A program made the translations under genes and the position numbers. A DNA stretch of 64,000 bases, from positions 179,068 through 243,067 of the forward strand of contig JAFGNJ010000019.1 of NCBI GenBank assembly GCA_016927065.1. The letters run 5' to 3'. Below the pieces are notes generated by a model. The model was not told the DNA's origin. It did no database searches and saw only the letters and a list, made by a program, of their open reading frames with translations. Source of the DNA: Deltaproteobacteria bacterium (GTDB taxonomy: Bacteria > Desulfobacterota > B13-G15 > RBG-16-54-18). Positions 1 through 64,000 of the stretch are shown in pieces. Positions within the stretch are counted from its first letter, which is position 1. Every line of letters starts with the position of its first letter.

Positions 1-261
1 GACGGACAAGGATTCTTCCATCGTCTTTGCAAACGCCATAACCTTCTGGGCCCCAGCCCCTAAAGAGCCATCCATATTCTTGGGAAACCCCACCACCACC
101 TCAGAAACACCGTGTGCGGCCACGAGTCCCTTGAGTTCACTGAGATCGTCAGCGAGGTCCTTCCTGTGTAAAACCGTAATCCCCTGGGCGGTATATCCCA
201 ATTCGTCGCTGACGGCAATACCTATCCTCTTATCACCTACATCCAGACCCAGAATCTTCAT
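1..261 (-). CDS. ruvX: Putative pre-16S rRNA nuclease / Holliday junction resolvase-like RuvX (YqgF), partial
   Basis: The reverse strand from an ATG at 261 is open to the window edge (87 codons). It starts with MKILGLDVGDKRIGIAVSD, the RNase H-like nuclease strand with the first catalytic Asp, and continues to a VVVGFPKNMDGSLG segment typical of YqgF/RuvX. The family (about 140 residues) processes the 5' end of 16S rRNA in the cytoplasm and was first described as a resolvase homologue. The C-terminal part, with the last acidic residues, lies outside the window. The gene is divergent from the aromatic degradation operon. The family call is firm; the true 3' end is unseen. Confidence 0.88.
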   Translation of the reverse strand, partial: MKILGLDVGDKRIGIAVSDELGYTAQGITVLHRKDLADDLSELKGLVAAHGVSEVVVGFPKNMDGSLGAGAQKVMAFAKTMEESLSV

Positions 262-341
262 GCAACCTCGCCTAATATTCTGCATATTTTCCATACCATA
301 GCATCTTTCCTCAAAATTTTCCAGAAGTTTGATTTCATGGC

Positions 342-370
342 TTGACAAAGGGGAGATTTTGTAATAAATT
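342..370 (+). promoter_or_regulatory. Sigma-70-type promoter of the benzoyl-CoA pathway operon
   Basis: A perfect -35 TTGACA (342-347) is followed by a 17-nt spacer and TAAATT (365-370, 4 of 6 matches to TATAAT). It lies about 100 nt upstream of the start codon at 473 and points into the operon. The leader between them is A+T-rich and ends in an AAAGGAGG ribosome-binding site at about 458-465. No operator was recognised. Confidence 0.6.
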
Positions 371-472
371 GCACAAAGTCATCAGCGGTAAAAATAAGGG
401 CTTTCAAAAAAAACATAATCCATATAACGTAATAAACAAACATTAGCGTATGAGGAGAAAGGAGGATGGTTT

Positions 473-1636
473 ATGGACTTCGGGCTTACTGAAGAACAAG
501 CAATGTTACAGGATATGGCGAGGGACTTTGCGCAAAATGAAATCGCCCCTACTGTAGAGGAGGACGAAAAAAAGGACATATATAATGAAAAAATCGTCAA
601 AAAGATGGCTGAGCTGGGACTCTTCGGGTGTATAGCCCCGGAGAAATATGGGGGCAATGAGATGGGGCACCTCGCCGCCACCATTGCCACCATGGAGATC
701 GCCAAGGAGAGTCCTTCCTACGGGGTTTCCTTTAATATCCAGATGAATGCCATTCAGAGCGTGCTGCTGGCATTTGGGACAGAGGAACAGCAGAAAAAAT
801 ATATCCCCCCCCTGATTACCGCGGACGCCTACGGGTGTTTTGCCTTGACCGAGGCGGACACCGGTTCTGACGTCGCCTCCATGCGGACCACGGCTAAAGA
901 AGTGGACGATGGCTTTATCTTAAACGGCAGCAAGATGTGGATCTCAGGTGTACCGAATGCAACGCTGGGAATCATCTTCGCCATGACCGATCGTGAGAAA
1001 AAGCACCGCGGGATGACGGCATTCATGGTTGACATGAAAAGTCCCGGCATTGAACAGCGGGGCATCACAGAAAAACTAGGGCTCCACAGCTCTCCAACCG
1101 GCGAGATTATCCTCGAGGACGTAAAGGTACCCAAAGATACCGTAGTCGGCAACCCGGGCGACGGTTTCAAGATCGCCATGACTATGCTCGACCGAACGCG
1201 GCTCTCATGTGCAGCCAGATCTGCCGGTGTGGCTGAAAAATGTTTTGAACTCGCCAAAAAGTACGCCAATGAACGAATCCAGTTTGGTCAACCCATTATC
1301 AATTTCCAGATGATCCAAGATCAACTCGCCAGAATGTGGTGTGAACATGAGGCGGCAAAACTCCTGGTCCTCAGGGCTGCCTGGATTGTGGATAATTTGA
1401 AGAAGGTAGGGGGGAGACCGACTCTGTATATCTCCACAGCCAAATACTATGGTGCCGAAGCAGCAGTGATGGCGGCCAATGAAGCGATGAAGGTGTATGC
1501 ATCGTATGGCTATGGAAACGAATACCCCATAGAACGATACTACAGAGACGCCAAATCCTATCAGAGCGTTGAGGGTACCTCTAATATCCAAAAGGTCATC
1601 ATCGCAAGAAACTTCATAGAAGAGACGAGGGGTTAA
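473..1636 (+). CDS. Acyl-CoA dehydrogenase (cyclohexanecarboxyl-CoA/cyclohexenecarboxyl-CoA- or glutaryl-CoA-type)
   Basis: This 387-residue flavoenzyme has the full acyl-CoA dehydrogenase fold. The FAD/substrate signature CFALTEADTGSD is near residue 120, the FAD-contact segment KMWISG near 155, and the C-terminal SVEGTSNIQ places the likely catalytic glutamate at 367. Electrons would go to an ETF. It resembles my recollection of non-decarboxylating glutaryl-CoA dehydrogenase of sulfate reducers, as well as the cyclohexane- and cyclohexene-carboxyl-CoA dehydrogenases of Syntrophus-like bacteria. Neighbouring Had and Oah favour a role in cyclic or glutaryl-CoA intermediates of benzoyl-CoA breakdown, but the substrate cannot be fixed from sequence. 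A strong ribosome-binding site (AAAGGAGG) supports the ATG at 473. The gene ends 2 bp before the biotin carrier gene. Confidence 0.85.
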   Translation: MDFGLTEEQAMLQDMARDFAQNEIAPTVEEDEKKDIYNEKIVKKMAELGLFGCIAPEKYGGNEMGHLAATIATMEIAKESPSYGVSFNIQMNAIQSVLLAFGTEEQQKKYIPPLITADAYGCFALTEADTGSDVASMRTTAKEVDDGFILNGSKMWISGVPNATLGIIFAMTDREKKHRGMTAFMVDMKSPGIEQRGITEKLGLHSSPTGEIILEDVKVPKDTVVGNPGDGFKIAMTMLDRTRLSCAARSAGVAEKCFELAKKYANERIQFGQPIINFQMIQDQLARMWCEHEAAKLLVLRAAWIVDNLKKVGGRPTLYISTAKYYGAEAAVMAANEAMKVYASYGYGNEYPIERYYRDAKSYQSVEGTSNIQKVIIARNFIEETRG

Positions 1637-1638
1637 CC

Positions 1639-1848
1639 ATGAACGTAACAGTACCGATGGTAGGAAAAATAGTAACTGTCTCGGTTCAGGTGGACGACAA
1701 CATCAAGGAAAACGACCAGGTAGCTACCTTGGAGGCCATGAAGATGGAGATGCCGGTGGTTGCGCCTACGTCGGGCGTCGTCAAGACCATTAATGTCAAA
1801 TCAGGCGATGAGGTAACGTCAGATACCGTCCTCATGATTATCGAATAG
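1639..1848 (+). CDS. Small biotin carboxyl carrier (biotinyl-lipoyl attachment) protein
   Basis: These 69 residues form little more than one biotinyl domain. LEAMKMEMPV carries the biotin-acceptor lysine (K35) in the canonical AMKM motif, and the flanking half-repeats make up the beta-barrel. Such stand-alone carriers serve acyl-CoA carboxylases or sodium-pumping decarboxylases such as glutaconyl-CoA decarboxylase. The catalytic carboxyltransferase subunits are not in this window. Its place directly after an acyl-CoA dehydrogenase in an aromatic degradation operon would fit decarboxylation of glutaconyl-CoA, or carboxylation feeding the pathway. That is inference. It starts 2 bp after the previous stop, so it is probably translationally coupled. 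Confidence 0.85.
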   Translation: MNVTVPMVGKIVTVSVQVDDNIKENDQVATLEAMKMEMPVVAPTSGVVKTINVKSGDEVTSDTVLMIIE

Positions 1849-1880
1849 CCAGTATTTTTTTAGAAGGGAGGTGAAGTCTG

Positions 1881-2633
1881 ATGATGTTGGAGGGAAAGGC
1901 AGCGGTAGTCACCGGCGGCGGAAGAGGGGTCGGAAGAGCTATATCCCTTACCTACGCCAAGGAAGGTGCCAATGTGGTAGTCAACTATGTCTCTAATCCG
2001 AAAACAGCCCAGGAAGTTGTGGAAGAAATAGAGAAGATCGGCCGTAAAGGAGTAGCAGTCAAGGCTGATGTGGCAACTGATAAGGGGGCGGAAGCGGTTG
2101 TTCAAGCAGCGGTAGATAACTTTGGGAAAATAGACATCCTCGTCAACAATGCCGGGTTTACACGTCCAGCAATGCTCCATAAGATGACCGAGGAGGACTG
2201 GAACGCGGTATTAGATATCCACCTCAAGGGCCCGTGGCTCTGCATCAAACATGCGAGTAACTATATGATGGAGCAGAAAAAAGGATACATCATCAATGTC
2301 ACCTCCGTTGCAGGTCTCGTCGGCACGGTCGGTCAGATCAACTACAGCGCTGCCAAAGGGGGAATCATAACCCTCACTAAATCCGCCGCTCGGGAACTCG
2401 CACGGTATGGCATCAACGTCAACTGCATCTCCCTCGGTATTGTAGCCACCGATATGACAGAAAAAATCAGGACTGATCCCAAGCTTGCAGAGATTTATAT
2501 GAAACGCATCCTGTTGAACCGCTTCGCCGAAGCAGAAGATATCGCGCCAGCCTTTGTCTTTTTTGCTTCTGAGGGTGCGCGATACATCTCGGGTCAGATC
2601 CTGTGCGTCGACGGCGGATATGGAATGACCTAA
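1881..2633 (+). CDS. Short-chain dehydrogenase/reductase, FabG-like
   Basis: This is a 250-residue classical SDR. The NAD(P)-binding TGGGRGVG is at residues 11-18, NNAG at 89-92, the catalytic Ser at 142 and the YxxxK pair at Y155/K159. The position usually occupied by the fourth catalytic residue Asn (IDVNLKG in FabG) reads LDIHLKG here, with His114. A ribosome-binding site (AGGGAGGTG) precedes the ATG pair at 1881. Within this operon it probably oxidises or reduces a hydroxyacyl-CoA intermediate of ring degradation or beta-oxidation rather than serving fatty acid synthesis. The substrate is not determinable from sequence. Confidence 0.85.
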   Translation: MMLEGKAAVVTGGGRGVGRAISLTYAKEGANVVVNYVSNPKTAQEVVEEIEKIGRKGVAVKADVATDKGAEAVVQAAVDNFGKIDILVNNAGFTRPAMLHKMTEEDWNAVLDIHLKGPWLCIKHASNYMMEQKKGYIINVTSVAGLVGTVGQINYSAAKGGIITLTKSAARELARYGINVNCISLGIVATDMTEKIRTDPKLAEIYMKRILLNRFAEAEDIAPAFVFFASEGARYISGQILCVDGGYGMT

Positions 2634-2665
2634 TAGTCGTATAACCTAAAAGAAGGAGGAATAAA

Positions 2666-3778
2666 ATGCCAGGAGTACCCGATAAGATTCAGACATGGCA
2701 GATGGTACAACCATGGAGCAAAGACAAAGAGACGGGGAAAGTTACTGAAGGTAAACTCGAAAAAACCGAGATTCCCGTTCCTAAATTGCAGACAGGAGAG
2801 GTCTTGGTAGAGGTGGCGGGTTGTGGAGTATGTCACACTGACCTGGGCTATTTCTTCGATGGGGTCCCTACGGTCTCCAAGCCTCCCCTCACCTTAGGCC
2901 ATGAAATCAGCGGTGTGGTCGTGGCGGGGGATGAGAAATGGATCGGGAAAGAGGTGATTATCCCTGCGGTCATGCCCTGCAGACAGTGCCACCTCTGCGA
3001 GATCGGCAGGGGGAATCGTTGCCTCGCCCAAAAGATGCCTGGCAATAGCCTCGGAATCTACGGCGGCAATTCGAGTCACATCCCGGTTCCCTCAATCGAT
3101 CTGTGTGAGGTAAAGGACCGCGGAGACTTCGAACTGGCTCAATTGGCTGTTGTGGCCGATGCAGTCACCACCCCGTATCAGGCCGCCAAGAGGGCTGATC
3201 TGCAGAAAGGGGATAATGTAATCGTCATCGGAGCCACTGGTGGTGTGGGTGTTCATATGGTGCAGACTGCCAAGGCCCTGGGAGCCAAGACCGTCATAGG
3301 TATCGCCAGAAACCCCGAGAAACTCAAAAGGGCCCTCGAGTTTGGTGCCGACTTTGTTATTAGCTCTGTTGATAAAGAACCGCGCGATATTCAGAAAGAA
3401 TTCAGAGGCCTGTGCAAAGAAAACGGGATCGAAGCAGGCTATGGCTGGAAGATTTTTGAGGTGTCGGGGACCAAAGCTGGTCAGGATCTTGCCTTGACCC
3501 TCCTGTCCTTTACCGGCAAGCTCATCGTGGTAGGCTTCGGGATGGCCAAGAATGAGTACAGTATTTCTCGTTTGATGGCCTTCGACGCCGAGATCATCGG
3601 GACATGGGGCTGTCTCCCTGAATACTATCCCATAGTCCTCGATATGGTCTTAAGCGGGAAGATACAGCTCAAGCCCTTTGTCGAGATGAGGCCCATGAGT
3701 ACCATTAGTGCGGTGTATGATGAGGTACACAAGGCAGGCTCCCCTGCAAAGAGGATCGTATTAACCCCAGATTTTTAG
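2666..3778 (+). CDS. had: 6-hydroxycyclohex-1-ene-1-carbonyl-CoA dehydrogenase
   Basis: This 370-residue zinc-dependent medium-chain alcohol dehydrogenase matches the length and features of Had from Thauera, Geobacter and Syntrophus. Catalytic zinc ligands lie in GCGVCHTDL (C56) and GHE (residues 78-80). The four structural-zinc cysteines are C105, C108, C111 and C119. The nucleotide-binding loop GATGGVGV is near 190. Had oxidises the 6-hydroxy group of the cyclohexenecarbonyl-CoA formed after benzoyl-CoA reduction, using NAD+. It lies directly before oah, the next enzyme of the pathway, which strongly supports this function over a generic alcohol dehydrogenase. The ribosome-binding site AAGGAGG precedes the ATG. 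Confidence 0.9.
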   Translation: MPGVPDKIQTWQMVQPWSKDKETGKVTEGKLEKTEIPVPKLQTGEVLVEVAGCGVCHTDLGYFFDGVPTVSKPPLTLGHEISGVVVAGDEKWIGKEVIIPAVMPCRQCHLCEIGRGNRCLAQKMPGNSLGIYGGNSSHIPVPSIDLCEVKDRGDFELAQLAVVADAVTTPYQAAKRADLQKGDNVIVIGATGGVGVHMVQTAKALGAKTVIGIARNPEKLKRALEFGADFVISSVDKEPRDIQKEFRGLCKENGIEAGYGWKIFEVSGTKAGQDLALTLLSFTGKLIVVGFGMAKNEYSISRLMAFDAEIIGTWGCLPEYYPIVLDMVLSGKIQLKPFVEMRPMSTISAVYDEVHKAGSPAKRIVLTPDF

Positions 3779-3819
3779 CGAACTAAAATAAAAATGAAAG
3801 AAAAGGAGGTAAACAGGAT

Positions 3820-4971
3820 ATGTCATTAGATTGGGTGCCTCGAGAAGGCGGAAAGAAAGATCATGATCGGTACGGCAAGGAACACTGGGGGGCCATGGAC
3901 AAACCCCCATGCGTCGTGTACGAAAAGAGACCCCTCAAGGATCCTCAGGGCAATGTCATTGACGGTCTCTATGTTTCGTGGGTAATCATGAATAATCCGG
4001 CCCAGTACAACTCCTATACCACCGAGATGGTCAAAGGCGTCATCGCAGGTATGGAGAATTCTTCAACTGATCGCGAGGTGGTGGCCACCATTTTTACCGG
4101 CGTCGGCCCCTATTCCTTCTGCACCGGCGGCAACACCAAAGAGTACTCAGAGTACTACAGCAGCCGTCCCGACGAGTATGGCCAGTACATGGAACTATTC
4201 AACAATATGGTGGATTCTATCCTGATGTGTAAAAAGCCCGTGATCTGCCGGGTCAATGGAATGCGAGTCGCCGGCGGTCAGGAAATAGGTATGGCATGTG
4301 ATCTTGCCATTTCTTCGGACCTTGCCATTTACGGGCAGGCCGGTCCTCGCCACGGTTCATCGCCTGCTGGTGGAAGCTCTGACTTCCTACCCTGGTATTT
4401 GGGAATCGAGGACGCCATGTGGAGCTGTGTGAGCTGTGAGATGTGGAGCGCCTACAAGATGAAGGCAAAGACACTTATCTCTAAATGCGTCCCTGTGCTC
4501 AAAGACGACAAAGGGAAGTGGGTACGCAATCCTCAGGTCATTACCGATAAGTGGGTTGATGACGGTGAGATCGTGTACGGCGAATTTAAGTCCGGCGATG
4601 CGTTTAAAGAGGCTCGCGGTTGGGTCAATGAGAAACTCAAAAATAATGACTTCGATTTCGAACTCCTGGATAAGGAAGTGGATAAGATAGTCTGGACCTT
4701 CGCCAATCTCTTCCCGGGCTGTCTGATCAAAGCCGTCGACGAAGTCCGCGCCAAAAAGAAGTTCTTCTGGGATTATTCCAAGAACTACAACAGGCATTGG
4801 CTAGCAGCGAACATGGGCGCTGAGGCATTCCTCGGGTTCGGAGCCTTCAATACGAAGAAGATCACCGGCACGGATACCATCGACTTCATCAAGTATCGGC
4901 AGGGAATTGCTGAGAGCACGATGATGAACGAAGAGTTCTTTGAGAAAGTGCTGGGAAAACCACAGAAATAA
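3820..4971 (+). CDS. oah: 6-oxocyclohex-1-ene-1-carbonyl-CoA hydrolase (ring-opening; BamA/Oah)
   Basis: This 383-residue crotonase-superfamily protein has an N-terminal extension (about 40 residues) and a C-terminal extension relative to enoyl-CoA hydratases, as is typical of Oah/BamA. Oxyanion-hole and active-site segments are visible around GVGPYSFCTGGNTKEY and NGMRVAGGQEIGMACDL. The enzyme adds water and cleaves the alicyclic ring to give 3-hydroxypimelyl-CoA. Its gene is widely used as a marker of anaerobic aromatic degradation. It is the last gene of the operon, with an AAAGGAGG ribosome-binding site ahead of the ATG at 3820 and a strong hairpin downstream. Confidence 0.93.
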   Translation: MSLDWVPREGGKKDHDRYGKEHWGAMDKPPCVVYEKRPLKDPQGNVIDGLYVSWVIMNNPAQYNSYTTEMVKGVIAGMENSSTDREVVATIFTGVGPYSFCTGGNTKEYSEYYSSRPDEYGQYMELFNNMVDSILMCKKPVICRVNGMRVAGGQEIGMACDLAISSDLAIYGQAGPRHGSSPAGGSSDFLPWYLGIEDAMWSCVSCEMWSAYKMKAKTLISKCVPVLKDDKGKWVRNPQVITDKWVDDGEIVYGEFKSGDAFKEARGWVNEKLKNNDFDFELLDKEVDKIVWTFANLFPGCLIKAVDEVRAKKKFFWDYSKNYNRHWLAANMGAEAFLGFGAFNTKKITGTDTIDFIKYRQGIAESTMMNEEFFEKVLGKPQK

Positions 4972-5016
4972 GAACGGTATTGCCTTAAGGTTTATACAAT
5001 TTCACACAACACATAT

Positions 5017-5071
5017 GAGCCGGGAGCTTCAAAAAAAGCGAGCTCCCGGCTCCTTTCATTACGTTTTTTTT
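5017..5071. terminator. Hairpin between convergent oah and the GNAT gene
   Basis: A perfect 12-bp inverted repeat (GAGCCGGGAGCT at 5017-5028, AGCTCCCGGCTC at 5041-5052) has a 12-nt A-rich loop. A T-run follows at about 5063-5071, leaving a roughly 10-nt gap that is longer than in a textbook intrinsic terminator. It lies between two convergent genes and probably ends oah transcription, and perhaps also the opposing transcript. Confidence 0.7.
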
Positions 5072-5080
5072 CAGCGAGGT

Positions 5081-5527
5081 TTAGACTTTCAGTTCTAATT
5101 GTAACATATCACCCTTTTGAAATCCCATCTTGTCGAAGAAGTACAGTCGATCAAATTCCTTCCATGTAACAAGGGTGTAAATGGTATCCACGCCAACCTT
5201 CTTTAAATTGGCAACCATTTCTTTAAATAAGATCCTGGCTATCCCCTTGCGTTGGTACTGTGGATGTACCCCCACAATATCGATCCAGCCCACCGTATCA
5301 GGGACGCCATACTCCCACCCACTGGCGTCACCCATGATAAATCCCACCACCTTACCATTCAGTTCAGCAACCAACGAGGCCATAGGCGACCTGTTTTCAG
5401 AGAGCTCTATCTTCATGCTCCAGTATTCAGGCCGCTCTTTCCCCAAGATCGCCTTATCTATCTCCACGATAGCGTCCAGATCGCCATATGCCAACGCCCT
5501 TATCTTGACCGACTCCACAAGATCCAT
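5081..5527 (-). CDS. GNAT-family N-acetyltransferase
   Basis: This 148-residue single-domain GNAT protein begins with VKIRALAYGDLDAIVEID. The acetyl-CoA pyrophosphate loop is HPQYQRKGIARILF (the Q/RxxGxG/A signature) near residues 92-105. The ending LYFFDKMGFQKGD is the usual C-terminal motif. It could acetylate a protein N-terminus, an amino sugar or a small molecule; nothing identifies the acceptor. It is a single gene on the minus strand, convergent with oah. A purine-rich GAGAGGGATGAG precedes the ATG at 5527. Confidence 0.8.
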   Translation of the reverse strand: MDLVESVKIRALAYGDLDAIVEIDKAILGKERPEYWSMKIELSENRSPMASLVAELNGKVVGFIMGDASGWEYGVPDTVGWIDIVGVHPQYQRKGIARILFKEMVANLKKVGVDTIYTLVTWKEFDRLYFFDKMGFQKGDMLQLELKV

Positions 5528-5757
5528 TACTCATCCCTCTCTCATGAGGTAAACTCTTATTAAAAGTATAGCGAGGGTTTAAACTCTGTCAAGAAAAGGT
5601 ACAACATGCAGAGGTATGAACACTCGCCTTCTCACAGAGAGAGTAATGACACTTCCCTCAAAAACAAAACAACATCCTCTCCTGAGATGGAGAGCTGGTA
5701 TGCACCAAGGTCGGTTACCTCACGAGCGATCAAAAAAGAGGTGCATGGAGAACAACA

Positions 5758-6039
5758 TTATTTCCGTAACCCTTGCTGAAAGATTCTCTCACACTTCTCG
5801 GCAGTTCGTTCCGACCGCGCGGCTGCGGCCTCAGCCCTATCAGCAGCGGCTTCCACTCTCTCTGCTGCGGCCTCAACCCTAGCAGCGGCTGTTTGAGCCG
5901 CCTTCATAGCCGCCTCTGCGGCTTCTCTGTGTTCCCTGATCTGTTGATCACTGACACAGCCTGACCCAATGACCAACATCACTATCAGAGAAATGGTCGA
6001 CACCCCAATTTTACTCCACAATAATCTCCTTGCCATCAT
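5758..6039 (-). CDS. Small alanine-zipper lipoprotein (Lpp/OprI-like)
   Basis: A 93-residue protein with a basic N-terminus and hydrophobic stretch up to a lipobox-like IGSGC, giving lipidated Cys28. A roughly 60-residue Ala-rich helix follows in which Ala recurs with a 3-4 residue heptad spacing (AAERVEAAADRAEAAAARSE), the pattern of trimeric alanine-zipper lipoproteins such as Lpp and OprI. The C-terminus is GLRK; a terminal Lys is the peptidoglycan attachment residue in Lpp. The -3 position of the lipobox is Gly rather than Leu, so lipidation is likely but not certain. It probably tethers the outer membrane to peptidoglycan. Translation may start at either of two adjacent ATGs behind a G-rich ribosome-binding site. 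The gene lies just beyond lnt, which would complete its acylation. Confidence 0.75.
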   Translation of the reverse strand: MMARRLLWSKIGVSTISLIVMLVIGSGCVSDQQIREHREAAEAAMKAAQTAAARVEAAAERVEAAADRAEAAAARSERTAEKCERIFQQGLRK

Positions 6040-6131
6040 GTATCCCCCCCCTTCATAAAATTTGTGTTATGATCTCACAAACAGCATAGTAACTCTTCAC
6101 AAACCTATCAGCCTGGAGACTCTAATCGTTT

Positions 6132-7676
6132 TTATGACCACATCACCTTTCTTCTGAGTATAACATAGCCTACCAGGCTAATTCCCATCAAAGAGCAGAA
6201 TATGGCAAAGACATCTCCGTACCGAGTGTAAAAAGTCAACTCCTTATCTTCACCTCGAAGGCCTATTTCTCCCGTGAGGGCCTCTTGGGTAAAAAGGCCG
6301 CTGGCCATAGTAATCCTCCCCAGTGGATCCACAAATGCGCTGATCCCGGTATTAGCCGCCCGTACCAACCATACTCGATTCTCGATTGCCCTGAACGTCG
6401 CCTGTGCAAGGTGTTGGTACGGGGCGGATGTCTTCCCAAACCAGGCATCATTGGTAATGGTCACCATGAAATCGGCATCCTTTCGAACAAAATCCCTGCA
6501 TAACTCAGGAAATATTACCTCAAAACAAATCAAAACGCCAAAGTCCCCGCGGGGCAATTGAAAGATGACCTTCTCTTTTCCTGGAGAAATATTCCCAATT
6601 CCCACTAACGAATTAAAAAAAGGGAAAAGAGAGGAAAAAGGAATATATTCACCAAAAGGGACTAAATGGCTCTTATCGTACCGCCCGATGATGCGACGGC
6701 TGGGCGCAAGGAGATAGGCACTGTTGTATGTCTTACGCTTTTCCCCCTCTTTTTTACACAACAGGCTCCCAAAGAGGAGATAAGTACCTGCTTCCTGAGG
6801 AATAGCTAAGACCTTACCATCCAACTCCGTACCTGAGGGAAAATAGGAAGGCAAGGCTGTTTCAGGCCAAACGATGAGTGCCAATGATTGCCCTTCGAGT
6901 TCCCGGGTCAAATTCCGGTATATCGTTAATGTCTTTCTCTGAAAGCCCTTATCCCACTTAACATCCTGAGCTATATTTCCCTGGACAACCCCAATCTGCA
7001 ATCTCTTTTCACCCTCCACGGGAACATTGATCCGCCAATAGCCATAGGCAACGGCCAAGGCTAACAAAACGAAGGTAAAGATAGTGCCTTGTAGAGGCAA
7101 TCCCTTTCTCCCCTTCCATCGGACGATCCATAGAAAAAAGAGAGTGTTGATCAAGATCACGAGGAAAGAAACCCCATAGACTCCGGTTATATCAGCTATT
7201 TGTACCAAGGGGGTATTCAAATACTGAGAGTAGCCAACCAGGGCCCACGGGAAGCCACTGAGCAGAAAAGAGCGCAGATACTCCAGCCCCACCCAGAGAG
7301 CTGGAAAGGCTAAGAGTACTATCCATCCCCCCTTCTCTTGAGCGTAAGAGGCAAGAAAGGTGAAGGCACCCCAATAGAGGCTGAGGTACATAACCAAAAG
7401 AAGCAAGATGGGAATGGCAAGGGGAAGAAGAATATTGCCATATCTGTGGACGGCCACCACCACCCAGTAGATAAGCCCAAGATAGGCAATCACACCGGCA
7501 AAAGCTCCCAAGAAAAAGGCTTCCTTCCCGCTTTTTCCTCGAATGCACACCAAGAGAGGTACCAAGAAAAACCATGCGGCAGGCCACAGGTTAAAGACAG
7601 GAAAACTTATGACCATTAGGACCCCTGAGAAGGCGGCCCAGAAGTAATCTAACGTGTTCACGCGTGAAGATTTCAT
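6132..7676 (-). CDS. lnt: Apolipoprotein N-acyltransferase
   Basis: This 514-residue inner-membrane enzyme has about six N-terminal transmembrane segments, a periplasmic nitrilase-fold domain (about residues 225-470) and one C-terminal membrane segment. The Glu-Lys-Cys triad can be placed: E272 in VWPETALP, K335 in GRYDKSHLVPFGEY and C384 in VLICFEV. Lnt adds the third acyl chain to the N-terminal cysteine of lipoproteins, the last maturation step in Gram-negative bacteria. Its start codon overlaps the stop of the upstream aminotransferase gene by 4 bp, so the two are co-translated. Confidence 0.93.
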   Translation of the reverse strand: MKSSRVNTLDYFWAAFSGVLMVISFPVFNLWPAAWFFLVPLLVCIRGKSGKEAFFLGAFAGVIAYLGLIYWVVVAVHRYGNILLPLAIPILLLLVMYLSLYWGAFTFLASYAQEKGGWIVLLAFPALWVGLEYLRSFLLSGFPWALVGYSQYLNTPLVQIADITGVYGVSFLVILINTLFFLWIVRWKGRKGLPLQGTIFTFVLLALAVAYGYWRINVPVEGEKRLQIGVVQGNIAQDVKWDKGFQRKTLTIYRNLTRELEGQSLALIVWPETALPSYFPSGTELDGKVLAIPQEAGTYLLFGSLLCKKEGEKRKTYNSAYLLAPSRRIIGRYDKSHLVPFGEYIPFSSLFPFFNSLVGIGNISPGKEKVIFQLPRGDFGVLICFEVIFPELCRDFVRKDADFMVTITNDAWFGKTSAPYQHLAQATFRAIENRVWLVRAANTGISAFVDPLGRITMASGLFTQEALTGEIGLRGEDKELTFYTRYGDVFAIFCSLMGISLVGYVILRRKVMWS

Positions 7677-8815
7677 GCGATGAAACTGTGGTAGAATTCT
7701 CCTATCTTGGCAACCACGTATTCCTGTTGATTCTTCGTAAGCTCAGGATAGATAGGTAGGGCCAAGGTCTCCCGCGCAGCCTTCTCAGCATTGGGGAAAT
7801 CACCCTCTTCATATCTCAGGTCACGGTAGCACTCCTGGAGGTGTAACGGAAGGGGATAATAGACATCGGTCCCTATCCCCTCTTGAGCAAGAAATTTCAT
7901 CAGCTTGTTTCGTTGAGGAACCCTGATGACATACTGGTTATAGATATGTCGGTTGTTGTATTGAACGGTGGGGGTCTCGATGCCGAGGGCTTGAACGGGC
8001 ATCTCTTCAAAAAGCTGATCGTAATAAATGGCGTTTTCTCGCCTCTTTCCCGTCCATTCCTCCAGATAGCGAAATTTCACCAGAAGGATGGCGGCTTGCA
8101 GGGCATCCAGTCTACTGTTAATCCCGATGCATTGATAGTGATATTTGGCAGTTGCACCATGTACCCTGAGGAGCTTCAGTTTACGCGCCAGGTCTTCGTC
8201 ATTGGTAGTCACCATCCCTCCATCACCAAATCCCCCTAAGTTTTTGGAGGGATAAAAAGAAAAACACCCCACATCGCCAATGCTCCCTACACGCTGGGGG
8301 GGGACCGAGTCCTTTATGTAATCGGAACCAATGGCCTGCGCGGCATCCTCAATGATTCGAAGATTGTTGTCTCGAGCTAGCTCCTTGATCGGCGTCATAT
8401 CGGCACTTTGACCGAAGAGGTGCACCGGGATAATAGCCTTCGTTTGAGGGGTAATGCGCTCCTGTATGCGAGTGGGATCGAGATTATAGGTCCGGGGATC
8501 AATATCAACAAAAACAGGCACTGCTCCGACCTTAGAGATGGAACCAGCCGTTGCGAAGAAGGTAAATGGTGTGGTTATTACCTCGTCTCCTGCGCCAATA
8601 TCCACCGCCATAAGGGATAAAGTCAGGGCATCACTCCCTGAGGCCACGCCTATCCCATAACGGACGGAGGAATAATCGGCAATAGCCTCTTCTAAGGCCT
8701 CTACCTTCGGTCCCAAAATAAAGTGTTGATCCGACACTACCTCAGAGATGGCCTGATCAATTTCCTCTTTAATCCGCTGATATTGAGCCTTTAAATCAAG
8801 AAAAGGTACGTTCAT
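7673..8815 (-). CDS. DegT/DnrJ/EryC1/StrS-family PLP-dependent sugar aminotransferase
   Basis: This 380-residue aminotransferase of the sugar-modifying DegT family has the phosphate-binding ASGSDALTLSL segment near residue 58, the PLP-ring Asp in EDAAQAIG (about 157) and the Schiff-base lysine K191 in FSFYPSKNLGGFGDGG. The family transaminates keto-sugars bound to nucleotide diphosphates for LPS or polysaccharide synthesis. It lies between phoU and lnt, away from the main polysaccharide genes, so its sugar cannot be deduced. It ends in a 4-bp overlap with lnt. Confidence 0.88.
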   Translation of the reverse strand: MNVPFLDLKAQYQRIKEEIDQAISEVVSDQHFILGPKVEALEEAIADYSSVRYGIGVASGSDALTLSLMAVDIGAGDEVITTPFTFFATAGSISKVGAVPVFVDIDPRTYNLDPTRIQERITPQTKAIIPVHLFGQSADMTPIKELARDNNLRIIEDAAQAIGSDYIKDSVPPQRVGSIGDVGCFSFYPSKNLGGFGDGGMVTTNDEDLARKLKLLRVHGATAKYHYQCIGINSRLDALQAAILLVKFRYLEEWTGKRRENAIYYDQLFEEMPVQALGIETPTVQYNNRHIYNQYVIRVPQRNKLMKFLAQEGIGTDVYYPLPLHLQECYRDLRYEEGDFPNAEKAARETLALPIYPELTKNQQEYVVAKIGEFYHSFIA

Positions 8816-8879
8816 CTCTTAGTAACCACAGTAGAGAATAATATATCGGTTTTCTGTGAAAAATCAACTAAAAAAGGTA

Positions 8880-9554
8880 TCAATCTTGGCGGGTATAATC
8901 CTCAGTTCTATGACGGATAATAGTGCCCTCCGTCATGTAAATGACGTCCTCAGCGATGTTGGTGGCCTGATCGGCGATGCGCTCCAGGTGGCGGGAGACC
9001 AAGAGGAGATGGATGAGGGGTTTTACCTCCTGGGGGTTTTCTTTAATATAGCTCTGGATATGAAGGAGTATGTCCCTGTCGATGGCGTCAACCTCATCGT
9101 CGGCGGCGCAGACCTCCTGGGCCATGCGTGCATTCATTTTGATGAGGGAATCCAGCGCTTTCTTCACCATGGCTATAACCTTCTCTCCCATCTTCGTAAA
9201 ATCAAGAAAAAGCTCCGTACCTTTCCGGTCAGCGAGATAGGCGGCCCGCTCGGCGATATTCACGGCCAGATCTCCAATGCGCTCCAGATCATTGTTCATC
9301 TTCAAGATCCCGATGACATATCTCAAATCAATAGCCGCGGGTTGGTAGAGGGCGAGGATTTTGAGGCAGTCCTCTTCTATCTCGACCTCTACGTTATCTA
9401 CCTCATGGTCGCTTGTAATCACATCTTTTGCCAGCTTCGCATCATAGCTCGTAAGAGATAGCACAGCCTTCTCTATGCTTCCTTCCACCATGGCACCTAA
9501 TGTGAGGATCTTTTTTCTCAGTTTATCCAATTCCCTTTCCAGATGTCTCTTCAT
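8880..9554 (-). CDS. phoU: Phosphate transport system regulator PhoU
   Basis: PhoU consists of two repeated three-helix bundles. Here the two metal-binding repeats are visible as ERIGDLAVNIAERA and ERIADQATNIAEDVIY. I chose the ATG at 9554 (MKRHLERELDKLRKK), which has an AGGGGGAGCT ribosome-binding site and gives 224 residues. A longer reading starting at 9641 would overlap pstB by about 75 bp. PhoU links the Pst transporter to PhoR so that the Pho regulon is repressed when phosphate is plentiful. It is the last gene of the pstSCAB-phoU operon. Confidence 0.92.
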   Translation of the reverse strand: MKRHLERELDKLRKKILTLGAMVEGSIEKAVLSLTSYDAKLAKDVITSDHEVDNVEVEIEEDCLKILALYQPAAIDLRYVIGILKMNNDLERIGDLAVNIAERAAYLADRKGTELFLDFTKMGEKVIAMVKKALDSLIKMNARMAQEVCAADDEVDAIDRDILLHIQSYIKENPQEVKPLIHLLLVSRHLERIADQATNIAEDVIYMTEGTIIRHRTEDYTRQD

Positions 9555-9564
9555 AGCTCCCCCT

Positions 9565-10326
9565 TTAACCGAAACGTCCGGTGATATAATCTTCGGTCTG
9601 TTTCTCATTCGGTCTCGTAAAAATCTTTTCAGTTTCATCACATTCTATCAATTTACCGAGATAGAGAAAAGCGGTATAGTCTGAAACCCGGGCCGCCTGT
9701 TGCATGTTATGCGTGACAATGACAATAGTATACATCTCTTTCAATTGGCGTATTAATTCTTCGATCTTCTGAGTGGCAATAGGGTCAAGGGCCGACGCAG
9801 GTTCGTCCATAAGGAGTACTTCGGGCTCTACTGCCAGGGCGCGCGCGATACAGAGTCGCTGTTGTTGTCCACCTGACAAGCCAAGGGCTGAGTCATCAAG
9901 CCTATCTTTGACCTCATCCCATAAGACCGCTTTTCGCAAACTTTGTTCTACGCTCTCCGTAATAGCTGCTTTATCGTTAATTCCGTTGACCCGCAGGCCA
10001 TATGCGACGTTGTCAAAGATGGTCTTGGGAAACGGATTGGGCTTTTGAAACACCATGCCGATACGCCGCCGTATCTCAACGACATCTATATTTGGTGCAT
10101 AGATGTCCTGAGCATCAAGGAGTATCGATCCCTCCATCCGTGTAAGCGGAATGAGATCGTTCATACGATTGAGACAGCGCAATAAGGTACTCTTACCGCA
10201 ACCGGAAGGTCCTATGAGGGCCGTCACATGATTGGCATAAAAATCCAAAGTAATAGACTGCAACGCCGGGGAGCTATTGTAGTAAAAATATAGATCCCTC
10301 GTCACCATTTTTGCTGTTGTCTTCAT
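9565..10326 (-). CDS. pstB: Phosphate ABC transporter ATP-binding protein PstB
   Basis: This 253-residue ABC ATPase has Walker [10 protein letters not shown] near residue 40, a Q-loop in [10 protein letters not shown] (characteristic of PstB), the LSGGQQQR signature and Walker [13 protein letters not shown]. It powers uptake of phosphate through PstC/PstA at the inner membrane. A TTG and an ATG are adjacent; the ATG at 10326 sits behind AAGAGG. Order and orientation match the pst operon. Confidence 0.96.
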
Positions 10327-10383
10327 CAAAAGCCTCTTGTCATTTTCTGCTTTAGATTAGTAACCATTCTTATTCTATGAGTT

Positions 10384-11388
10384 TCAGAGATGCATACGTC
10401 TGCGGAGGCGAGACCGATAGATAATAGCGATAAGGTTCATCCCTAAAACCAGGATGATGAGTACTAGGGCCGTTCCATACTGGAGATGTCTTGTAGCTTC
10501 AATCTCGGTTCCAGCCGTTGCAAGGACATAGATATGATATGGGAGGGCCATAATCTCATCAAAAACGGAAGTCGGTAACTGCGGAGTGTAAAATACCGCC
10601 GCGGTAAACATAATCGGTGCCGTCTCACCTGCCGCGCGGCTGAGTCCCAAAATGGCCCCCGTCAATATTCCTGGAAGCGCTGCCGGTAAGACCACTTTAT
10701 AGATCGTCTGCCATTTAGTAGCCCCCAGTGCCAACGAGGCCTCTCTATAGGTCTGCGGCACTGTTCGTAATGCTTCCTCCGACGCCCCGATAATCACCGG
10801 CAGAGAGAGGGCACCTAATGTCAAGGCACCGGCGAGGATGCTTACCCCAAAGTGTAACCATGTCACAAAGAAGGCCAGGCCGAAGAGCCCGAAAACCACA
10901 GATGGGACTCCGGCTAGGTTATTGATCCCTAACCGGATCACCCTCACGAGACGCCCTGGGCGAGCATACTCATGCAGGTATATGGCGGATGCAACACCGA
11001 TGGGAAGCGCAATCGCTATCGCTCCTAGGCTGAGACAGAGCGTCCCAACTATACACGGCAAAATTCCCCCCTGTGTCATAGAATCGGTTGGCGCTTGAGT
11101 CAAAAAGGTCCAGTTAATGGCGCACCATCCGTTCTTTACCAGAAAGAAGACAAGGACAAGCAATGCAACCCCGTTGATGGCAGCAGCAACACGCAAAAGG
11201 CTAAATATAATCTTTTGTATGGTTTTACGGGCATGGGAAAGCGGGTAACCTTTCCCCGTGCTGGCAGCCCTTGTTCTCTTCACTGAAGGTCCTCGTGAAG
11301 TACTCCTTTTGCCACCGGCCTTTTCCTTCTCTGCGGCTCTCCTTAGCTTCATAGATTTAACACCCTGAGTGGAGGATTTTTTCTTCAT
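10384..11388 (-). CDS. pstA: Phosphate ABC transporter permease PstA, with basic N-terminal extension
   Basis: An inner-membrane permease with six predicted transmembrane segments. The EAA loop region (EEALRTVPQTYREASLALGATKWQ) contacts PstB. The start at 11388 is chosen for its GGGGGAC ribosome-binding site; an upstream TTG at 11421 is possible. Before the first membrane helix there are about 60 cytoplasmic residues very rich in Lys, Arg and Ser/Thr, which most PstA proteins lack. Their role is unknown; they could be a regulatory or membrane-anchoring tail. The gene lies 13 bp after pstC. Confidence 0.93.
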   Translation of the reverse strand: MKKKSSTQGVKSMKLRRAAEKEKAGGKRSTSRGPSVKRTRAASTGKGYPLSHARKTIQKIIFSLLRVAAAINGVALLVLVFFLVKNGWCAINWTFLTQAPTDSMTQGGILPCIVGTLCLSLGAIAIALPIGVASAIYLHEYARPGRLVRVIRLGINNLAGVPSVVFGLFGLAFFVTWLHFGVSILAGALTLGALSLPVIIGASEEALRTVPQTYREASLALGATKWQTIYKVVLPAALPGILTGAILGLSRAAGETAPIMFTAAVFYTPQLPTSVFDEIMALPYHIYVLATAGTEIEATRHLQYGTALVLIILVLGMNLIAIIYRSRLRRRMHL

Positions 11389-11401
11389 CTGTCGTCCCCC
11401 A

Positions 11402-12295
11402 TCAGAGTGTTGCGGTACCAACCTGTTTGTACTTATGGGCTACGTGATCCGCTATCATGTTAAAGGCCAACGTAAAGAGAAAGAGTACGATACCGGTGGC
11501 AAATAGGGCGTAGTAGTGGTCACTCCGAAATGGGGCCTCCGCCATTTCAGCCGCAATGCTGGCCGGCAAGGGTCTGACCGGGTCAAAGATGGAAGTGGGA
11601 ATGAGCGTAGCCCCACCAGCAACCATAAGGACTACCATGGTTTCACCAATGGCCCGGGACATTCCTAAAATGATAGCCGTGGTGATCCCTGACAGCGAGG
11701 CGGGGATGATCACCCGATAGATGGTTTGCCAATGGGTCGCCCCCAAGGCCAGGGAGGCTTCCTTGATCTCCTGGGACACACTGTATATCGCATCTTCAGA
11801 TAGGCTGCAGATGGTAGGAATGGACATGAAGGCCAACATCAGGGACGCATTAAACAGGTTCAGCCCTGTCGCAATACCAAAAACGTTTTGGAGAAACGGG
11901 GCAACGATTACCATCCCAAAAAAACCGATTACCACCGACGGGAGTGCTGCCAAGAGTTCCACAATCGGTTTGACCAACTCGCGCAACCGATGTGAAGCGA
12001 CCTCTGCCAAATAGATAGCGGTCATTACTCCAAGCGGGATAGCAAGTGTGCTCGAAAAGGCTGTAACTGCAATCGATGCTACAATGAGAGGAAAGATACC
12101 AAAATCTGGTGGGTCAGAGGTGGGATACCAGTACCTACCGAAAAGAAAGTCTTTTATAGAAACGACTTTAAAAATGGGAACGCCTTCAATAAATAGAAAA
12201 AAAACGATCAAGAAGAGGATCGTAATCGAGACCAGGGCGACGCCAAAGAACAACTTTTTTATATACCGTTCCCTCTGCTGTCGATCTTTTAGCAT
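11402..12295 (-). CDS. pstC: Phosphate ABC transporter permease PstC
   Basis: This is the partner permease of PstA, about 297 residues from the ATG at 12295 (MLKDRQQRERYIKKLFFGV), which follows AAAGGTAGG. A longer frame reaches 12373 but has no better ribosome-binding site. It has six predicted transmembrane helices, with the EAA motif region in KEASLALGATHWQTIYRVI. The pst operon order S-C-A-B-phoU supports the assignment. Confidence 0.93.
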   Translation of the reverse strand: MLKDRQQRERYIKKLFFGVALVSITILFLIVFFLFIEGVPIFKVVSIKDFLFGRYWYPTSDPPDFGIFPLIVASIAVTAFSSTLAIPLGVMTAIYLAEVASHRLRELVKPIVELLAALPSVVIGFFGMVIVAPFLQNVFGIATGLNLFNASLMLAFMSIPTICSLSEDAIYSVSQEIKEASLALGATHWQTIYRVIIPASLSGITTAIILGMSRAIGETMVVLMVAGGATLIPTSIFDPVRPLPASIAAEMAEAPFRSDHYYALFATGIVLFLFTLAFNMIADHVAHKYKQVGTATL

Positions 12296-12466
12296 ACCTA
12301 CCTTTATTATTAACTCAGATTTTTTCAAATATAGACTAGACCGTCTTTCCAGCAAATACAAAAGGTGCGCCATGCATAGCGTTTCCTGGGCTTAAGACTA
12401 TTATGTATTCTTTAAACCTATGTTCGTTATGCACGGCGCCCCTCTGCACTACATATCAACTACCGA

Positions 12467-13282
12467 TCAATATAGTGGGACAAAGCCAGCTTCCTCAACG
12501 TATTGCTGACCTTTTTGAGGATGGAGAACATAGTTAATGAAATTAAGGGTATCCTCCTTAGGCCATCCATTCGTAAACATATAGAGGGCACGGCTGATAG
12601 GATAGCTGCCATCAAGGGTTGTCTTTGCCGATCCCTGAATACCATTCGCCGTCAAGGGCTTGACACTCTTATCGACATACCCAAGTCCGATGTAACCGAT
12701 GGCATTCTTATTCTTAGAAACGGCCTGGACAACTGCGCCGTTGGATGCCTGCAGGAGCGCACCGGGATACACTCTCTCTTTATTCATTACCTTTGATTCC
12801 CACACCTCATAGGTACCGGATGAGGTATCGCGCGACACAACAACGATTTTAAGGTCAGGGCCGCCGACCTCTTTCCAGTTCTTTACCTTACCCATATAGA
12901 TCGCTTTGAGCTGATCCAGGGTGAGATTCTTCACGGAATTGCTGGGGTGCACAACGGGCACAATACAATCGTAAGCCACGGCAAAAGGAACCGGATATCG
13001 TCCCTTCTCAACAGCTAGTTTAGCCTCCGCATCTTTGATAAAACGAGAGCTGTCGGCAATGTCTGTAGTGCCATCGATGAGGGACTTAATCCCGTTACCT
13101 GATCCCCCACCGGAAACGGAGATCTTGACATCAGGATTTTCCTTCATGTAGGCCTCGGCAACCTTTTGCGCGATGGGAAGCACCGTTGTTGAGCCATTAA
13201 TGTTCAGATTGCCCGCGTGAACAATCCCTACCATGAGAAACATACTGGCAAGTGCCAACACAATAAAACACATTCTCTTCAT
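12467..13282 (-). CDS. pstS: Periplasmic phosphate-binding protein PstS
   Basis: The first 23 residues form a Sec signal peptide ending VHA-GN, and the mature protein starts with NLNINGSTTVLPIAQ. Phosphate-contacting loops include the GSTT and SGGGSGNGIKSL segments and the SRDTSSGTYEVW loop. At 271 residues it is the short PstS type common in Desulfobacterota. It captures phosphate for PstCAB. The upstream AAGGAGG and the Pho box show that it is the first gene of the operon. Confidence 0.95.
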   Translation of the reverse strand: MKRMCFIVLALASMFLMVGIVHAGNLNINGSTTVLPIAQKVAEAYMKENPDVKISVSGGGSGNGIKSLIDGTTDIADSSRFIKDAEAKLAVEKGRYPVPFAVAYDCIVPVVHPSNSVKNLTLDQLKAIYMGKVKNWKEVGGPDLKIVVVSRDTSSGTYEVWESKVMNKERVYPGALLQASNGAVVQAVSKNKNAIGYIGLGYVDKSVKPLTANGIQGSAKTTLDGSYPISRALYMFTNGWPKEDTLNFINYVLHPQKGQQYVEEAGFVPLY

Positions 13283-13373
13283 TTTTTCCTCCTTTTTTAA
13301 GATAATTACTAATTGTTAGTTTTTCGTTAGAAAAATCTGAGAATTCTATTATTATCCTTGCAATCCCTCCTTT

Positions 13374-13393
13374 CCCAAGAATCTTGGGTTATA
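13374..13393 (-). promoter_or_regulatory. pstS promoter -10 element and palindrome
   Basis: On the minus strand a TATAAC (13388-13393) is followed immediately by the perfect palindrome cccaagaatcttggg (13374-13388, 7-bp arms). The palindrome covers the expected transcription start. It lacks a T-run on either side, so it is better read as an operator or 5' mRNA hairpin than as a terminator of phoR. Confidence 0.4.
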
Positions 13394-13408
13394 CAATCCT
13401 CCTTAATT

Positions 13409-13437
13409 GTGAGGAGATTATGAGAAATAAATGAGAA
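13409..13437 (-). promoter_or_regulatory. Pho box (tandem PhoB-binding repeats) upstream of pstS
   Basis: The minus strand shows three 7-bp direct repeats, TTCTCAT, TTCTCAT and TCCTCAC, each separated by 4 A/T-rich bases. They therefore recur every 11 bp, one helical turn. This is the architecture of the PhoB box (CTGTCAT-N4-CTGTCAT) with a diverged half-site. It sits 15 bp upstream of the TATAAC element and just after the phoR coding region. PhoB from the adjacent gene is the expected activator under phosphate limitation. Confidence 0.65.
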
Positions 13438-13473
13438 TTTTGTGTAACAATAATGGAGGGGACTGCTGTGTGT

Positions 13474-15246
13474 TCAGACCTTCGGCAGGTGCAGGGTAAA
13501 TACGCTCCCTTTTCCGAGAGTGCTCTCAACCGTAACACGGCCGCCATGGGCTTGTGCAATGTGCTTAACAATGGCCAGTCCCAAGCCCGTGCCACCGAGA
13601 TCTCGACTCCTTCCCTTGTCAACACGATAGAAGCGCTCGAAGAGCCTGGGCAGATGCTCCGGGGCAATACCGACTCCATGATCTCTGACCTTAACGACAA
13701 CTTCGTCAGAGTTTCTGGCTATCTCAATCTCTACCGCTGTACCCGGCTCGCTGTATTTTATAGCATTATCGAGGAGGTTACCTATGGCCTGTTTGAGCAG
13801 TCGGGAGTTGGCCATAATTACTATTTTATTGTTGCAGTTCAAAATTAGCTTTATTTCTCGTTCCCGCGCCTTTATATCATAATCTACAACGGCAGCTTCG
13901 AGAATGCGTCTTAAATTCTCTTTCGTGAGTTGAATCTCCCCTCTTTCTGCATCTTGTTCAATGCGCGAGAGACTCAAGAGATCATCAACAATTGCATTTA
14001 ACAGATCCGACTGCTTTAAAACGATCTCGAGGAACTTTTGGACATTTTTTTTATCGCCGAGCGCCCCTTCTTTTAATGTCTCTACATACCCTTTGATAGA
14101 AGTGATTGGAGTCTTTAGCTCATGTGACACATTGGCCACAAACTCACGCCTTATATTCTCGAGCTGACGCATCCTCGTTATATCGTTGAGCACGACGAGG
14201 GCGCCGATTTTCTTTCTGTTGCTATCATGCAGCAACGTACCGTTGAGTTGGAGAAATTTATTCTCAGGACCGTGGAGGACAATTTCTCCTTCAGCAGGTC
14301 CTTTCCCCATCAGGACGCCGCTGAGGAAACGTTGGATATCGGCGTTTCTAATGACCTCCTGAATAGTATGACCTTTTGCTGAAGACAAGTCGATCTCCAA
14401 AAAAAATCCGGCAGCCTGGTTAAACGTAACAATCCGTTCCTCCGAGTCAACTGCCAATACCCCTTCACGCATAGCGGAGAGGATGGTCCCTAACTCGTTC
14501 CGTTGCTCAGTGACCATGCGAATTTTTTCGCCGAGTTGATGTGCCATGTGATTCAGTACATCAGCGAGACTACCGAGTTCTTCGGAATCTGGGACGAGCA
14601 ATTTATGGTCAAATGTACCTTCAGCAAATCGCTGAGCACCTTTCTTCATTTCCTCTATGGGTTGACTGATGCGACGGGTAATATAGAGACTTACCACAGC
14701 AGCCAAAAGAATCAACAATATTCCGGCGAGGGCGATCTTCCAATAGATGGAGGCAAGAGTCGCATCGATCTCGCTCACCGGCACGGATGTTCTCACCACA
14801 CCAGCGATCTCACCTTCTTTCTCGAGGGGTATGGCAACGTACATCATCTCTTGCTGCAAGGTATCACTGTAACGGGTAAAAACTCCTTTGCTCCCTCTCA
14901 AAGCAGCCTTTACCTCCGGGCGCCCAGCGTGATTCTCCATCTGCTGAGGGTCTTCATCGGAATCCCCCACTACTTCACCAGTGGGAAGGATTAATGTTAC
15001 GCGTGTTGACGTTTCTTTGCCGATTGTTTTACACAGCTCATCAAGAGATGTTTGATTTTCCTTGCTAAAAGATGCCGCAACATCCCTCCCGATGAGATGC
15101 GCCCTGACGGTAAGGTCCTCAGCGGTCTTACGTAAATAGAACTTTTTGAATGTTGTGGAGGCATAGATGCCCACGATAAGAATGGAAAAAAGAATGATCA
15201 CAAGATAAACCGGATAGAGTTTCCAAATGAGCTTTTTTCTCCTCAT
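13474..15246 (-). CDS. phoR: Phosphate regulon sensor histidine kinase PhoR
   Basis: A membrane histidine kinase of 590 residues from the ATG at 15246; a longer frame to 15300 would overlap phoB by 50 bp. Order of parts: N-terminal transmembrane helix, periplasmic sensor of about 130 residues, second helix, HAMP, PAS-like domain (ILSAMREGVLAVDSEERIV), dimerisation/phosphoacceptor box VSHELKTPITSIKGY, then the ATPase domain with NLLDNAIKYS and GTGLGLAIVKHI. The periplasmic domain is larger than in E. coli PhoR and like those of Gram-positive and deltaproteobacterial PhoR. It phosphorylates PhoB, encoded just upstream. Confidence 0.9.
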   Translation of the reverse strand: MRRKKLIWKLYPVYLVIILFSILIVGIYASTTFKKFYLRKTAEDLTVRAHLIGRDVAASFSKENQTSLDELCKTIGKETSTRVTLILPTGEVVGDSDEDPQQMENHAGRPEVKAALRGSKGVFTRYSDTLQQEMMYVAIPLEKEGEIAGVVRTSVPVSEIDATLASIYWKIALAGILLILLAAVVSLYITRRISQPIEEMKKGAQRFAEGTFDHKLLVPDSEELGSLADVLNHMAHQLGEKIRMVTEQRNELGTILSAMREGVLAVDSEERIVTFNQAAGFFLEIDLSSAKGHTIQEVIRNADIQRFLSGVLMGKGPAEGEIVLHGPENKFLQLNGTLLHDSNRKKIGALVVLNDITRMRQLENIRREFVANVSHELKTPITSIKGYVETLKEGALGDKKNVQKFLEIVLKQSDLLNAIVDDLLSLSRIEQDAERGEIQLTKENLRRILEAAVVDYDIKAREREIKLILNCNNKIVIMANSRLLKQAIGNLLDNAIKYSEPGTAVEIEIARNSDEVVVKVRDHGVGIAPEHLPRLFERFYRVDKGRSRDLGGTGLGLAIVKHIAQAHGGRVTVESTLGKGSVFTLHLPKV

Positions 15247-15250
15247 GTGA

Positions 15251-15937
15251 TCACTCTTTGAAGCGGTAGCCGACCCCCCATACGGTCTCAACATAATCAC
15301 TACACGGACCGAGTTTTCGACGCAAAGAAGTAATGTGAAAGTCCACTGACCGATCAGTCACCGCAGCGTCCTCACCGCGGGCCGCATCTACGATCTGGTA
15401 GCGGGTAAAGACCCAACCCGGTTGTCGCGCCATGAGATGGAGAATACGAAATTCAGTAGAGGTAAGCTTAACAGGTTTCTCCTGTACTAAAACCTCGTAG
15501 CGCCCAGGATGTATCGTCATTTCTCCAAAGGTGAGGACGTCGGTTTCTCCGATGGGCTCACTCTTTCTTCTTCGCAGAACGGCTTTTAACCTCGCCAGCA
15601 AAACCTTGGGGCTAAAAGGCTTGGTAATATAATCATCAGCCCCAAGCTCCAAACCGACTACAATATCGGATTCCTCTCCTTTAACCGTCAGCATTACAAT
15701 GGGGATATGGGCTGTCTTAGGGTCATTCTTTAATTCTCTACAGACGTCCAACCCATCGATCCCCGGCAGCATGAGATCCAATATGACAAGGTCCGGAGCC
15801 TTTGAGCTGACTTGTTGCAAGGCCTCCTCGCCCGAGCCCACCGTGGTCACCCGATACCCCTCCTGGGCAAGATTGTACTTAACCAACTCGCGGATATCCT
15901 CCTCGTCATCAACTACCAGGATTTTTTCGCCAGACAT
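15251..15937 (-). CDS. phoB: Phosphate regulon response regulator PhoB
   Basis: A 228-residue OmpR/PhoB-type regulator. The receiver domain contains DDEED and phospho-acceptor Asp54 (VILDLMLPG), with the conserved Lys in ITKPFSP. The C-terminal winged-helix domain has the recognition segment TDRSVDFHITSLRRKLG. It lies 4 bp upstream of phoR and in line with the pst operon, which has a Pho box. Confidence 0.92.
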   Translation of the reverse strand: MSGEKILVVDDEEDIRELVKYNLAQEGYRVTTVGSGEEALQQVSSKAPDLVILDLMLPGIDGLDVCRELKNDPKTAHIPIVMLTVKGEESDIVVGLELGADDYITKPFSPKVLLARLKAVLRRRKSEPIGETDVLTFGEMTIHPGRYEVLVQEKPVKLTSTEFRILHLMARQPGWVFTRYQIVDAARGEDAAVTDRSVDFHITSLRRKLGPCSDYVETVWGVGYRFKE

Positions 15938-16085
15938 GGAAGCCTCTACTGCTGAATTTCATAATATTTTAGCAGATGGGCAATATTTTGCAAAATCTTT
16001 CTGTCTACACGAGACGAAGGTCGATAATTACAATGGTTTATGGGTGGAGATTCACTTGTGGCAAGCATTTATCTGAAGATCACAC

Positions 16086-16114
16086 TTGCCCTTTGGGAGA
16101 AGTATCCCTATAAT
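16086..16114 (+). promoter_or_regulatory. Sigma-70-type promoter of the Na/Pi cotransporter gene
   Basis: TTGCCC (16086-16091, 4 of 6 matches to TTGACA), a 17-nt spacer and a perfect TATAAT (16109-16114) point toward the gene starting at 16195. No Pho box was recognised beside it, so phosphate control of this gene is not evident from sequence. Confidence 0.55.
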
Positions 16115-16194
16115 GTGGGCGGTTGCAATGCTATGAATGGGACGCGGAATAATGACCCGCCAATGATCAGCTAGAAAAAATATCGGAGATATAT

Positions 16195-17874
16195 ATGGTA
16201 ACTCAGGAACTGATATTCGGCCTCATCGGAGGAATAGGTCTCTTTTTCATCGGGATGCGGTTCATGTCCGAGGGGCTCCAGAAAGCGGCCGGGGACAGGA
16301 TGAGGAGGATTCTGGAGACCCTCACCAACAATCGGGTAGTAGCGGTCTTTGTCGGGCTTACCGTCACTTCCATCATTCAGAGCAGCAGTGCCACCACGGT
16401 CATGACCGTGAGTTTTGTCAACGCGGGACTCATGACCTTGAATCAGGCCATTGGGGTCGTCCTGGGTGCCAATATCGGCACCACCATCACTGCGCAGATC
16501 ATCGCTTTTAAGATACACCACTATGCCTTGCCTGCCATCGGTATAGGGGTGGGATTCCGGCTCTTTTCTAAAAGCCCCAAGTGGAGGTCCATCGGCGAGG
16601 TCATCATGGGATTCGGGATGCTCTTCTTTGGGCTTTCCCTGATGAAAGACGCCATGGGTCCTTTAAAAACTTCTCCTATGGTAAAGGATATTTTCGTCCA
16701 ATTCGATGATAACCCCCTGTTAGGAATCTTGGTCGGAACCATCTTTACCGTTATGATGCAGAGCAGCAGCGTTACCATTGGAATCACCATGGCCTTGGCG
16801 GCCTCAGGTCTGCTATCCTTTTACGGAAGCGTTGCCCTCATTTTGGGGGATAACATCGGCACCACCATCACCGCCCAGTTGGCCAGCATTGGGACCAATA
16901 CCACAGCCAGAAGGACAGCTCAAGCCCATACCCTCTTTAACGTCATCGGGGTTTGCTATATCTTGTTGCTCTTCCCCTATTTCCTCAAATTTGTTAATTG
17001 GTTGACAGCGGGAAATCCCGATCTGGTTATCACCACGGCGGAACAAGTTGAACGTTTCGGACTAGAATTGGGAGACAAACCCTACATTGCGCGCCATATC
17101 GCTATGGCCCACACCTTGTTCAATGTACTCAACACCATAATCTTTCTCCCCTTCTTGGGGGTATTGGCCAGGATAGCGAGCTGGATGATCCCCCAGCGGA
17201 AGGAAGAGGAGGAGTTCCACCTAGTATATCTCAACACAAAATTTGTGGATTCGCCCCCCATGGCCATAGAGCAGGCCAGGAATGAAACGGTGAGGATGGG
17301 GAAACTTTCTTTAGCTATGCTCGATGAGGTCATGGAGGCCTTTTTCAACAATAATATCAAGGGGCTTGATCAGGTAAGAAAAAAGGAGGGGATAGTGGAT
17401 CTGCTACAGCGAGAGATCATCTCCTTTCTGGTCAGAACTTCACAGGGCTCCCTGTCACCAGCGGATTCTAAGGAGATCAACTCCATCATCCACATGGCTG
17501 ACAACATCGAAAGGATCGGCGACCATGCTGAAAACCTCTGCAACCTAGCGGAGAGAAAGGCCAGGCTGAAACTCTCCTTCACGGATACAGCAGCAAATGA
17601 CATCAAGGAAATTTACACCGTGAATCGAGAATTCCTTGAATTGGTAATTAATGGGATACAGAAGAAAAATCGCCGTGTCATGCCAGAGGCGAATACTTAC
17701 GAGGAAAGGATCAATCAGCTTGAAGACACCATGAGGGAGGGGCATATCAAGCGCCTCAACGACGGGATCTGCGAGGTCGACTCCGGCCTTGTCTTCATCG
17801 ACATGCTCACTAACTTTGAGAAGATCGGCGATCACACATTCAACATCGCCGAGGCGGTAGTGGGAATAAAATAA
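16195..17874 (+). CDS. Na/Pi cotransporter family protein with C-terminal PhoU-like domain
   Basis: This 559-residue membrane protein of the NptA/PNaS family has two inverted repeats carrying the substrate motif QSSSATT (about residue 60) and QSSSVTIG (about 185), each in a re-entrant region flanked by several helices. The last 200 residues form a soluble PhoU-like helical bundle with ERIGDHAENLCNLAE and EKIGDHTFNIAEAV repeats. It is expected to import phosphate with sodium, or to adjust phosphate flux under PhoU-type control. Its position beside phoBR-pst supports a phosphate role. A CGGAGA sequence precedes the ATG. Confidence 0.9.
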   Translation: MVTQELIFGLIGGIGLFFIGMRFMSEGLQKAAGDRMRRILETLTNNRVVAVFVGLTVTSIIQSSSATTVMTVSFVNAGLMTLNQAIGVVLGANIGTTITAQIIAFKIHHYALPAIGIGVGFRLFSKSPKWRSIGEVIMGFGMLFFGLSLMKDAMGPLKTSPMVKDIFVQFDDNPLLGILVGTIFTVMMQSSSVTIGITMALAASGLLSFYGSVALILGDNIGTTITAQLASIGTNTTARRTAQAHTLFNVIGVCYILLLFPYFLKFVNWLTAGNPDLVITTAEQVERFGLELGDKPYIARHIAMAHTLFNVLNTIIFLPFLGVLARIASWMIPQRKEEEEFHLVYLNTKFVDSPPMAIEQARNETVRMGKLSLAMLDEVMEAFFNNNIKGLDQVRKKEGIVDLLQREIISFLVRTSQGSLSPADSKEINSIIHMADNIERIGDHAENLCNLAERKARLKLSFTDTAANDIKEIYTVNREFLELVINGIQKKNRRVMPEANTYEERINQLEDTMREGHIKRLNDGICEVDSGLVFIDMLTNFEKIGDHTFNIAEAVVGIK

Positions 17875-17888
17875 GAGTAGCAGTAAAG

Positions 17889-18506
17889 ATGATCATCACG
17901 ATCAATCCACAAAACCCTCAGCCGAGACTCATCCGCAAAGTTACAGACACCCTTACGAAAGGAGGGGTTATCGCCTATCCCACCGATACCATTTATGGGC
18001 TAGGATGCGATTTATACCACAAAGAAGCCATAGAAAAAATCCATCACCTCAAAAGACTTCACAAAAACAAACGTCTCAGTATCATCTGCGCGGATCTCAG
18101 TGACATCAGCAAGTATGCCCATGTCCCCGACTATTCCTATAGGATTATGAGGACCCTTATCCCCGGCCCCTACACTTTCATCTTGGAGGCCACAAAACTA
18201 GTACCCAAGATCATGCTAACGAACCAGAAGACGGTGGGGGTCAGGGTTCCAGACAATAACATCTCGCTTGCCTTAGTAAAGGAGCTGGAGCATCCGATTA
18301 TCACTACCAGTGTGAAAAAGCCTGATGAAAGCCTCTATAGCGACCCTGAAGAGATTGATCAGATGTTCGGTAGGAACCTCAATTGGGTAATTGATGGAGG
18401 AACTATTGTTGCAGAGCATTCCACGATTATAGATTTTACGCGTGACCAGCCTCGGGTATTGCGACAAGGCAAAGGTGAGGTAGGCTTAATTACCGAAGGT
18501 ACGTAA
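17889..18506 (+). CDS. Threonylcarbamoyl-AMP synthase (TsaC/Sua5/YrdC family)
   Basis: This 205-residue YrdC-domain protein has the KxR/SxN nucleotide-binding pattern: GGVIAYPTDTIYGLGCDL near the N-terminus, KNKRLSIIC, and the VGVRVPDN and ITTSVKK segments. The family makes L-threonylcarbamoyl-AMP from threonine, bicarbonate and ATP for the t6A37 modification of ANN-decoding tRNAs. It lacks the C-terminal Sua5 domain, so it is the short TsaC/YciO form. YciO-type paralogues share the fold and cannot be excluded. It follows the transporter gene by 14 bp. Confidence 0.85.
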   Translation: MIITINPQNPQPRLIRKVTDTLTKGGVIAYPTDTIYGLGCDLYHKEAIEKIHHLKRLHKNKRLSIICADLSDISKYAHVPDYSYRIMRTLIPGPYTFILEATKLVPKIMLTNQKTVGVRVPDNNISLALVKELEHPIITTSVKKPDESLYSDPEEIDQMFGRNLNWVIDGGTIVAEHSTIIDFTRDQPRVLRQGKGEVGLITEGT

Positions 18507-18553
18507 AAAGAAATCAAACAATGTCGAGAACCTATCAGTGATTGTGGAGATTA

Positions 18554-19804
18554 CTATGGTTTAGAATATGCAGATTGTCCAATAAGGTATCTCCGCACCC
18601 TATCAAGCGCAACCTCAGAGGCCATTAGTTTTACCTGATGGCGATCACCGAAAAAATCATATTTTTTTACCTCAACCATATCTTCAGCAGCCAGAGCGAT
18701 AAAGACCCTTCCAACCGGGGTTATGGAAGTTCCGCCCTTCGGCCCTGCAATGCCGGTGGTAGCCACCCCTAGAGTAGCTCCGCTCCCCTCCCTCACTCCT
18801 TGAGCCATATGGTGAGCGATTTCCTTGCTCACCGGACCAAAGCGCTCTAAGGTGGATTGTGATACACCAAGAAGCTGTTCTTTTGCCTGATTGCTATAGG
18901 CCACCACCCCTTGAAGGAAATACGCCGAGCTGCCGGAGACCTCGGTGATGCGGTGGGCGATGAGACCTCCGGTACACGATTCCGCCACCGCGATGGTCGA
19001 TTTCTTTTCTCGGAGCAACCTCCCCGCCACCCCCTCCATAACCTCATCACCTGTGCCAAAAAGATAGACCCCCAGGCGCTCAGCAATCTCATCCTCACAG
19101 CGTTTGAGCCTTGCCTCAACCTCCTTTGCCTCAACCCCCCGCGCAACCACTCTCAAGTGTATCTCCGGGAATGATGGAAGATAGGCCAATTCGATATCAT
19201 CTTGTATCCCATGAAGGATTTCCTTTATTCCTGACTCAGTGGGGCCGAATACTTTTAATAGAGCAGATCTAACGATCTCCTTCCCTCCACGAATTTTTGC
19301 CCTCAAGAAGGGAATAAGGGCCTCTTGAACAAGCTCCTTTACCTCACGCGGCACCCCTGGAAAAAAGAAAATGTTCTTGCTACCCTCGTCTAATCTGAAC
19401 CCACACATCCCCACTGGGTTCGGAAGCGGTACCGCCCCTTCGGGAATATACGCCACCTTTTCATCAGAGGGGGTAAAGGTAAGGTGCCACTTTCGGAATC
19501 TCTCCTTGAGAATCTCCAAATACTCTTTATGTAAAGTAAGTTTTTTCCCCAGGGCACGGGCCGCAGCCTCAGCGGTACGGTCATCAGGGGTGGGCCCCAA
19601 ACCGCCAGTCACTAAAATCAAATCAGCTCTGGCAATGGCCTCATGTAGCGCTTCGACAATGGTTTCGACCTCATCCCCCACCGAAACAACCCTGGTGATC
19701 TCTGCACCCTGAGAAAAGACCGCATGAGACAACAAAGCGGCATTGGTATCTGCAGTATGACCGGAGATGACCTCGTTGCCTATGGTGATGATCTCTACCC
19801 GCAA
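18554..19804 (-). CDS. cinA: CinA family protein (competence/damage-inducible; nicotinamide-nucleotide amidase)
   Basis: 416 residues with the two standard domains. An N-terminal molybdopterin-binding-like domain (MRVEIITIGNEVISGHTADTN, then TGGLGPTPDD) hydrolyses ADP-ribose or FAD-type pyrophosphates. A C-terminal CinA/PncC domain (AVAESCTGGLIAHRIT, GVATTGIAGPKGGT) deamidates nicotinamide mononucleotide for NAD salvage. The length is that of the full two-domain family. It is convergent with the TsaC gene, with 47 bp between the stops. An upstream polysaccharide operon begins beyond its start. Confidence 0.92.
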   Translation of the reverse strand: MRVEIITIGNEVISGHTADTNAALLSHAVFSQGAEITRVVSVGDEVETIVEALHEAIARADLILVTGGLGPTPDDRTAEAAARALGKKLTLHKEYLEILKERFRKWHLTFTPSDEKVAYIPEGAVPLPNPVGMCGFRLDEGSKNIFFFPGVPREVKELVQEALIPFLRAKIRGGKEIVRSALLKVFGPTESGIKEILHGIQDDIELAYLPSFPEIHLRVVARGVEAKEVEARLKRCEDEIAERLGVYLFGTGDEVMEGVAGRLLREKKSTIAVAESCTGGLIAHRITEVSGSSAYFLQGVVAYSNQAKEQLLGVSQSTLERFGPVSKEIAHHMAQGVREGSGATLGVATTGIAGPKGGTSITPVGRVFIALAAEDMVEVKKYDFFGDRHQVKLMASEVALDRVRRYLIGQSAYSKP

Positions 19805-19848
19805 GTAAGAGCCTCGTCAGTATCAATATGATGTCGTGGAACGATTTA

Positions 19849-21009
19849 TCATTCTAACTCATTCCGAATGATGTCGATTCCCATCTCTATATCTTTCGCG
19901 TTCACACCATAGTGGGTTGGAAAGAGGAGAAGACCCTGGGAGACCTTTTGAGCAATCGGAAATTCTTTTTCTCTATATCCGAGATCGAAGTGGTGATGAA
20001 GGGGTTTTAAGTATTGCCTTGTCGTCTCTATCCCCGCATTCCACAGTTTTCTTTGAATTGCCTCCACCTTCGCCGGGTCTTCAAAAACAAGGGGGAACTG
20101 ATTATAGGCGATTTCTGTGCCCTCTCGGTTTTTATGAAGGAGTACACCAACAACCCCTTTTAATCCCTCATAGAGTATTTCTCCGTTTTCCACACGTTTA
20201 CGGGTTATCCCATCGATCCGATGAAGGAGAAGCCCTCCCAGTTTCTCTTGAAATCTTGTCTGGGCAGAACACTCAAAGCTGTGATGAAGGCTTCTCGATT
20301 TAAAGGGTCTCAAAAACGGCTCAAGTATGGCGTATACAGAGGGATTGATCAGACTGCTGATTGCCAATACCTTCATAAACGCAAATATTTCCTTCTTCCA
20401 TACTGAGCGCGGAAGGAGGGAAACTTCTTTTTCGATGACCTTTGTTAGCTCAACAGAACAGGAAAAAAGCCCTCCCCCCGAATAGGTCGAGAGATTTTTA
20501 CCCCTGTGAAAACTTACAATTCCGGCCGTTCCCATTGTTCCAGCCATTTTCCCCTTACAGATGCTCCCCATGGCTTGAGCCGCGTCATCTATTATCGGTA
20601 CCCTAAACTTTTTTATCCCTGCCACCTCGGGCGGAATGCCGAACAATTCCACGGAAACGATGCACAGTACATCACTATCAACAATGCTGCTGAGGTTCTT
20701 AAAATCGTAACCATAATCCTCCAGTGAAATATCACAGAGGGCTATTTTTAATCCGGCTTTGTCACAGGGGAGTTTCAAGACAGGTGCGGTATAGGCCGGT
20801 AGAATAACGGTCTTTTTATCTGGATATATTCTCTTGAGGGATTTTAGGATGAGGTACAAGGCACAGGTTCCGCTTCCAGTTACAAAGACATCGGCAGTAC
20901 GAAAATATTTTTTAAGAGGTTTCGCAAAATCTCCCTCAATCCCCATGAAAAGAGATTTTATTATCTCAGAAAAGAAGATGGGAGTTCCGGAAGATGGGAT
21001 CTTTCTCAT
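19849..21009 (-). CDS. DegT/DnrJ-family sugar aminotransferase
   Basis: 386 residues with the DegT fold: GSGTCALYLIL (phosphate loop, about 45), IIDDAAQAMG (PLP Asp, about 139) and Schiff-base lysine K171 in SFHRGKNLSTYSGGG. The residue pattern around the lysine (HRGKN) is less common than the usual YPSKN or HPTKN. It probably transfers an amino group to a nucleotide-linked or lipid-linked sugar of the surface polysaccharide. Its stop-side position, and a 4-bp overlap with the upstream methyltransferase gene, place it last in the minus-strand polysaccharide operon. Confidence 0.8.
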   Translation of the reverse strand: MRKIPSSGTPIFFSEIIKSLFMGIEGDFAKPLKKYFRTADVFVTGSGTCALYLILKSLKRIYPDKKTVILPAYTAPVLKLPCDKAGLKIALCDISLEDYGYDFKNLSSIVDSDVLCIVSVELFGIPPEVAGIKKFRVPIIDDAAQAMGSICKGKMAGTMGTAGIVSFHRGKNLSTYSGGGLFSCSVELTKVIEKEVSLLPRSVWKKEIFAFMKVLAISSLINPSVYAILEPFLRPFKSRSLHHSFECSAQTRFQEKLGGLLLHRIDGITRKRVENGEILYEGLKGVVGVLLHKNREGTEIAYNQFPLVFEDPAKVEAIQRKLWNAGIETTRQYLKPLHHHFDLGYREKEFPIAQKVSQGLLLFPTHYGVNAKDIEMGIDIIRNELE

Positions 21010-21665
21010 CGTTTTTTAGCAGCTATCAAAAGAGCAGGAGCGAATAACTTCAGCCTAAATGCCAGAGGAACAATCATGGTATCATTTTTAAACCCCGTTG
21101 CCGTCAAAGATCGTTTCATCCACCAAAGAGTATGCGTCTTCAAAGGTACCTTTATCTCTGGGTCATGGATAAAAGCAAGTTTGTACCCAAAATATATAAA
21201 GGGGTTCAAGGTATTGCGAAAATCAAAAATCAAATAGCCACCCGGACCCAACACCCTGTAGACCTCCCTCATCGTACGGCCTACCTCCTCTTTTTCAGCA
21301 AGATTATTGAATAAATTGAGGCAAAATACTATGTTTAAAGTCCCGTCTTTAAAGGGGAGATGAAATGAATCACCCTTAAGAAGCATTACCTTACGTCCCA
21401 TACGCCTTTTTGCCCTCAACAGTATTTCTCCCCACGGATCCAATCCGTAAACCTCAGCAGTGGGATGCGAGGCAATCAATCCTTTTAGTAAAAGTCCTTC
21501 TCCGCAACCGAGATCAAGAACGCGTCCTTTTATACGCGGCATATGTGCAAGGGTAGCATGCCGGACAAGTTGAGGGAGATGACCTGAGGAATATTCCCCT
21601 GCCTCATTTGGATCAACATCTCTTACTCTCACCTTTTCAACGATGGTCTTTATTAAGTTTTTCAA
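21006..21665 (-). CDS. Class I SAM-dependent methyltransferase
   Basis: A 219-residue Rossmann-fold methyltransferase. Motif I is VLDLGCGEGLLLKGL (about residues 49-63), the acidic end of strand 2 is in VYGLDPWGE, and post-motif II is LNIVFCLNLFNNLAEKEEVGR, followed by VLGPGGYLIFDFRN. The substrate is unknown; the locus suggests a sugar or lipid-linked glycan. The stop overlaps the start of the following aminotransferase gene by 4 bp, implying coupled translation. Confidence 0.82.
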   Translation of the reverse strand: MKNLIKTIVEKVRVRDVDPNEAGEYSSGHLPQLVRHATLAHMPRIKGRVLDLGCGEGLLLKGLIASHPTAEVYGLDPWGEILLRAKRRMGRKVMLLKGDSFHLPFKDGTLNIVFCLNLFNNLAEKEEVGRTMREVYRVLGPGGYLIFDFRNTLNPFIYFGYKLAFIHDPEIKVPLKTHTLWWMKRSLTATGFKNDTMIVPLAFRLKLFAPALLIAAKKR

Positions 21666-21717
21666 GATTTATCCTTTCTAAAAATTCCCCACCCATGCAA
21701 ACATGTCCCTTAACTTA

Positions 21718-22776
21718 TTAACAACCTTGTCTATTTTCCATATAAATTACATTCTTTAACATTTCCGATGTTACTTTAAGCACTTCATCAATTGATATCA
21801 ATTTCCAGCAATCCATCGTGTCACATGATACCTTGAGGCACGGTGAGCAAGAAACAGAATGTTGTAATACAACACCCTTATTTTTTCCTTTAATCATTAA
21901 AAATGCTGGGGCGCTCGGACCCGCGAGAACTAGAGTCGGGGTACCTATTGCCCGGGCAATGTGGGCAGGTCCGCTGTCATTGGTCAACACAAGAGAGGCC
22001 TTCTCGAGGACCGCAGGGAGTAATTCAAGCGGAGTCTTGCCGGACAGTATAAAAACCCTATCCCCAACGTTTTTCTTGATAAATTGCGCGAGTTCTCTTT
22101 CATCCTGAGAACCAATGATACCAAATTCGACCTGCGGAAACAAATTATTCAGTCTTTGTACCACCTCAGCATATCGTTCTATGGGCCATCTTTTGGCAGG
22201 CCAGTCAGAACCCGGATTGATCAGAACAAGGGGATCTTTCTGAAAATTCCGTTCTTTTGTTAAAAGCTCTTCTGCACTTTCCCTGTTCCCCTGGGAGATA
22301 AAAAACTCCAATTGCTCGTCTAAATCTTTATCCGATATGGCCTTGAAGATTTTGCCATAAAGTGCTACCTCATTTTCCATCTGCATCGTTATCTCAGGTA
22401 CCTTGATATGATAAAAAAACCCCCTGCCTTTGGTATTTCTTCCTACCCACTGCCTCGCATGGATTAATAGAAAAAGGAGATACATCTTGATAGCGGAAAA
22501 ATAGGAGGTCTCAGGCATCAGATTGATCGCCATATCAAACCGTTTCTTGCGCAGTTGTAAGCCTACCTTGAGAAGGCCAAAACGAGTTATGGGGGCGAGG
22601 AAAAACCTATCAATATATGGTTGTTCCTTCAAAATCATCCCTGCCCTCTCAGCACACAGCACAGATACCTCGGAAGACGGAAAAATCTTCTTGAGCCCTC
22701 GCAAAAAGGGGATGGCAAGCACCAGATCGCCCACTCCGCCAAAATCGACCACAATAATTCGCTCCGTCCCCTTCAT
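21718..22776 (-). CDS. Glycosyltransferase family 9 (heptosyltransferase-like)
   Basis: A GT-B protein of about 352 residues. The N-terminal domain begins RIIVVDFGGVGDLVLAIP, the GT9 hallmark. The C-terminal domain has LVLTNDSGPAHIARAIGTPTLVL, the ADP-sugar site with the conserved Asp-Ser-Gly-Pro. GT9 enzymes add heptoses or related sugars to the LPS inner core. Start choice is uncertain: the ATG at 22776 places GT9 motif 1 close to the N-terminus, but a TTG at 22812 overlapping the upstream gene is possible. Cysteine-rich SCSPCLKVSC near the C-terminus recurs in the next GT9 gene. Confidence 0.87.
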   Translation of the reverse strand: MKGTERIIVVDFGGVGDLVLAIPFLRGLKKIFPSSEVSVLCAERAGMILKEQPYIDRFFLAPITRFGLLKVGLQLRKKRFDMAINLMPETSYFSAIKMYLLFLLIHARQWVGRNTKGRGFFYHIKVPEITMQMENEVALYGKIFKAISDKDLDEQLEFFISQGNRESAEELLTKERNFQKDPLVLINPGSDWPAKRWPIERYAEVVQRLNNLFPQVEFGIIGSQDERELAQFIKKNVGDRVFILSGKTPLELLPAVLEKASLVLTNDSGPAHIARAIGTPTLVLAGPSAPAFLMIKGKNKGVVLQHSVSCSPCLKVSCDTMDCWKLISIDEVLKVTSEMLKNVIYMENRQGC

Positions 22777-22789
22777 GACGTTGTTAGTT

Positions 22790-23944
22790 TTAGGCGCTTT
22801 TTTGTGTCGCAACTCTCCTCTTTCGTTTTGAGTGCATGCGGGTAATCTGGGACTTTACAGCCTCAAAGACTTCATCAACCGTTATCGATTCCATACACTC
22901 GTGGTTTCTACAAACCGCCTTGTTGCACGGGCTGCAACTAAGCCCTTTGCTGATCACCATATCGTGTTTTCCATAGGGAAGCCACAGAGGGGTAACTGTC
23001 GGTCCTACCATGGAAACAGTACGGATCTTGAGGGCCGATGCAATATGAAGGGGGCCTGAATTGTTGCATACCAGGAGATCGCATTTACTCAATAAGGCCA
23101 TAAGCTCCCTGAGTTTAAGGCCGGAAAAAACCTGGACCCCATCACCTGCAATCTTTGTGACATCACGTAAGAGGGCCTTTTCATCTCGGCTGCCCAGGAG
23201 GATGACATTTGTCTCTCCCTGTTCAAGAACCCGTCGAGCCACCTCCCCAAACCTCTCAGCAGACCATCGTTGACTTGGATAATAGGCACCAGGGTGAATG
23301 GTGATAGTCAACTTATTTATATTAATTCCTTTGCTGTCCAGGGTCTCAGAGGCCCATTGTAATTCTTTCTGAGATAAAAAAACCTCTGGTTTACAACCTT
23401 CCCTTTTGCAACCTAACAGTTCCACCAGATCTAACAGGTGTCCGACCATCCGCTTTGGGGTAGAGGCCACAGGACCTTTCACATTAAAAAAAATCTCCCT
23501 CCCCGCCTCTTCAAAACCAATCCGGTATTTCCCCCCGGCAAGATAAGCCATGAAGGCCTGGCGCAATTCATACGTCACAAAGGGATCAATTACCAAATCA
23601 TAGCCTTTAGGTCGAATCTCTCTAAAAAACCAAAGAATCCCCTTATAAATAAGGATTTGATCGACATGGGGATTATGCTTCAAGATCTCATGGTTGCTCT
23701 GAGAGGCAAGGACCGTGATCCTCGCCTGGGAATACGCTCTCCTCAATACCTTTAGGGCGGCCGTAGAGAGCACCATATCACCGATGCGGTCGTGTCTTAG
23801 AAATAAAATATTTTTTATCTCATTTTGGGAGGGCTTTTTGGTTTTCCTTAAAAGCACAAAGGGCCATATTAATGTTTTTCTAGTCAATATATATAACTCT
23901 TTTAAGAACTTTTTAATACGAAGTTTCATTGATTTCCATAACAT
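22790..23944 (-). CDS. Glycosyltransferase family 9 (heptosyltransferase-like)
   Basis: A second GT9 enzyme of 384 residues. NILFLRHDRIGDMVLSTAALKVLRR (about 44-68) is the acceptor-side motif and LLVCNNSGPLHIASALKIRTVSMVGP the donor-side motif. Its first 30 residues are basic and amphipathic, suggesting peripheral membrane attachment. It shares the C-terminal cysteine cluster (LSCSPCNKAVC) with its neighbour, so the two are probably ancient duplicates adding consecutive core sugars. Initiation could be at 23944 or at the in-frame ATG at 23929. Confidence 0.87.
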   Translation of the reverse strand: MLWKSMKLRIKKFLKELYILTRKTLIWPFVLLRKTKKPSQNEIKNILFLRHDRIGDMVLSTAALKVLRRAYSQARITVLASQSNHEILKHNPHVDQILIYKGILWFFREIRPKGYDLVIDPFVTYELRQAFMAYLAGGKYRIGFEEAGREIFFNVKGPVASTPKRMVGHLLDLVELLGCKREGCKPEVFLSQKELQWASETLDSKGININKLTITIHPGAYYPSQRWSAERFGEVARRVLEQGETNVILLGSRDEKALLRDVTKIAGDGVQVFSGLKLRELMALLSKCDLLVCNNSGPLHIASALKIRTVSMVGPTVTPLWLPYGKHDMVISKGLSCSPCNKAVCRNHECMESITVDEVFEAVKSQITRMHSKRKRRVATQKSA

Positions 23945-23962
23945 CAGTTATTATACTGTCTA

Positions 23963-24088
23963 TTAGAAAACCAAGTTTTTAGCAACATGTTTAAAACACC
24001 TTCTATACCATTGAACTGTACACGAATCTGGCACATTTTTTTCTGTCTTGAAAGCAGCTATTTCTAATGCCAACCTTATAGATTGCAT
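23963..24088 (-). other. Possible 41-codon small ORF of unknown meaning
   Basis: In the 216-bp A+T-rich gap between the GT9 gene and the broken methyltransferase, the minus strand has an ATG-started reading frame whose product starts MQSIRLALEIAAFKTEK and contains VQWYRRCFKHV. The composition is protein-like, but the ribosome-binding site is weak and no family is recognised. It may be a fragment of a lost gene. The rest of the gap shows nothing. Confidence 0.2.
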
Positions 24089-24160
24089 AGCGCACTTTTC
24101 AAATCCTTATACCAAAAGAAATTACGCTTATCTAAAAAGATGAATTTCTCCTAAATTAAG

Positions 24161-24909
24161 CTACATTTTTCTTAGAACCCACAACAGATTAAGTGATAAT
24201 AAATGCTTAATTAAAAGTATACTGGCTAAATAGGGCCTGGTAATATCTTCATATATTAATTTAAAACTAAATTTGTTTTTTTTAAGTAGTGGCTCTAATT
24301 GGAATCTATTAGTCAATCCAAAATGTAAATCTGTAGTAGGTATTTTATTTCTAAATATCAAATGTCTGCATTTCCAGTAAATATCGCCTATTTTTTCTCT
24401 AATAGCGTTTGGAGTAAATATCACAGCTGTTCCACCAGATTTAAGAACGCGATATATTTCCACGAAAAAAAGCTTTTTATCTTCAAAAGTAATATGTTCA
24501 ATAAAATCTACAGTTACAACTTTATCAAAGAAGTTATCTTTAAAAGGTAGAATAAAAGCATTTCCTACTAAAAAGGAGTTTTTTCACTAGTATTGAATTT
24601 TTTATTCAACTTAATTGCCATCTTAATAGATTCATAACTATAATCTATCCCAAATGCAAAAGTACCTTTCTTGGCCGTGTGGTACGCAAATGTTCCTACG
24701 CCACACCCAGCATCTAAAATCGTCTCACCTGGTTTTGGAGATAATTCTTTTAACACTATATTTATCCTTTTCGACATCGAAACTTCCTTAGGTTTATAGT
24801 ACCTTTCTATTTGATACTGCGCTCCTTGATTTAAAATATGATTATCGTAAACCTTAGAATCAATAATTCTTTTCATCTTCTTACTAGTAAGTGGACTTAA
24901 AAGGTTCAT
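24161..24909 (-). pseudogene. Class I SAM-dependent methyltransferase, interrupted by a -1 frameshift
   Basis: The 5' part (24909 down to 24568) encodes an N-terminal methyltransferase half with ILDAGCGVGTFAYHTA and FAFGIDYS. It stops at TAG after a run of six A at about 24579-24584. Reading on in the -1 frame from that run gives VGNAFILPFKDNFFDKVV, then DFIEHIT (post-motif I), VLKSGGTAVIFTP and a normal C-terminus ending at 24161. Adding one A restores about 249 codons. It is therefore a methyltransferase gene with a homopolymer indel, either a true inactivation or an assembly error. The gene lies in the A+T-rich O-antigen section. Confidence 0.85.
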
Positions 24910-24914
24910 ATTCC

Positions 24915-26081
24915 TTATTTGATTTTTTCTATATTGAGTTTATTTGTAATAGCATCTATCGCATTGAGAAAATCATTTGTTGATAAAAATTCCTTCCAAT
25001 ATAGTGCCTCACTTCTAGGAATATTTGCAGAAAAATATTTATTTTTATATAAAACTATATGCAAATTACCCCACGGAAACCACTTTAAAGGACTGTCTAT
25101 AGGAGCTACCCAGTTAAATATGGCAATGGTGGGAACACCAAAAGCAGCAGCAATATGAAGCGGCCCAGTACTATTTCCAATAAATAAACGACTCTTTTCT
25201 AATAAAGAAATAAGTTGCACAAGACTTAATGAGCCAGTTGTTATAATAGGATTATTTGACATAAAATTTTTAACTTTTTGACAAAGATCAATCTCCTCTG
25301 CGCCACCTATCAAGATTATCCTAGCATTGTATTTGTTAATCAGATAGTCAGCTACTTCAGCAAATCCATCAGGTTCCCATCTTCTGTTTTTAACTCTTGC
25401 ACCAGGGTGTATAGCTACAATAAAGTCTGCAATTGACAAACTATTATTATTAAAAAATTCCCCCATTAAAAGCTCCCCTTTTTTATCTATAGGCACATAT
25501 AACGCTTTGTTTTTAGTATCTATTCCTATCGTTCTTACTACATCCAATGTAGATTCTACTTCATGTTTATTATCGCTATCTTTTTGAAGATATGAGATTT
25601 TTGATGTGAAGATAAAGCCCAATCCATAATTATCAATACCGACTCTAAACCTGGCTCCGCTGAGAAAAGTTGCCATGATGGACAAAAAACAATAAGAAAG
25701 TGCTATTGATAAATCAAATTTTTTATCTCTGATTTCTCTGATTAATCTTAGTTTTTTAACAACACCTATTTTTTTATCTATTGTGATAAGTTCATCTATA
25801 TATGGATTACCTTCCACTATGTCTTTAGTATATAAAGACACTAATAGAACTATCTTTGCTTTTGGGAAATGCTCTCGGATAGCTTTAAAAGTAGGGGTAG
25901 AAAGGACTAAATCACCAATTCTATCAAGCCTTACAACCAAGATACTTTTAACCATTGATTTATCAAATTGAGGTACTTGCGAAATTAATCCTACCCATCG
26001 CAAAAAAGTGCACACAACAGAGCCCGTAATCTCTATAGTGTAGTAAATAATACGCTTAAGACTAGAAAATAAGAAAATCAT
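24915..26081 (-). CDS. Glycosyltransferase family 9 (heptosyltransferase-like)
   Basis: The third GT9 enzyme (388 residues), with SILVVRLDRIGDLVLSTPTFKAIREHF near residue 45 and LFIGNSTGPLHIAAAFGVPTIAIF near 310. The donor motif has Ser-Thr-Gly-Pro in place of Asp/Asn-Ser-Gly-Pro. It has a hydrophobic N-terminal segment of about 25 residues that could be a membrane anchor. Codon and base composition are much more A+T-rich than in the two GT9 genes downstream, which points to separate acquisition. Its start overlaps the end of the next upstream gene by 4 bp. Confidence 0.86.
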   Translation of the reverse strand: MIFLFSSLKRIIYYTIEITGSVVCTFLRWVGLISQVPQFDKSMVKSILVVRLDRIGDLVLSTPTFKAIREHFPKAKIVLLVSLYTKDIVEGNPYIDELITIDKKIGVVKKLRLIREIRDKKFDLSIALSYCFLSIMATFLSGARFRVGIDNYGLGFIFTSKISYLQKDSDNKHEVESTLDVVRTIGIDTKNKALYVPIDKKGELLMGEFFNNNSLSIADFIVAIHPGARVKNRRWEPDGFAEVADYLINKYNARIILIGGAEEIDLCQKVKNFMSNNPIITTGSLSLVQLISLLEKSRLFIGNSTGPLHIAAAFGVPTIAIFNWVAPIDSPLKWFPWGNLHIVLYKNKYFSANIPRSEALYWKEFLSTNDFLNAIDAITNKLNIEKIK

Positions 26082-27205
26082 GTTTTTTTTCTTAACAATT
26101 CAAGAAGAATATCATTAATCTCTTTAGATGTTTCTTCTATGCGAAAAAATCTTTCCACCCGTTTTCGTCCCTCTTCCCCCATCTTCTTAGCTATGACAGG
26201 GTTTTTTAATAGATATACAATGGCCTCAGCTAATGCTCCCGGGTCTTTGGGTGGAACAAGAATTCCAGTCTGTTTGTCGATAACTGCCTCTAGAATACCA
26301 TCTACTTTGGTTGCTACTATTGGCTTCCGAGTAGCCATAGCTTCAATTAAGACACGTCCAAAAGCTTCTTCTAAAGAAGGTAAAACTAAAAGATCAATGC
26401 TATTCATTAAGTCTGGAATATTTTTTATAAAACCCGTAAAAATTACATTGTTTTGTAATTTAAGATCATCTACAAGGCACAATAATTTACTTGCATATAA
26501 TTTATTCTCCGCTACAGTCTTACCTGCTATGATAAATTTAACATTATTTATTTTTTTAAGGATATCAGGCGCAGATCGTATGAAATAGTCTTGGCCTTTG
26601 CGAGGCTCGATAGATCCAACAACAGCAACAACAAAATCTTTAGTATCCAAATTGAAGGCATTTCTAAAAAATGAACCTTTCTTAAAATCAAATTTTTCTA
26701 TATCAACACCTGAATATATGACTTTCATTTTACTTTTTTTCTTAAATCGTCGAGGAAAAACGTTGCTAACACTTTTTGATGTACAAACAATCATATCGCT
26801 GAAATTTATACAGTTTGTTATAAGATGTTTTCTTGTTATAGGAACGCGCACATGACATAGAATTGGAACGCGAGATAGTTTAGCCGCTGGAAGCGAGAAC
26901 TGATTTGCAAAAAGATCATTCACATAGACAAGGTCTATACTGTTTTCCTTTATAACTTTTATAACTTCTTGTACGGTCCTCAAATATTTTAGAGGAGAGG
27001 TTTTCTTAGTGAGGTAATGCATAGAAATAATAATATTCGCAATATTAGCAGCTCTGGCATTATCAACTAAAGGCCCCTCCGAAGGAGATAGCAAAATAGG
27101 TCTAAGGTTTTTATCTAGATGTTCTAGGATAGTAAAGAGGTTTATCTCTCCACCAGCCCATCCAGAGTTTGCGTTTACAAAAAGGATCTTATGAGTATTT
27201 TTCAT
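26078..27205 (-). CDS. Glycosyltransferase family 4
   Basis: A 375-residue GT-B retaining glycosyltransferase. The N-terminal domain starts with ILFVNANSGWAGGEINLFTIL. The donor domain has VAVVGSIEPRKGQDYFIRSA and the family motif EAFGRVLIEAMATRKPIVAT (the EX7E pair around residue 285). It would extend a surface glycan at the cytoplasmic membrane face; neither donor nor linkage is readable. It overlaps both neighbours by 4 bp, so it belongs to a tightly coupled operon. Confidence 0.87.
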   Translation of the reverse strand: MKNTHKILFVNANSGWAGGEINLFTILEHLDKNLRPILLSPSEGPLVDNARAANIANIIISMHYLTKKTSPLKYLRTVQEVIKVIKENSIDLVYVNDLFANQFSLPAAKLSRVPILCHVRVPITRKHLITNCINFSDMIVCTSKSVSNVFPRRFKKKSKMKVIYSGVDIEKFDFKKGSFFRNAFNLDTKDFVVAVVGSIEPRKGQDYFIRSAPDILKKINNVKFIIAGKTVAENKLYASKLLCLVDDLKLQNNVIFTGFIKNIPDLMNSIDLLVLPSLEEAFGRVLIEAMATRKPIVATKVDGILEAVIDKQTGILVPPKDPGALAEAIVYLLKNPVIAKKMGEEGRKRVERFFRIEETSKEINDILLELLRKKT

Positions 27206-28410
27206 CGCAGATTATACTCGTTTATTGCACATTGATATACATTCAAAACCTTTTCTGTAAGCTTCACAGCGTCAAACCGATCACGGAGTATTTCCCGTCC
27301 TCGCCGACCAAATTTGTAAGCTATATCATTGTGCTTAAGGAGAAAATCTATCTTCATCGCCATTTCATCTATATCGTAGGGGGGGATGAGAAAACCTGTT
27401 TCATCATGGATAAGCCACTCCGAAATGGCACCCACATTGAAGGCTATGACGGGACGTTCATATGCCATGGCCTCGGGGCCAACCATACCGAACGGCTCCG
27501 ACTCTATAGAGGGTACAACGACCACAGAACTCATCTCATAATATTTCAGCAAATCGTCACTTTTAATCCATCCAAGAAATTCTACATTATTGATTATTCC
27601 CATGTGATCTGCTAGACGCTTGGCTTCATTAAGATACGATCCATCACCAATGACTATAAGTTTATATGGTGATTTAATTTGTCTCAGAGACCGAATCAAA
27701 AACCCTATGCCCTTTGTCTCTTCGATCCTTCCTACAAATAGGATGGTATTATCAGGTGGATACGAATGGGATACGGGAAGATTCGGGTAACCTACAACCG
27801 GCGGTGTGATATAGATCTTTTCATTTGAAAGTCCATTGCGTAACAACAGCTCCTTCATATAAATTGAACCCACCGTTACAGCATGAGCTTGCTTGGCGAT
27901 TTGTATGGAAGAGTAATATCTAAGAAAAGCCTTAGCAAGTAGATGTGGCCTCATGCTAATACAACGCTTAGCAAAGGCATTCCATAAGCATACCCACCCT
28001 GGCATTACATCGCATGCGGACAAGGGCATCTTGAACAATTTAGGTCCACTTGGACAGGTAGCCTGATGGTTGTGGATAAACAGGATAATAGGTTTCAACT
28101 GTACAAGCACCTTGGGTAAGTACTTGTTTTCCATAAGATGCATGTGGATTACATCAGGGTTTTCGTTTCGGACTATTCCCAGCACTTTTTTTATACTTGT
28201 ACTATCCGGAAAAATTGTGAAAGAGCAGATGTTTGGAACATAATAGGCATTTCTTTCAGTCAAAATGGAGTATGACCATTCTTCCTCGCCATAGATTACA
28301 GCCGTGGTATGTCCCTGAGTTTCTAATAGATCAGAAATCCTATGTACATATTTCCCAACGCCCCCCTGATAGCCTTCCCCATACTTCGTTGCTATATGAA
28401 GCACTTTCAT
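27202..28410 (-). CDS. Glycosyltransferase family 4
   Basis: A 402-residue GT4 protein. MKVLHIATKYGEGYQGGVGKY is the acceptor-domain start, TILFVGRIEETKGIGFLIRSL the donor domain start, and SEPFGMVGPEAMAYERPVIAF carries the EX7E motif near residue 300. A short cysteine-containing segment (NHQATCPSGPKLF... CDVMPGWVCLWNAFAKRC) in the N-terminal half resembles that of several GT4 family members with a possible structural metal site. Overlaps of 4 bp on both sides show coupling with neighbouring glycosyltransferase genes. Confidence 0.87.
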   Translation of the reverse strand: MKVLHIATKYGEGYQGGVGKYVHRISDLLETQGHTTAVIYGEEEWSYSILTERNAYYVPNICSFTIFPDSTSIKKVLGIVRNENPDVIHMHLMENKYLPKVLVQLKPIILFIHNHQATCPSGPKLFKMPLSACDVMPGWVCLWNAFAKRCISMRPHLLAKAFLRYYSSIQIAKQAHAVTVGSIYMKELLLRNGLSNEKIYITPPVVGYPNLPVSHSYPPDNTILFVGRIEETKGIGFLIRSLRQIKSPYKLIVIGDGSYLNEAKRLADHMGIINNVEFLGWIKSDDLLKYYEMSSVVVVPSIESEPFGMVGPEAMAYERPVIAFNVGAISEWLIHDETGFLIPPYDIDEMAMKIDFLLKHNDIAYKFGRRGREILRDRFDAVKLTEKVLNVYQCAINEYNLR

Positions 28411-29567
28411 CTGTTCAAGGCCTTTAGAATATGACTCGTTATCTCGTCAGCCCGTGCCCTCCAGGTGTTCCGTCGCGCAAAGGCCAAACGTTTTTCCACG
28501 ATTAGATTTTCATCGTTGGCCAGACAATCAGCGATACACCGTGCGAAGTCCTCCTTAGCAAATGCTATCTTTATAACATCTTCCAGAGGCTTCACATCTG
28601 TTAAAGGCGTGGATACAACTGGCTTCCCGGTAACCACGTATTCATAAACCTTTATAGGGTTGACCGCCTCTGTCGCCTCTCCGATAACATAAGGAAGAAT
28701 GCATACATCAAAATACCTAAGGTACGCAGGGATTGTATCGTATGATTTCATTCCCATATAATAAACATTGTTTTTTTTAGTTATTTCTTTGAACTTTTTT
28801 AAAAAATGTTTACTTACAGTATAGATGGGACCTATCATTACAAATGACCATTCAGGTTTTACAGAAATAATATAGTCTAAAAGTTCCATGTCCAATCTTT
28901 CATTGAGTTTGCCTATAAGCCCTATAGTCGGCCTGGTGATATCTTTCATGTCCTCTGGCACAGCAATGTCTTGAGAAAGTGCCTTGCTAAAGTGTTCAAA
29001 ATCGGCTGCATTTGGTATATAGTAAGTTTTTGGATTAACTTTTTTTGCTTGGTGATAAAGTTTTTGGGAAGCTGCAAATACCATATCCACTTGTCCTAGA
29101 AATTTTTCCTCATCTTTTTTATATTTATCTTTTAGATCTTGAGGGAACCCAGGATATTGGGTATGGTCGTCAAAGATACGACAAACCGTAATCTTTTCCT
29201 CAAACTTGCCAAACAGAAAGCTCTCCATATGGTCGCAGAGCCATAAAATATCACACGAAAAACCAAATGGTTTTAGAACCCTTTTTATTTGTGTAACATA
29301 TAAAAATAACTCAAGCTTAAAAATTAGTTTAAATCTCAAAAAACGCAAAAAAGAAAAAGGTGTAAGAAGCATTATGTTTTTGTATATTAACGTTGGCCCC
29401 CTTAAAGCTTTAATCCATTGCTTCCATCGTTCTAGTGATGGTATAAAAAAGGTCTTGGGCTCAACAAAAATTATCTTAAAATCTTCAGCCATCTCGATGT
29501 AAAGATGACGCCTGTTACAACTATTCCAATTCTGGTGTTCCGCTATGATAATGCAAGGCTTCCCCAT
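28407..29567 (-). CDS. Glycosyltransferase, GT-B fold (GT1/GT4-like)
   Basis: About 386 residues from the ATG at 29567, which follows GAGAAGG; a TTG at 29585 is an alternative. The first domain (CIIIAEHQNWNSCNRRHLY) is atypical. The second has PTIGLIGKLNERLDMELLDYI and a VNPIKVYEYVVTGKPVVSTPL segment with the carboxylate typical of GT-B enzymes. It resembles the UDP-galactopyranose- and teichuronic-type group often annotated as glycosyltransferase family 1. The acceptor is unknown. It starts 31 bp downstream of a truncated GT2 remnant. Confidence 0.8.
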   Translation of the reverse strand: MGKPCIIIAEHQNWNSCNRRHLYIEMAEDFKIIFVEPKTFFIPSLERWKQWIKALRGPTLIYKNIMLLTPFSFLRFLRFKLIFKLELFLYVTQIKRVLKPFGFSCDILWLCDHMESFLFGKFEEKITVCRIFDDHTQYPGFPQDLKDKYKKDEEKFLGQVDMVFAASQKLYHQAKKVNPKTYYIPNAADFEHFSKALSQDIAVPEDMKDITRPTIGLIGKLNERLDMELLDYIISVKPEWSFVMIGPIYTVSKHFLKKFKEITKKNNVYYMGMKSYDTIPAYLRYFDVCILPYVIGEATEAVNPIKVYEYVVTGKPVVSTPLTDVKPLEDVIKIAFAKEDFARCIADCLANDENLIVEKRLAFARRNTWRARADEITSHILKALNR

Positions 29568-29597
29568 AGTTATTAACCTTCTCAAAGCTTCTGCATA

Positions 29598-29741
29598 TTA
29601 AATAAGAAAGAAATCGGTTGATGCATTATCAACGATAATTACCTCAAAATAATTGAATGTTTGATTTAACACACTTTCAATCGCCCTGCCGATAAGAGAA
29701 GCTCTATTGAATGTTGGAAGAATAATGCTAATTTGAGGCAC
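29598..29741 (-). pseudogene. Truncated N-terminus of a GT2 glycosyltransferase
   Basis: From a GTG at 29741 the minus strand reads VPQISIILPTFNRASLIG, then RAIESVLNQTFNYFEVIIVD and NASTD before running into a stop at 29598 (47 residues). This is precisely the first beta-alpha-beta unit of a GT-A family 2 enzyme, up to the D(D/N)xSxD nucleotide-sugar motif. The remaining 200 or more residues are missing. An AAAGGA lies upstream, within the preceding methyltransferase gene's stop region. It is a gene remnant from deletion or recombination in the O-antigen region. Confidence 0.8.
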
Positions 29742-29744
29742 GAG

Positions 29745-30563
29745 TTAAAGTCCTTTCTGAAGAATAAAGATGTTGTAAACACTAAAATTTTTCAAGATAG
29801 GCAAAGTGGAAAGAAAGCTATTGACTTTTTTGTTTTGGCAATATTTTTCAAGTAATTGACCAAACTTAAATTTGGTTACCCACAATGGTAACTCAAATCC
29901 AATTCCATAACGTTTTACAATAGTTAAGCCATGATTTTTAAGGCTTTTTTCTAAATCTCTAATTAAAATAAAATCATTTTCAAACCAAGGAATTTTATAA
30001 TAAGTAAATTCTCTTATATGTTCTCTGGGATCAAAATAAATCGGTCTTTTTAGATAGCGCATATCAAAATATCGGCTCAATGAGACTGTCGGGATACTCA
30101 TCAGCACCCAGGTATTGGGCTTTAGAACACAAAACAATTCTTTCAGCAAAGCATCATCATTAAGAACATGTTCCAAAACCTCTGTACAGACGGCCCCATC
30201 AAAAATCGTTCTCTTAATTGGAAGGTCCTCAGCATAAGCTTGAACTAACAAAATATAAGATGAATACCTTAGGGTCTTTCGTTTTGCTCTTGATAATCTT
30301 GTGTAAGAAATATCGATCCCAACAACCGAGTTCTTTCGTTTCACTAACGATAGGGCAGTCCTTCCATCTCCACAACCGACATCTATAATCTTTTTTCGAC
30401 GTATGTCACTAAGCAACTGATTGATTTTCTCAACAAGCAATGACTGACAAAATCCGGTAGCCCAGTACTCATCCATGTCGCCTTTTTTGTTAGCCACATG
30501 CTCATAAAATTTTCTCTTTTGTGACAAGTTTTCCAATAATTTATTTTTTTTAATCATTTGCAT
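29745..30563 (-). CDS. Class I SAM-dependent methyltransferase
   Basis: 272 residues with the methyltransferase-11/25 pattern: KIIDVGCGDGRTALSLVKR (motif I, about 58-76), VVGIDISYTRLSRAK (strand 2), DGAVCTEVLEHVLNDDALL (post-motif I) and LKPNTWVLMSIPTVSLSRYF. The last 100 residues form a lid with many aromatic residues. The likely role is methylation of a sugar or lipid-linked intermediate, but the substrate is not visible. The region is A+T-rich. Confidence 0.82.
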   Translation of the reverse strand: MQMIKKNKLLENLSQKRKFYEHVANKKGDMDEYWATGFCQSLLVEKINQLLSDIRRKKIIDVGCGDGRTALSLVKRKNSVVGIDISYTRLSRAKRKTLRYSSYILLVQAYAEDLPIKRTIFDGAVCTEVLEHVLNDDALLKELFCVLKPNTWVLMSIPTVSLSRYFDMRYLKRPIYFDPREHIREFTYYKIPWFENDFILIRDLEKSLKNHGLTIVKRYGIGFELPLWVTKFKFGQLLEKYCQNKKVNSFLSTLPILKNFSVYNIFILQKGL

Positions 30564-30639
30564 ACACTTTTTAACTTTAATATACTTTTATCTTTGTCGC
30601 AAATATTGCAAAAATAATAGCGGCCCGGCTTTATATGCA

Positions 30640-31215
30640 TTATTTCCTTCCCAAAACCCAAGTAACTATTGGATATGATTTTTCATTATAAGTAGCAATT
30701 AAATGCCGTATGCTCCATTTTGATTCTGGAATATTCATAAAACGGAATCGATCATGAAGGAAGCAGAGCACAAGTGCAATACGATTTCCCCACCCCTCAG
30801 ATTGAAATATTTCAGAGAAATTTCTGCAGAGATATCTTAATGCATCAGGGGAAAAACGCCAAAAATCTTTAGGAGAGGCGTGAAAATAGTTTATGAAACA
30901 GGTAGTATGTAACGCCAAACCACCACTTTTTAAAACTCTATAAGATTCTCCTATTGCTTTCCCAGGATCTTCAAGATGCTCGATGACTTGATCACTTATT
31001 ACAAAATCAAAATAATTATCATTATAGGGTAAATCTTGCATATCAACTTTTGGATATTCTGTTTCTATCAACTCGGCATTGTTCATATCAATTAAAGGAT
31101 AGAGATTCTTAATGCCACTTATACATAAAATCTTTCCTCTGATTGGGAAATGACTATTCTCTCTAAGACATTCTTCAATGCGTTTATACATACAGTATCG
31201 TGTCAAATGAGCCAT
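30640..31215 (-). CDS. Methyltransferase-like protein with degenerate SAM loop
   Basis: 191 residues resembling methyltransferase type 11. The central block YNDNYFDFVISDQVIEHLEDPGKAI and ESYRVLKSGGLALHTTCF is clear, as is a C-terminal LRYLCRNFSEIF. Motif I, normally E/DxGxGxG, reads ILCISGIKNLYPLID and lacks the glycine loop. SAM binding may therefore be altered or lost. It is shorter than typical members (about 230). It sits 3 bp after the flippase gene and is probably co-transcribed. Confidence 0.7.
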   Translation of the reverse strand: MAHLTRYCMYKRIEECLRENSHFPIRGKILCISGIKNLYPLIDMNNAELIETEYPKVDMQDLPYNDNYFDFVISDQVIEHLEDPGKAIGESYRVLKSGGLALHTTCFINYFHASPKDFWRFSPDALRYLCRNFSEIFQSEGWGNRIALVLCFLHDRFRFMNIPESKWSIRHLIATYNEKSYPIVTWVLGRK

Positions 31216-31218
31216 TTT

Positions 31219-32682
31219 CTAAGAGGTACGGAAAGATTGAACGCTCTCTTTTATTAAAGATTGCATTCCATAATTAAAGAATTTATCTAAAAGATAAGTT
31301 ATTATAAAATATGATAAAAAACATAAACAAGCTAAAGCGATAAATTCCCAAATCCCTGTTTTTATCGAGATTTTAAAGATTGACACAAGCACAAGTACTA
31401 CGGCGACATTTATAAAAGGAAATATGAGTATTTGAGAGAATTTCTTAGTGCTACATTTTGTGATTCTAATAGTCATAATAATAAAACCAATGCATGAAAC
31501 AAAAATACTCACAAATACCGCAATTGATGTTCCTAATATCTCTAATTTCATAGTAAGGGGATAGATTAATGCAATTAGCACAAAAAAACGAATTATTTGC
31601 ATCGTCGTGTCTATCTTAGGTTTTCCAACAGCATAAAAAATAAAACCTGACGAAGCTGCTATTGACCTCACCAATCCTGCACAAGCTAATAGCTGCATAG
31701 CAGAGACCATCAACATCCATTTATCTCCTAAAAAGATCCTCGTAAAATCAGAAGCAAAAATAAAAATGAACCCAGCAATGGGAAAAGACAAAAAGGCGGT
31801 AAGCTGCAAAACTCTTAAATAAGCCTCCCTTAACCGAGGCAAATCGTCCTGCATTTTAGAATATGCAGGGAATGTCACCTGTGAGATGACTTGGGTGATC
31901 TCTGTTGTGGGCATATTGGAGATCCTATATGCCATTTGATAAAAACCGAGCATTGTAGCCCCTAACACCTTGCCGACAAAAACATCATCACCTTGAGTTA
32001 TCAAAAAGATTAATATTGTTGACCAGAAGACCCACCTCCCAAAAACAAACAGTTCCCGTATCTTGCCCAGATCCAACCTGAAATGCGGCCTATAGGGATG
32101 TATTACATAACTAGCTATAAGTCCTGTCAAACTTCCTGCAAGCATACCAAAGACAAACGCCCAGACATTTTTAAATATCAAAGCTGCTGAGACCACTGTA
32201 ATAAATTCAACGAGGCTAGAAGTTAATCGATAAACGAATTGCTTGTTAAATTCTAATTCTTTCTGAAAATAAAGAGTACCAATGTTGCTAAAACCTCCTA
32301 AAATAAGCGAGATGCCAATAATCTGAATTATAATAGATGCTTCAGGGGTGTTGAAAAAAAGGGATACATGCGGAGCAGAAAGAAAAATAATAATAAATAA
32401 AATGACACCTCTGATTATAGAAACTGTCCAAGCAGTATCTAAATAGTGAGTGATGTCTTCCTTTCTCTGAATTAACGCCGTCTGAAAACCCGTTTGAGAA
32501 AAGGTCTCTAAAGTAGACATTGCCAACAAGGCAATCCCGAAGAGCCCGAAATCACTTGGGGCCAGCAGTCTGGCCAAGATAACCAGCCTGACTAATCCAA
32601 GAACCTTCTCTACCCCTCTCAAGACAAAAACCCACATCCCACCTCTGGTTACCCTTTGTGAGAGCGATGTTTCTGGTTTCAT
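31219..32682 (-). CDS. Polysaccharide flippase, Wzx/RfbX-type (oligosaccharide-lipid transporter)
   Basis: 487 residues with 12-14 predicted transmembrane helices of the MOP superfamily. Typical features are an N-terminal RVTRGGMWVFVLRGVEKVLGLVRL amphipathic/TM1 start, LLAPSDFGLFGIALL, and a conserved FGRWVFWSTILIFLITQGDD segment of the RfbX/MurJ-like subgroup. It would flip undecaprenyl-linked repeat units across the inner membrane. Together with the Wzy-like and Wzz-like genes nearby it completes a Wzx/Wzy-dependent pathway. Confidence 0.88.
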   Translation of the reverse strand: MKPETSLSQRVTRGGMWVFVLRGVEKVLGLVRLVILARLLAPSDFGLFGIALLAMSTLETFSQTGFQTALIQRKEDITHYLDTAWTVSIIRGVILFIIIFLSAPHVSLFFNTPEASIIIQIIGISLILGGFSNIGTLYFQKELEFNKQFVYRLTSSLVEFITVVSAALIFKNVWAFVFGMLAGSLTGLIASYVIHPYRPHFRLDLGKIRELFVFGRWVFWSTILIFLITQGDDVFVGKVLGATMLGFYQMAYRISNMPTTEITQVISQVTFPAYSKMQDDLPRLREAYLRVLQLTAFLSFPIAGFIFIFASDFTRIFLGDKWMLMVSAMQLLACAGLVRSIAASSGFIFYAVGKPKIDTTMQIIRFFVLIALIYPLTMKLEILGTSIAVFVSIFVSCIGFIIMTIRITKCSTKKFSQILIFPFINVAVVLVLVSIFKISIKTGIWEFIALACLCFLSYFIITYLLDKFFNYGMQSLIKESVQSFRTS

Positions 32683-32918
32683 GAAGCGTTATTCCTTGTG
32701 CCTTTTCTCATGGATTTTCATCACCAGTATTGATAAGTGAATAGAACCAATTCTCAACCGTTAGGTTTACGGTTCACCAGGTGTAAGTCAACGCCTTATC
32801 GGCAAAGCGTTGGGATCATCCGCTGGACCGATTTGTTAGGTACCCTCCCGGTAAGCGTTATTGCAGCAAATTCTATTTTTTAGCTTTGACCCCAATTACT
32901 CATTCAGTTGTTAGATAT

Positions 32919-33896
32919 TCAACACGTTTTTAGATCATTTAGCTTAGCAATTGGTAAAGCAACAAAATTAGTGGATGAACTAGCTATGAATTGATTAAGT
33001 TTTAAAGGCTGAGTTTTATCCATAGGCTTCCAAGGCAGATGATTTATTTTATAATTTTGTGACGAAAATAAATTGAATAGTTCAGCGCGCTCACTATCAC
33101 CCCAACACTCAAAAATGATTATTGGCTTAATTCCTTGTAGTATTTTTATTGCACCTCGAAGCACTGAAAGCTCGTTTCCCTCAGTGTCAATTTTTATAAG
33201 AGTTCTGTTGTGCTCAATTTGCGGAAAATAATCATCGATCATTTTTTGCTTAACTCTTGTAGTTATTAACTTCTGAGTAGAAGTAAGTTTTTTTATGACT
33301 TTATGATTGGTAGAACCCAACCATGTATCACGTTCTGGATACGAAAGTTCTACAAAACCATCTCTTTCTCCAAGTGCTACCGGCTCTAACTGGGGTATCA
33401 CCCCGTTGAGTTTACATATTTTCTTAAAATAATCATGACACGAAGTATTTGGTTCAAACGTTATGGTTTTGATATGATGAACGAGAAATAATAAAGAATG
33501 AGTGCCATAGTTGGCGCCAATATCAATAAACAATTCTGGTGGTTCAGAGGAGTCGATCAGTGCACCATAAGTTTGCTTTACTTCTATTTCATGTCCAATT
33601 ATAGATACAGCACTATCCCAATCAAGCCAGAATCGTTCCGAAGTCAAAGGCATTAGAATACCTTTGTTTTGAAAAAAAACCTTCCAAATTCCATTTCTTC
33701 CTTGAACAAATCTACTTCTGAATAGTTTTGCAAACTTTTGGTGAAAAAGGCTTCTTTGATATGGAGTCAGTTGAAAATAGACAGTGTTTAACACTCTTCT
33801 TGACCAAGAAAAAGCTATAATTAACCTTACACTATTTCCAATAATAAACCATGCTACACTTTTCATCCATCCATTAACTCTACTAATTATTTTCAT
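32919..33896 (-). CDS. FkbM-family methyltransferase
   Basis: 325 residues. The C-terminal 200 carry the FkbM signature: PELFIDIGANYGTHSLLF (SAM motif I, about 120), TITFEPNTSCHDYFKKI, and LIKIDTEGNELSVLRGA with conserved Asp-Thr-Glu-Gly. The N-terminal 100 residues are basic and have a hydrophobic stretch (SVAWFIIGNSVRLIIAF) that could contact the membrane. FkbM enzymes O-methylate sugars and other hydroxyls. Its gene abuts the upstream Wzy-like gene without a gap. Confidence 0.85.
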   Translation of the reverse strand: MKIISRVNGWMKSVAWFIIGNSVRLIIAFSWSRRVLNTVYFQLTPYQRSLFHQKFAKLFRSRFVQGRNGIWKVFFQNKGILMPLTSERFWLDWDSAVSIIGHEIEVKQTYGALIDSSEPPELFIDIGANYGTHSLLFLVHHIKTITFEPNTSCHDYFKKICKLNGVIPQLEPVALGERDGFVELSYPERDTWLGSTNHKVIKKLTSTQKLITTRVKQKMIDDYFPQIEHNRTLIKIDTEGNELSVLRGAIKILQGIKPIIIFECWGDSERAELFNLFSSQNYKINHLPWKPMDKTQPLKLNQFIASSSTNFVALPIAKLNDLKTC

Positions 33897-35252
33897 TTAC
33901 TCCTCCCTTGTTTGTTCAGCACCTAACAAGGGATAGGCTGCTACCAGCCCCAACAAGAACCAAAATGGTTCCATGACACGCACAATGATAAAGGAGTTCG
34001 CGCTTACACTATGTCCTATGAGCCCAGCCAGGGCCCCCAGCATCCCCAGACAGAGGGCTTTGTAAAATGGATCATCCACGGACCAATAGGTATCCCACAA
34101 AAAGAGTGCCATGCGCCACAAGAGAAAAAGGAAAAAGGAGAGTCCTACGATTCCTGTCTCTACTAATACCCGAATAAACTGGCCATCTATAAAACCCGCC
34201 CCTGTGACACCATATCCAAAGAGAGGGTGCTTTTTCCACTTCTCGAAGCCCTCCTTGTAGCCCCCCACCCTCTCCGATGCCGAGGGATCAAGTCCTCTTC
34301 CCATAATCCTCTCTGTCCTCTCAAAAAAGGGATCAGGGCGGAAGGTGCCAGCGAACCGCTTCTTTGTTGACTCAGGAGCCACATAGGGAAGAGCGATGAC
34401 GAGAAGGATGGCCCCTACAATAAAAAAGAGCCTCTTTGGAGAAAGGAGGATAAAAGGGATACTCATGAGTATGGCCCCCATCCAAGAACCCCTGGATTGG
34501 GTAAACATCAAGATGACCCCCGAAAGAACAAGCAAAGGAATCAGAAGATTGGTCCTTTGACCAAAGGACCTCAAAAGAAAAAAGGCGAGAGTTAATGATA
34601 TTGTGATGAGAAGATATCCACCTAACGTATTGGGCTCTCCGAATTCACCCTCAAAGGGAGCACTCACCCGTACTCCCGAAGGAACCTGATAGAGGGCATA
34701 GAGATTGACCAAAAAGGCTACCAAGAGGATCAGGATGACGAAGGTCTTTATATCCTTTTCATCCTTCACATAATTGACCACCATAAAAAAGACGACGAAA
34801 TACTCGAATATCTTCAGGTTAAAAAAGACACCTGTAGCTACCCCCACCCTCCCGCTCACCATACCAATTAAGGTAGCAAGGAGAGAAACTACCATAAACA
34901 AGGCAATAGGGGTCTGAAAGGGAGTACTACGAAAAACAGCTAATTCTTTGTATATGGCGGACCTGGCAAGCCACGTAACAACGATGATCATCAATAAAAG
35001 ATCATCCATCCTGAAGGTAACTTCTCTGGCAGCGGTCTGCCCAAGTATGATCTCCGGTGAAAAGAGCATGGAAAAAATAAGAATGTAAAAAGCAACATGA
35101 GGATAGAAAAAGCATATGGTGGATATCACCAAAGCTAAAAAGGCAATCAAGGTAAAAGTAGGCGGCAGTACTATGATAAGAAGGGCTGCAAAGAGGGAAA
35201 GCCCGGTCAGAATCAACCTGAGCCGGAGGGAAGGATCAATGGTGATATTCAA
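33897..35252 (-). CDS. O-antigen ligase / Wzy-type polymerase-like membrane protein
   Basis: 451 residues with about 11-12 predicted transmembrane helices and the Wzy_C region in the second half: GVILMFTQSRGSWMGAILM, then a long periplasmic loop containing ERVGGYKEGFEKWKKHPLFGYGVTG, where Arg and His residues cluster as in O-antigen ligases. The family both polymerises and ligates glycans and the two cannot be told apart by eye. It is adjacent to the Wzz/kinase gene, with the start directly abutting the upstream stop. Confidence 0.82.
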   Translation of the reverse strand: MNITIDPSLRLRLILTGLSLFAALLIIVLPPTFTLIAFLALVISTICFFYPHVAFYILIFSMLFSPEIILGQTAAREVTFRMDDLLLMIIVVTWLARSAIYKELAVFRSTPFQTPIALFMVVSLLATLIGMVSGRVGVATGVFFNLKIFEYFVVFFMVVNYVKDEKDIKTFVILILLVAFLVNLYALYQVPSGVRVSAPFEGEFGEPNTLGGYLLITISLTLAFFLLRSFGQRTNLLIPLLVLSGVILMFTQSRGSWMGAILMSIPFILLSPKRLFFIVGAILLVIALPYVAPESTKKRFAGTFRPDPFFERTERIMGRGLDPSASERVGGYKEGFEKWKKHPLFGYGVTGAGFIDGQFIRVLVETGIVGLSFFLFLLWRMALFLWDTYWSVDDPFYKALCLGMLGALAGLIGHSVSANSFIIVRVMEPFWFLLGLVAAYPLLGAEQTREE

Positions 35253-37406
35253 TTATTCCCTTTGTTCCTTTCCGTAGTAATGTGTGTAGGTATATTTATA
35301 AAAATCGGGGCTTACCTCTGCCTTCATCTTGTTGAGCACAGCGCCTATAATCCGTCCTCCTGCGTTCAAGATATGGGTCCGTGCCCTGCGCAGGGCCATC
35401 TTGGGGACCTTTCCCGCCTCATACACGAGCAGGACACCGTCCACATGGGTGGAAAGCTCCACAGCATCCATAACGGGAAGTATCGGGGGTGCGTCAATAA
35501 GAATGAAATCAAAGTCCTTGATTTCCTTAACTTCATCAAACACATCTTTGATATAAACCGATAACATTTCTCTGGCCTTAGGTGTCTTCCCTCCGGTCGG
35601 AAGGATGTGCACGTTCTCAAGACCTGAGCCAGAGAGGGCAAAATCGAAACCTCTCTCTCCCAATATCAGATCCACGATGCTCCTTGCCGCCTCTGTGAAC
35701 GGAACGTTTCTCAAGATGACGTCGGACAGACCCGGTTCTCTCGGAATTCCGAAGAGTCTGTTCACCATGCTCATCTGAAAATCAGCATCAATGACCAAAA
35801 CCTTCTTGCCCGTTTGCGCAATGGAGACCGCCAGGTTCATCATGACGAAGGTCTTCCCTTCACGGGTAGCAGGGCTGCTTACTGCAAGGACCCGCGCCGA
35901 TTCAACCTTTAACAGGGCGGTGCGCAATATCCGGAAGGCCTCAGTCAAAAAATGATCAGGGACAAAATAGGTAAAAAGTGCCTTAAAGAGTTCAGGATCG
36001 TGCGGGATTTTTCCTTCCGTGTCCTTGCCCATTTCCTCCCCCAGCTCTTTCTCACCGAGATAGGGGATCACTCCTAAGACCGGCACCTCTAAGATGGATT
36101 CAATATCTTCCACCGTCGTGATGGAGGTATCATAAGACTCGTATACAACGGAGAAAACCACCCCCAACAGGAGGCCGATGAGGATTCCCAAAAGACCGTT
36201 TTGAAGATAAGAAGGCCTATTCACAGGAGCGAAAGGCTTTACCGCGGGGTTAACAATGGATACCTCTTCAATTTTTTCCGCCTCTTTGATCAAGAGCTCT
36301 TGATACTTGGTCTTGAGCTGGGTATAGAGGGTATTATTGACTTCTACCTCCCTCTGTAACCGTTGAAAGTTGACGGCCTCCGTAGGCAATAAACTCACCT
36401 TTGCATGCAGGGTCTCCAATTCAGTACCAAGCAGTTCAATTCTCGTTTGATAACCCTTGCTCTGGGCCGACAGATGTTTTAATAATTCCTGTTGGGCACT
36501 TGCCAGTTCGCCGTCCACTGCCTTGACCTCGGGATGTGCAGGGAAATAGGTAATGAGCAAATTCCTCTTTTTCAAAAGAAGGTCAGAATAGTTGCTCAGG
36601 ACGGACAGCACCGAAGATAAATCCCGCTCGACGGTAAGCTGATTTCTGGGGTTGATCATCTTACCCGCCTTCACCTGCGTAACGGCGTAATCCACTTCCG
36701 CCTTCTCCGCTTTCAGGTCTTCAATCTTTCCCTCTATTTCAACAAGCTTTCTGGCCAAACCCATTTCTTTTTCACTGAGATGGGCGAGGGAAGCACCTTC
36801 ACGAAAAGAACGAAGGGCCTCTTCTGCATCTTGCAAGTTTTTCTCTACCTGATTAAGTTGTGTTTCTACGAAGTCCTTCGCATCGAAAACCCTTTTATTT
36901 CTTGAGGCGATGTTGACCTCACGGTACTTTTCCGCCACCAGATTGGCCAATTGCTGGGCCTTCTCAGGGGTGGCGGCGGTTGCGCTGATGGCAATAATGT
37001 TAGAGAGCCCTTGTCGCTCAACGGAAATGGCACCTCGGAGCGAAGAAATAGTGCTCCTATATTCCTCGGTGGCGCTCACATCTTCTACAGCCATCTCGCG
37101 CGGAATCAACCCCATGGCCTTTGCCACTCTCTCCATGACATCAAAGCTCTTGATCATCTCCATCTGCCCCGCCAGGACATCCCCGAGGGGATATGAGATG
37201 ACCTCCATCAGGAATCCGGATACGTCGGTAATACGTTCTACTCGCACTGAAGCGGTTGCCTCATAGCGAGGGGGAGGCGTCATAAGATAAGTCCCAAAGA
37301 TAACAGCCGTAAGGGTAAGGAAGAGAACCAATGCAATTATCCTCTTCCTCTTTTTAAAGATGAAAAGATAATCCCTTATGGACAGATCATAACTTTTTTT
37401 CTCCAT
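35253..37406 (-). CDS. Polysaccharide co-polymerase fused to BY-type tyrosine autokinase (Wzz/GumC + CpsD-like)
   Basis: 717 residues. N-terminal Wzz domain with TM1 (about 22-42), a long periplasmic coiled coil (about 170-330), a GumC-type region and TM2 near 412-432 (PVNRPSYLQNGLLGILIGLLL after the proline-rich motif). The C-terminal cytoplasmic kinase has a Walker A-like SSPATREGKTFVMMNLA, Walker A' LVIDADFQMS and Walker B ILIDAPP. The last residues hold a Tyr cluster (YKYTYTHYYG), the autophosphorylation tail. It controls chain length and export of the polysaccharide. It lies next to the Wza-like gene. Confidence 0.92.
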   Translation of the reverse strand: MEKKSYDLSIRDYLFIFKKRKRIIALVLFLTLTAVIFGTYLMTPPPRYEATASVRVERITDVSGFLMEVISYPLGDVLAGQMEMIKSFDVMERVAKAMGLIPREMAVEDVSATEEYRSTISSLRGAISVERQGLSNIIAISATAATPEKAQQLANLVAEKYREVNIASRNKRVFDAKDFVETQLNQVEKNLQDAEEALRSFREGASLAHLSEKEMGLARKLVEIEGKIEDLKAEKAEVDYAVTQVKAGKMINPRNQLTVERDLSSVLSVLSNYSDLLLKKRNLLITYFPAHPEVKAVDGELASAQQELLKHLSAQSKGYQTRIELLGTELETLHAKVSLLPTEAVNFQRLQREVEVNNTLYTQLKTKYQELLIKEAEKIEEVSIVNPAVKPFAPVNRPSYLQNGLLGILIGLLLGVVFSVVYESYDTSITTVEDIESILEVPVLGVIPYLGEKELGEEMGKDTEGKIPHDPELFKALFTYFVPDHFLTEAFRILRTALLKVESARVLAVSSPATREGKTFVMMNLAVSIAQTGKKVLVIDADFQMSMVNRLFGIPREPGLSDVILRNVPFTEAARSIVDLILGERGFDFALSGSGLENVHILPTGGKTPKAREMLSVYIKDVFDEVKEIKDFDFILIDAPPILPVMDAVELSTHVDGVLLVYEAGKVPKMALRRARTHILNAGGRIIGAVLNKMKAEVSPDFYKYTYTHYYGKEQRE

Positions 37407-37413
37407 CGCAACC

Positions 37414-38133
37414 TCACGGTGTCAAATTTTTGATAGTGGACGCGCCACCTAAGGGGAGGGAAAGGACTTCCATGGTCGGACGGATATAGAGATTGATAAA
37501 GTTGTTCCAGTCCCCGATGGCACTCCGTGGCACGTAGATAACATCATTCTGGGCAAGCAAAACATCCTTCACTTCCTTACCCTTGGCGGTCCTTTTCAGA
37601 TTAACCCGGATGAGCTTGGGATTATCGAGTTCTCCTCGAATAATCCTCATATCCTTCAGCACAGCGGTGTTTTTATACCCCCCCGCCATGGTCAGGGCCT
37701 GCAAGAGGGTAAGCCCTGCTGACAAATTGTATACCCCTGGATTCTGCACTTCGCCCAGGATAAAGACCTTTTTTTCCCGCCATTCCCTGGGAATGAGGTC
37801 CACACTGAAATCCCGTATGTACTTACTGAGCTCTTGCTGGGCCTTTTCCCTGATCTCATCAATAGTATGTCCTGCGGCCTCCACCTCTATGAAGGAGATG
37901 ACGATCGTGCCCGTGGACATAACCGTGGCATCGTACTCAGTGAGCTTAACGCCTTCCCTGAGCCTTACTGAAAGTACATCCCCTACCCCCACGGTATAGA
38001 CTGAAGGGGTGACCGTTGTCTTTACAGCGGGTTCTTCAGCCTTGGTGACAACTTCTTCAGCAAGGCTAAAAGGAACGAGAAAAAGACAAGACAGGAAAAA
38101 GATAATCCCTGTAATTGCGATCCTTCGCATCAA
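37414..38133 (-). CDS. Outer-membrane polysaccharide export protein (Wza/GumB-like, SLBB)
   Basis: 239 residues with a signal peptide (about 1-25, ending SLA-EE), the Poly_export domain beginning YTVGVGDVLSVRL and an SLBB repeat (KVFILGEVQNPGVYNL...LLQALTMAGG). There is no lipobox cysteine, unlike Wza, and the C-terminal part after VPRSAIGDW is short, so this is the compact GumB/EpsA type. It forms the periplasmic/outer-membrane channel for the polymer. It lies 7 bp upstream of the Wzz/kinase gene and overlaps the ATPase/HD-GYP gene by 4 bp. Confidence 0.88.
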   Translation of the reverse strand: MMRRIAITGIIFFLSCLFLVPFSLAEEVVTKAEEPAVKTTVTPSVYTVGVGDVLSVRLREGVKLTEYDATVMSTGTIVISFIEVEAAGHTIDEIREKAQQELSKYIRDFSVDLIPREWREKKVFILGEVQNPGVYNLSAGLTLLQALTMAGGYKNTAVLKDMRIIRGELDNPKLIRVNLKRTAKGKEVKDVLLAQNDVIYVPRSAIGDWNNFINLYIRPTMEVLSLPLGGASTIKNLTP

Positions 38134-39866
38134 AGACTCCTCGTTATAAAGAATTTTTGGTCTTTGTCCAAATCCACTATTCGGGTTTTCTTGTATGGCC
38201 GATCGTCCTTATCATGGGTGATCTTTACCACAGGGCGCATCGGGTTGGCCCTATTCTCATCAATTATCTCAGCCCTGTCGCGGCTGTTTAACTCAACCCG
38301 GCTCCCCACCGGAAAAAGAAAGTGGGCGACCAAGGACTTGAGCACGCTGGCAGGGAACTTCTGTTTCTCATTGGTTACGATCTCTTTGATCGCCTCATAG
38401 GAGGAATATCGTTTTTCCCGGTACGGACGGGTATGGAGGAGACTGTCATATATGTCGGCAACGCCGATAATATAGGAAAACTCATGGATATCCTCGCTGG
38501 CAAGGCCATGGGGGTAACCGGAGCCGTCCATCCTTTCATGTTCCTGAAGTACAACCGCGGCAACTTCATCCAAAGATTTGAGGCGTTCATAGCCATACTG
38601 GGGATGCTTGCGCATCTCGTCGATTTCGGAGCGAGAGAGAGACCCCTTCTTGGTCCAGATCTCCTCTGGAATATCCCCCATCCCTACATCGTGAATGAGG
38701 GCCGCCAGGGATAACCGCTTCAATTCCTCCTCGCTATAACCCATACCCATAGCTATCTTCACACCCTGAGCCGCTACATTCACGCCGTGTTGCAGGAGGT
38801 ACACATCAGGTTCTTCCCCGAAAAGAACCTTTCTCATAAGTCCCCTGTCCGTCTTCAGGGACCTAATAAATTGTGGGACAAGAGGTTTGAGTTCCTTTTC
38901 CACCAGATCTATGGGATCTTTCCCTTTATTAATATAATAAAACTTGTCAAACGTTGTCAGTAATTTATCATAGATATTATTCTCACCCACCCTTGTATCC
39001 GTCGCCATAAAGACCTCCCTCATCGGCGTCCACAAGACCTGCTTTTCACCAATGATTGACGCACGTTCAGCGGCAACCGACTCCACCATCCGTGCATCGA
39101 CAAAATCCTTCCCTTGTATCGCACCAAGAAGAAGGGCGGCATCACAAATATGATTCATGTTACGTGGCAATCCCCCTGAATAACGATGTATCATAAGGAC
39201 AGCGTCCTCGGTAAATATGTTGGGTTCATCCGCGTTAACTTTTGTGAGATGATACTCGATATAGGCACCCGTTTCCTCCAGGCTGAGAGTACCGAGCATG
39301 TAAAAGGCCCCTATCCTCTGAGTGAACCCTTCCTTATCTCGGATGATGGGTATGACCTCTGGTTGTCCCAAGAGGAATAGGGTCAAAGCAGGAGAACCAT
39401 TCCACGACCAGTTGGTCAACAACCTGAGCCGTTCCCAAATCTCCTGATCTTTTACTACCTGACACTCATCTATCAACCATATATTTGTAATCCCCTTTTC
39501 GATATTGTCGCGGAGCTTATCCTTGAGGGCCCCGAGCAATCCTTCGTTATCACGAGAGGGCACCAACCCCATGCTTTCCCCCATTTCGCTCATAATCTCT
39601 GAGAAACTGCCCATGGGGTTCTCAACCACCCCCATGGCAAAGGGAATGCCGTATTTTTCAAGATCGCCCTTGATCCGCTTCCAGAGGGTGGTCTTGCCTG
39701 AACCAGCTTCACCCGCAATCAAGATTATCCTCTTGCGGGTCCGTATGGCCTGAAATATCCTTGCCCTGGCCTCCTCATGCGTAACTGAGGGGAAGTAGGT
39801 ATCCCCTGACGGAAAAACCTTGAACGGCAGATCTAAAAAGTGCCAATATTTCTCATATTCCAACAT
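38130..39866 (-). CDS. ExeA/GspA-type AAA ATPase fused to an HD-GYP phosphodiesterase domain
   Basis: 578 residues. The N-terminal 270 match the secretion-type ATPase found in exopolysaccharide and PEP-CTERM loci: FPSGDTYFPS, Walker A GEAGSGKTTLW near residue 53, Walker B NIWLIDECQ and sensor GLPRNMNHICDAALL. A linker of about 80 residues leads to an HD-GYP domain with ALIHDVGMGDIPEEIW (His-Asp metal pair, near 390) and QEHERMDGSGYPHGL (GYP signature). HD-GYP domains hydrolyse cyclic di-GMP. It is first in the wza-wzz operon, suggesting that polymer export or synthesis is tied to c-di-GMP. No regulatory partner is visible. Confidence 0.88.
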   Translation of the reverse strand: MLEYEKYWHFLDLPFKVFPSGDTYFPSVTHEEARARIFQAIRTRKRIILIAGEAGSGKTTLWKRIKGDLEKYGIPFAMGVVENPMGSFSEIMSEMGESMGLVPSRDNEGLLGALKDKLRDNIEKGITNIWLIDECQVVKDQEIWERLRLLTNWSWNGSPALTLFLLGQPEVIPIIRDKEGFTQRIGAFYMLGTLSLEETGAYIEYHLTKVNADEPNIFTEDAVLMIHRYSGGLPRNMNHICDAALLLGAIQGKDFVDARMVESVAAERASIIGEKQVLWTPMREVFMATDTRVGENNIYDKLLTTFDKFYYINKGKDPIDLVEKELKPLVPQFIRSLKTDRGLMRKVLFGEEPDVYLLQHGVNVAAQGVKIAMGMGYSEEELKRLSLAALIHDVGMGDIPEEIWTKKGSLSRSEIDEMRKHPQYGYERLKSLDEVAAVVLQEHERMDGSGYPHGLASEDIHEFSYIIGVADIYDSLLHTRPYREKRYSSYEAIKEIVTNEKQKFPASVLKSLVAHFLFPVGSRVELNSRDRAEIIDENRANPMRPVVKITHDKDDRPYKKTRIVDLDKDQKFFITRSL

Positions 39867-40385
39867 TAACTACCCTTTCGTACCTATTATACAATATTTA
39901 AAATGACATAATATACAATAAATTTAAATAATTCTCACTTTTTGCTAATTGTAACATTCCTCCACCTGATAAAAAAGAACAATTTAACAAATGTAATGCA
40001 ATTTATTTGCCAAAAAAATGTCTTTTTATTGCACAATGGTCTCGCCACCTTTGTAAAAAGTCATGAAAAAACAAAGTACGACTTTCCCTCCAGGGGCGGA
40101 TGACTTCCTTACCCTTCAAGGCAGGGAGAAATATGTGTGGGAATAATGACATCTATAAGTGACTAAAAACTATAATATTTTTCCTTCTAATGCTAATATG
40201 AATCATCATCGAGGTTACAAATAAATATCCGAACCTATTGTCCACTATACGCGGATAAGGCTGATTACTGTGTAAACGTTGTTTTTAGTGAACAAAAGTG
40301 GCAAGGCTATCAAAAACAACTATGTGAGTGACATTTTTTGTCATTTTATTCATTAAATTTGTCATCAATTATATAAGACAATCAA
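39867..40385. other. 519-bp A+T-rich intergenic regulatory region
   Basis: No convincing coding sequence is present. It contains a sigma-54-like promoter facing the export operon (39997-40012). An inverted repeat AAAGTC/GACTTT (40057-40062 and 40080-40085) lies 45-75 bp behind that promoter, and a TGACA-TGTCA inverted repeat lies near 40329-40343 downstream of the VanZ-like gene. Several short T- and A-tracts are also present. The rest shows nothing recognisable. Confidence 0.5.
39997..40012 (-). promoter_or_regulatory. Sigma-54 (RpoN) type promoter of the ATPase/HD-GYP-wza-wzz operon
   Basis: The minus strand reads TGGCAAATAAATTGCA, matching the -24/-12 consensus TGGCAC-N5-TTGCA at every position except one, with the exact GG-to-GC spacing. 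It lies about 130 bp upstream of the ATG at 39866. RpoN promoters need an enhancer-binding activator; the nearby inverted repeat at 40057-40085 is a candidate site. Confidence 0.6.
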
Positions 40386-40739
40386 TCATAGTTTTCCCAA
40401 TAAAAACCGATACAAGAGAAAGAAAAAGAGGACTCCGGAAAAATTGGCCGCCAAGTCTAGGAAAGACCCAACCCGATACGGTACAAATACCTGAACCAAT
40501 TCTATAACCGCCCCATAACCGAAGGCAAAGAACACCGCATAGATATCTGCCTTCTGAAAACGGGCCCGGAAAGAAACACAGAAGATAAACGCGGTAATGA
40601 AGTAGGCAATGAAATGGGCTACCTTATCCCCTCTTTCCCCCAAATCTACCCCTGCCCGGGGAATAAGAGAAAAGACGGTCAAAAAGACCATCCAGCCGAC
40701 AAAAAGAATGTAAAACTTCCTTGTCCTTGATATCTTCAT
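40386..40739 (-). CDS. VanZ-like family membrane protein
   Basis: 117 residues with four predicted transmembrane helices. VanZ-family landmarks are DKVAHFIAYFITAFIFC and GYGAVIELVQVFVPYRVGSFLDLAANFSGVL, with the conserved Glu and Asp in the second half. The biochemical role of the family is unknown; members occur often in polysaccharide loci and, in VanZ, confer low-level teicoplanin resistance. Start ATG at 40739 behind AAAAGG. It is divergent from the wbqC-like gene, with only 23 bp between start codons. Confidence 0.8.
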   Translation of the reverse strand: MKISRTRKFYILFVGWMVFLTVFSLIPRAGVDLGERGDKVAHFIAYFITAFIFCVSFRARFQKADIYAVFFAFGYGAVIELVQVFVPYRVGSFLDLAANFSGVLFFFLLYRFLLGKL

Positions 40740-40762
40740 CCTTTTCTGTTAACTTTCCTAAC

Positions 40763-41446
40763 ATGATCGTGGCTATACATCAACCTCAATTTATGCCTTG
40801 GTTGGGGTATTTCGACAAGATCGTAAGGAGCGATATATTTATCTTTCTCGATAACGTCCAGTTCAAGAAAAACGAATTTCAAAACAGAAATAAGATAAAG
40901 ACGGCTCAGGGATGGATGTGGTTCACCGTCCCCGTCTTGTACAAATACCCTGAGCAGATCAATGAGGTAAGAGTCAACAACCTAGTAGATTGGCGCAAGA
41001 AACATGTGAGGGCCTTGGAGATCAATTATCACAAGGCCCCGTATTTTCACGATCTCTTCCCCGAAATTGAGCAATTCTATGCCGAGGATTCGGAATTCAT
41101 CTCCGACGCGAATAGAGCAAGCGTCCTCATGCTCCTGAAATTATTAGGTGTTTTTAAAGAAATAAAAGTTGCTTCTATGCTCGGAGATCTTCCAGAAGTA
41201 CCATCTGAACGGCTTGCGGCCATTTGCGAATGTGTGAAGGCAGATACCTATCTTTCGGGCGCTGGGGGAAAAGATTATCTCGATCTTGAACCATTTAACA
41301 AAAAAGGAATCACGGTGCTCTTCCAAGACTTCAAACACCCTGTCTATCCGCAACTCTATGGTGAATTCATCCCCAACCTATCCCTTCTCGATCTCCTCTT
41401 TAACTGTGGCACCGATTCAGTGAATTTTTTGGAGGGTAAAGCATGA
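40763..41446 (+). CDS. WbqC-family protein
   Basis: About 227 residues starting MIVAIHQPQFMPWLGYFDKI, the invariant N-terminal signature of WbqC. Further conserved parts are FIFLDNVQFKKNEFQNRNKIK and TYLSGAGGKDYLDLEPF. WbqC-like proteins accompany O-antigen aminosugar and amino-acid decoration genes; their chemistry is not settled, though they are thought to attach acyl or amino groups. I chose the ATG at 40763 because it starts the conserved motif. No good ribosome-binding site is visible before it. It overlaps the PIG-L gene by 4 bp. Confidence 0.88.
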   Translation: MIVAIHQPQFMPWLGYFDKIVRSDIFIFLDNVQFKKNEFQNRNKIKTAQGWMWFTVPVLYKYPEQINEVRVNNLVDWRKKHVRALEINYHKAPYFHDLFPEIEQFYAEDSEFISDANRASVLMLLKLLGVFKEIKVASMLGDLPEVPSERLAAICECVKADTYLSGAGGKDYLDLEPFNKKGITVLFQDFKHPVYPQLYGEFIPNLSLLDLLFNCGTDSVNFLEGKA

Positions 41447-42054
41447 AAGTATTAGCCATCGGTGCCCACCCCGACGATATCGAATTTGGGTGTTCCGGTA
41501 CGCTCGCAAAATATCGAAACAAAGGTGATGAAGTCTATCTCATAATAGTCGCTGATGGGGGGATGGGAGGAGACCCTGAGGTGAGAAAGAAGGAACAGGA
41601 GATTTCCGCAGAGATCATGGGGGTGAAAGAACTCTTCTGGGGGGGATACAAAGACACCCTCATTATCTTCGACAAGCCCTTGATAGACCTGCTGGAGGGA
41701 TTCCTGCGGGATGTAAACCCCTCCTTAGTCCTGGTGAACTACCCCGAGGATACCCATCAGGACCACGAGCGCCTCTCCAAGGCCACCATCTCCGCGTCCC
41801 GGTATACGCCCAAGGTCATATTCTATGAAACCCCCACGTCAATCGGCTTCAATCCATTGATCTTTGCAGATATCGAAGAAACATTAAAGGATAAGATCAA
41901 ATGCCTGGAGGCCCACACCTCCCAATTTCATAAGACCAACATCCCCGGCTCCAATATCGTCGATATCGCCATCGCGACGGCCCGCTTCCGGGGCACACAG
42001 GCCAGGGTGACCTTCGCCGAAGGATTTGCTCCCCTCCGCTACTTTCTACCATGA
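41443..42054 (+). CDS. PIG-L family deacetylase (LmbE-like)
   Basis: 203 residues with the zinc-binding AHPDDIEFGCSGTL at residues 8-21 and a distal PEDTHQDHERLSKA motif, the two parts of the metal site in N-acetylglucosaminyl deacetylases of this family. It probably removes an acetyl group from a GlcNAc-type residue or nucleotide sugar. Downstream, the aminotransferase and the phosphosugar transferase are in the same operon, with 4-bp overlaps on both sides. The substrate is inferred, not proven. Confidence 0.9.
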   Translation: MKVLAIGAHPDDIEFGCSGTLAKYRNKGDEVYLIIVADGGMGGDPEVRKKEQEISAEIMGVKELFWGGYKDTLIIFDKPLIDLLEGFLRDVNPSLVLVNYPEDTHQDHERLSKATISASRYTPKVIFYETPTSIGFNPLIFADIEETLKDKIKCLEAHTSQFHKTNIPGSNIVDIAIATARFRGTQARVTFAEGFAPLRYFLP

Positions 42055-43103
42055 GCATACCTCATTCCATGCCGACCCTGGGAAGAGAGGAGATCGAAGG
42101 TCTCCAGGAAGTCCTCGCCACGGGGAGGATCACCACCGGCGAAGAGGTAGGGGAGTTTGAGCAGACCATGGCCTCGTATCTGGACCTCAGAGGAGCGGCC
42201 GCTACCTCATCAGGGACCGCTGCCTTGCAGCTTAGCCTGTTGGCCCTCGGCGTCAAAGAGGGAGATGAAGTCATTATCCCCAGCTTTACCTGTAGCGCCC
42301 TCCTCAACGCCGTATACCATTGCCGCGCTACCCCCACGATAGTGGACATCGACGATGAAACGATGCACATCTCCCTCGCGGCCACACGAAAGGCCCTCAG
42401 CAAAAGGACCACCGCAATTATCATCCCGCACATGTTCGGGCATCCCGTAGAACACATAGACGATTTCCTCGCCCTGGGACCACCCGTCATAGAGGACTGC
42501 GCACAATCCTTGGGCGCAACCCATCAAGGGAGGATGACGGGGACCTGGGGTGACGCTGCCATGTTTTCCTTTTACGCCACCAAAGTCATCACCACCGGCC
42601 AGGGGGGTATGGTAGCTTCACGGAACGAGAAGATCCTGGAAGGGGTAAAAGATCTGCGGGAATATGACAAAAAAAATAATTACAAAGTAAGGTATAATTT
42701 TTGCATGACCGACTTACAGGGACGAATGGGGAGTATACAAGTTGGAAAGCTCCCCTCTTTTCTCAAGACCCGGGAGGAACGGGCTCAATTGTACGACAAA
42801 CACATACAAGGACTTAAGGGGGTGACCGTACCGCGGCCCGGGGGGATATATTACCGGTATGTCGTAAGAATACAAGGAGGGAAATTGCAACAAATTATAG
42901 AGCAATTACATCACGAGGGCATAGAGGCCCAACGCCCCGTCTTTTGCCCCCTTCATCGATACCTCGGTCTCGATGGTTTCGAGGTAACCGAAAAGGTCTA
43001 TGCAGAGGCCCTCTCCCTCCCCCTCTATCCTCGTCTCGAACCTGAAGCAATACGCACCATCGCTCTCTGTCTCAGCAGGGCCATGGAGGAAATCAATGCT
43101 TAA
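42051..43103 (+). CDS. DegT/DnrJ-family sugar aminotransferase
   Basis: 350 residues: SSGTAALQLSLLALG (phosphate loop, 53-67), VIEDCAQSLGA (PLP-pyridine Asp, about 149) and the Schiff-base lysine K178 in FSFYATKVITTGQGGM. The lysine context YATK is that of the WecE/ArnB-like subgroup. It would convert a 4-keto or 3-keto nucleotide sugar to an amino sugar. It is coupled by a 4-bp overlap to the PIG-L gene and by an 8-bp overlap to the phosphosugar transferase gene. Confidence 0.88.
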   Translation: MSIPHSMPTLGREEIEGLQEVLATGRITTGEEVGEFEQTMASYLDLRGAAATSSGTAALQLSLLALGVKEGDEVIIPSFTCSALLNAVYHCRATPTIVDIDDETMHISLAATRKALSKRTTAIIIPHMFGHPVEHIDDFLALGPPVIEDCAQSLGATHQGRMTGTWGDAAMFSFYATKVITTGQGGMVASRNEKILEGVKDLREYDKKNNYKVRYNFCMTDLQGRMGSIQVGKLPSFLKTREERAQLYDKHIQGLKGVTVPRPGGIYYRYVVRIQGGKLQQIIEQLHHEGIEAQRPVFCPLHRYLGLDGFEVTEKVYAEALSLPLYPRLEPEAIRTIALCLSRAMEEINA

Positions 43104-44148
43104 AGAAGTCCTTCCATCCATCCTCGTGCCCATCGTGCTCTCGCTCTCGCTCACCCCTTTAGCGAGATGGTTGGGAAAACGGCTGGGTGTCATAGACGTC
43201 CCTGCAGAGCGCCGGGTCCATTCCATTCCAACCCCCAAGACAGGGGGATGGGCTATCTTTATCTCATTTATCATACCGGCACTGTTGCTTACCAAACTAC
43301 ATGGGGAGACCTTGGGCCTCCTCCTCGCCGCAAGCTTCATCTTTGTGATAGAGATCTGGGATGACGTCAAAGAACTACCAGCCATTATAAAACTTATCTC
43401 TCAGATCGCGGCCGCCTGCATCCTCATCTCCTTCGGGGTAAGCGTTATTATTTTCCCCGATACCCTGTGGGGTAACACCCTCAATTACACCCTCACGTTA
43501 CTCTGGCTGGTGGGGATCACCAACGCCGTAAACTTCATCGATGGGATGGATGGGCTGGCTGCCGGCCTGAGCATCATCTTCGCCTTCCTCTTCTCAATCG
43601 TCTTCCTCCAAATGGGATGGTCCAGCATGGTACCCTTGTGTCTTTTTATTATCGGCACCTGTCTTGGGTTCCTTCCCTATAACTTCCGCGGCGAAAAGAC
43701 CGGGGCAACTGTCTTTATGGGGGATACGGGGAGCAATTTTTTGGGCTTTGTCCTCGCCTCCCTCGCCGTCATGGCTGAGTGGTCGGAGTTGAAGCTGCTG
43801 CCCTCCCTCACAGCGCCATTACTGATTTTTGCCGTGGTCATTTATGACATGGCCTATATCAACGTGCGTAGGATAATCATGAGGGAAGTGAGTAACGTGC
43901 GCGAGCTCCTCGAGTACACGGGAAAGGACCACCTCCACCACCGGCTCCTCTATCTCTTGGGATCCAAGACCAAAACAGTGCTCACCATCTATCTCCTGGC
44001 CATCGCCTTAGGGATGAACGCCTTATTGATCAAGATGGCCCCGGACTACTTCTGGATCCTCCTCTTGCAGGCCCTCGTCATCCTCTCCTTTGCGACCATC
44101 TTGGAGATTGCTGCCAACCGCAGGATGAAGAGAGAAAAGGGCGGGTGA
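43096..44148 (+). CDS. Undecaprenyl-phosphate N-acetylhexosamine-1-phosphate transferase (WecA/TagO/MraY family)
   Basis: About 350 residues from the ATG at 43096 (MLKEVLPSILVPIVL), with ten or so transmembrane helices. Family landmarks: RRVHSIPTPKTGG early, NAVNFIDGMDGLAAGLS (catalytic Asp loop), FMGDTGSNFLGF, and KDHLHHRL near the end. The enzyme transfers a sugar-1-phosphate from UDP-sugar to undecaprenyl phosphate, starting a lipid-linked repeat unit. It is probably the initiating transferase of one of the two surface glycan pathways here. Its stop overlaps the GTG of the next gene. Confidence 0.92.
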   Translation: MLKEVLPSILVPIVLSLSLTPLARWLGKRLGVIDVPAERRVHSIPTPKTGGWAIFISFIIPALLLTKLHGETLGLLLAASFIFVIEIWDDVKELPAIIKLISQIAAACILISFGVSVIIFPDTLWGNTLNYTLTLLWLVGITNAVNFIDGMDGLAAGLSIIFAFLFSIVFLQMGWSSMVPLCLFIIGTCLGFLPYNFRGEKTGATVFMGDTGSNFLGFVLASLAVMAEWSELKLLPSLTAPLLIFAVVIYDMAYINVRRIIMREVSNVRELLEYTGKDHLHHRLLYLLGSKTKTVLTIYLLAIALGMNALLIKMAPDYFWILLLQALVILSFATILEIAANRRMKREKGG

Positions 44149-45272
44149 AAGTCCTCCAGCTGATAACGAGACTCGATAAGGGTGGCGCTCCTCGGGTATT
44201 CCTCCAACTGATCAGAGGCCTCACGGAACTGGGTATAGAGATCGTTATGGCCTCCGGCCCTTCTCAACAACCCGAGGAAGACCCAGAGGAGTTTTCTCAG
44301 AGGCTCCATATTCCGTATCACCCCCTCCCCCACCTGTACCGCGATATCGCCCCTCTGCATGATCTCCTCTCCCTGTTTGAAATCATCGCCCTCATCCGCA
44401 GAGAGCGACCAACGCTCCTCCACACCCACACCACCAAAGGGGGAATCCTGGGGAGGATTGCTGGACGGATGACCCGCACCAAAACCATCCACACACCCCA
44501 CGGCCACCTCTTCTACGGATACTTCGGCAAGGGGAAAGAAGGGCTCTACATCTTTCTCGAGCGTTTGGCTGCCAGACTCTGCGAGCGCATTATCACCATC
44601 TCCGAGGACGAACGAAGGGCATACCTGAAGAAGGGAATCGGCGACGAGCACAAGGTAGTTACTATTTACAATGGAATAGATATGGACAGGTTCCCAGGTG
44701 ATGGAAAGAAGGTGAGAACTGAACTGGGGATCGCACAGAAAACGCCTCTGGTAGGTTTTGTGGGGAGATTGGAGGAAATAAAAGGACCTGATCGATTTGT
44801 GGAGGCCGCAAAGCATATAAAGATCACTTCCCCCCAGACCCACTTCGTCATGGTGGGAGATGGTCCGATGAAAGAAGAACTCCTGAAGATGGCCGAGGGC
44901 ATCTCGGACCTCCACTTTGTAGGGTATCGTGAGGACATCCCCGACCTCATCGCTGCCTTTGACATTATGCTCATCCCATCCCTAAACGACGGATTCAACT
45001 TGGCTGCGGTAGAGGCAATGGCCTCTGCCATACCTGTCGTTGGGACGGCGGTCGGCGGACTCCCCGAGGTGGTGGGAGACGGGGGTATCCTTGTAAACCC
45101 CGGAGATACGGAGAGGATGCCCCAGGAGGCCGTGACCCTCCTCAACTCATCCAGACTCAGGAGGGAGATGGGAGCGAAGGGGAGAAAGCGCACGGAGGAC
45201 CTATTCGACTGGAACGTGTGCCTTCAAAGGACTATCGACCTCTACCGCGAGGTCTGCGGGGAAACCGGATGA
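44145..45272 (+). CDS. Glycosyltransferase family 4
   Basis: A 375-residue GT-B enzyme with a GTG start overlapping the upstream stop. The N-terminal domain has MKVLQLITRLDKGGAPRVFLQL and THTTKGGILGRIAGR, a pattern seen in GT4 enzymes acting just after WecA/WbpL-type transferases (for example PglA/EpsF). The donor domain has LVGFVGRLEEIKGPDRFVEAA and a terminal EX7E-type segment (SLNDGFNLAAVEAMASAIPVV). In that segment the first Glu position reads Asp/Asn, which may alter retaining catalysis. It overlaps the next gene by 4 bp. Confidence 0.88.
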   Translation: MKVLQLITRLDKGGAPRVFLQLIRGLTELGIEIVMASGPSQQPEEDPEEFSQRLHIPYHPLPHLYRDIAPLHDLLSLFEIIALIRRERPTLLHTHTTKGGILGRIAGRMTRTKTIHTPHGHLFYGYFGKGKEGLYIFLERLAARLCERIITISEDERRAYLKKGIGDEHKVVTIYNGIDMDRFPGDGKKVRTELGIAQKTPLVGFVGRLEEIKGPDRFVEAAKHIKITSPQTHFVMVGDGPMKEELLKMAEGISDLHFVGYREDIPDLIAAFDIMLIPSLNDGFNLAAVEAMASAIPVVGTAVGGLPEVVGDGGILVNPGDTERMPQEAVTLLNSSRLRREMGAKGRKRTEDLFDWNVCLQRTIDLYREVCGETG

Positions 45273-46099
45273 AGCGGGAACTCACTTTCTATCAAACGGC
45301 CTCCCAGAATCTCATCCTCATCCACCACCTGCGGGAGGTGACGGAACGGCTCAAAAAGACCGGCCCCGAGATCATCTTCTTCAGAGGAATAAGCCTTTTG
45401 GGAGATGTCTACCCCGCATTGGGGGATCGCCCCATGCTCGATGCGGACATCCTGGTCCGGGAACGGGACGTGGAGCAGCTCAAGGATATCCTACGGGGAC
45501 TGGGATGGGGGGAGGCCGAGCCAGGGGTCTTTGATAGCAATGGCCTCTCACTCGATCTCCACACTTCCTTTCTCACCCCTATACGCACAGTCCTGGCGAA
45601 CGCTTGTCTGAAGGTCTCTATGGATGAGGTCTTTCAACGAGGCATCATCAAACAATTGGACGTAATAGAAATTAAAATCCCTTGCCCGGAGCACCTCTTT
45701 ATCTCAACGGCCATCCACCTCCAGAGCCACTCTTTCGGATCTGAGAAGGGATGGGAAGATCTGGTCAGGATAAAAGAACACTATTGGCTCTCCGATGAGG
45801 CAATACGCACCGAGGCTAAACGGATGGGTGCTGAGCACACCCTTAATTACCTCAGTTGTCTACGGCCGGACATCTTTCCATCTTGGAGAAAAAAACTATC
45901 TCTCGGTGAACAATGCATCATTAAAAGAATAAAGAAAGGAACAATGAATCCAAACTTCGGCGACCTCCTCTTCCTCTTTCAATCAAAGAGAAAGGGGAAG
46001 GCCATGCAGGAAATCTTTTTTCCCAACGGCTTCTCTCTCAGGATTATTGGCGACAGGCTCTGGAAGTGCCTGAGGCTCCTCAAGGATACCCTCACGTGA
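45269..46099 (+). CDS. Nucleotidyltransferase-fold protein (PF14907-like)
   Basis: About 276 residues from the ATG at 45269, which overlaps the upstream glycosyltransferase stop by 4 bp. The core motif LLGDVYPALGDRPMLDADILV contains the D-x-D (DAD) metal site of the nucleotidyltransferase superfamily, and SLDLHTSFL holds the later acidic/His segment. Uncharacterised proteins of this kind commonly sit with HPr-kinase-like and PqqD-like genes in peptide-modification loci, such as lasso peptide clusters. A role as first gene of the peptide system is therefore plausible, though it is coupled to the glycan gene. Its substrate is unknown. Confidence 0.75.
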   Translation: MKRELTFYQTASQNLILIHHLREVTERLKKTGPEIIFFRGISLLGDVYPALGDRPMLDADILVRERDVEQLKDILRGLGWGEAEPGVFDSNGLSLDLHTSFLTPIRTVLANACLKVSMDEVFQRGIIKQLDVIEIKIPCPEHLFISTAIHLQSHSFGSEKGWEDLVRIKEHYWLSDEAIRTEAKRMGAEHTLNYLSCLRPDIFPSWRKKLSLGEQCIIKRIKKGTMNPNFGDLLFLFQSKRKGKAMQEIFFPNGFSLRIIGDRLWKCLRLLKDTLT

Positions 46100-46142
46100 T
46101 CAAGGCTCAAATAAAAACTGTGACATTTGAAATCAGTGAGAG

Positions 46143-46176
46143 TTAGTTGGATTTCCCGCGCCTTGCGGTCAACTAA
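46143..46176 (+). repeat. Two-tier inverted repeat before the peptide operon
   Basis: TTAGTTG (46143-46149) pairs with CAACTAA (46170-46176), and within it CCGC (46156-46159) pairs with GCGG (46165-46168). There is no T-run after it, so it does not look like a terminator. A TATAAT (46192-46197) follows 15 bp later, so it may be an operator or RNA structure at the start of the peptide operon. The -35 region is poor. Confidence 0.4.
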
Positions 46177-46224
46177 ATGAGGTGATAAAATTATAATATA
46201 TTACACAAGTTTTAAAGGGGATCA

Positions 46225-47244
46225 GTGCAAGGAAAGGTGGAAAAACCTCGGCTTTTAGACCATCGCTATTATCAAATAGCCGGTATCACTATCCGCCTCG
46301 AATCGGACTTGCCCATAACAGATACGACGTTCCACCCTAAATTCAAACATTTTGAGGTACATAGACCTGGCAAGGACACCATTACCATCAGACACCACTT
46401 CTTCATGCCTGATCTGAGCAAATGGAACATGGGGAAAGAGGTTTATCGCAAGCCCCCGTGGGCCATCTACAAAAAGGGACCCTCATGGGTCTATGTAGGA
46501 ATTTCAGGAGGAGGCATATGGGGGGCGTTCAAGTGTCTGTTGTCCAGAATAGGGCACCGCCTCTATACCCTTAAGATGAACCCACACCAGAAAAAAGGAA
46601 AAGTAAAAAATACCGCTTTGCGCCTGATTAAAGAAGGCCATATTAAACAACTAGCGATATTTAACCATGACTATAGCAATGGAAGGATATACAATAAAGC
46701 TAAGAGGTTTTTCTATAGGGGCAACTTCCCTTCCCTCTCCCTCTTTCCCACCGACCAGGTCCTCCTTGCCCAGGTCTTGGCCGAAAGGGAGGGTTGTTAT
46801 ATCCATGCAAGCGGCCTGGTGCTTAACGGCAAGGGACTCCTCTTTGTGGGGCATTCAAGCGCGGGGAAGTCCACCATGGCGATGATGTTGAAAGATCAAG
46901 CAAAAATTCTATGCGACGACCGGATGATTGTAAGGAGGTGGCCGGATGGCTTCAAGATCCATGGAACCTGGAGTCATGGTGATGTTTCGGATGTTGCGGC
47001 AGATTCCGCGCCGTTGAAGGCCATTCTTTTTTTGAAACAGGACCGGGAAAACCAACTCATCCCGATTGACCACAAGCAGGAAATCAACAGAAGACTTCTG
47101 GCCTGTCTGATAAAGCCCCTTGTTACCGCAGAGTGGTGGGAGCGAATGCTTGTCCTGATAGATACAATGGCCCAAGAAGTCCCCTGCTATTCCCTTCACT
47201 TTAATAAAGATGGAGATGTCATAGATCTTTTAAGGCATCTCTAA
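46225..47244 (+). CDS. HPr kinase-like P-loop protein (ScmC/HprK-related)
   Basis: 339 residues with a GTG start behind AAAGGGG. The C-terminal half is HprK-like: HASGLVL (residues 194-200), Walker A GHSSAGKST (209-217) and CDDR (230-233), the phosphotransfer acid region. The N-terminal 190 residues match no domain I know. In lasso peptide clusters such kinases phosphorylate the precursor's C-terminal hydroxyl residue. Both precursor-like peptides here end in Thr, which would fit, but the link is inference. I recall a similar gene (ScmC) in the 'SynChlorMet' radical SAM cassette. Confidence 0.75.
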   Translation: MQGKVEKPRLLDHRYYQIAGITIRLESDLPITDTTFHPKFKHFEVHRPGKDTITIRHHFFMPDLSKWNMGKEVYRKPPWAIYKKGPSWVYVGISGGGIWGAFKCLLSRIGHRLYTLKMNPHQKKGKVKNTALRLIKEGHIKQLAIFNHDYSNGRIYNKAKRFFYRGNFPSLSLFPTDQVLLAQVLAEREGCYIHASGLVLNGKGLLFVGHSSAGKSTMAMMLKDQAKILCDDRMIVRRWPDGFKIHGTWSHGDVSDVAADSAPLKAILFLKQDRENQLIPIDHKQEINRRLLACLIKPLVTAEWWERMLVLIDTMAQEVPCYSLHFNKDGDVIDLLRHL

Positions 47245-47298
47245 TCGAATTAACGTTTAGCTTAGCCTGTTTAATTTTTCAGGTTATGGCAAGAAAGC

Positions 47299-48534
47299 AT
47301 GGCCAATAAAGATTCTTATAGCATTAAAGTAAGCGCCGACGATGCCTCTCTGTGGAAGGTTAACCCTCCCCTGCTCGAGTCGCTTGACATGGAGCTCACC
47401 GAACGCTGCAACAATAACTGCATCCACTGCTACATCAACCTGCCTACTGACGACCTGAATGCCAAAAAAAAAGAGCTTTCGACGGAGGAAATACAGGCGA
47501 TCCTTCAAGAGGCTGTCTCTCTCGGCTGTCTCACAGTGCGATTCACAGGAGGGGAACCCCTCTTGCGGGAAGATTTTGAAGACCTCTATAGCTTTGCCCG
47601 CAAACTCGGCCTTCGGGTAGCCCTTTTTACCAACGCCACCTTGATCACCGCCGCCCTGGCCAAGGTATTTGTACGCACCCCGCCCCTCATGCCTATAGAA
47701 ATCACCCTCTACGGAATGACGAGGAACTCCTATGAGACAATCACCAGGGTCCCGGGTTCTTTTAAAGCTGCGTGGAGGGGTATAAATCTGTTATTAGAAT
47801 ATCAGGTCCCGTTTGTGGTCACGGGTGTGCTCCTTCCACCTAACAGAGAAGAAATAGAGGAGTTTGAATCATGGGCCACCACCATCCCCTGGATGTATAC
47901 AGCACCGTCATACTCTATTCTTTTTGACCTCCGCGCCCGCCGCGACTCTAAACAAAAAAATCAACTCATCAAGGGGCTCAGACTCACACCAGAAGATGCA
48001 GTAGCATTCTTGTCCAGGAAACAGGAGAAATACCTGCAAGAGATGAGGGAGTTTTGTGTTAAATTTACCAGACCCCAGGGAAACAACATCTTTTCCTGCG
48101 GGGCAGGGATAAGAGGCGGATGCGTCGATGCCTACGGTTATTTCCAACCGTGTATGCTGCTGAGGCACCCGGATACTGTCTACGATTTAAAAAAGGGTTC
48201 CCTCAAAGATGCCCTGAAGAATTTTTTTCCAAAAATAAGAAATATAAAAACCAAAAACACCGACTACTTAAACCGCTGTGCCCGCTGTGTTTTGCAGGGC
48301 CTCTGTGAGCAGTGCCCGGCTCGGTCATGGATGGAACATGGCACACTGGATACGCCGGTAGAGTATCAGTGTGAGATCGCCCACGCGCAGGCAACGGCCT
48401 TGGGTTTGCTTGAGGAAGGTGAGCGGGCCTGGGAGATAAAAAACTGGAAAGAAAGGATACGGAATTTTTCAGGGGGTACGCCGACCTATGAAAAAAAGAA
48501 ACCATGCAAAAATCAAGTTATGCAAGAGGGTTGA
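47299..48534 (+). CDS. Radical SAM/SPASM peptide-modifying enzyme (ScmE/ScmF-like)
   Basis: 411 residues. The [4Fe-4S] SAM motif is C37-x3-C41-x2-C44 in ERCNNNCIHCYINLP, and RFTGGEPLLRE follows. The C-terminal SPASM domain has CGAGIRGGCVDAYGYFQPC and a CARCVLQGLCEQCPAR cluster for auxiliary iron-sulfur clusters. It resembles PqqE-like enzymes that crosslink or modify ribosomal peptides. It is paralogous to the gene at 50413 (same cysteine positions, same start motif). Neighbouring PqqD-like and peptide genes make a RiPP maturase the best reading. The chemistry is unknown. Confidence 0.9.
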   Translation: MANKDSYSIKVSADDASLWKVNPPLLESLDMELTERCNNNCIHCYINLPTDDLNAKKKELSTEEIQAILQEAVSLGCLTVRFTGGEPLLREDFEDLYSFARKLGLRVALFTNATLITAALAKVFVRTPPLMPIEITLYGMTRNSYETITRVPGSFKAAWRGINLLLEYQVPFVVTGVLLPPNREEIEEFESWATTIPWMYTAPSYSILFDLRARRDSKQKNQLIKGLRLTPEDAVAFLSRKQEKYLQEMREFCVKFTRPQGNNIFSCGAGIRGGCVDAYGYFQPCMLLRHPDTVYDLKKGSLKDALKNFFPKIRNIKTKNTDYLNRCARCVLQGLCEQCPARSWMEHGTLDTPVEYQCEIAHAQATALGLLEEGERAWEIKNWKERIRNFSGGTPTYEKKKPCKNQVMQEG

Positions 48535-48592
48535 CAAATTTCTGACATATGCAGCAGTTTAACGTTACCAATGAAGAGCGTAATCCTTGAGC

Positions 48593-49495
48593 ATGATGTC
48601 TCCATTTGTAAGATTTCCCACAATATTTTACATCGAACCCACGAATGACTGCAATCTGAGTTGCATTATGTGTCCCAGAAAGAAGAACGGGAAAGCGGTG
48701 GGGTATATGTCATTCGACCTGTTTTGCAATGTCGTGGATCAGCTCATCGATCAAAAGATACTGCAGGTAAGTCTACACCTAACCGGCGAGCCCCTGTTGC
48801 ATCCTCGGATCGCGGAAATGGTAAGGTATGCAAAAAAAGGGGGGCTGCCTTATGTAAGATTCGCTACCAACGCCACCCTGCTTAACGAGGACTCAGCTAA
48901 AGACCTCATAGAATCGGGATTGGATAGCCTTACCATATCCATGGATTCCTCCACTGCCCCGTACTATTGCTCGGGGCCAACGGGGAAAGATCTCTTCGCT
49001 GGCCTAGATCAAAACGTCCGGAGGCTGATTAGGCTCAAAAACCGGCATGGTAGCAATTTCCCCGAAGTCCAGATGCAGATCATCCGTATGGAGCAGACAC
49101 AAGGTCTGATAGACGAATTCGTGACGAGATGGCAGGGTATTGCCGATCAGGTCACAGTGCAACCGCTTTTATCCTGGGCTGGGCACATCAAGGCTCCAAA
49201 GAAAAGGGGGCGGCGTCGATTGATCTGCATGAATCACCTGACTCAAGGGGTGGTGCAGTGGGATGGGGATGTTTCATTCTGCTGCCTCTACATTGACAGC
49301 CGGGGCGATTCGGAGGGGGTCCTCGGAAATGCGACGCATACCTCCTTAGAGGATATCTTCTTGGGTACAAGGCGGCGGAAGATCATCGAAGCCCAACTGC
49401 GAGGAAATTACGATGCAGTCCCCTATTGCAAAAATTGTCCTGATTGGAATGATTTTCTGGATTGTCTTCAAACAGGGGAGCCACATACACTATAA
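48593..49495 (+). CDS. Radical SAM protein with short SPASM-like C-terminus
   Basis: About 300 residues from one of two adjacent ATGs (48593); a TTG at 48587 is also possible. The cluster motif is CNLSCIMC (C20, C24, C27) after YIEPTND. The C-terminus has FCCLYIDSRGD and CKNCPDW, a reduced SPASM-type cluster site. It is of a different subgroup from the paralogous pair around it and shorter. It may perform a second modification of the same peptide or of a cofactor. Confidence 0.82.
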   Translation: MMSPFVRFPTIFYIEPTNDCNLSCIMCPRKKNGKAVGYMSFDLFCNVVDQLIDQKILQVSLHLTGEPLLHPRIAEMVRYAKKGGLPYVRFATNATLLNEDSAKDLIESGLDSLTISMDSSTAPYYCSGPTGKDLFAGLDQNVRRLIRLKNRHGSNFPEVQMQIIRMEQTQGLIDEFVTRWQGIADQVTVQPLLSWAGHIKAPKKRGRRRLICMNHLTQGVVQWDGDVSFCCLYIDSRGDSEGVLGNATHTSLEDIFLGTRRRKIIEAQLRGNYDAVPYCKNCPDWNDFLDCLQTGEPHTL

Positions 49496-49569
49496 AGATT
49501 CCTTGTACACTTCGTGAAGATATGTGTTATCCTGTGATACACACCAAGAAACTGTAAAGGAGGCCCGCA

Positions 49570-49881
49570 ATGAAAGCCAAGATCAACCTTGACGCAACCT
49601 ACGTTCAATCGGAGGACCTAGTGAGCAGGGAGATTGAGGGAGAACTGATCATCGTCCCCCTGGTTGCCGGCATGGGGGATATGGAGGACGAACTCTTTAC
49701 CCTGAATGAGACCGGAAGGGCCGTATGGGCAAAGCTGGACGGCAAAAAGAGCTTGAAGACGGTGGCAAAGGAACTCTCTGCGGAGTTTGAGGCACCTCCA
49801 GGAGAGATCGAAAGGGATGTGACCGGACTGGCAGAGGAACTCCTCAAGAGAAAGATGATCGTTAAAGCCTCAAAGAAGTGA
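49570..49881 (+). CDS. PqqD-family peptide chaperone (RiPP recognition element)
   Basis: 103 residues with the PqqD winged-helix pattern: LVSREIEGELIIVPL, then FTLNETGRAVWAKLDGKKSL and a helical LAEELLKRKMIV. PqqD-type proteins bind the leader of a precursor peptide and present it to the radical SAM enzyme. The call is supported by its place between three radical SAM genes and upstream of the peptide genes. An AAAGGAGG ribosome-binding site precedes the ATG. Confidence 0.88.
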   Translation: MKAKINLDATYVQSEDLVSREIEGELIIVPLVAGMGDMEDELFTLNETGRAVWAKLDGKKSLKTVAKELSAEFEAPPGEIERDVTGLAEELLKRKMIVKASKK

Positions 49882-49897
49882 TATAAAATCTGCTTCA

Positions 49898-50416
49898 ATG
49901 GTCGCCTCACCTGATACTCAGTTTAAGCCAGTCCTTGGTACTAAGAAGGGAAAGGAGCTTTTTCTCTCTAGCCAGCATCTTGAGGAACTCCTCAAAGGTG
50001 TGCTCGACAAAGGGGCGTGCTTCAGGTTTCAAGGCAAGGGTCTCAGCATGTCCCCTTTTATCAAAGACGGCGATATCCTCACCATTGCCCCATTGCCGAC
50101 TGCTTCCCCCGGTCTCGGTGATGTGGTGGTCTTTACGCATCCCAATACCGGAAAGCTCATCATCCATCGAGTAATCAAAAAAGGGGGAGGTTCTTACCTT
50201 ACCAAGGGGGATAATGTCCCTGAAGGAGACGGCCTTATCTCCAGGGCAGCAATCGTGGGGCGTGTGATAAAGGTGGAGAGAAATGGGAAGCACATCTCGC
50301 TCGGTCTCGGCCCAGAGCGTTTTTTAATAGCCTCCTTGACCCGTAGAGGGCTTTTATTTTTGCTACGGCCAGTCTGGAGGCTTGTTCGTTTTTTTTATAA
50401 GGGATCAGTCCGGTGA
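49898..50416 (+). CDS. S26-family signal peptidase, Ser/His type (Sec11/SipW-like)
   Basis: 172 residues. The catalytic serine is in GKGLSMSPF (Ser50, the GxSMxP motif). The general base segment reads KLIIHRVIKKG, with His90 where bacterial Lep enzymes have Lys, as in ER-type and SipW peptidases, and TKGDNVPEGDG follows as the conserved Asp box. A hydrophobic basic C-terminus (LLFLLRPVWRLVRFFYKG) could be a membrane anchor. In this cassette it may remove the leader or mature the exported peptide. It lies 16 bp after the PqqD-like gene. Confidence 0.85.
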   Translation: MVASPDTQFKPVLGTKKGKELFLSSQHLEELLKGVLDKGACFRFQGKGLSMSPFIKDGDILTIAPLPTASPGLGDVVVFTHPNTGKLIIHRVIKKGGGSYLTKGDNVPEGDGLISRAAIVGRVIKVERNGKHISLGLGPERFLIASLTRRGLLFLLRPVWRLVRFFYKGSVR

Positions 50417-51528
50417 ATGAATCGTATGTTTCAACCCGTGACCTACATGATCTTTCCCTCTGGGACAAGATGCGCGGAAAGAGGGCGCTCACCTCTTTTG
50501 ACCTGGAGATTACCGCCCGCTGCAACAACAACTGCCGTCACTGTTACATCAACCTCCCGGCTGGAGACAAGGAGGCAAAAGAAAAGGAACTCTCTTTAGA
50601 GGAAATAGGGGAAATAGGCACTGAGGCCGTCGCACTCGGTGCCGTGTGGTGCCTCATCACTGGCGGTGAGCCCCTCTTGCGGGATGATTTTTCCGATATC
50701 TATCTCTCGCTCAAGAAAAAGGGCCTTTTGATCTCTGTCTTTACCAATGCCACCCTCGTAACAAAAGAGCATATCAAACTGTTCAAGGCGTATCCGCCGA
50801 GGGATATCGAGGTCTCGGTCTATGGGGTGAGCAAGGAATCGTACGAGAGTGTAACGCGGAGGCCAGGCTCTTTTGCGGCCTTTCGACGGGGGCTCGATCT
50901 ACTTTTCGAAAACGGCCTTAACGTGCGCCTCAAGGCCATGGCCCTGCGCTCCAATCTTCATGAGCAGCCGGAGATTGCCCGCTTCTGCAAAGAGCAAACA
51001 AAGGACTACTTCCGTTTTGACCCCTTCTTACACCTGAGATATGACAGGAACCCCTCTAGAAATGCAGAGATAATGGCCGAAAGGCTCTCTCCTGAGGAGA
51101 TCGTCGCCCTCGAGCAATCGGATCCTGAGCGGTTCCAGGCCTTGGCAGAAGGGTGCGATAAGCTTATCCTTCCACAGTCTGCCTATCCCCCAGGCAACCA
51201 TCTCTTTCAGTGCGGCGCAGGAACAGCAAGTTTCAGCCTCAGCTACGATGGTCTTTTTCGCCTCTGTCCATCCCTCTGGCACCCGGATTGTGTCTATGAC
51301 GTGAAACAAGGAACCCTTACCAAGGCCTGGCAAACCTTCGTCCCCCAGGTGCGGGAAATGCGATCGGAAAGCAGAGAGTTTTTAGATATGTGCCGGAAAT
51401 GCCCTTTTATCAATCTCTGTATGTGGTGTCCTGCGCATGCCTATCTTGAAACCGGAGAGCTGGATGCGCCGGTTGACTATTTCTGCCAGGTCGCCCATGC
51501 CAGGGCCGCAGCCCTTCACAGAGCGTGA
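50413..51528 (+). CDS. Radical SAM/SPASM peptide-modifying enzyme (ScmE/ScmF-like paralogue)
   Basis: 371 residues with a GTG start that overlaps the peptidase stop. The cluster motif is C37-x3-C41-x2-C44 (ARCNNNCRHCYINLP), followed by LITGGEPLLRDDF. The C-terminal SPASM domain has FQCGAGTASFSLSYDGLFRLC and MCRKCPFINLCMWCPA. It is clearly homologous to the gene at 47299 along its whole length (EVSVYGVSKESYESVT against EITLYGMTRNSYETIT). It ends about 170 bp before the first precursor-like peptide. Confidence 0.9.
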   Translation: MNESYVSTRDLHDLSLWDKMRGKRALTSFDLEITARCNNNCRHCYINLPAGDKEAKEKELSLEEIGEIGTEAVALGAVWCLITGGEPLLRDDFSDIYLSLKKKGLLISVFTNATLVTKEHIKLFKAYPPRDIEVSVYGVSKESYESVTRRPGSFAAFRRGLDLLFENGLNVRLKAMALRSNLHEQPEIARFCKEQTKDYFRFDPFLHLRYDRNPSRNAEIMAERLSPEEIVALEQSDPERFQALAEGCDKLILPQSAYPPGNHLFQCGAGTASFSLSYDGLFRLCPSLWHPDCVYDVKQGTLTKAWQTFVPQVREMRSESREFLDMCRKCPFINLCMWCPAHAYLETGELDAPVDYFCQVAHARAAALHRA

Positions 51529-51695
51529 GTTTTTTATGGCACAGGGACGTAAAATGTGCTATATTTAAAAGAGACACAACGAGTTCTAAAAGTATTTTGT
51601 ATGGGGAATTTTAGTAAACAGCTATGAGCAAAGAATAACAATTAGTGAACATAACATTGCTTCCAATTCATAGTAATAAGAGGAGGGTATTAAAG

Positions 51696-51866
51696 ATGAA
51701 TAAGAAGGTCTGGACAAAGCCCAAGTTGATAGTGTTGTTTAAAGGAAAACCAGAGGAAGCGGTGCTCCAGGCGTGTAAGAGACAGGACATAGGGGGTGCA
51801 TATACAAACACCTGTGTGTTTACTGTGTGGGGGCAGACTAACCGTTGTAGTACCATTGGCACTTAG
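51696..51866 (+). CDS. Precursor-like peptide 1 (RiPP leader/core, 56 residues)
   Basis: 56 residues with an AGGAGG ribosome-binding site 9 bp before the ATG; a longer in-frame start at 51645 is unlikely. A conserved leader KVWTKPKLIVLFKGKPEE, then AVLQACK, ends at C27. The C-terminal part has C40, W45 and C51, ending CSTIGT. There is no signal peptide and no other domain. The leader is 21 of 28 residues identical to the peptide at 54331. This pattern, with neighbouring PqqD-like and radical SAM genes, indicates a peptide precursor. The modified residues are unknown. Confidence 0.8.
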   Translation: MNKKVWTKPKLIVLFKGKPEEAVLQACKRQDIGGAYTNTCVFTVWGQTNRCSTIGT

Positions 51867-51908
51867 ATTTTTTGTGCGCGAGGGGGGATCTGAAATAGAC
51901 AAGCGCAT
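51867..51908 (+). repeat. Downstream direct repeat of the peptide cassette, copy 1
   Basis: 42 bp directly after the first peptide's stop codon, 37 of 42 identical to 54495-54536 after the second. The copy includes TGCGC...GCGCA, which can form a 5-bp stem; in copy 2 the C-to-T change keeps a G-U pair. It may be a conserved 3' untranslated structure or part of a duplicated cassette. Confidence 0.75.
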
Positions 51909-52062
51909 GAACTCAATCACATGACCTCTCAACTCACGCTCACGATACAAATAGATGAAGGCACCTTTTATCTATTTCCGGACACACGCCACAATTGACA
52001 TCATCGTGATCTGAAAAGCATTATCATAAACACAATAACTATGTAATAACAATGACCTACGC

Positions 52063-52929
52063 ATGAATCCGTTAATCCAACTATATGATTTCCATAAAAA
52101 TGAGTTCAAGTTAAAAAACAATACGTTTCTCCGTCTATTCGAAGAATTACTCTCCACTCCCCCGTGTTCCATACTTGAATGTTCGGCTCAGATCTCACCC
52201 AAAGGTACGCATGGAGCGAGGTTCCGATTAGGCTATGGACACCAAGATATCCAAGAGGGTCTTTCTGCAATCCATAATTTTTTGGGAAATATTGCAGGTT
52301 GTAAAAACGTTCAGTTAAACAGTAGTATGCTGTCTCAAATCGTTAACAATGACCTCGACGTATCAAGGGCTATGGCTATAGGTGTAGGTCTCGATTATAC
52401 AACGAACATCATTGATTCGAAGGTCAAGTTTTATGTCCTTATCAGGGAATACCCAGAAAAAGTAAATCAGATCCTCTCGTTACATCCGCCCCTCGACAGC
52501 ATCCGTGATTACCTAATCCATGAGGAATTTTGCTTTGGGATTAATATGTATTTCGATGGGAGTACCAGTATAGAGATATATCCTTATCTTGATCAGCATG
52601 ACCTCAATAATACCGCACTCATGATCAAACTAAAACTTAGAGATGTCCCACGGGTATTTATTGAGAAGTGCGATCAATTATATGTCTCCTTTGAGGACGA
52701 TGGAAGACGTGTATTGCATTTTACTCCGCAAAGTTCCACTAAATTTGTTCGTTCAATAAATAACCGCCAGCTCAGTTTAGCCTACAGCAGTGTACAAATC
52801 TTAAACTATCTTTTAAACCATTCATACCATAAAGAAACTACAGCAATTTTTTCTCTGAAAGAAGACGAAATACTATCAGAGAACATACAAAATATAAATC
52901 TGCTGTACAATTTAACATCCAGGGCTTAG
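52063..52929 (+). CDS. Peptide prenyltransferase-like protein of the cyanobactin PatF/TruF/LynF (ABBA) family
   Basis: 288 residues, close to the roughly 300 of the cyanobactin family. From memory of PatF/LynF, matching segments are DLDVSR (98-102), GLDYTTNIIDSKVK (109-122), IREYPEKV (127-134), GINMYFDGSTSIEIYPYL (159-176), and C-terminal ENIQNINLLYNL (273-284), which corresponds to the ENIRLYYY ending of PatF. These enzymes transfer dimethylallyl from DMAPP to Tyr, Ser, Thr, Trp or Arg of ribosomal peptides. The likely acceptor here is one of the adjacent peptides. The gene is A+T-rich compared with its neighbours and has a weak ribosome-binding site. No family search was run. Confidence 0.82.
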   Translation: MNPLIQLYDFHKNEFKLKNNTFLRLFEELLSTPPCSILECSAQISPKGTHGARFRLGYGHQDIQEGLSAIHNFLGNIAGCKNVQLNSSMLSQIVNNDLDVSRAMAIGVGLDYTTNIIDSKVKFYVLIREYPEKVNQILSLHPPLDSIRDYLIHEEFCFGINMYFDGSTSIEIYPYLDQHDLNNTALMIKLKLRDVPRVFIEKCDQLYVSFEDDGRRVLHFTPQSSTKFVRSINNRQLSLAYSSVQILNYLLNHSYHKETTAIFSLKEDEILSENIQNINLLYNLTSRA

Positions 52930-53030
52930 ACAAAAAATCTAGAGACCCCGCTGCTGTGGAAGCTATGCCCCTCAGATGGTTATAGCAACACAAGGGTAGT
53001 CTGCATCTTCTGAAAACGGCAGATAGAATT

Positions 53031-54158
53031 ATGGGTAGATCGAGCGATACAGAATATGACGTCATCGTAGCCGGTTCAGGGCCCGCCGGCATCTCGACGG
53101 CCATCCACTTGACCAAGCTCCTGCCGTCAATGAAAAATCGACTGATCGTTTTGGAGAAGGAGACCCATCCCCGAAAGAAAATCTGTGGGGGTGGAGTTAG
53201 TGCATATGCTGATTACTGGTTACAGCGTCTTGGCATCAAGATGATGATACCATCCTTAGCGCTTAAAACAACCCGTCTTGCCATCGATCATGACGGCTAT
53301 GTGGAGTATTGTTTTGATGTTGACGGTTTCCGAACAGTGAAACGAGAAGAATTTGATGAGGCGTTATTAAAATCGGCCCTGGATATGGATATCGTCGTTG
53401 CTCAGGATGAAGCAGTAGTTTCTTTTTCTGACAGCGATGAAGAGATCGTTGTACAAACTCCCAAGCGAAGCCTTACTACCAGCATCCTGGTTGGCGCCGA
53501 TGGGGCTCAAAGCATTATACGAAGGCAGCTCTACAAAAATGCTGGGATGCGCGGGGCAAGAAACATAGCCAGGACGCTCCGTTTTATGACGCCAGTCGAT
53601 AACCCTAACACCGTAGAACTGGAAGCGATAATAGATTTCTCTTGTACATTCCGCAATGGAGTTCGAGGCTATGCATGGTCCTTTCCGGTGACAATTCAGG
53701 GCCAAGCATGGATTAACACGGGGATCTGTGATTTCCACCCCTCCCAAAAACAAAGATCTTTACTCAAAAAAATCCTCGCGGAATTCTTGGCCGCACGGGA
53801 TATTTCACTAGATCAAGGTCGTATTGAAGGGTGTCAGCTACGGTGGTTTCATCCCGAATCGATCTTCTCGGCCAACCGGGTGCTCCTGGTCGGTGACGCC
53901 GCGGGGATCGATCCTTTGTTGGGCGAAGGGATACCGTTTAGTTTAGGGTACGGGCACGTGGCAGCAAATTCAATCATTCAAGCATTCAAGAGTAAAGATT
54001 TTTCTTTTACGACATACAAAGAACAATTGTTGGAACATGAGCTCGGTCAAGAGCTGATGAATCGGTTACACTGGGCCGACAAATTGTATCGTTCATCCGG
54101 AACCAAGAACGCTAAAGACTTTTTATTGTCACTCTTCGCGCCCAACAAGAACGGCTGA
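53031..54158 (+). CDS. Geranylgeranyl reductase family FAD-dependent oxidoreductase
   Basis: 375 residues. FAD-binding GSGPAG (15-20), PRKKICGGGVS (47-57, the PRxKxCGGG geranylgeranyl reductase signature), VGADGA (154-159) and VGDAAGIDPLLGEGI (287-301) are all present. Enzymes of this group reduce isoprenyl double bonds, and relatives oxidise or halogenate aromatic rings. Its position directly after a prenyltransferase-like gene suggests that it reduces the prenyl group put on the peptide; this is inference. It could instead serve unrelated lipid or quinone chemistry. It lies 101 bp after the prenyltransferase gene. Confidence 0.85.
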   Translation: MGRSSDTEYDVIVAGSGPAGISTAIHLTKLLPSMKNRLIVLEKETHPRKKICGGGVSAYADYWLQRLGIKMMIPSLALKTTRLAIDHDGYVEYCFDVDGFRTVKREEFDEALLKSALDMDIVVAQDEAVVSFSDSDEEIVVQTPKRSLTTSILVGADGAQSIIRRQLYKNAGMRGARNIARTLRFMTPVDNPNTVELEAIIDFSCTFRNGVRGYAWSFPVTIQGQAWINTGICDFHPSQKQRSLLKKILAEFLAARDISLDQGRIEGCQLRWFHPESIFSANRVLLVGDAAGIDPLLGEGIPFSLGYGHVAANSIIQAFKSKDFSFTTYKEQLLEHELGQELMNRLHWADKLYRSSGTKNAKDFLLSLFAPNKNG

Positions 54159-54330
54159 ACGAGGTATCTAGATAGTCCCGAACGGGGATCCTTATTACAA
54201 ACAACCATAAAATAAGGTGCTTTTCACCGAAGGATGTGATATAATTTTTACTGATCGGATGCAGGTATAAATATGGTTTTGGGGGTGTACTCATTATCAT
54301 CAACACCTTAACAGCTCGGAGGCATAGCAG

Positions 54331-54492
54331 ATGAAGATCAAAGTCTGGTCAAAGCCCAAGTTGGTAGTGTTGGTCAAGGGGAGACCAGAGGAAGCGGTGC
54401 TTCAGGTGTGTAAGACACAGCATAGCAATGGCCCAACTGGCAACCACTGTAGGCATGGTTGGCGCAATTGTTCTCTTATTCGTCCTACCTAG
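54331..54492 (+). CDS. Precursor-like peptide 2 (RiPP leader/core, 53 residues)
   Basis: A short gene with a CGGAGG ribosome-binding site 8 bp upstream. It encodes KVWSKPKLVVLVKGRPEE, then AVLQVCK, ending at C27, followed by a divergent tail containing C40, W44 and C47 and ending CSLIRPT. The Cys at position 40 is the same as in peptide 1, and Trp and the last Cys are near-equivalent. It has no Tyr. It follows the flavoprotein gene by about 170 bp and is convergent with the radical SAM gene at 54573. It is too short for ordinary gene finding. Confidence 0.8.
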   Translation: MKIKVWSKPKLVVLVKGRPEEAVLQVCKTQHSNGPTGNHCRHGWRNCSLIRPT

Positions 54493-54494
54493 GG

Positions 54495-54536
54495 ATTTTT
54501 ATTGCGTGAGGCGGGATCTGGAATAGACAAGCGCAT
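54495..54536 (+). repeat. Downstream direct repeat of the peptide cassette, copy 2
   Basis: Second copy of the 42-bp element described at 51867-51908, starting 2 bp after the stop codon of peptide 2. Divergences from copy 1 are at positions 7, 8, 13, 18 and 27 of the element. It ends 36 bp before the end of the convergent radical SAM gene. Confidence 0.75.
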
Positions 54537-54572
54537 CCACTTAGTAACAACAAGCCAACTTCAAAACCACCG

Positions 54573-55736
54573 CTAAAATCTACTAAACTCCGTACACCGG
54601 GGGCAGACCGGGAAATGGCCCCTCTCCTTGAGGAGGCGGCGGAACCGCACCGCCCTCTCGCCATTCCATATCTCTTTGAAGGGGGTTTCGAGCAAATTCC
54701 CCACCACATACCCCAGGCTGAGGCAGGGCTTGACCATCCCGTCCGGCAGCACATAGGCCACCATCCAGGGACTCAGACATCTGCGTTTATACGAGGTGGG
54801 AAAAAAATCAAAAGAATTATAATACGTCCTGATCTCCTCATCAGTAAAATTAGGGTAAAAGAAGGCTGGCACAGTATTCTTGCCTCCTTCAATCTTGCGC
54901 CTCTGCTCAATGATCCGTTCAGGATCTATACGGGGGAGTTCATCCGTGATGAACCCGGCCCAATCAGGCGAATTGCAGGCCAGGGCCGCCTGGGTGATCC
55001 GCTCTGTTTCCGCAAAGGCCCCCTGATTGACGAAGATGAGGTGATGAAAGGTGATGCTCTGGGCCCCGAACTGGGCCGCCTCGTCAACGATATCATCCAG
55101 CATCGTGTGGTTCTCCTCCCAGATGACCGTATTGACGTTTACTGCGGGCCTTTTCTTCCCATATCGTTCCTTCGCTGCCTGGAGATGCTGAAAACCCTCC
55201 AAAGCCCTGCGGAATACCCCCTTCCCCCCCCGAATGACATCGTGTACCTCGGCGGGACCATCCAGGGAGAAAATGATCTCATCCAGGCCCAGTTGCACCG
55301 CCTCCTCGGCCTTTTTCTTGAGCAGTATGCCGTTACTGATCATGTTGCAGCGAAGCCCAACCTCTTTGATCCGCTTGACCACCTCCCCCCATTGGGGGTG
55401 GAGCAGGGGTTCTCCGCCAAAGAGGGTGATGGTGGGGTGAAAGGACTTCACTTCCTTGATAAGATCCTCAATCAGTGGAAGCTCCAGGTACCTCCTCGTG
55501 ACGGTAGAGGGGAGACCTTTTAAGCTCCCCCGCTCCCCCCACTGTCCACACATCTTGCAATGTAGATTGCATCGATAGGTAAGCAGGAGGGAAATGGTCT
55601 CAGGCGGTGCGCTCCTTCCATCGAGAAAGCGATAGCTCAAGGAGGATAAGAGCCGCATCCGGGCTGCTCGTAAGGCATAGGCCGGCTGCTGAGAGGCCTT
55701 GGCAATAAGCCTCCTGATGTTTTTATGGGGTATCAT
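54573..55736 (-). CDS. Radical SAM/SPASM protein, convergent with peptide 2
   Basis: 387 residues. Cluster motif C56-x3-C60-x2-C63 in TYRCNLHCKMC, with ITLFGGEPLLHPQW. The C-terminal domain has RRCLSPWMVAYVLPDGMVKPC and CPRCTEF, a SPASM-like auxiliary cluster site. It is distinct from the paralogous pair upstream. It could be a further maturase of the peptide or an unrelated MoaA/HpnH-type enzyme. The proximity to peptide 2 favours the former but the opposite orientation weakens it. Confidence 0.85.
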   Translation of the reverse strand: MIPHKNIRRLIAKASQQPAYALRAARMRLLSSLSYRFLDGRSAPPETISLLLTYRCNLHCKMCGQWGERGSLKGLPSTVTRRYLELPLIEDLIKEVKSFHPTITLFGGEPLLHPQWGEVVKRIKEVGLRCNMISNGILLKKKAEEAVQLGLDEIIFSLDGPAEVHDVIRGGKGVFRRALEGFQHLQAAKERYGKKRPAVNVNTVIWEENHTMLDDIVDEAAQFGAQSITFHHLIFVNQGAFAETERITQAALACNSPDWAGFITDELPRIDPERIIEQRRKIEGGKNTVPAFFYPNFTDEEIRTYYNSFDFFPTSYKRRCLSPWMVAYVLPDGMVKPCLSLGYVVGNLLETPFKEIWNGERAVRFRRLLKERGHFPVCPRCTEFSRF

Positions 55737-55870
55737 AGATCAAAATTTTACTTTTTTTCTGTTCAATACGTCAAGCTTTTTAGAAATATATCCGTCTTCT
55801 TTCTGAAGTTAAATCATGCAATATTTTTGCCATGAGCCTCTTGATCTGGTATAACACACCTAGAAAGACG

Positions 55871-56464
55871 ATGAAAATCACAAGCACCGAATTCCTCAAG
55901 AGCGTCTACCCAACAGATGAGTATCCGCCGGACCGCTATCCGGAGGTGGCCTTTGCCGGGAGGTCCAACGTGGGAAAATCCTCTCTCATCAACACCCTGG
56001 TAAACCGCAAGGGCCTGGCCCGAACCAGCTCTTCCCCTGGAAAGACCCAGTCCATCAATTTTTATCTAGTAAATCAATCCATATGCCTGGTAGATCTGCC
56101 CGGATACGGATATGCCAAGGTTCCAAAAGAGGTGCGCAAAAAGTGGAGCCCCCTCATAGAAGAGTACTGCCGAAAAAGAGAAAACCTCTGTGGGATGGTG
56201 ATTATCCTCGATGCCCGGCTGGGCCCTACCCCCTTGGATCTCTCCATTATCACGTGGCTCGAGGATCTTTCTCTCCACACCATATTCATCCTGACCAAGT
56301 CCGATAAACTCTCAAAGAACAAGGCTACCAAGGCCCTCCATCAAACAGCACGGGTTCTCTCTTGCAGCCCGGAGGAAATCATCCCTTTCTCAGCTCACAC
56401 TGGGGAGGGGAAAAAACGCTTGTGGCAGAAGATGCTGCGTCTCATAGGTCGAACAGAATCTTGA
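55871..56464 (+). CDS. engB: Ribosome biogenesis GTP-binding protein EngB (YsxC/YihA)
   Basis: A GTPase of about 197 residues with G1 GRSNVGKSS, G3 DLPGYGYA and G4 TKSD (TKSDKLSKNK), the EngB subgroup signature. It assists assembly of the large ribosomal subunit. I start it at the ATG at 55871 (MKITSTEFLKSVYPTDEYP), the usual N-terminus of the family; an upstream ATG at 55832 would add 13 residues without a better ribosome-binding site. It is probably unrelated to the peptide genes before it. Confidence 0.93.
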   Translation: MKITSTEFLKSVYPTDEYPPDRYPEVAFAGRSNVGKSSLINTLVNRKGLARTSSSPGKTQSINFYLVNQSICLVDLPGYGYAKVPKEVRKKWSPLIEEYCRKRENLCGMVIILDARLGPTPLDLSIITWLEDLSLHTIFILTKSDKLSKNKATKALHQTARVLSCSPEEIIPFSAHTGEGKKRLWQKMLRLIGRTES

Positions 56465-56523
56465 CAGGAAAGGGAATTTTGTGATAGTTTACACAAAGTA
56501 ACAAAGAGAAGGGAGAAAAAACC

Positions 56524-57357
56524 TTGTTTAAAATATTAGAAAAATGGGAAATGGCGGATAATACCGTCTGTCACTTTAAGATAGAGGCCCCCCTGATCGC
56601 CAAAAAGGCCCAGCCAGGACAATTTGTAGTGCTCAGACCCAACGAAACGGGTGAGAGAATCCCTCTGACCATGGCCGGTACCGATCCGGCGCAAGGAACC
56701 ATCGACATCATCTTCCAGGTGGTGGGGAAGACTACAGCCTTGCTGCGTACCTTACAGAAGGGAGATGCCATCCTCGATATCATCGGTCCCTTGGGGAGAC
56801 CGACCCATGTGGAAAAACTAGGAACGGTCATCTGTGTGGGGGGGGGAACAGGGATCGCCGTGTTGTACCCCATCACCAGGGCCTTGCAGGAGATCGGCAA
56901 CCACGTCATCTCCATCGTTGGGGCCAGGACGAAATACCTTTTAATCCTCGAAGATGAGATGAAAAACGTAAGCGATGAGTTCTTCATCACGACTGATGAC
57001 GGTTCTTATGGTAGACACGGCTTTGTCACCGATGCCCTCAAAGACCTGCTTGATGAGAGAACGGATATCAAACTTGTGGTAGGGATTGGACCTGTCCCCA
57101 TGATGAAGTTCGTCTGTAAAACCACCGAGCCTTACGGGGTAAAGACCTTGGTGAGCCTCAACACCATCATGGTGGACGCCACGGGGATGTGTGGTGCTTG
57201 CCGAGCCACAGTGGGGGGAAAGACGCAATTTTGTTGTGTCGATGGCCCAGAATTCGATGGGCATCAAGTCGACTTCGATGAGTTGATGAAGCGTCAAGCC
57301 GCCTATCTTAAGGAAGAGCGGCAATCATATGAACGTTTTCAAAAAGAACAGGAGTAA
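56524..57357 (+). CDS. nfnA: NADH-dependent reduced ferredoxin:NADP+ oxidoreductase subunit A
   Basis: 277 residues with a TTG start behind GAAGGGAG. The N-terminal FAD domain has GQFVVLRPNETGERIPLTMA, the NAD domain GGGTGIAVLYPITRAL, and the C-terminal [2Fe-2S] motif GMCGACRATVGGKTQFCCVDGPEFDGHQVDF. This is the sulfide dehydrogenase/dihydroorotate-dehydrogenase-K-like subunit. With the next gene it forms the electron-bifurcating NfnAB complex, which in the cytoplasm interconverts NADH, NADPH and reduced ferredoxin. That suits an anaerobe using benzoyl-CoA degradation. Confidence 0.92.
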   Translation: MFKILEKWEMADNTVCHFKIEAPLIAKKAQPGQFVVLRPNETGERIPLTMAGTDPAQGTIDIIFQVVGKTTALLRTLQKGDAILDIIGPLGRPTHVEKLGTVICVGGGTGIAVLYPITRALQEIGNHVISIVGARTKYLLILEDEMKNVSDEFFITTDDGSYGRHGFVTDALKDLLDERTDIKLVVGIGPVPMMKFVCKTTEPYGVKTLVSLNTIMVDATGMCGACRATVGGKTQFCCVDGPEFDGHQVDFDELMKRQAAYLKEERQSYERFQKEQE

Positions 57358-57371
57358 CAAAGGGAATAACC

Positions 57372-58781
57372 ATGACCGAGAAAGAGAAAAAAGAAAAGAT
57401 ACCTCGGCAGCCGATGCCTGAGCAAGATCCAAAAAAGAGGAGCATGAACTTCGACGAAGTCCCCTACGGATACACCCCTGAGCTCGCCCAAAAAGAGGCA
57501 AGCCGTTGTCTTCAATGCAAGAAGCCCAAGTGTGTGGAGGGGTGCCCTGTGGGGGTCAAGATTCCCGAATTTATCAACCTGATCGCTGAAGGCGATTTTA
57601 TCGGCGCTGCCAAAAAACTGAAGGAAGACAACAGCCTCCCAGCCGTCTGCGGGAGGGTATGCCCTCAAGAATCACAGTGCGAAGCCCTCTGCGTCTTGGG
57701 CAAGAAAGACGAACCTGTGGCCGTTGGGAGGCTGGAACGGTTTGCGGCGGACTATGAAAGAGCCCAGGGGACGGTAGATCTGCCCCAGCTCCCGCCGCCG
57801 ACAGGAAAGAAGGTGGCTGTGGTGGGATCAGGGCCGGCAGGACTTACCTTGGCCGGTGACCTCATCAAGTTTGGCCACCAGGTGACCATCTTCGAGGCCC
57901 TCCATAAACCGGGGGGTGTGTTGGTTTACGGCATCCCGGAGTTCAGGCTCCCCAAGGCCATCGTTGAGGCCGAAGTGGATTATTTGAAACGGCTCGGAGT
58001 AGAGATTAAATACAACCACGTCGTCGGGAAGATCCTCACTGTGGACGAGCTCCTTGAGATGGGATATGACGCCGTCTTTCTCGGTGTGGGTGCTGGGTTA
58101 CCCGTCTTCATGAATATCCCCGGCGAGAATCTCTGCGGAATCTATTCTGCCAATGAGTATCTTACCCGTTCCAATCTTATGAAGGCCTATCTCTTCCCTA
58201 AATATGATACCCCCATAGCCGTCGGCAAGAATGTGGCGGTGATCGGGGGCGGCAACGTAGCTATGGACTCGGCACGTACCGCCCTACGATTGGGAGCAAA
58301 CAATGTCCATATCGTTTATCGCCGTTCCAAGACGGAACTGCCGGCCCGGGCTGAAGAGGTCCACCATGCCGAGGAGGAGGGTGTCCAGTTTAAGTTTTTG
58401 ACCGCCCCCCTGCGCTATATCGGCAATGCGGATGGCTGGGTAACAGGTATGGAGTGCATCCAGATGGAGCTGGGGGAACCTGATGATTCAGGCCGCCGCA
58501 GGCCCGTTCCCATCGAAGACTCCAACTTTACCTTGGATGTGGACTTGGCTGTCATCGCCATCGGCACCGGGGCCAATCCCATCATCACCGGTACTATCCC
58601 CAATCTGGAGCTGAATAAATGGGGGTACATCGTGGCTGACGAGGCAACAGGCAAGACCTCCAGAGAAAGGGTCTATGCCGGCGGCGATATCGTGACCGGA
58701 GCGGCCACGGTGATTCTGGCCATGGGTGCGGGAAGAAACTCATCCCAGGCCATTCATCAATACCTGATGAACAAGAGCTAA
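57372..58781 (+). CDS. nfnB: NADH-dependent reduced ferredoxin:NADP+ oxidoreductase subunit B (GltA-like)
   Basis: 469 residues. An N-terminal two-cluster domain has CLQCKKPKCVEGCPVGV and CGRVCPQESQCEALC. The FAD domain has VVGSGPAGLTLAGDL and the NADPH domain VIGGGNVAMDSARTALRLG. The ending GGDIVTGAATVILAMGAGR is the family's FAD contact. It is the NADPH/bifurcating FAD subunit of NfnAB, homologous to the small subunit of glutamate synthase; adjacency to nfnA decides between them. It is followed by a short terminator hairpin. Confidence 0.92.
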   Translation: MTEKEKKEKIPRQPMPEQDPKKRSMNFDEVPYGYTPELAQKEASRCLQCKKPKCVEGCPVGVKIPEFINLIAEGDFIGAAKKLKEDNSLPAVCGRVCPQESQCEALCVLGKKDEPVAVGRLERFAADYERAQGTVDLPQLPPPTGKKVAVVGSGPAGLTLAGDLIKFGHQVTIFEALHKPGGVLVYGIPEFRLPKAIVEAEVDYLKRLGVEIKYNHVVGKILTVDELLEMGYDAVFLGVGAGLPVFMNIPGENLCGIYSANEYLTRSNLMKAYLFPKYDTPIAVGKNVAVIGGGNVAMDSARTALRLGANNVHIVYRRSKTELPARAEEVHHAEEEGVQFKFLTAPLRYIGNADGWVTGMECIQMELGEPDDSGRRRPVPIEDSNFTLDVDLAVIAIGTGANPIITGTIPNLELNKWGYIVADEATGKTSRERVYAGGDIVTGAATVILAMGAGRNSSQAIHQYLMNKS

Positions 58782-58782
58782 A

Positions 58783-58812
58783 AAAAAGGGCGTACTGCCC
58801 CTTTTTTTTTAA
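58783..58812 (+). terminator. Intrinsic terminator after nfnB
   Basis: A-tract, GGGC (58788-58791), loop gtact, GCCC (58797-58800), then C and nine or ten T. The stem is short but an A-rich/T-rich outer part can extend it, so it is a plausible Rho-independent terminator. The next coding sequence starts only about 20 bp later. Confidence 0.7.
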
Positions 58813-58830
58813 TCAATACCGAGAAGCGCC

Positions 58831-60609
58831 GTGCCCCCCTTAGATAACATACTGATACTAACGATCATTGTGGCGGCGGCGGTCCTTTTCGTCACCGAGA
58901 AGTTACGAGTCGACCTTACCGCCTTGTGCGTGCTCGTCGCACTCCTCATTTTTCAGCTGATCAAACCCGAACAGGCGCTGTACGGATTTGCCAATACAGC
59001 CACGGCAACTGTAGCTGCCATGTTCATCCTGAGTACGGGATTGGTGCGAACAGGCCTCGTCGAATGGCTCGCGAGATATCTTGATAGGTTCGCAGGCAAG
59101 GGTGAGCGGAGACTGATCATCGTGCTCTGCGTAACGGTAGCCTTGCTGTCGGCTTTTATCATCAATACGGCGACGGTCGCGATATTGATACCCATTGCCG
59201 TCATCCTCGCAAAAACCCGGAAGATCGCGCCCTCCCGCGTATTAATTCCTCTTTCCTTCGCAAGTCAGTTTGGCGGCGTCTGTACCCTCATTGGAACGTC
59301 GACCAACATCCTGGTCAATTCGCTGGCCGTTGCGAACGGCCTCAAGCGTTTTTATATATTTGAATTCGCGCCGTTGGGGATCATCTTAGTGATCGTCGGT
59401 ATTCTGTACCTTGCACTTTTTTCTCGCATACTGATACCGAAAAGAAAGGGCGTGGACGAGCAGATCGACAAATACCGCCTCTGCGATTACCTGGCGGAAA
59501 TGAGGGTCAAAAGCGGTTCACCTCTGATTGGGAAAAAATGGGGGACGTTAAAGAACAAAGATCTCAAAAATATTGATCTCATCAAAATCATTCGCGGCGA
59601 TAAGGCGACATGGCGGGCATCTAAAACAACAATCAGGGAGGACGATTATCTGCTCCTTCATGGAAACGCCAATGAGTTAATCAGGATGAAGGACAACTAT
59701 CAGCTCGAGACGAAGGCGGATACCGTGATCAATGATCAGAAGCTCCAGTCGGACAAGATCGAGCTTATCGAGGCCCTCGTGCCGCCGCGCTCAAAACTGA
59801 TCGGACAAACGCTCAGTGGAGCCGATTACATACGACGGTTCGGCTGCATGGTTCTCGCCATACAGCGGCGCGGTAAAATCCTGCGCGACCGGCTTGCGGA
59901 TATCGACTTCGATGATGGCGACACCCTGCTGTTACAATGCGATAAAGAATCGGTGAATCGAATTATGCAATCAAAGGATCTAGTCGTCACCAACGAATTA
60001 ACCGAACTGCACCTTCGAAAAGACAGGGCCGTACGCGCCCTGACAATTTTTATATCGATTATTCTCCTTGCTGCATTTAACATTGTATCGATCCTCGTTG
60101 CGGCATTGATCGGGGCGGTCGCCATGGTGCTCGGCCGCTGCATCACCCTTGAAGAGGCGTACACTGCAATAGACTGGAAGGTCATCTTTCTGCTCGGGGG
60201 CATCCTCCCCCTCGGCCTTGCATTACAGCAAACAGGAACAGCAACTTGGCTCGCGAACACGATCATGCAACCATTAATTGACATGGGACCTCTCGTCGTG
60301 CTGGCATCGTTCTACATAATAACCGCCGCACTGACTGAAATGATGTCGAACAATGCATCGGCGATCCTGCTGGTACCCATCGCGCTTTCCGCCGCGGAAA
60401 TTATGGGGGTGAGTGCCCGGCCGTTTTTGATCGCGATAACGTTCGCGGCATCAACGAGCTTCGCAACACCGATCGGCTATCAAACCAATACCATGATTTA
60501 TGCCCCCGGAGGATATCGGTTTTCTGACTTTGCTCGAATTGGAGTTCCGCTGAACATTCTATTCTGTGTCATAACCGTTTTGGTAGCACCAATCATATGG
60601 CCTTTTTAA
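58831..60609 (+). CDS. SLC13-family permease with internal RCK_C-like domains
   Basis: 592 residues with a GTG start. About 11 transmembrane helices are in two groups (residues 1-200 and 400-592) with a soluble centre of about 200 residues resembling paired RCK/TrkA C-terminal domains (LAEMRVKSGSPLIGKKW, LVPPRSKLIGQTLSGADY). The transport halves carry GTSTNILVNSLAV and the MMSNNASAILLVPIALS-type re-entrant motifs. Such proteins are annotated as sulfate, citrate or other anion transporters; the substrate cannot be read. It is similar to the gene at 61974. Confidence 0.85.
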   Translation: MPPLDNILILTIIVAAAVLFVTEKLRVDLTALCVLVALLIFQLIKPEQALYGFANTATATVAAMFILSTGLVRTGLVEWLARYLDRFAGKGERRLIIVLCVTVALLSAFIINTATVAILIPIAVILAKTRKIAPSRVLIPLSFASQFGGVCTLIGTSTNILVNSLAVANGLKRFYIFEFAPLGIILVIVGILYLALFSRILIPKRKGVDEQIDKYRLCDYLAEMRVKSGSPLIGKKWGTLKNKDLKNIDLIKIIRGDKATWRASKTTIREDDYLLLHGNANELIRMKDNYQLETKADTVINDQKLQSDKIELIEALVPPRSKLIGQTLSGADYIRRFGCMVLAIQRRGKILRDRLADIDFDDGDTLLLQCDKESVNRIMQSKDLVVTNELTELHLRKDRAVRALTIFISIILLAAFNIVSILVAALIGAVAMVLGRCITLEEAYTAIDWKVIFLLGGILPLGLALQQTGTATWLANTIMQPLIDMGPLVVLASFYIITAALTEMMSNNASAILLVPIALSAAEIMGVSARPFLIAITFAASTSFATPIGYQTNTMIYAPGGYRFSDFARIGVPLNILFCVITVLVAPIIWPF

Positions 60610-60678
60610 AGGTAACGGTAAATGATATGCTATATTGTACTTTTATTATTGAAAAAAGACCGTATAATATAATCATAG

Positions 60679-61575
60679 ATGAGGATAGGGACAGACATGG
60701 AAAACCTGCCTGAATTCTTACAACAAATTATCAGCTTTCTTAACGTACCACTTGTCACCTTTGGGGAATCCACCCTCACCATCTGGGTCATCATATATCT
60801 CTTAATAATTTTGATTCTCCTGGTATATGTCACAGCCAAGCTGAAAAACCTGATTATTCACAGGCTCCTTGCAAAAAGTAATATTGAGGTCGGGGTCAGA
60901 GTCGCGGTTGCTTCCCTGGTACGCTACATCATCCTCTTCATAGGATTTATTATCATACTACAGACAGCGGGTATAAATCTGAGTAGTATCACAGTCCTTT
61001 TCGGAGCCCTCGGTGTGGGCATAGGTTTCGGTCTGCAGAACATAACCAATAATTTCGTCAGCGGCCTCATCATTCTGATCGAAAGGCCCGTCAAGGTGGG
61101 CGATAGAATCGAGGTGTCGGGAATCTCCGGCGATGTGGTCAACATCTCTATGCGCGCGACAACTATCATAACAAACGACAACATATCCATAATAATCCCA
61201 AACTCGGAATTTGTATCGTCCACCGTCATCAACTGGAGCCACACCGATAGAAGCGTGAGGTTCAATTTCCCCGTCGGGGTTGCCTACAAGGAAGACCCTC
61301 AAAACATAAAAAAGCTTTTACTACAGGTAGCTGATGAGAATGACGGGGTGCTCAAAAAGCCCCGTCCAGATGTATTGTTTAGCGAATTCGCGGATAGTGC
61401 GTTGATCTTCAACTTGAGGGTGTGGACCAGAGAGTACACCGATCGCCCAGGAGTGCTGAAGAGTCAACTTTATTACGAGATACATAAAAAGTTCAAAGAA
61501 AACGGCGTGGAAATCCCTTTTCCTCAACACGACATCCACATCAAGGAAAACCCTGCGCATCATAGTCAAGAATGA
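60679..61575 (+). CDS. MscS-family mechanosensitive ion channel
   Basis: 298 residues with three N-terminal helices and the MscS pore helix and beta domain: GALGVGIGFGLQNITNNFVSGLIIL, then RPVKVGDRIEVSGISGDV and IPNSEFVSSTVINWS, ending in an alpha/beta domain with IPFPQHDIHIKEN. It opens under membrane tension on hypo-osmotic shock. It stands alone between two SLC13-type permease genes with a short leader. Confidence 0.9.
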   Translation: MRIGTDMENLPEFLQQIISFLNVPLVTFGESTLTIWVIIYLLIILILLVYVTAKLKNLIIHRLLAKSNIEVGVRVAVASLVRYIILFIGFIIILQTAGINLSSITVLFGALGVGIGFGLQNITNNFVSGLIILIERPVKVGDRIEVSGISGDVVNISMRATTIITNDNISIIIPNSEFVSSTVINWSHTDRSVRFNFPVGVAYKEDPQNIKKLLLQVADENDGVLKKPRPDVLFSEFADSALIFNLRVWTREYTDRPGVLKSQLYYEIHKKFKENGVEIPFPQHDIHIKENPAHHSQE

Positions 61576-61973
61576 CTTCACCTTGATCATCAAAGCGATA
61601 GAACAAGGAAGCTCCCATCGCATTGCCTCCTAAAGGTGTGGTGTGTCATATCAATGGTGATATTGATTCACCGACAAAAATCATCTCTTACACAGAAAAC
61701 ATACCTTAACTGAAATAAACATCCTACCGATACTTAAATCCTCCCTGTCGGTCTTTACAAGATTTGATTTAGCATCTTGACTATGTCATTATTAACAAAA
61801 TGTAAGCACGTGGCATCTTTTATCCTCGCACTACGATTATTAAGTGTAGTGTAAGATAATTATCGAGAAAGTAAACTATGCATGTTTAATTGTCTGAAGC
61901 CCTTCATCAGTTCACTGTTTAGTAATACCCCCTCTTCGGGTAATAACTGTGTTGATTTAAACGGAGACTCACC
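61576..61973. other. 398-bp intergenic region without recognised gene
   Basis: No protein-coding, tRNA or transposon signature was recognised. It contains a small hairpin (TACCC/GGGTA at 61926-61942) about 30 bp before the next ATG and a CGGAGA ribosome-binding site. A TTGACT at about 61777 lacks a convincing -10 at the right distance. Confidence 0.4.
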
Positions 61974-63770
61974 ATGACCCTGCAAATCGCCCTTGTATTG
62001 CTGATATTTTGTCTGACTATTGTTCTCTTTATCAGCAAGCTCCTGCGGGTCGATATCATCGCCATCCTCGTGATGGTCGCCCTCCCCTGGCTGGGGTTGG
62101 TGGAACCGGCAGAGGCATTTTCAGGGCTCGCCAGTAATGCCGTCATTGCCATCATTTCCGTGATGATTCTTGGGTACGGGGTAGATCGATCAGGCGCCAT
62201 GAACCGGCTTATACAACCCATCATCTCAGCAGCCGGATCGAATGAAAGACGTCTGATCGTTTTTGTATCGGTAACAGTCGGCCTGATTTCAGCGTTCATG
62301 CCGAACATCGGGGCGGCAGCCCTGCTCCTGCCGGCCATGTTGAGAATGGCAAAAAGTACGAACACCCCTGCGTCGCGGCTCCTCATGCCCATGGGATTTG
62401 CGGCCATACTGGGCGGCAATCTGAGCATGGTCGGTTCATCCCCCCTCCTCATTCTAAATGATCTGTTGAGACAGGGGGGGCAAAAGACCTTCGCCCTCTT
62501 CAGTGTCACCCCTGTGGGGATAGCACTCCTTGGCGCCGGAATCCTCTATTTCCTGTTGTTCGGCAAATCTGTGCTTCCGGGAGCGAAAAAGAAGGAGAAA
62601 AAACCAGTCAGCATGCAGCAGCGATTGATCGAAACCTGGCATCTCCCTACGACCGTCTTCCACTGTGTCATCCCCGCACGAAGTCCCTTGGTGGGTAAAA
62701 CGAGAACAGAGGTCAAAATGAGGACAAAGTATAAATTAAATCTCCTTGCAATCGCTGAAGGAAATGATGTCCTATACGCACCGTGGCGGCACACACCGTT
62801 TGTGGCGCATCAACAGTTGGCTGTGCTCGGTGATAAAAAGGACTTCGAACGATTCGTTTCAGATTTCAAATTAAAATACAGCAAAAACAAGAAGCCCTTC
62901 AAACGCCTGGAGATCGTCGCTCATGCCGGTTTTGCTGAATTAATAATCCCAGTGAAATCACCGATTGCAGGCAAAACGTTGCGTTCCATAGAACTTCGCA
63001 AGATCTTTGGTGTTGAACCGATTATGCTCCTCAGTGGTGATCGGGAGGAACGAGGGGCATTCTCCGATCAGGAGCTCCAGCCGGGTAACACTATTATTGT
63101 CCATGGCCGATGGGAACTCATTAAGGCAATGGCCGACAATATTCGTTTCGTCCTTGTCACGCCCGTAGAAGCAGCTGAGGCAGCAGGGGAGTCACGGCCG
63201 ATAACGGCAACACTCTGTTTTGCCGGAGGCATCGTTCTCGCTCTTTCCGGAGTCCCGCTTTCTCTCGGCCTACTCACGGGAGCTCTCGCGATGATACTGC
63301 TCAAGATCGTGTCGATTGATGAGGCATACCGGGCAATCAACTGGAAAACCGTATTCTTGCTGGCAGGGTTGATTCCTCTTGGCATTGCCATGGACCACAC
63401 CGGCGCCGCCAGATATATCGCCTCGCACTTGATGCTCTTTCTCGAAGGAACTCATACCATCATCATCCTCTTTGCCGTTGGTATCCTTGCCACCCTCTTT
63501 TCTCTCTTCATGTCGAACGTGACCACCACTGTCCTCCTGGTCCCCCTGGTTATGATCATTGGTGATGTCGTCGGCATCAGCCCTCGCGCCCTGGCACTAC
63601 TCGTTGCCCTCTGTGCTTCGAATGCGTTCGCCCTTCCCATACATCAGGTCAACGCCTTGCTCATGTCCCCCGGCGGGTATGACAATGCCGACTTCATGAA
63701 GGCAGGCGGCATCATGACGATCATTTATATCACCATATCGGTGTTGATGATCTATCTGCTGTTTATCTGA
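61974..63770 (+). CDS. SLC13-family permease with internal RCK_C-like domains, second copy
   Basis: 598 residues of the same architecture as the gene at 58831: N-terminal transporter half (residues 1-200), a soluble centre with two IPAR/VKSPxxGKT-type RCK_C-like repeats (VIPARSPLVGKTRTEV and IPVKSPIAGKTLRSI), and a C-terminal half with SNVTTTVLLVPLVMI. The first re-entrant motif reads NLSMVGSSPLLILND where the other copy has GTSTNIL. The two are diverged paralogues and may differ in substrate. Confidence 0.83.
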   Translation: MTLQIALVLLIFCLTIVLFISKLLRVDIIAILVMVALPWLGLVEPAEAFSGLASNAVIAIISVMILGYGVDRSGAMNRLIQPIISAAGSNERRLIVFVSVTVGLISAFMPNIGAAALLLPAMLRMAKSTNTPASRLLMPMGFAAILGGNLSMVGSSPLLILNDLLRQGGQKTFALFSVTPVGIALLGAGILYFLLFGKSVLPGAKKKEKKPVSMQQRLIETWHLPTTVFHCVIPARSPLVGKTRTEVKMRTKYKLNLLAIAEGNDVLYAPWRHTPFVAHQQLAVLGDKKDFERFVSDFKLKYSKNKKPFKRLEIVAHAGFAELIIPVKSPIAGKTLRSIELRKIFGVEPIMLLSGDREERGAFSDQELQPGNTIIVHGRWELIKAMADNIRFVLVTPVEAAEAAGESRPITATLCFAGGIVLALSGVPLSLGLLTGALAMILLKIVSIDEAYRAINWKTVFLLAGLIPLGIAMDHTGAARYIASHLMLFLEGTHTIIILFAVGILATLFSLFMSNVTTTVLLVPLVMIIGDVVGISPRALALLVALCASNAFALPIHQVNALLMSPGGYDNADFMKAGGIMTIIYITISVLMIYLLFI

Positions 63771-63809
63771 TGATTAAAAGAAGATAAATAGGAGATTAAA
63801 GCCCTCTTC

Positions 63810-63914
63810 TTATTGCATCGCTTCTTTTACCCTCGTGCTTCTTAAAAATTTGAGCACGATACCCATAGGCACTGCATAAAAGGCAAGAGCGAAAAATGCA
63901 ATAATGGGACACAT
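63810..63914 (-). CDS. Possible small membrane peptide (34 residues)
   Basis: On the minus strand, a GGGGGAAG ribosome-binding site is followed by an ATG at 63914 and 34 codons beginning MCPIIAFFALAFYAVPMGIV, then KFLRSTRVKEAMQ. It has one predicted transmembrane helix and a basic tail. It lies between a convergent permease gene and the window edge. No family is known to me; it could be a chance frame or a true small regulatory membrane protein. The G/C-rich leader (63915-64000) may contain structure, but nothing specific was recognised. Confidence 0.35.
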   Translation of the reverse strand: MCPIIAFFALAFYAVPMGIVLKFLRSTRVKEAMQ

Positions 63915-64000
63915 TGATCTTCCCCCAGAAAAACGGACAGCTTGGTTAAGGGACAACCCCGGCGGTTTCAAATGCCAGGGGGCTTCTATACTGTAACGCA

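Follow-up and report, generated by a model that had tools for sequence, protein, structure and literature searches.

Candidate RiPP locus in which radical SAM and PqqD genes adjoin a PatF-type prenyltransferase and a geranylgeranyl-reductase-like flavoprotein

We analysed a stretch of 64,000 nucleotides (the window) from a Deltaproteobacteria bacterium and found two precursor peptides encoded within a block of enzyme genes (Table 1). On balance, this locus probably makes a RiPP with cysteines linked by radical SAM enzymes, a prenylated aromatic residue in the loop, a saturated prenyl chain and a phosphorylated Ser or Thr at its end. The RiPP reading had been proposed in an earlier note. Its core stood, namely radical SAM and PqqD genes joined with a PatF-type prenyltransferase (PT) and a geranylgeranyl-reductase-like (GGR-like) flavoprotein, while the proposed SynChlorMet (Scm) identity did not, and rSAM2 proved to lie outside the conserved set. 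The Ser/Thr rule for the peptide end, its link to the kinase and nucleotidyltransferase genes, and the sister cassettes lacking PT and reductase are additions to that note. The combination of radical SAM/PqqD genes with a peptide PT, a reductase and a kinase was not found described in the literature that we searched. More tentatively, the locus may represent a novel class of RiPP in Deltaproteobacteria-type genomes: an amphiphilic lipopeptide, macrocyclised by radical SAM enzymes, with a saturated isoprenoid on a Tyr or Trp of the loop and a phosphorylated or possibly phosphoglycosylated C-terminal Ser or Thr, made by a modular cassette with optional prenylation and saturation. It might then include the first reductase of the GGR type to use a prenylated peptide as its substrate, and the first peptide PT to work on a radical SAM product. 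A peptide PT within a radical SAM/PqqD locus, with a reductase-like partner, would be a new route to saturated lipopeptides.

Table 1. Genes of the locus, with positions in the window.
Feature	Position	Strand	Characteristics
NTP_transf_5 (PF14907) nucleotidyltransferase	45269..46099	+	PF14907 77.3 bits (cut-off 31.2)
HPr-kinase-like protein	46225..47244	+	His194, Lys215, Asp231, Asp232 invariant; TIGR04249 and PF07475 below cut-off
rSAM1, SPASM radical SAM enzyme	47299..48534	+	PF04055, conserved Cys
rSAM2, radical SAM with SPASM	48587..49495	+	PF04055, PF13186; outside the conserved set
PqqD-type protein	49570..49881	+	PF05402 54.2 bits (cut-off 23.4)
S26/S24 signal-peptidase-like protein	49898..50416	+	PF00717 34.2 bits (cut-off 23.3)
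rSAM3, SPASM radical SAM enzyme	50413..51528	+	PF04055, conserved Cys
Precursor peptide 1, 56 aa	51696..51866	+	core loop C-VFTVWGQTNR-C, last residue Thr, AGGAGG upstream
PatF/TruF-fold prenyltransferase (PT)	52063..52929	+	PF19156, TIGR04445
Geranylgeranyl-reductase-like (GGR-like) flavoprotein	53031..54158	+	TIGR02032 below cut-off
Precursor peptide 2, 53 aa	54331..54492	+	core loop C-RHGWRN-C, last residue Thr, GGAGG upstream
rSAM4, radical SAM with SPASM	54573..55736	- (opposite strand)	PF04055, PF13186

Profile scans covered ten locus genes and the two peptides (the best 25 NCBIfam matches for each radical SAM or flavoprotein gene). All previously listed genes were in place, with family matches. 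Peptide 1 gave only two NCBIfam matches (E about 0.07) and none in Pfam; peptide 2 had no match in either. Both begin with similar leaders of 28 residues, and a search found a leader family of 81 proteins, peptide 1 of the window among them. Among eight leaders compared, pS was 0.68 versus a pN of 0.12, from which the leader is judged to be under purifying selection. This excess of pS over pN, the 81-protein family and the recurring gene order described below place the locus beyond chance. The absence of the two peptides from related loci had been named as refuting the RiPP reading; they are kept there. These 81 leader-sharing peptides provide precursors for a cassette type hitherto annotated by domain only. 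Their ends follow a rule: the final residue is Ser or Thr in 77 of the 81 precursors, in which the two together account for 21% of the core residues, and PT-less loci show such an end in 16 of 17 precursors. A precursor-like frame in genome G331 has Tyr as its last residue. The second core cysteine (C2) usually lies seven residues from the end.

The presence of four radical SAM genes was borne out by PF04055 matches in all four proteins. In rSAM1, the CX3CX2C motif (C37, 41, 44) and C267, 285, 327, 330, 336, 339 and 358 were invariant across eight aligned homologues, as were the same ten radical SAM/SPASM cysteines of rSAM3 across nine. These two enzymes would most likely build links, thioether or other, that start at C1 and C2 of the core and close the loop. 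The PqqD-type protein, recognised as such before and above the PF05402 cut-off, would bind the leader and hand it to rSAM1 and rSAM3. The S26/S24 protein, with Ser50 and Asp105 invariant (eight aligned) and a TIGR02228 score of 50.4 bits just below the cut-off of 51.85, is the putative protease that cleaves the leader off. rSAM2 falls outside the conserved set: in loci L005 and L006 its site is taken by a methyltransferase. An orthologue of this methyltransferase, sought in the window's own genome, yielded two weak matches only (E about 1e-6). Relatives of rSAM4 at E 1e-50 occurred in exactly those three of the eight family genomes that have a PT. Both rSAM2 and rSAM4 appear to be lineage-specific additions.

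The gene types recall the Scm cassettes, with which the locus shares an HprK-like protein, PqqD and two SPASM enzymes, and weak matches to ScmC, ScmD, ScmE and ScmF were indeed obtained. However, the scores were a small part of each cut-off (38 of 125, 26.8 of 100, 91.2 of 400 and 79.6 of 400 bits, respectively), so that the membership suggested earlier was given up, and the peptides fit no NCBIfam precursor family. The locus further differs in its defined leader, its Ser/Thr end and the added PT and GGR. We therefore regard an ordinary Scm cassette as extremely doubtful. A paper search for 'SynChlorMet' found no literature.

The PT scored 88.8 bits against PF19156 (gathering score 28.8) and 112.8 bits against TIGR04445 (LynF/TruF/PatF), where it covered positions 4-281 of 282 of the profile, albeit below the cut-off of 140. 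It has the ABBA fold of KgpF, LimF and PagF and is 20-24% identical to KgpF, LimF, PagF and PirF. The PatF/TruF/LynF-like enzyme announced earlier is thus present, and both family checks proposed for the PT and PqqD genes returned matches (PF19156, PF05402). The family number given at that time, PF11991, is that of Trp_DMAT; the correct cyanobactin families are PF19156/TIGR04445, and a PF11991 search gave no match in the window's own genome or in control genomes. Unlike the cyanobactin PTs (KgpF, LimF, PagF, PirF), the PT of the window adjoins radical SAM/PqqD genes and stays below the TIGR04445 cut-off. Known peptide PTs come from cyanobactin, lanthipeptide and lasso peptide systems (PMC12715784); the lanthipeptide enzyme MppC, reported to be a peptide PT, was likened by description only. 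A cyanobactin cluster was rejected, as a PatA/PatG-type protease and a cyanobactin precursor were unmatched among the ten locus genes and two peptides (best 25 NCBIfam matches for each radical SAM or flavoprotein gene), and the ten genes gave no match to YcaO or lanthionine synthetase. A literature search on the PDB molecule names FjoF, DciF and others retrieved unrelated papers only.

The likely site of prenylation is the Trp or Tyr of the core loop, and the donor pocket seems roomy enough to take chains of at least C10. An aromatic residue lies between C1 and C2 in 25 of the 27 precursors linked to a PT or GGR, versus 7 of 16 in PT-less loci (Fisher p 7e-4, uncorrected for relatedness) and 12 of 36 in leader-family group B (likewise uncorrected). 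Two PT-linked cores are without a loop aromatic, P0081 (RHGSRP) and peptide a of L006 (QRNPGRR). Their loops, which lack W, Y and F, still hold Arg, and this would suit a prenyl group placed elsewhere: on Arg, a cysteine thiol or the C-terminal Ser/Thr itself. We consider such a placement rather unlikely, since the loop aromatic tracks the PT, whereas the cysteines and the C-terminal Ser/Thr are retained in PT-less cassettes and therefore do not.

On prenylation of the loop aromatic, the GGR-like flavoprotein would hydrogenate the prenyl chain without oxygen. Its earlier assignment to the geranylgeranyl reductase family agrees with a TIGR02032 (GG-red-SF) score of 133.8 bits, below the cut-off of 158.8. 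YxWxFP is present in 41 of 46 homologues and Cys52 in all 46; PMC12004948 names both the motif and the Cys as features of the GGR active site. At both positions the protein aligns with 3oz2. In comparison with the geranylgeranyl reductases 3oz2 and 3atq, it lacks the Pro of the full PxxYxWxFP, scores below TIGR02032 and lies in a RiPP-type locus; Bsr of Myxococcota is a further GGR, likened by description without sequence comparison. Flavin halogenases score against the GGR profile equally to 3oz2 by sequence and nearly so by fold. Alternatively, the flavoprotein could be no prenyl reductase but a peptide-directed enzyme akin to QhpG or PltA (an oxidase, hydroxylase or halogenase) that acts on Trp or Tyr apart from prenylation. 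We judge this unlikely: PltA and CmlS read WxWxIP at the conserved motif, relatives of the flavoprotein go with the PT, and oxygen-dependent chemistry would be disfavoured in a presumably anaerobic host. Membership in the QhpG flavin monooxygenases was rejected (NF049967 58.4 bits, cut-off 240), the GG-red-SF score being much better, albeit below its cut-off.

A contig scan with a single-protein query found no relatives, and with an alignment it found five loci. The gene order of the locus is found again in L005, L006, L007 (a partial contig), L008 and G292 (split over two contigs), and in L005-L008 PT and GGR stand directly behind a precursor gene at PT identities down to 38%. The two pair on contigs of equal size in 23 cases, the window included; for 10 of 29 PTs on contigs of at least 5 kb, no GGR lay on an equal-size contig among the best 120 of 314 GGR relatives. 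By genome, GGR relatives at E 1e-40 were found in four of five with a PT versus none of 12 without. Genome G041 has a PT, no GGR relative and other candidate precursors.

Sister genomes hold the base cassette without PT and reductase and thus offer a natural control. The RiPP therefore does not require the pair, and PT and flavoprotein might have a small-molecule or lipid substrate and just be neighbours of a radical SAM RiPP cassette, the more so as cyanobactin PTs can act on small molecules, according to PMC11002830. This is very unlikely in view of the position directly behind the precursor gene, the variation of core composition with PT/GGR presence, and the pairing of PT/GGR with 20 of 43 group A precursors versus none of 38 in group B (equal-size contigs).

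Finally, a modification of the peptide end is suggested by the HPr-kinase-like protein, in which His194, Lys215, Asp231 and Asp232 were conserved without exception across all 12 homologues of the alignment. It scored 38 bits against TIGR04249 (cut-off 125) and 20 bits against PF07475 (cut-off 33.3); a sequence comparison with the PDB gave a single match, to a non-kinase (E 0.07). The features of the lasso-type C-terminal Ser kinases PadeK and ThcoK, His-Lys-Asp-Asp and a precursor ending in Ser/Thr, were both found, the residues being equated with the published four by order and kind rather than by alignment with PadeK. The kinase would likely phosphorylate the C-terminal Ser/Thr of the precursor, and the Ser/Thr rule gives a concrete substrate to HprK-like genes of PqqD/radical SAM cassettes. 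The HprK-like genes of G041 have two Cys-rich candidate peptides next to them whose last residue is neither Ser nor Thr. Three PT-less cassettes have the HprK-like domain placed behind the radical SAM domain. Homologues of the nucleotidyltransferase occur in L005, L006, L041, L051 and L053 (PF14907 confirmed for L041 and L051), and the enzyme may add a sugar to the C-terminal phosphate, as in pseudomycoidin. A lasso peptide was rejected, as B2 protease and asparagine-synthetase-like cyclase were unmatched in Pfam among the ten scanned genes. For paeninodin and pseudomycoidin, two reports (PMC9266682, PMC8498205) describe an HprK-like kinase, precursors ending in Ser and a nucleotidyltransferase partner. 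The locus shares this kinase type, with His, Lys, Asp and Asp in the same order, the partner and the Ser end, and differs from phosphorylated lasso peptides in its radical SAM enzymes and in accepting Thr also as the last residue.

The radical SAM/PqqD locus holds a genuine RiPP-type system that is both conserved and modular, and it is new in its combination of enzymes. Its chemistry is what we infer, the prenyl site and the role of the reductase being the least certain steps of the proposal. An excerpt of PMC12715784 assigns peptide prenylation to cyanobactins, lanthipeptides and lasso peptides. In the literature covered (chiefly titles and abstract openings, most subscription journals lying outside), we found no work joining a RiPP prenyltransferase, radical SAM/PqqD, HPr kinase and GGR, which does not prove absence, and no paper using the name 'SynChlorMet'.

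The window covers positions 179068-243067 of contig C25 in a genome of 2.48 Mb and 31 contigs; a glycosyltransferase gene and ysxC flank the locus. The plus strand encodes, in order, NTP_transf_5, an HPr-kinase-like protein (HprK), the radical SAM enzymes rSAM1 and rSAM2, PqqD, an S26/S24 peptidase (S26), rSAM3, peptide 1, a PatF/TruF-fold prenyltransferase (PT), a geranylgeranyl-reductase-like flavoprotein (GGR) and peptide 2; rSAM4 follows on the minus strand. Both peptides are preceded by a purine-rich ribosome-binding site and share the leader form W.KPKL.VL..G.PEEAVL..CK. By eye, the leaders and the sequence past the stop codons are alike while the cores are unlike, as if the pair had been duplicated with divergence confined to the core. 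In the precursor pair of the related locus L005, the first downstream bases are likewise common to both.

Coordinates of features in the window and in related loci
Location	Coordinates	Strand	Feature
Window	51867-51920		Post-stop sequence, common to both precursor genes
Window	54493-54546		Post-stop sequence, common to both precursor genes
Window	52063-52929	+	PT
Window	53031-54158	+	GGR
L006	6763-7933		Split rSAM3
L008	4097-4930		Sulfotransferase
L009	4818-18597		PF19156 prenyltransferase setting
L013	5091-17515		PT region
L013	3796-4002	-	Cys-rich repeat candidate peptide
L013	13449-13682	-	Cys-rich repeat candidate peptide
L044	9876-10397	-	Precursor-like frame, G331
L047	8338-10347		Radical SAM-HprK fusion
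L051	5769-7757		Radical SAM-HprK fusion
L053	5472-7460		Radical SAM-HprK fusion
L043	2719-2901		Same-leader precursor
L045	9479-9718		Same-leader precursor
L046	9373-9558		Same-leader precursor
L049	9684-9887		Same-leader precursor
L050	2882-3106		Same-leader precursor
L052	9749-9958		Same-leader precursor

Two Deltaproteobacteria MAGs of the same family as the window genome, RBG_16_54_11 and RBG_16_54_18, carry the locus. The whole gene set is repeated in L005 and L006, save that a methyltransferase occupies the place of rSAM2; in L006 the second peptide directly follows the first, not the GGR gene. Two overlapping frames make up rSAM3 of L006 (RBG_16_54_18), either a decayed gene or an assembly error. 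The order rSAM1-PqqD-S26-rSAM3-peptide-PT-GGR is kept in L007, a partial contig, and in L008, whose PT is 38% identical to that of the window. Since a sulfotransferase gene lies immediately upstream of the L008 cassette, sulfation may be an extra tailoring step there. In genome G292, the peptide ends one contig and PT (36%) and GGR begin another, which fits the same order on two contigs left unjoined. PT was present in 5 of 395 phylum genomes, and rSAM4 (E 1e-50) in exactly those three of the eight family genomes that have PT. The PT search listed 62 proteins including the window PT; the other 61, most of them from jgi, ena or lgn, showed 48-78% identity.

A precursor profile built from 7 peptides found 81 proteins, peptide 1 among them. 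Ser or Thr is the last residue in 77, and together they make up 21% of core residues; the exceptions are P0083 (an 86-aa frame extending beyond the usual end), P0108 and P0139 (both short) and P0141. After inspection, the 81 were split by score into groups A (n=43) and B (n=38). Group A has Gly at C1-6 in 39/42 and W/Y/F in the loop between the core cysteines C1 and C2 in 41/42 (P0100, with one core Cys, left out of both), and Cys seven residues from the end in 37/42 (P0083 left out). The group B loop holds W/Y/F in 12/36 (P0108 and P0139 left out).

Precursors were linked to PT or GGR indirectly, through contigs of equal size (longest contig per cluster, only the best 120 of 314 GGR relatives). 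By this measure, 20 of 43 group A precursors were linked versus none of 38 in group B; a shifted-size control gave a mean of 0.96 coincidences and a maximum of 4, against 19 observed. A loop aromatic occurred in 25 of the 27 precursors linked to PT/GGR or found in PT loci versus 7 of 16 from PT-less genomes (p 7e-4, relatedness ignored; 17 in total, one unparsable, the 16 taking in two distant cousins, L054 and L055). Two observations count against the proposed reading: the two linked cores lacking the aromatic contain Arg, and of the 29 PT proteins whose contigs reach 5 kb or more, ten had no GGR on an equal-size contig among the best 120 of 314 GGR relatives.

At E 1e-4, the precursor profile matched 11 of 395 phylum genomes, two of them weakly. 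Genomes G311, G385 and G347 hold HprK, rSAM1, PqqD, S26 (some kilobases off in G347) and rSAM3 together with such precursors; G311 and G385 additionally encode the same kind of methyltransferase and a homologue of NTP_transf_5, the latter in G385 only through a weak BLAST match. Since neither PT nor a GGR relative at E 1e-40 was found in these three genomes, the PT/GGR pair is best seen as an optional add-on to a RiPP-type cassette of wider occurrence. In all three, the HprK-like domain lies behind a radical SAM domain in a single protein; the tabulated fusions measure 662-669 aa. The set in G331 is incomplete, lacking an rSAM1 match, and beside it lies a precursor-like frame with an altered leader end and Tyr as last residue, perhaps a decayed precursor. 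The tabulated same-leader precursors have no maturase match within the fetched stretch, and G347 has five precursors over three contigs; a single cassette may thus serve scattered precursors.

The arrangement in genome G041 (L013, C129) also counts against the proposed reading. This genome has a PT at 47% identity, and no GGR relative was found in it. The PT is accompanied by a fusion of S26 with NTP_transf_5, an ABC exporter and a protein of 345 aa that matches no Pfam family. On the flanks of this group lie HprK/radical SAM/PqqD sets and candidate Cys-rich repeat peptides whose last residue is not Ser/Thr. A nearby HprK-like gene retains all four residues (His, Lys, Asp, Asp). L009 comes from an Omnitrophota MAG; its PF19156 prenyltransferase, at 29% identity and 100 bits, sits among six genes with Radical_SAM matches, one of which also encodes a B12-binding domain. 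A diphthamide-synthase-like gene is present there too.
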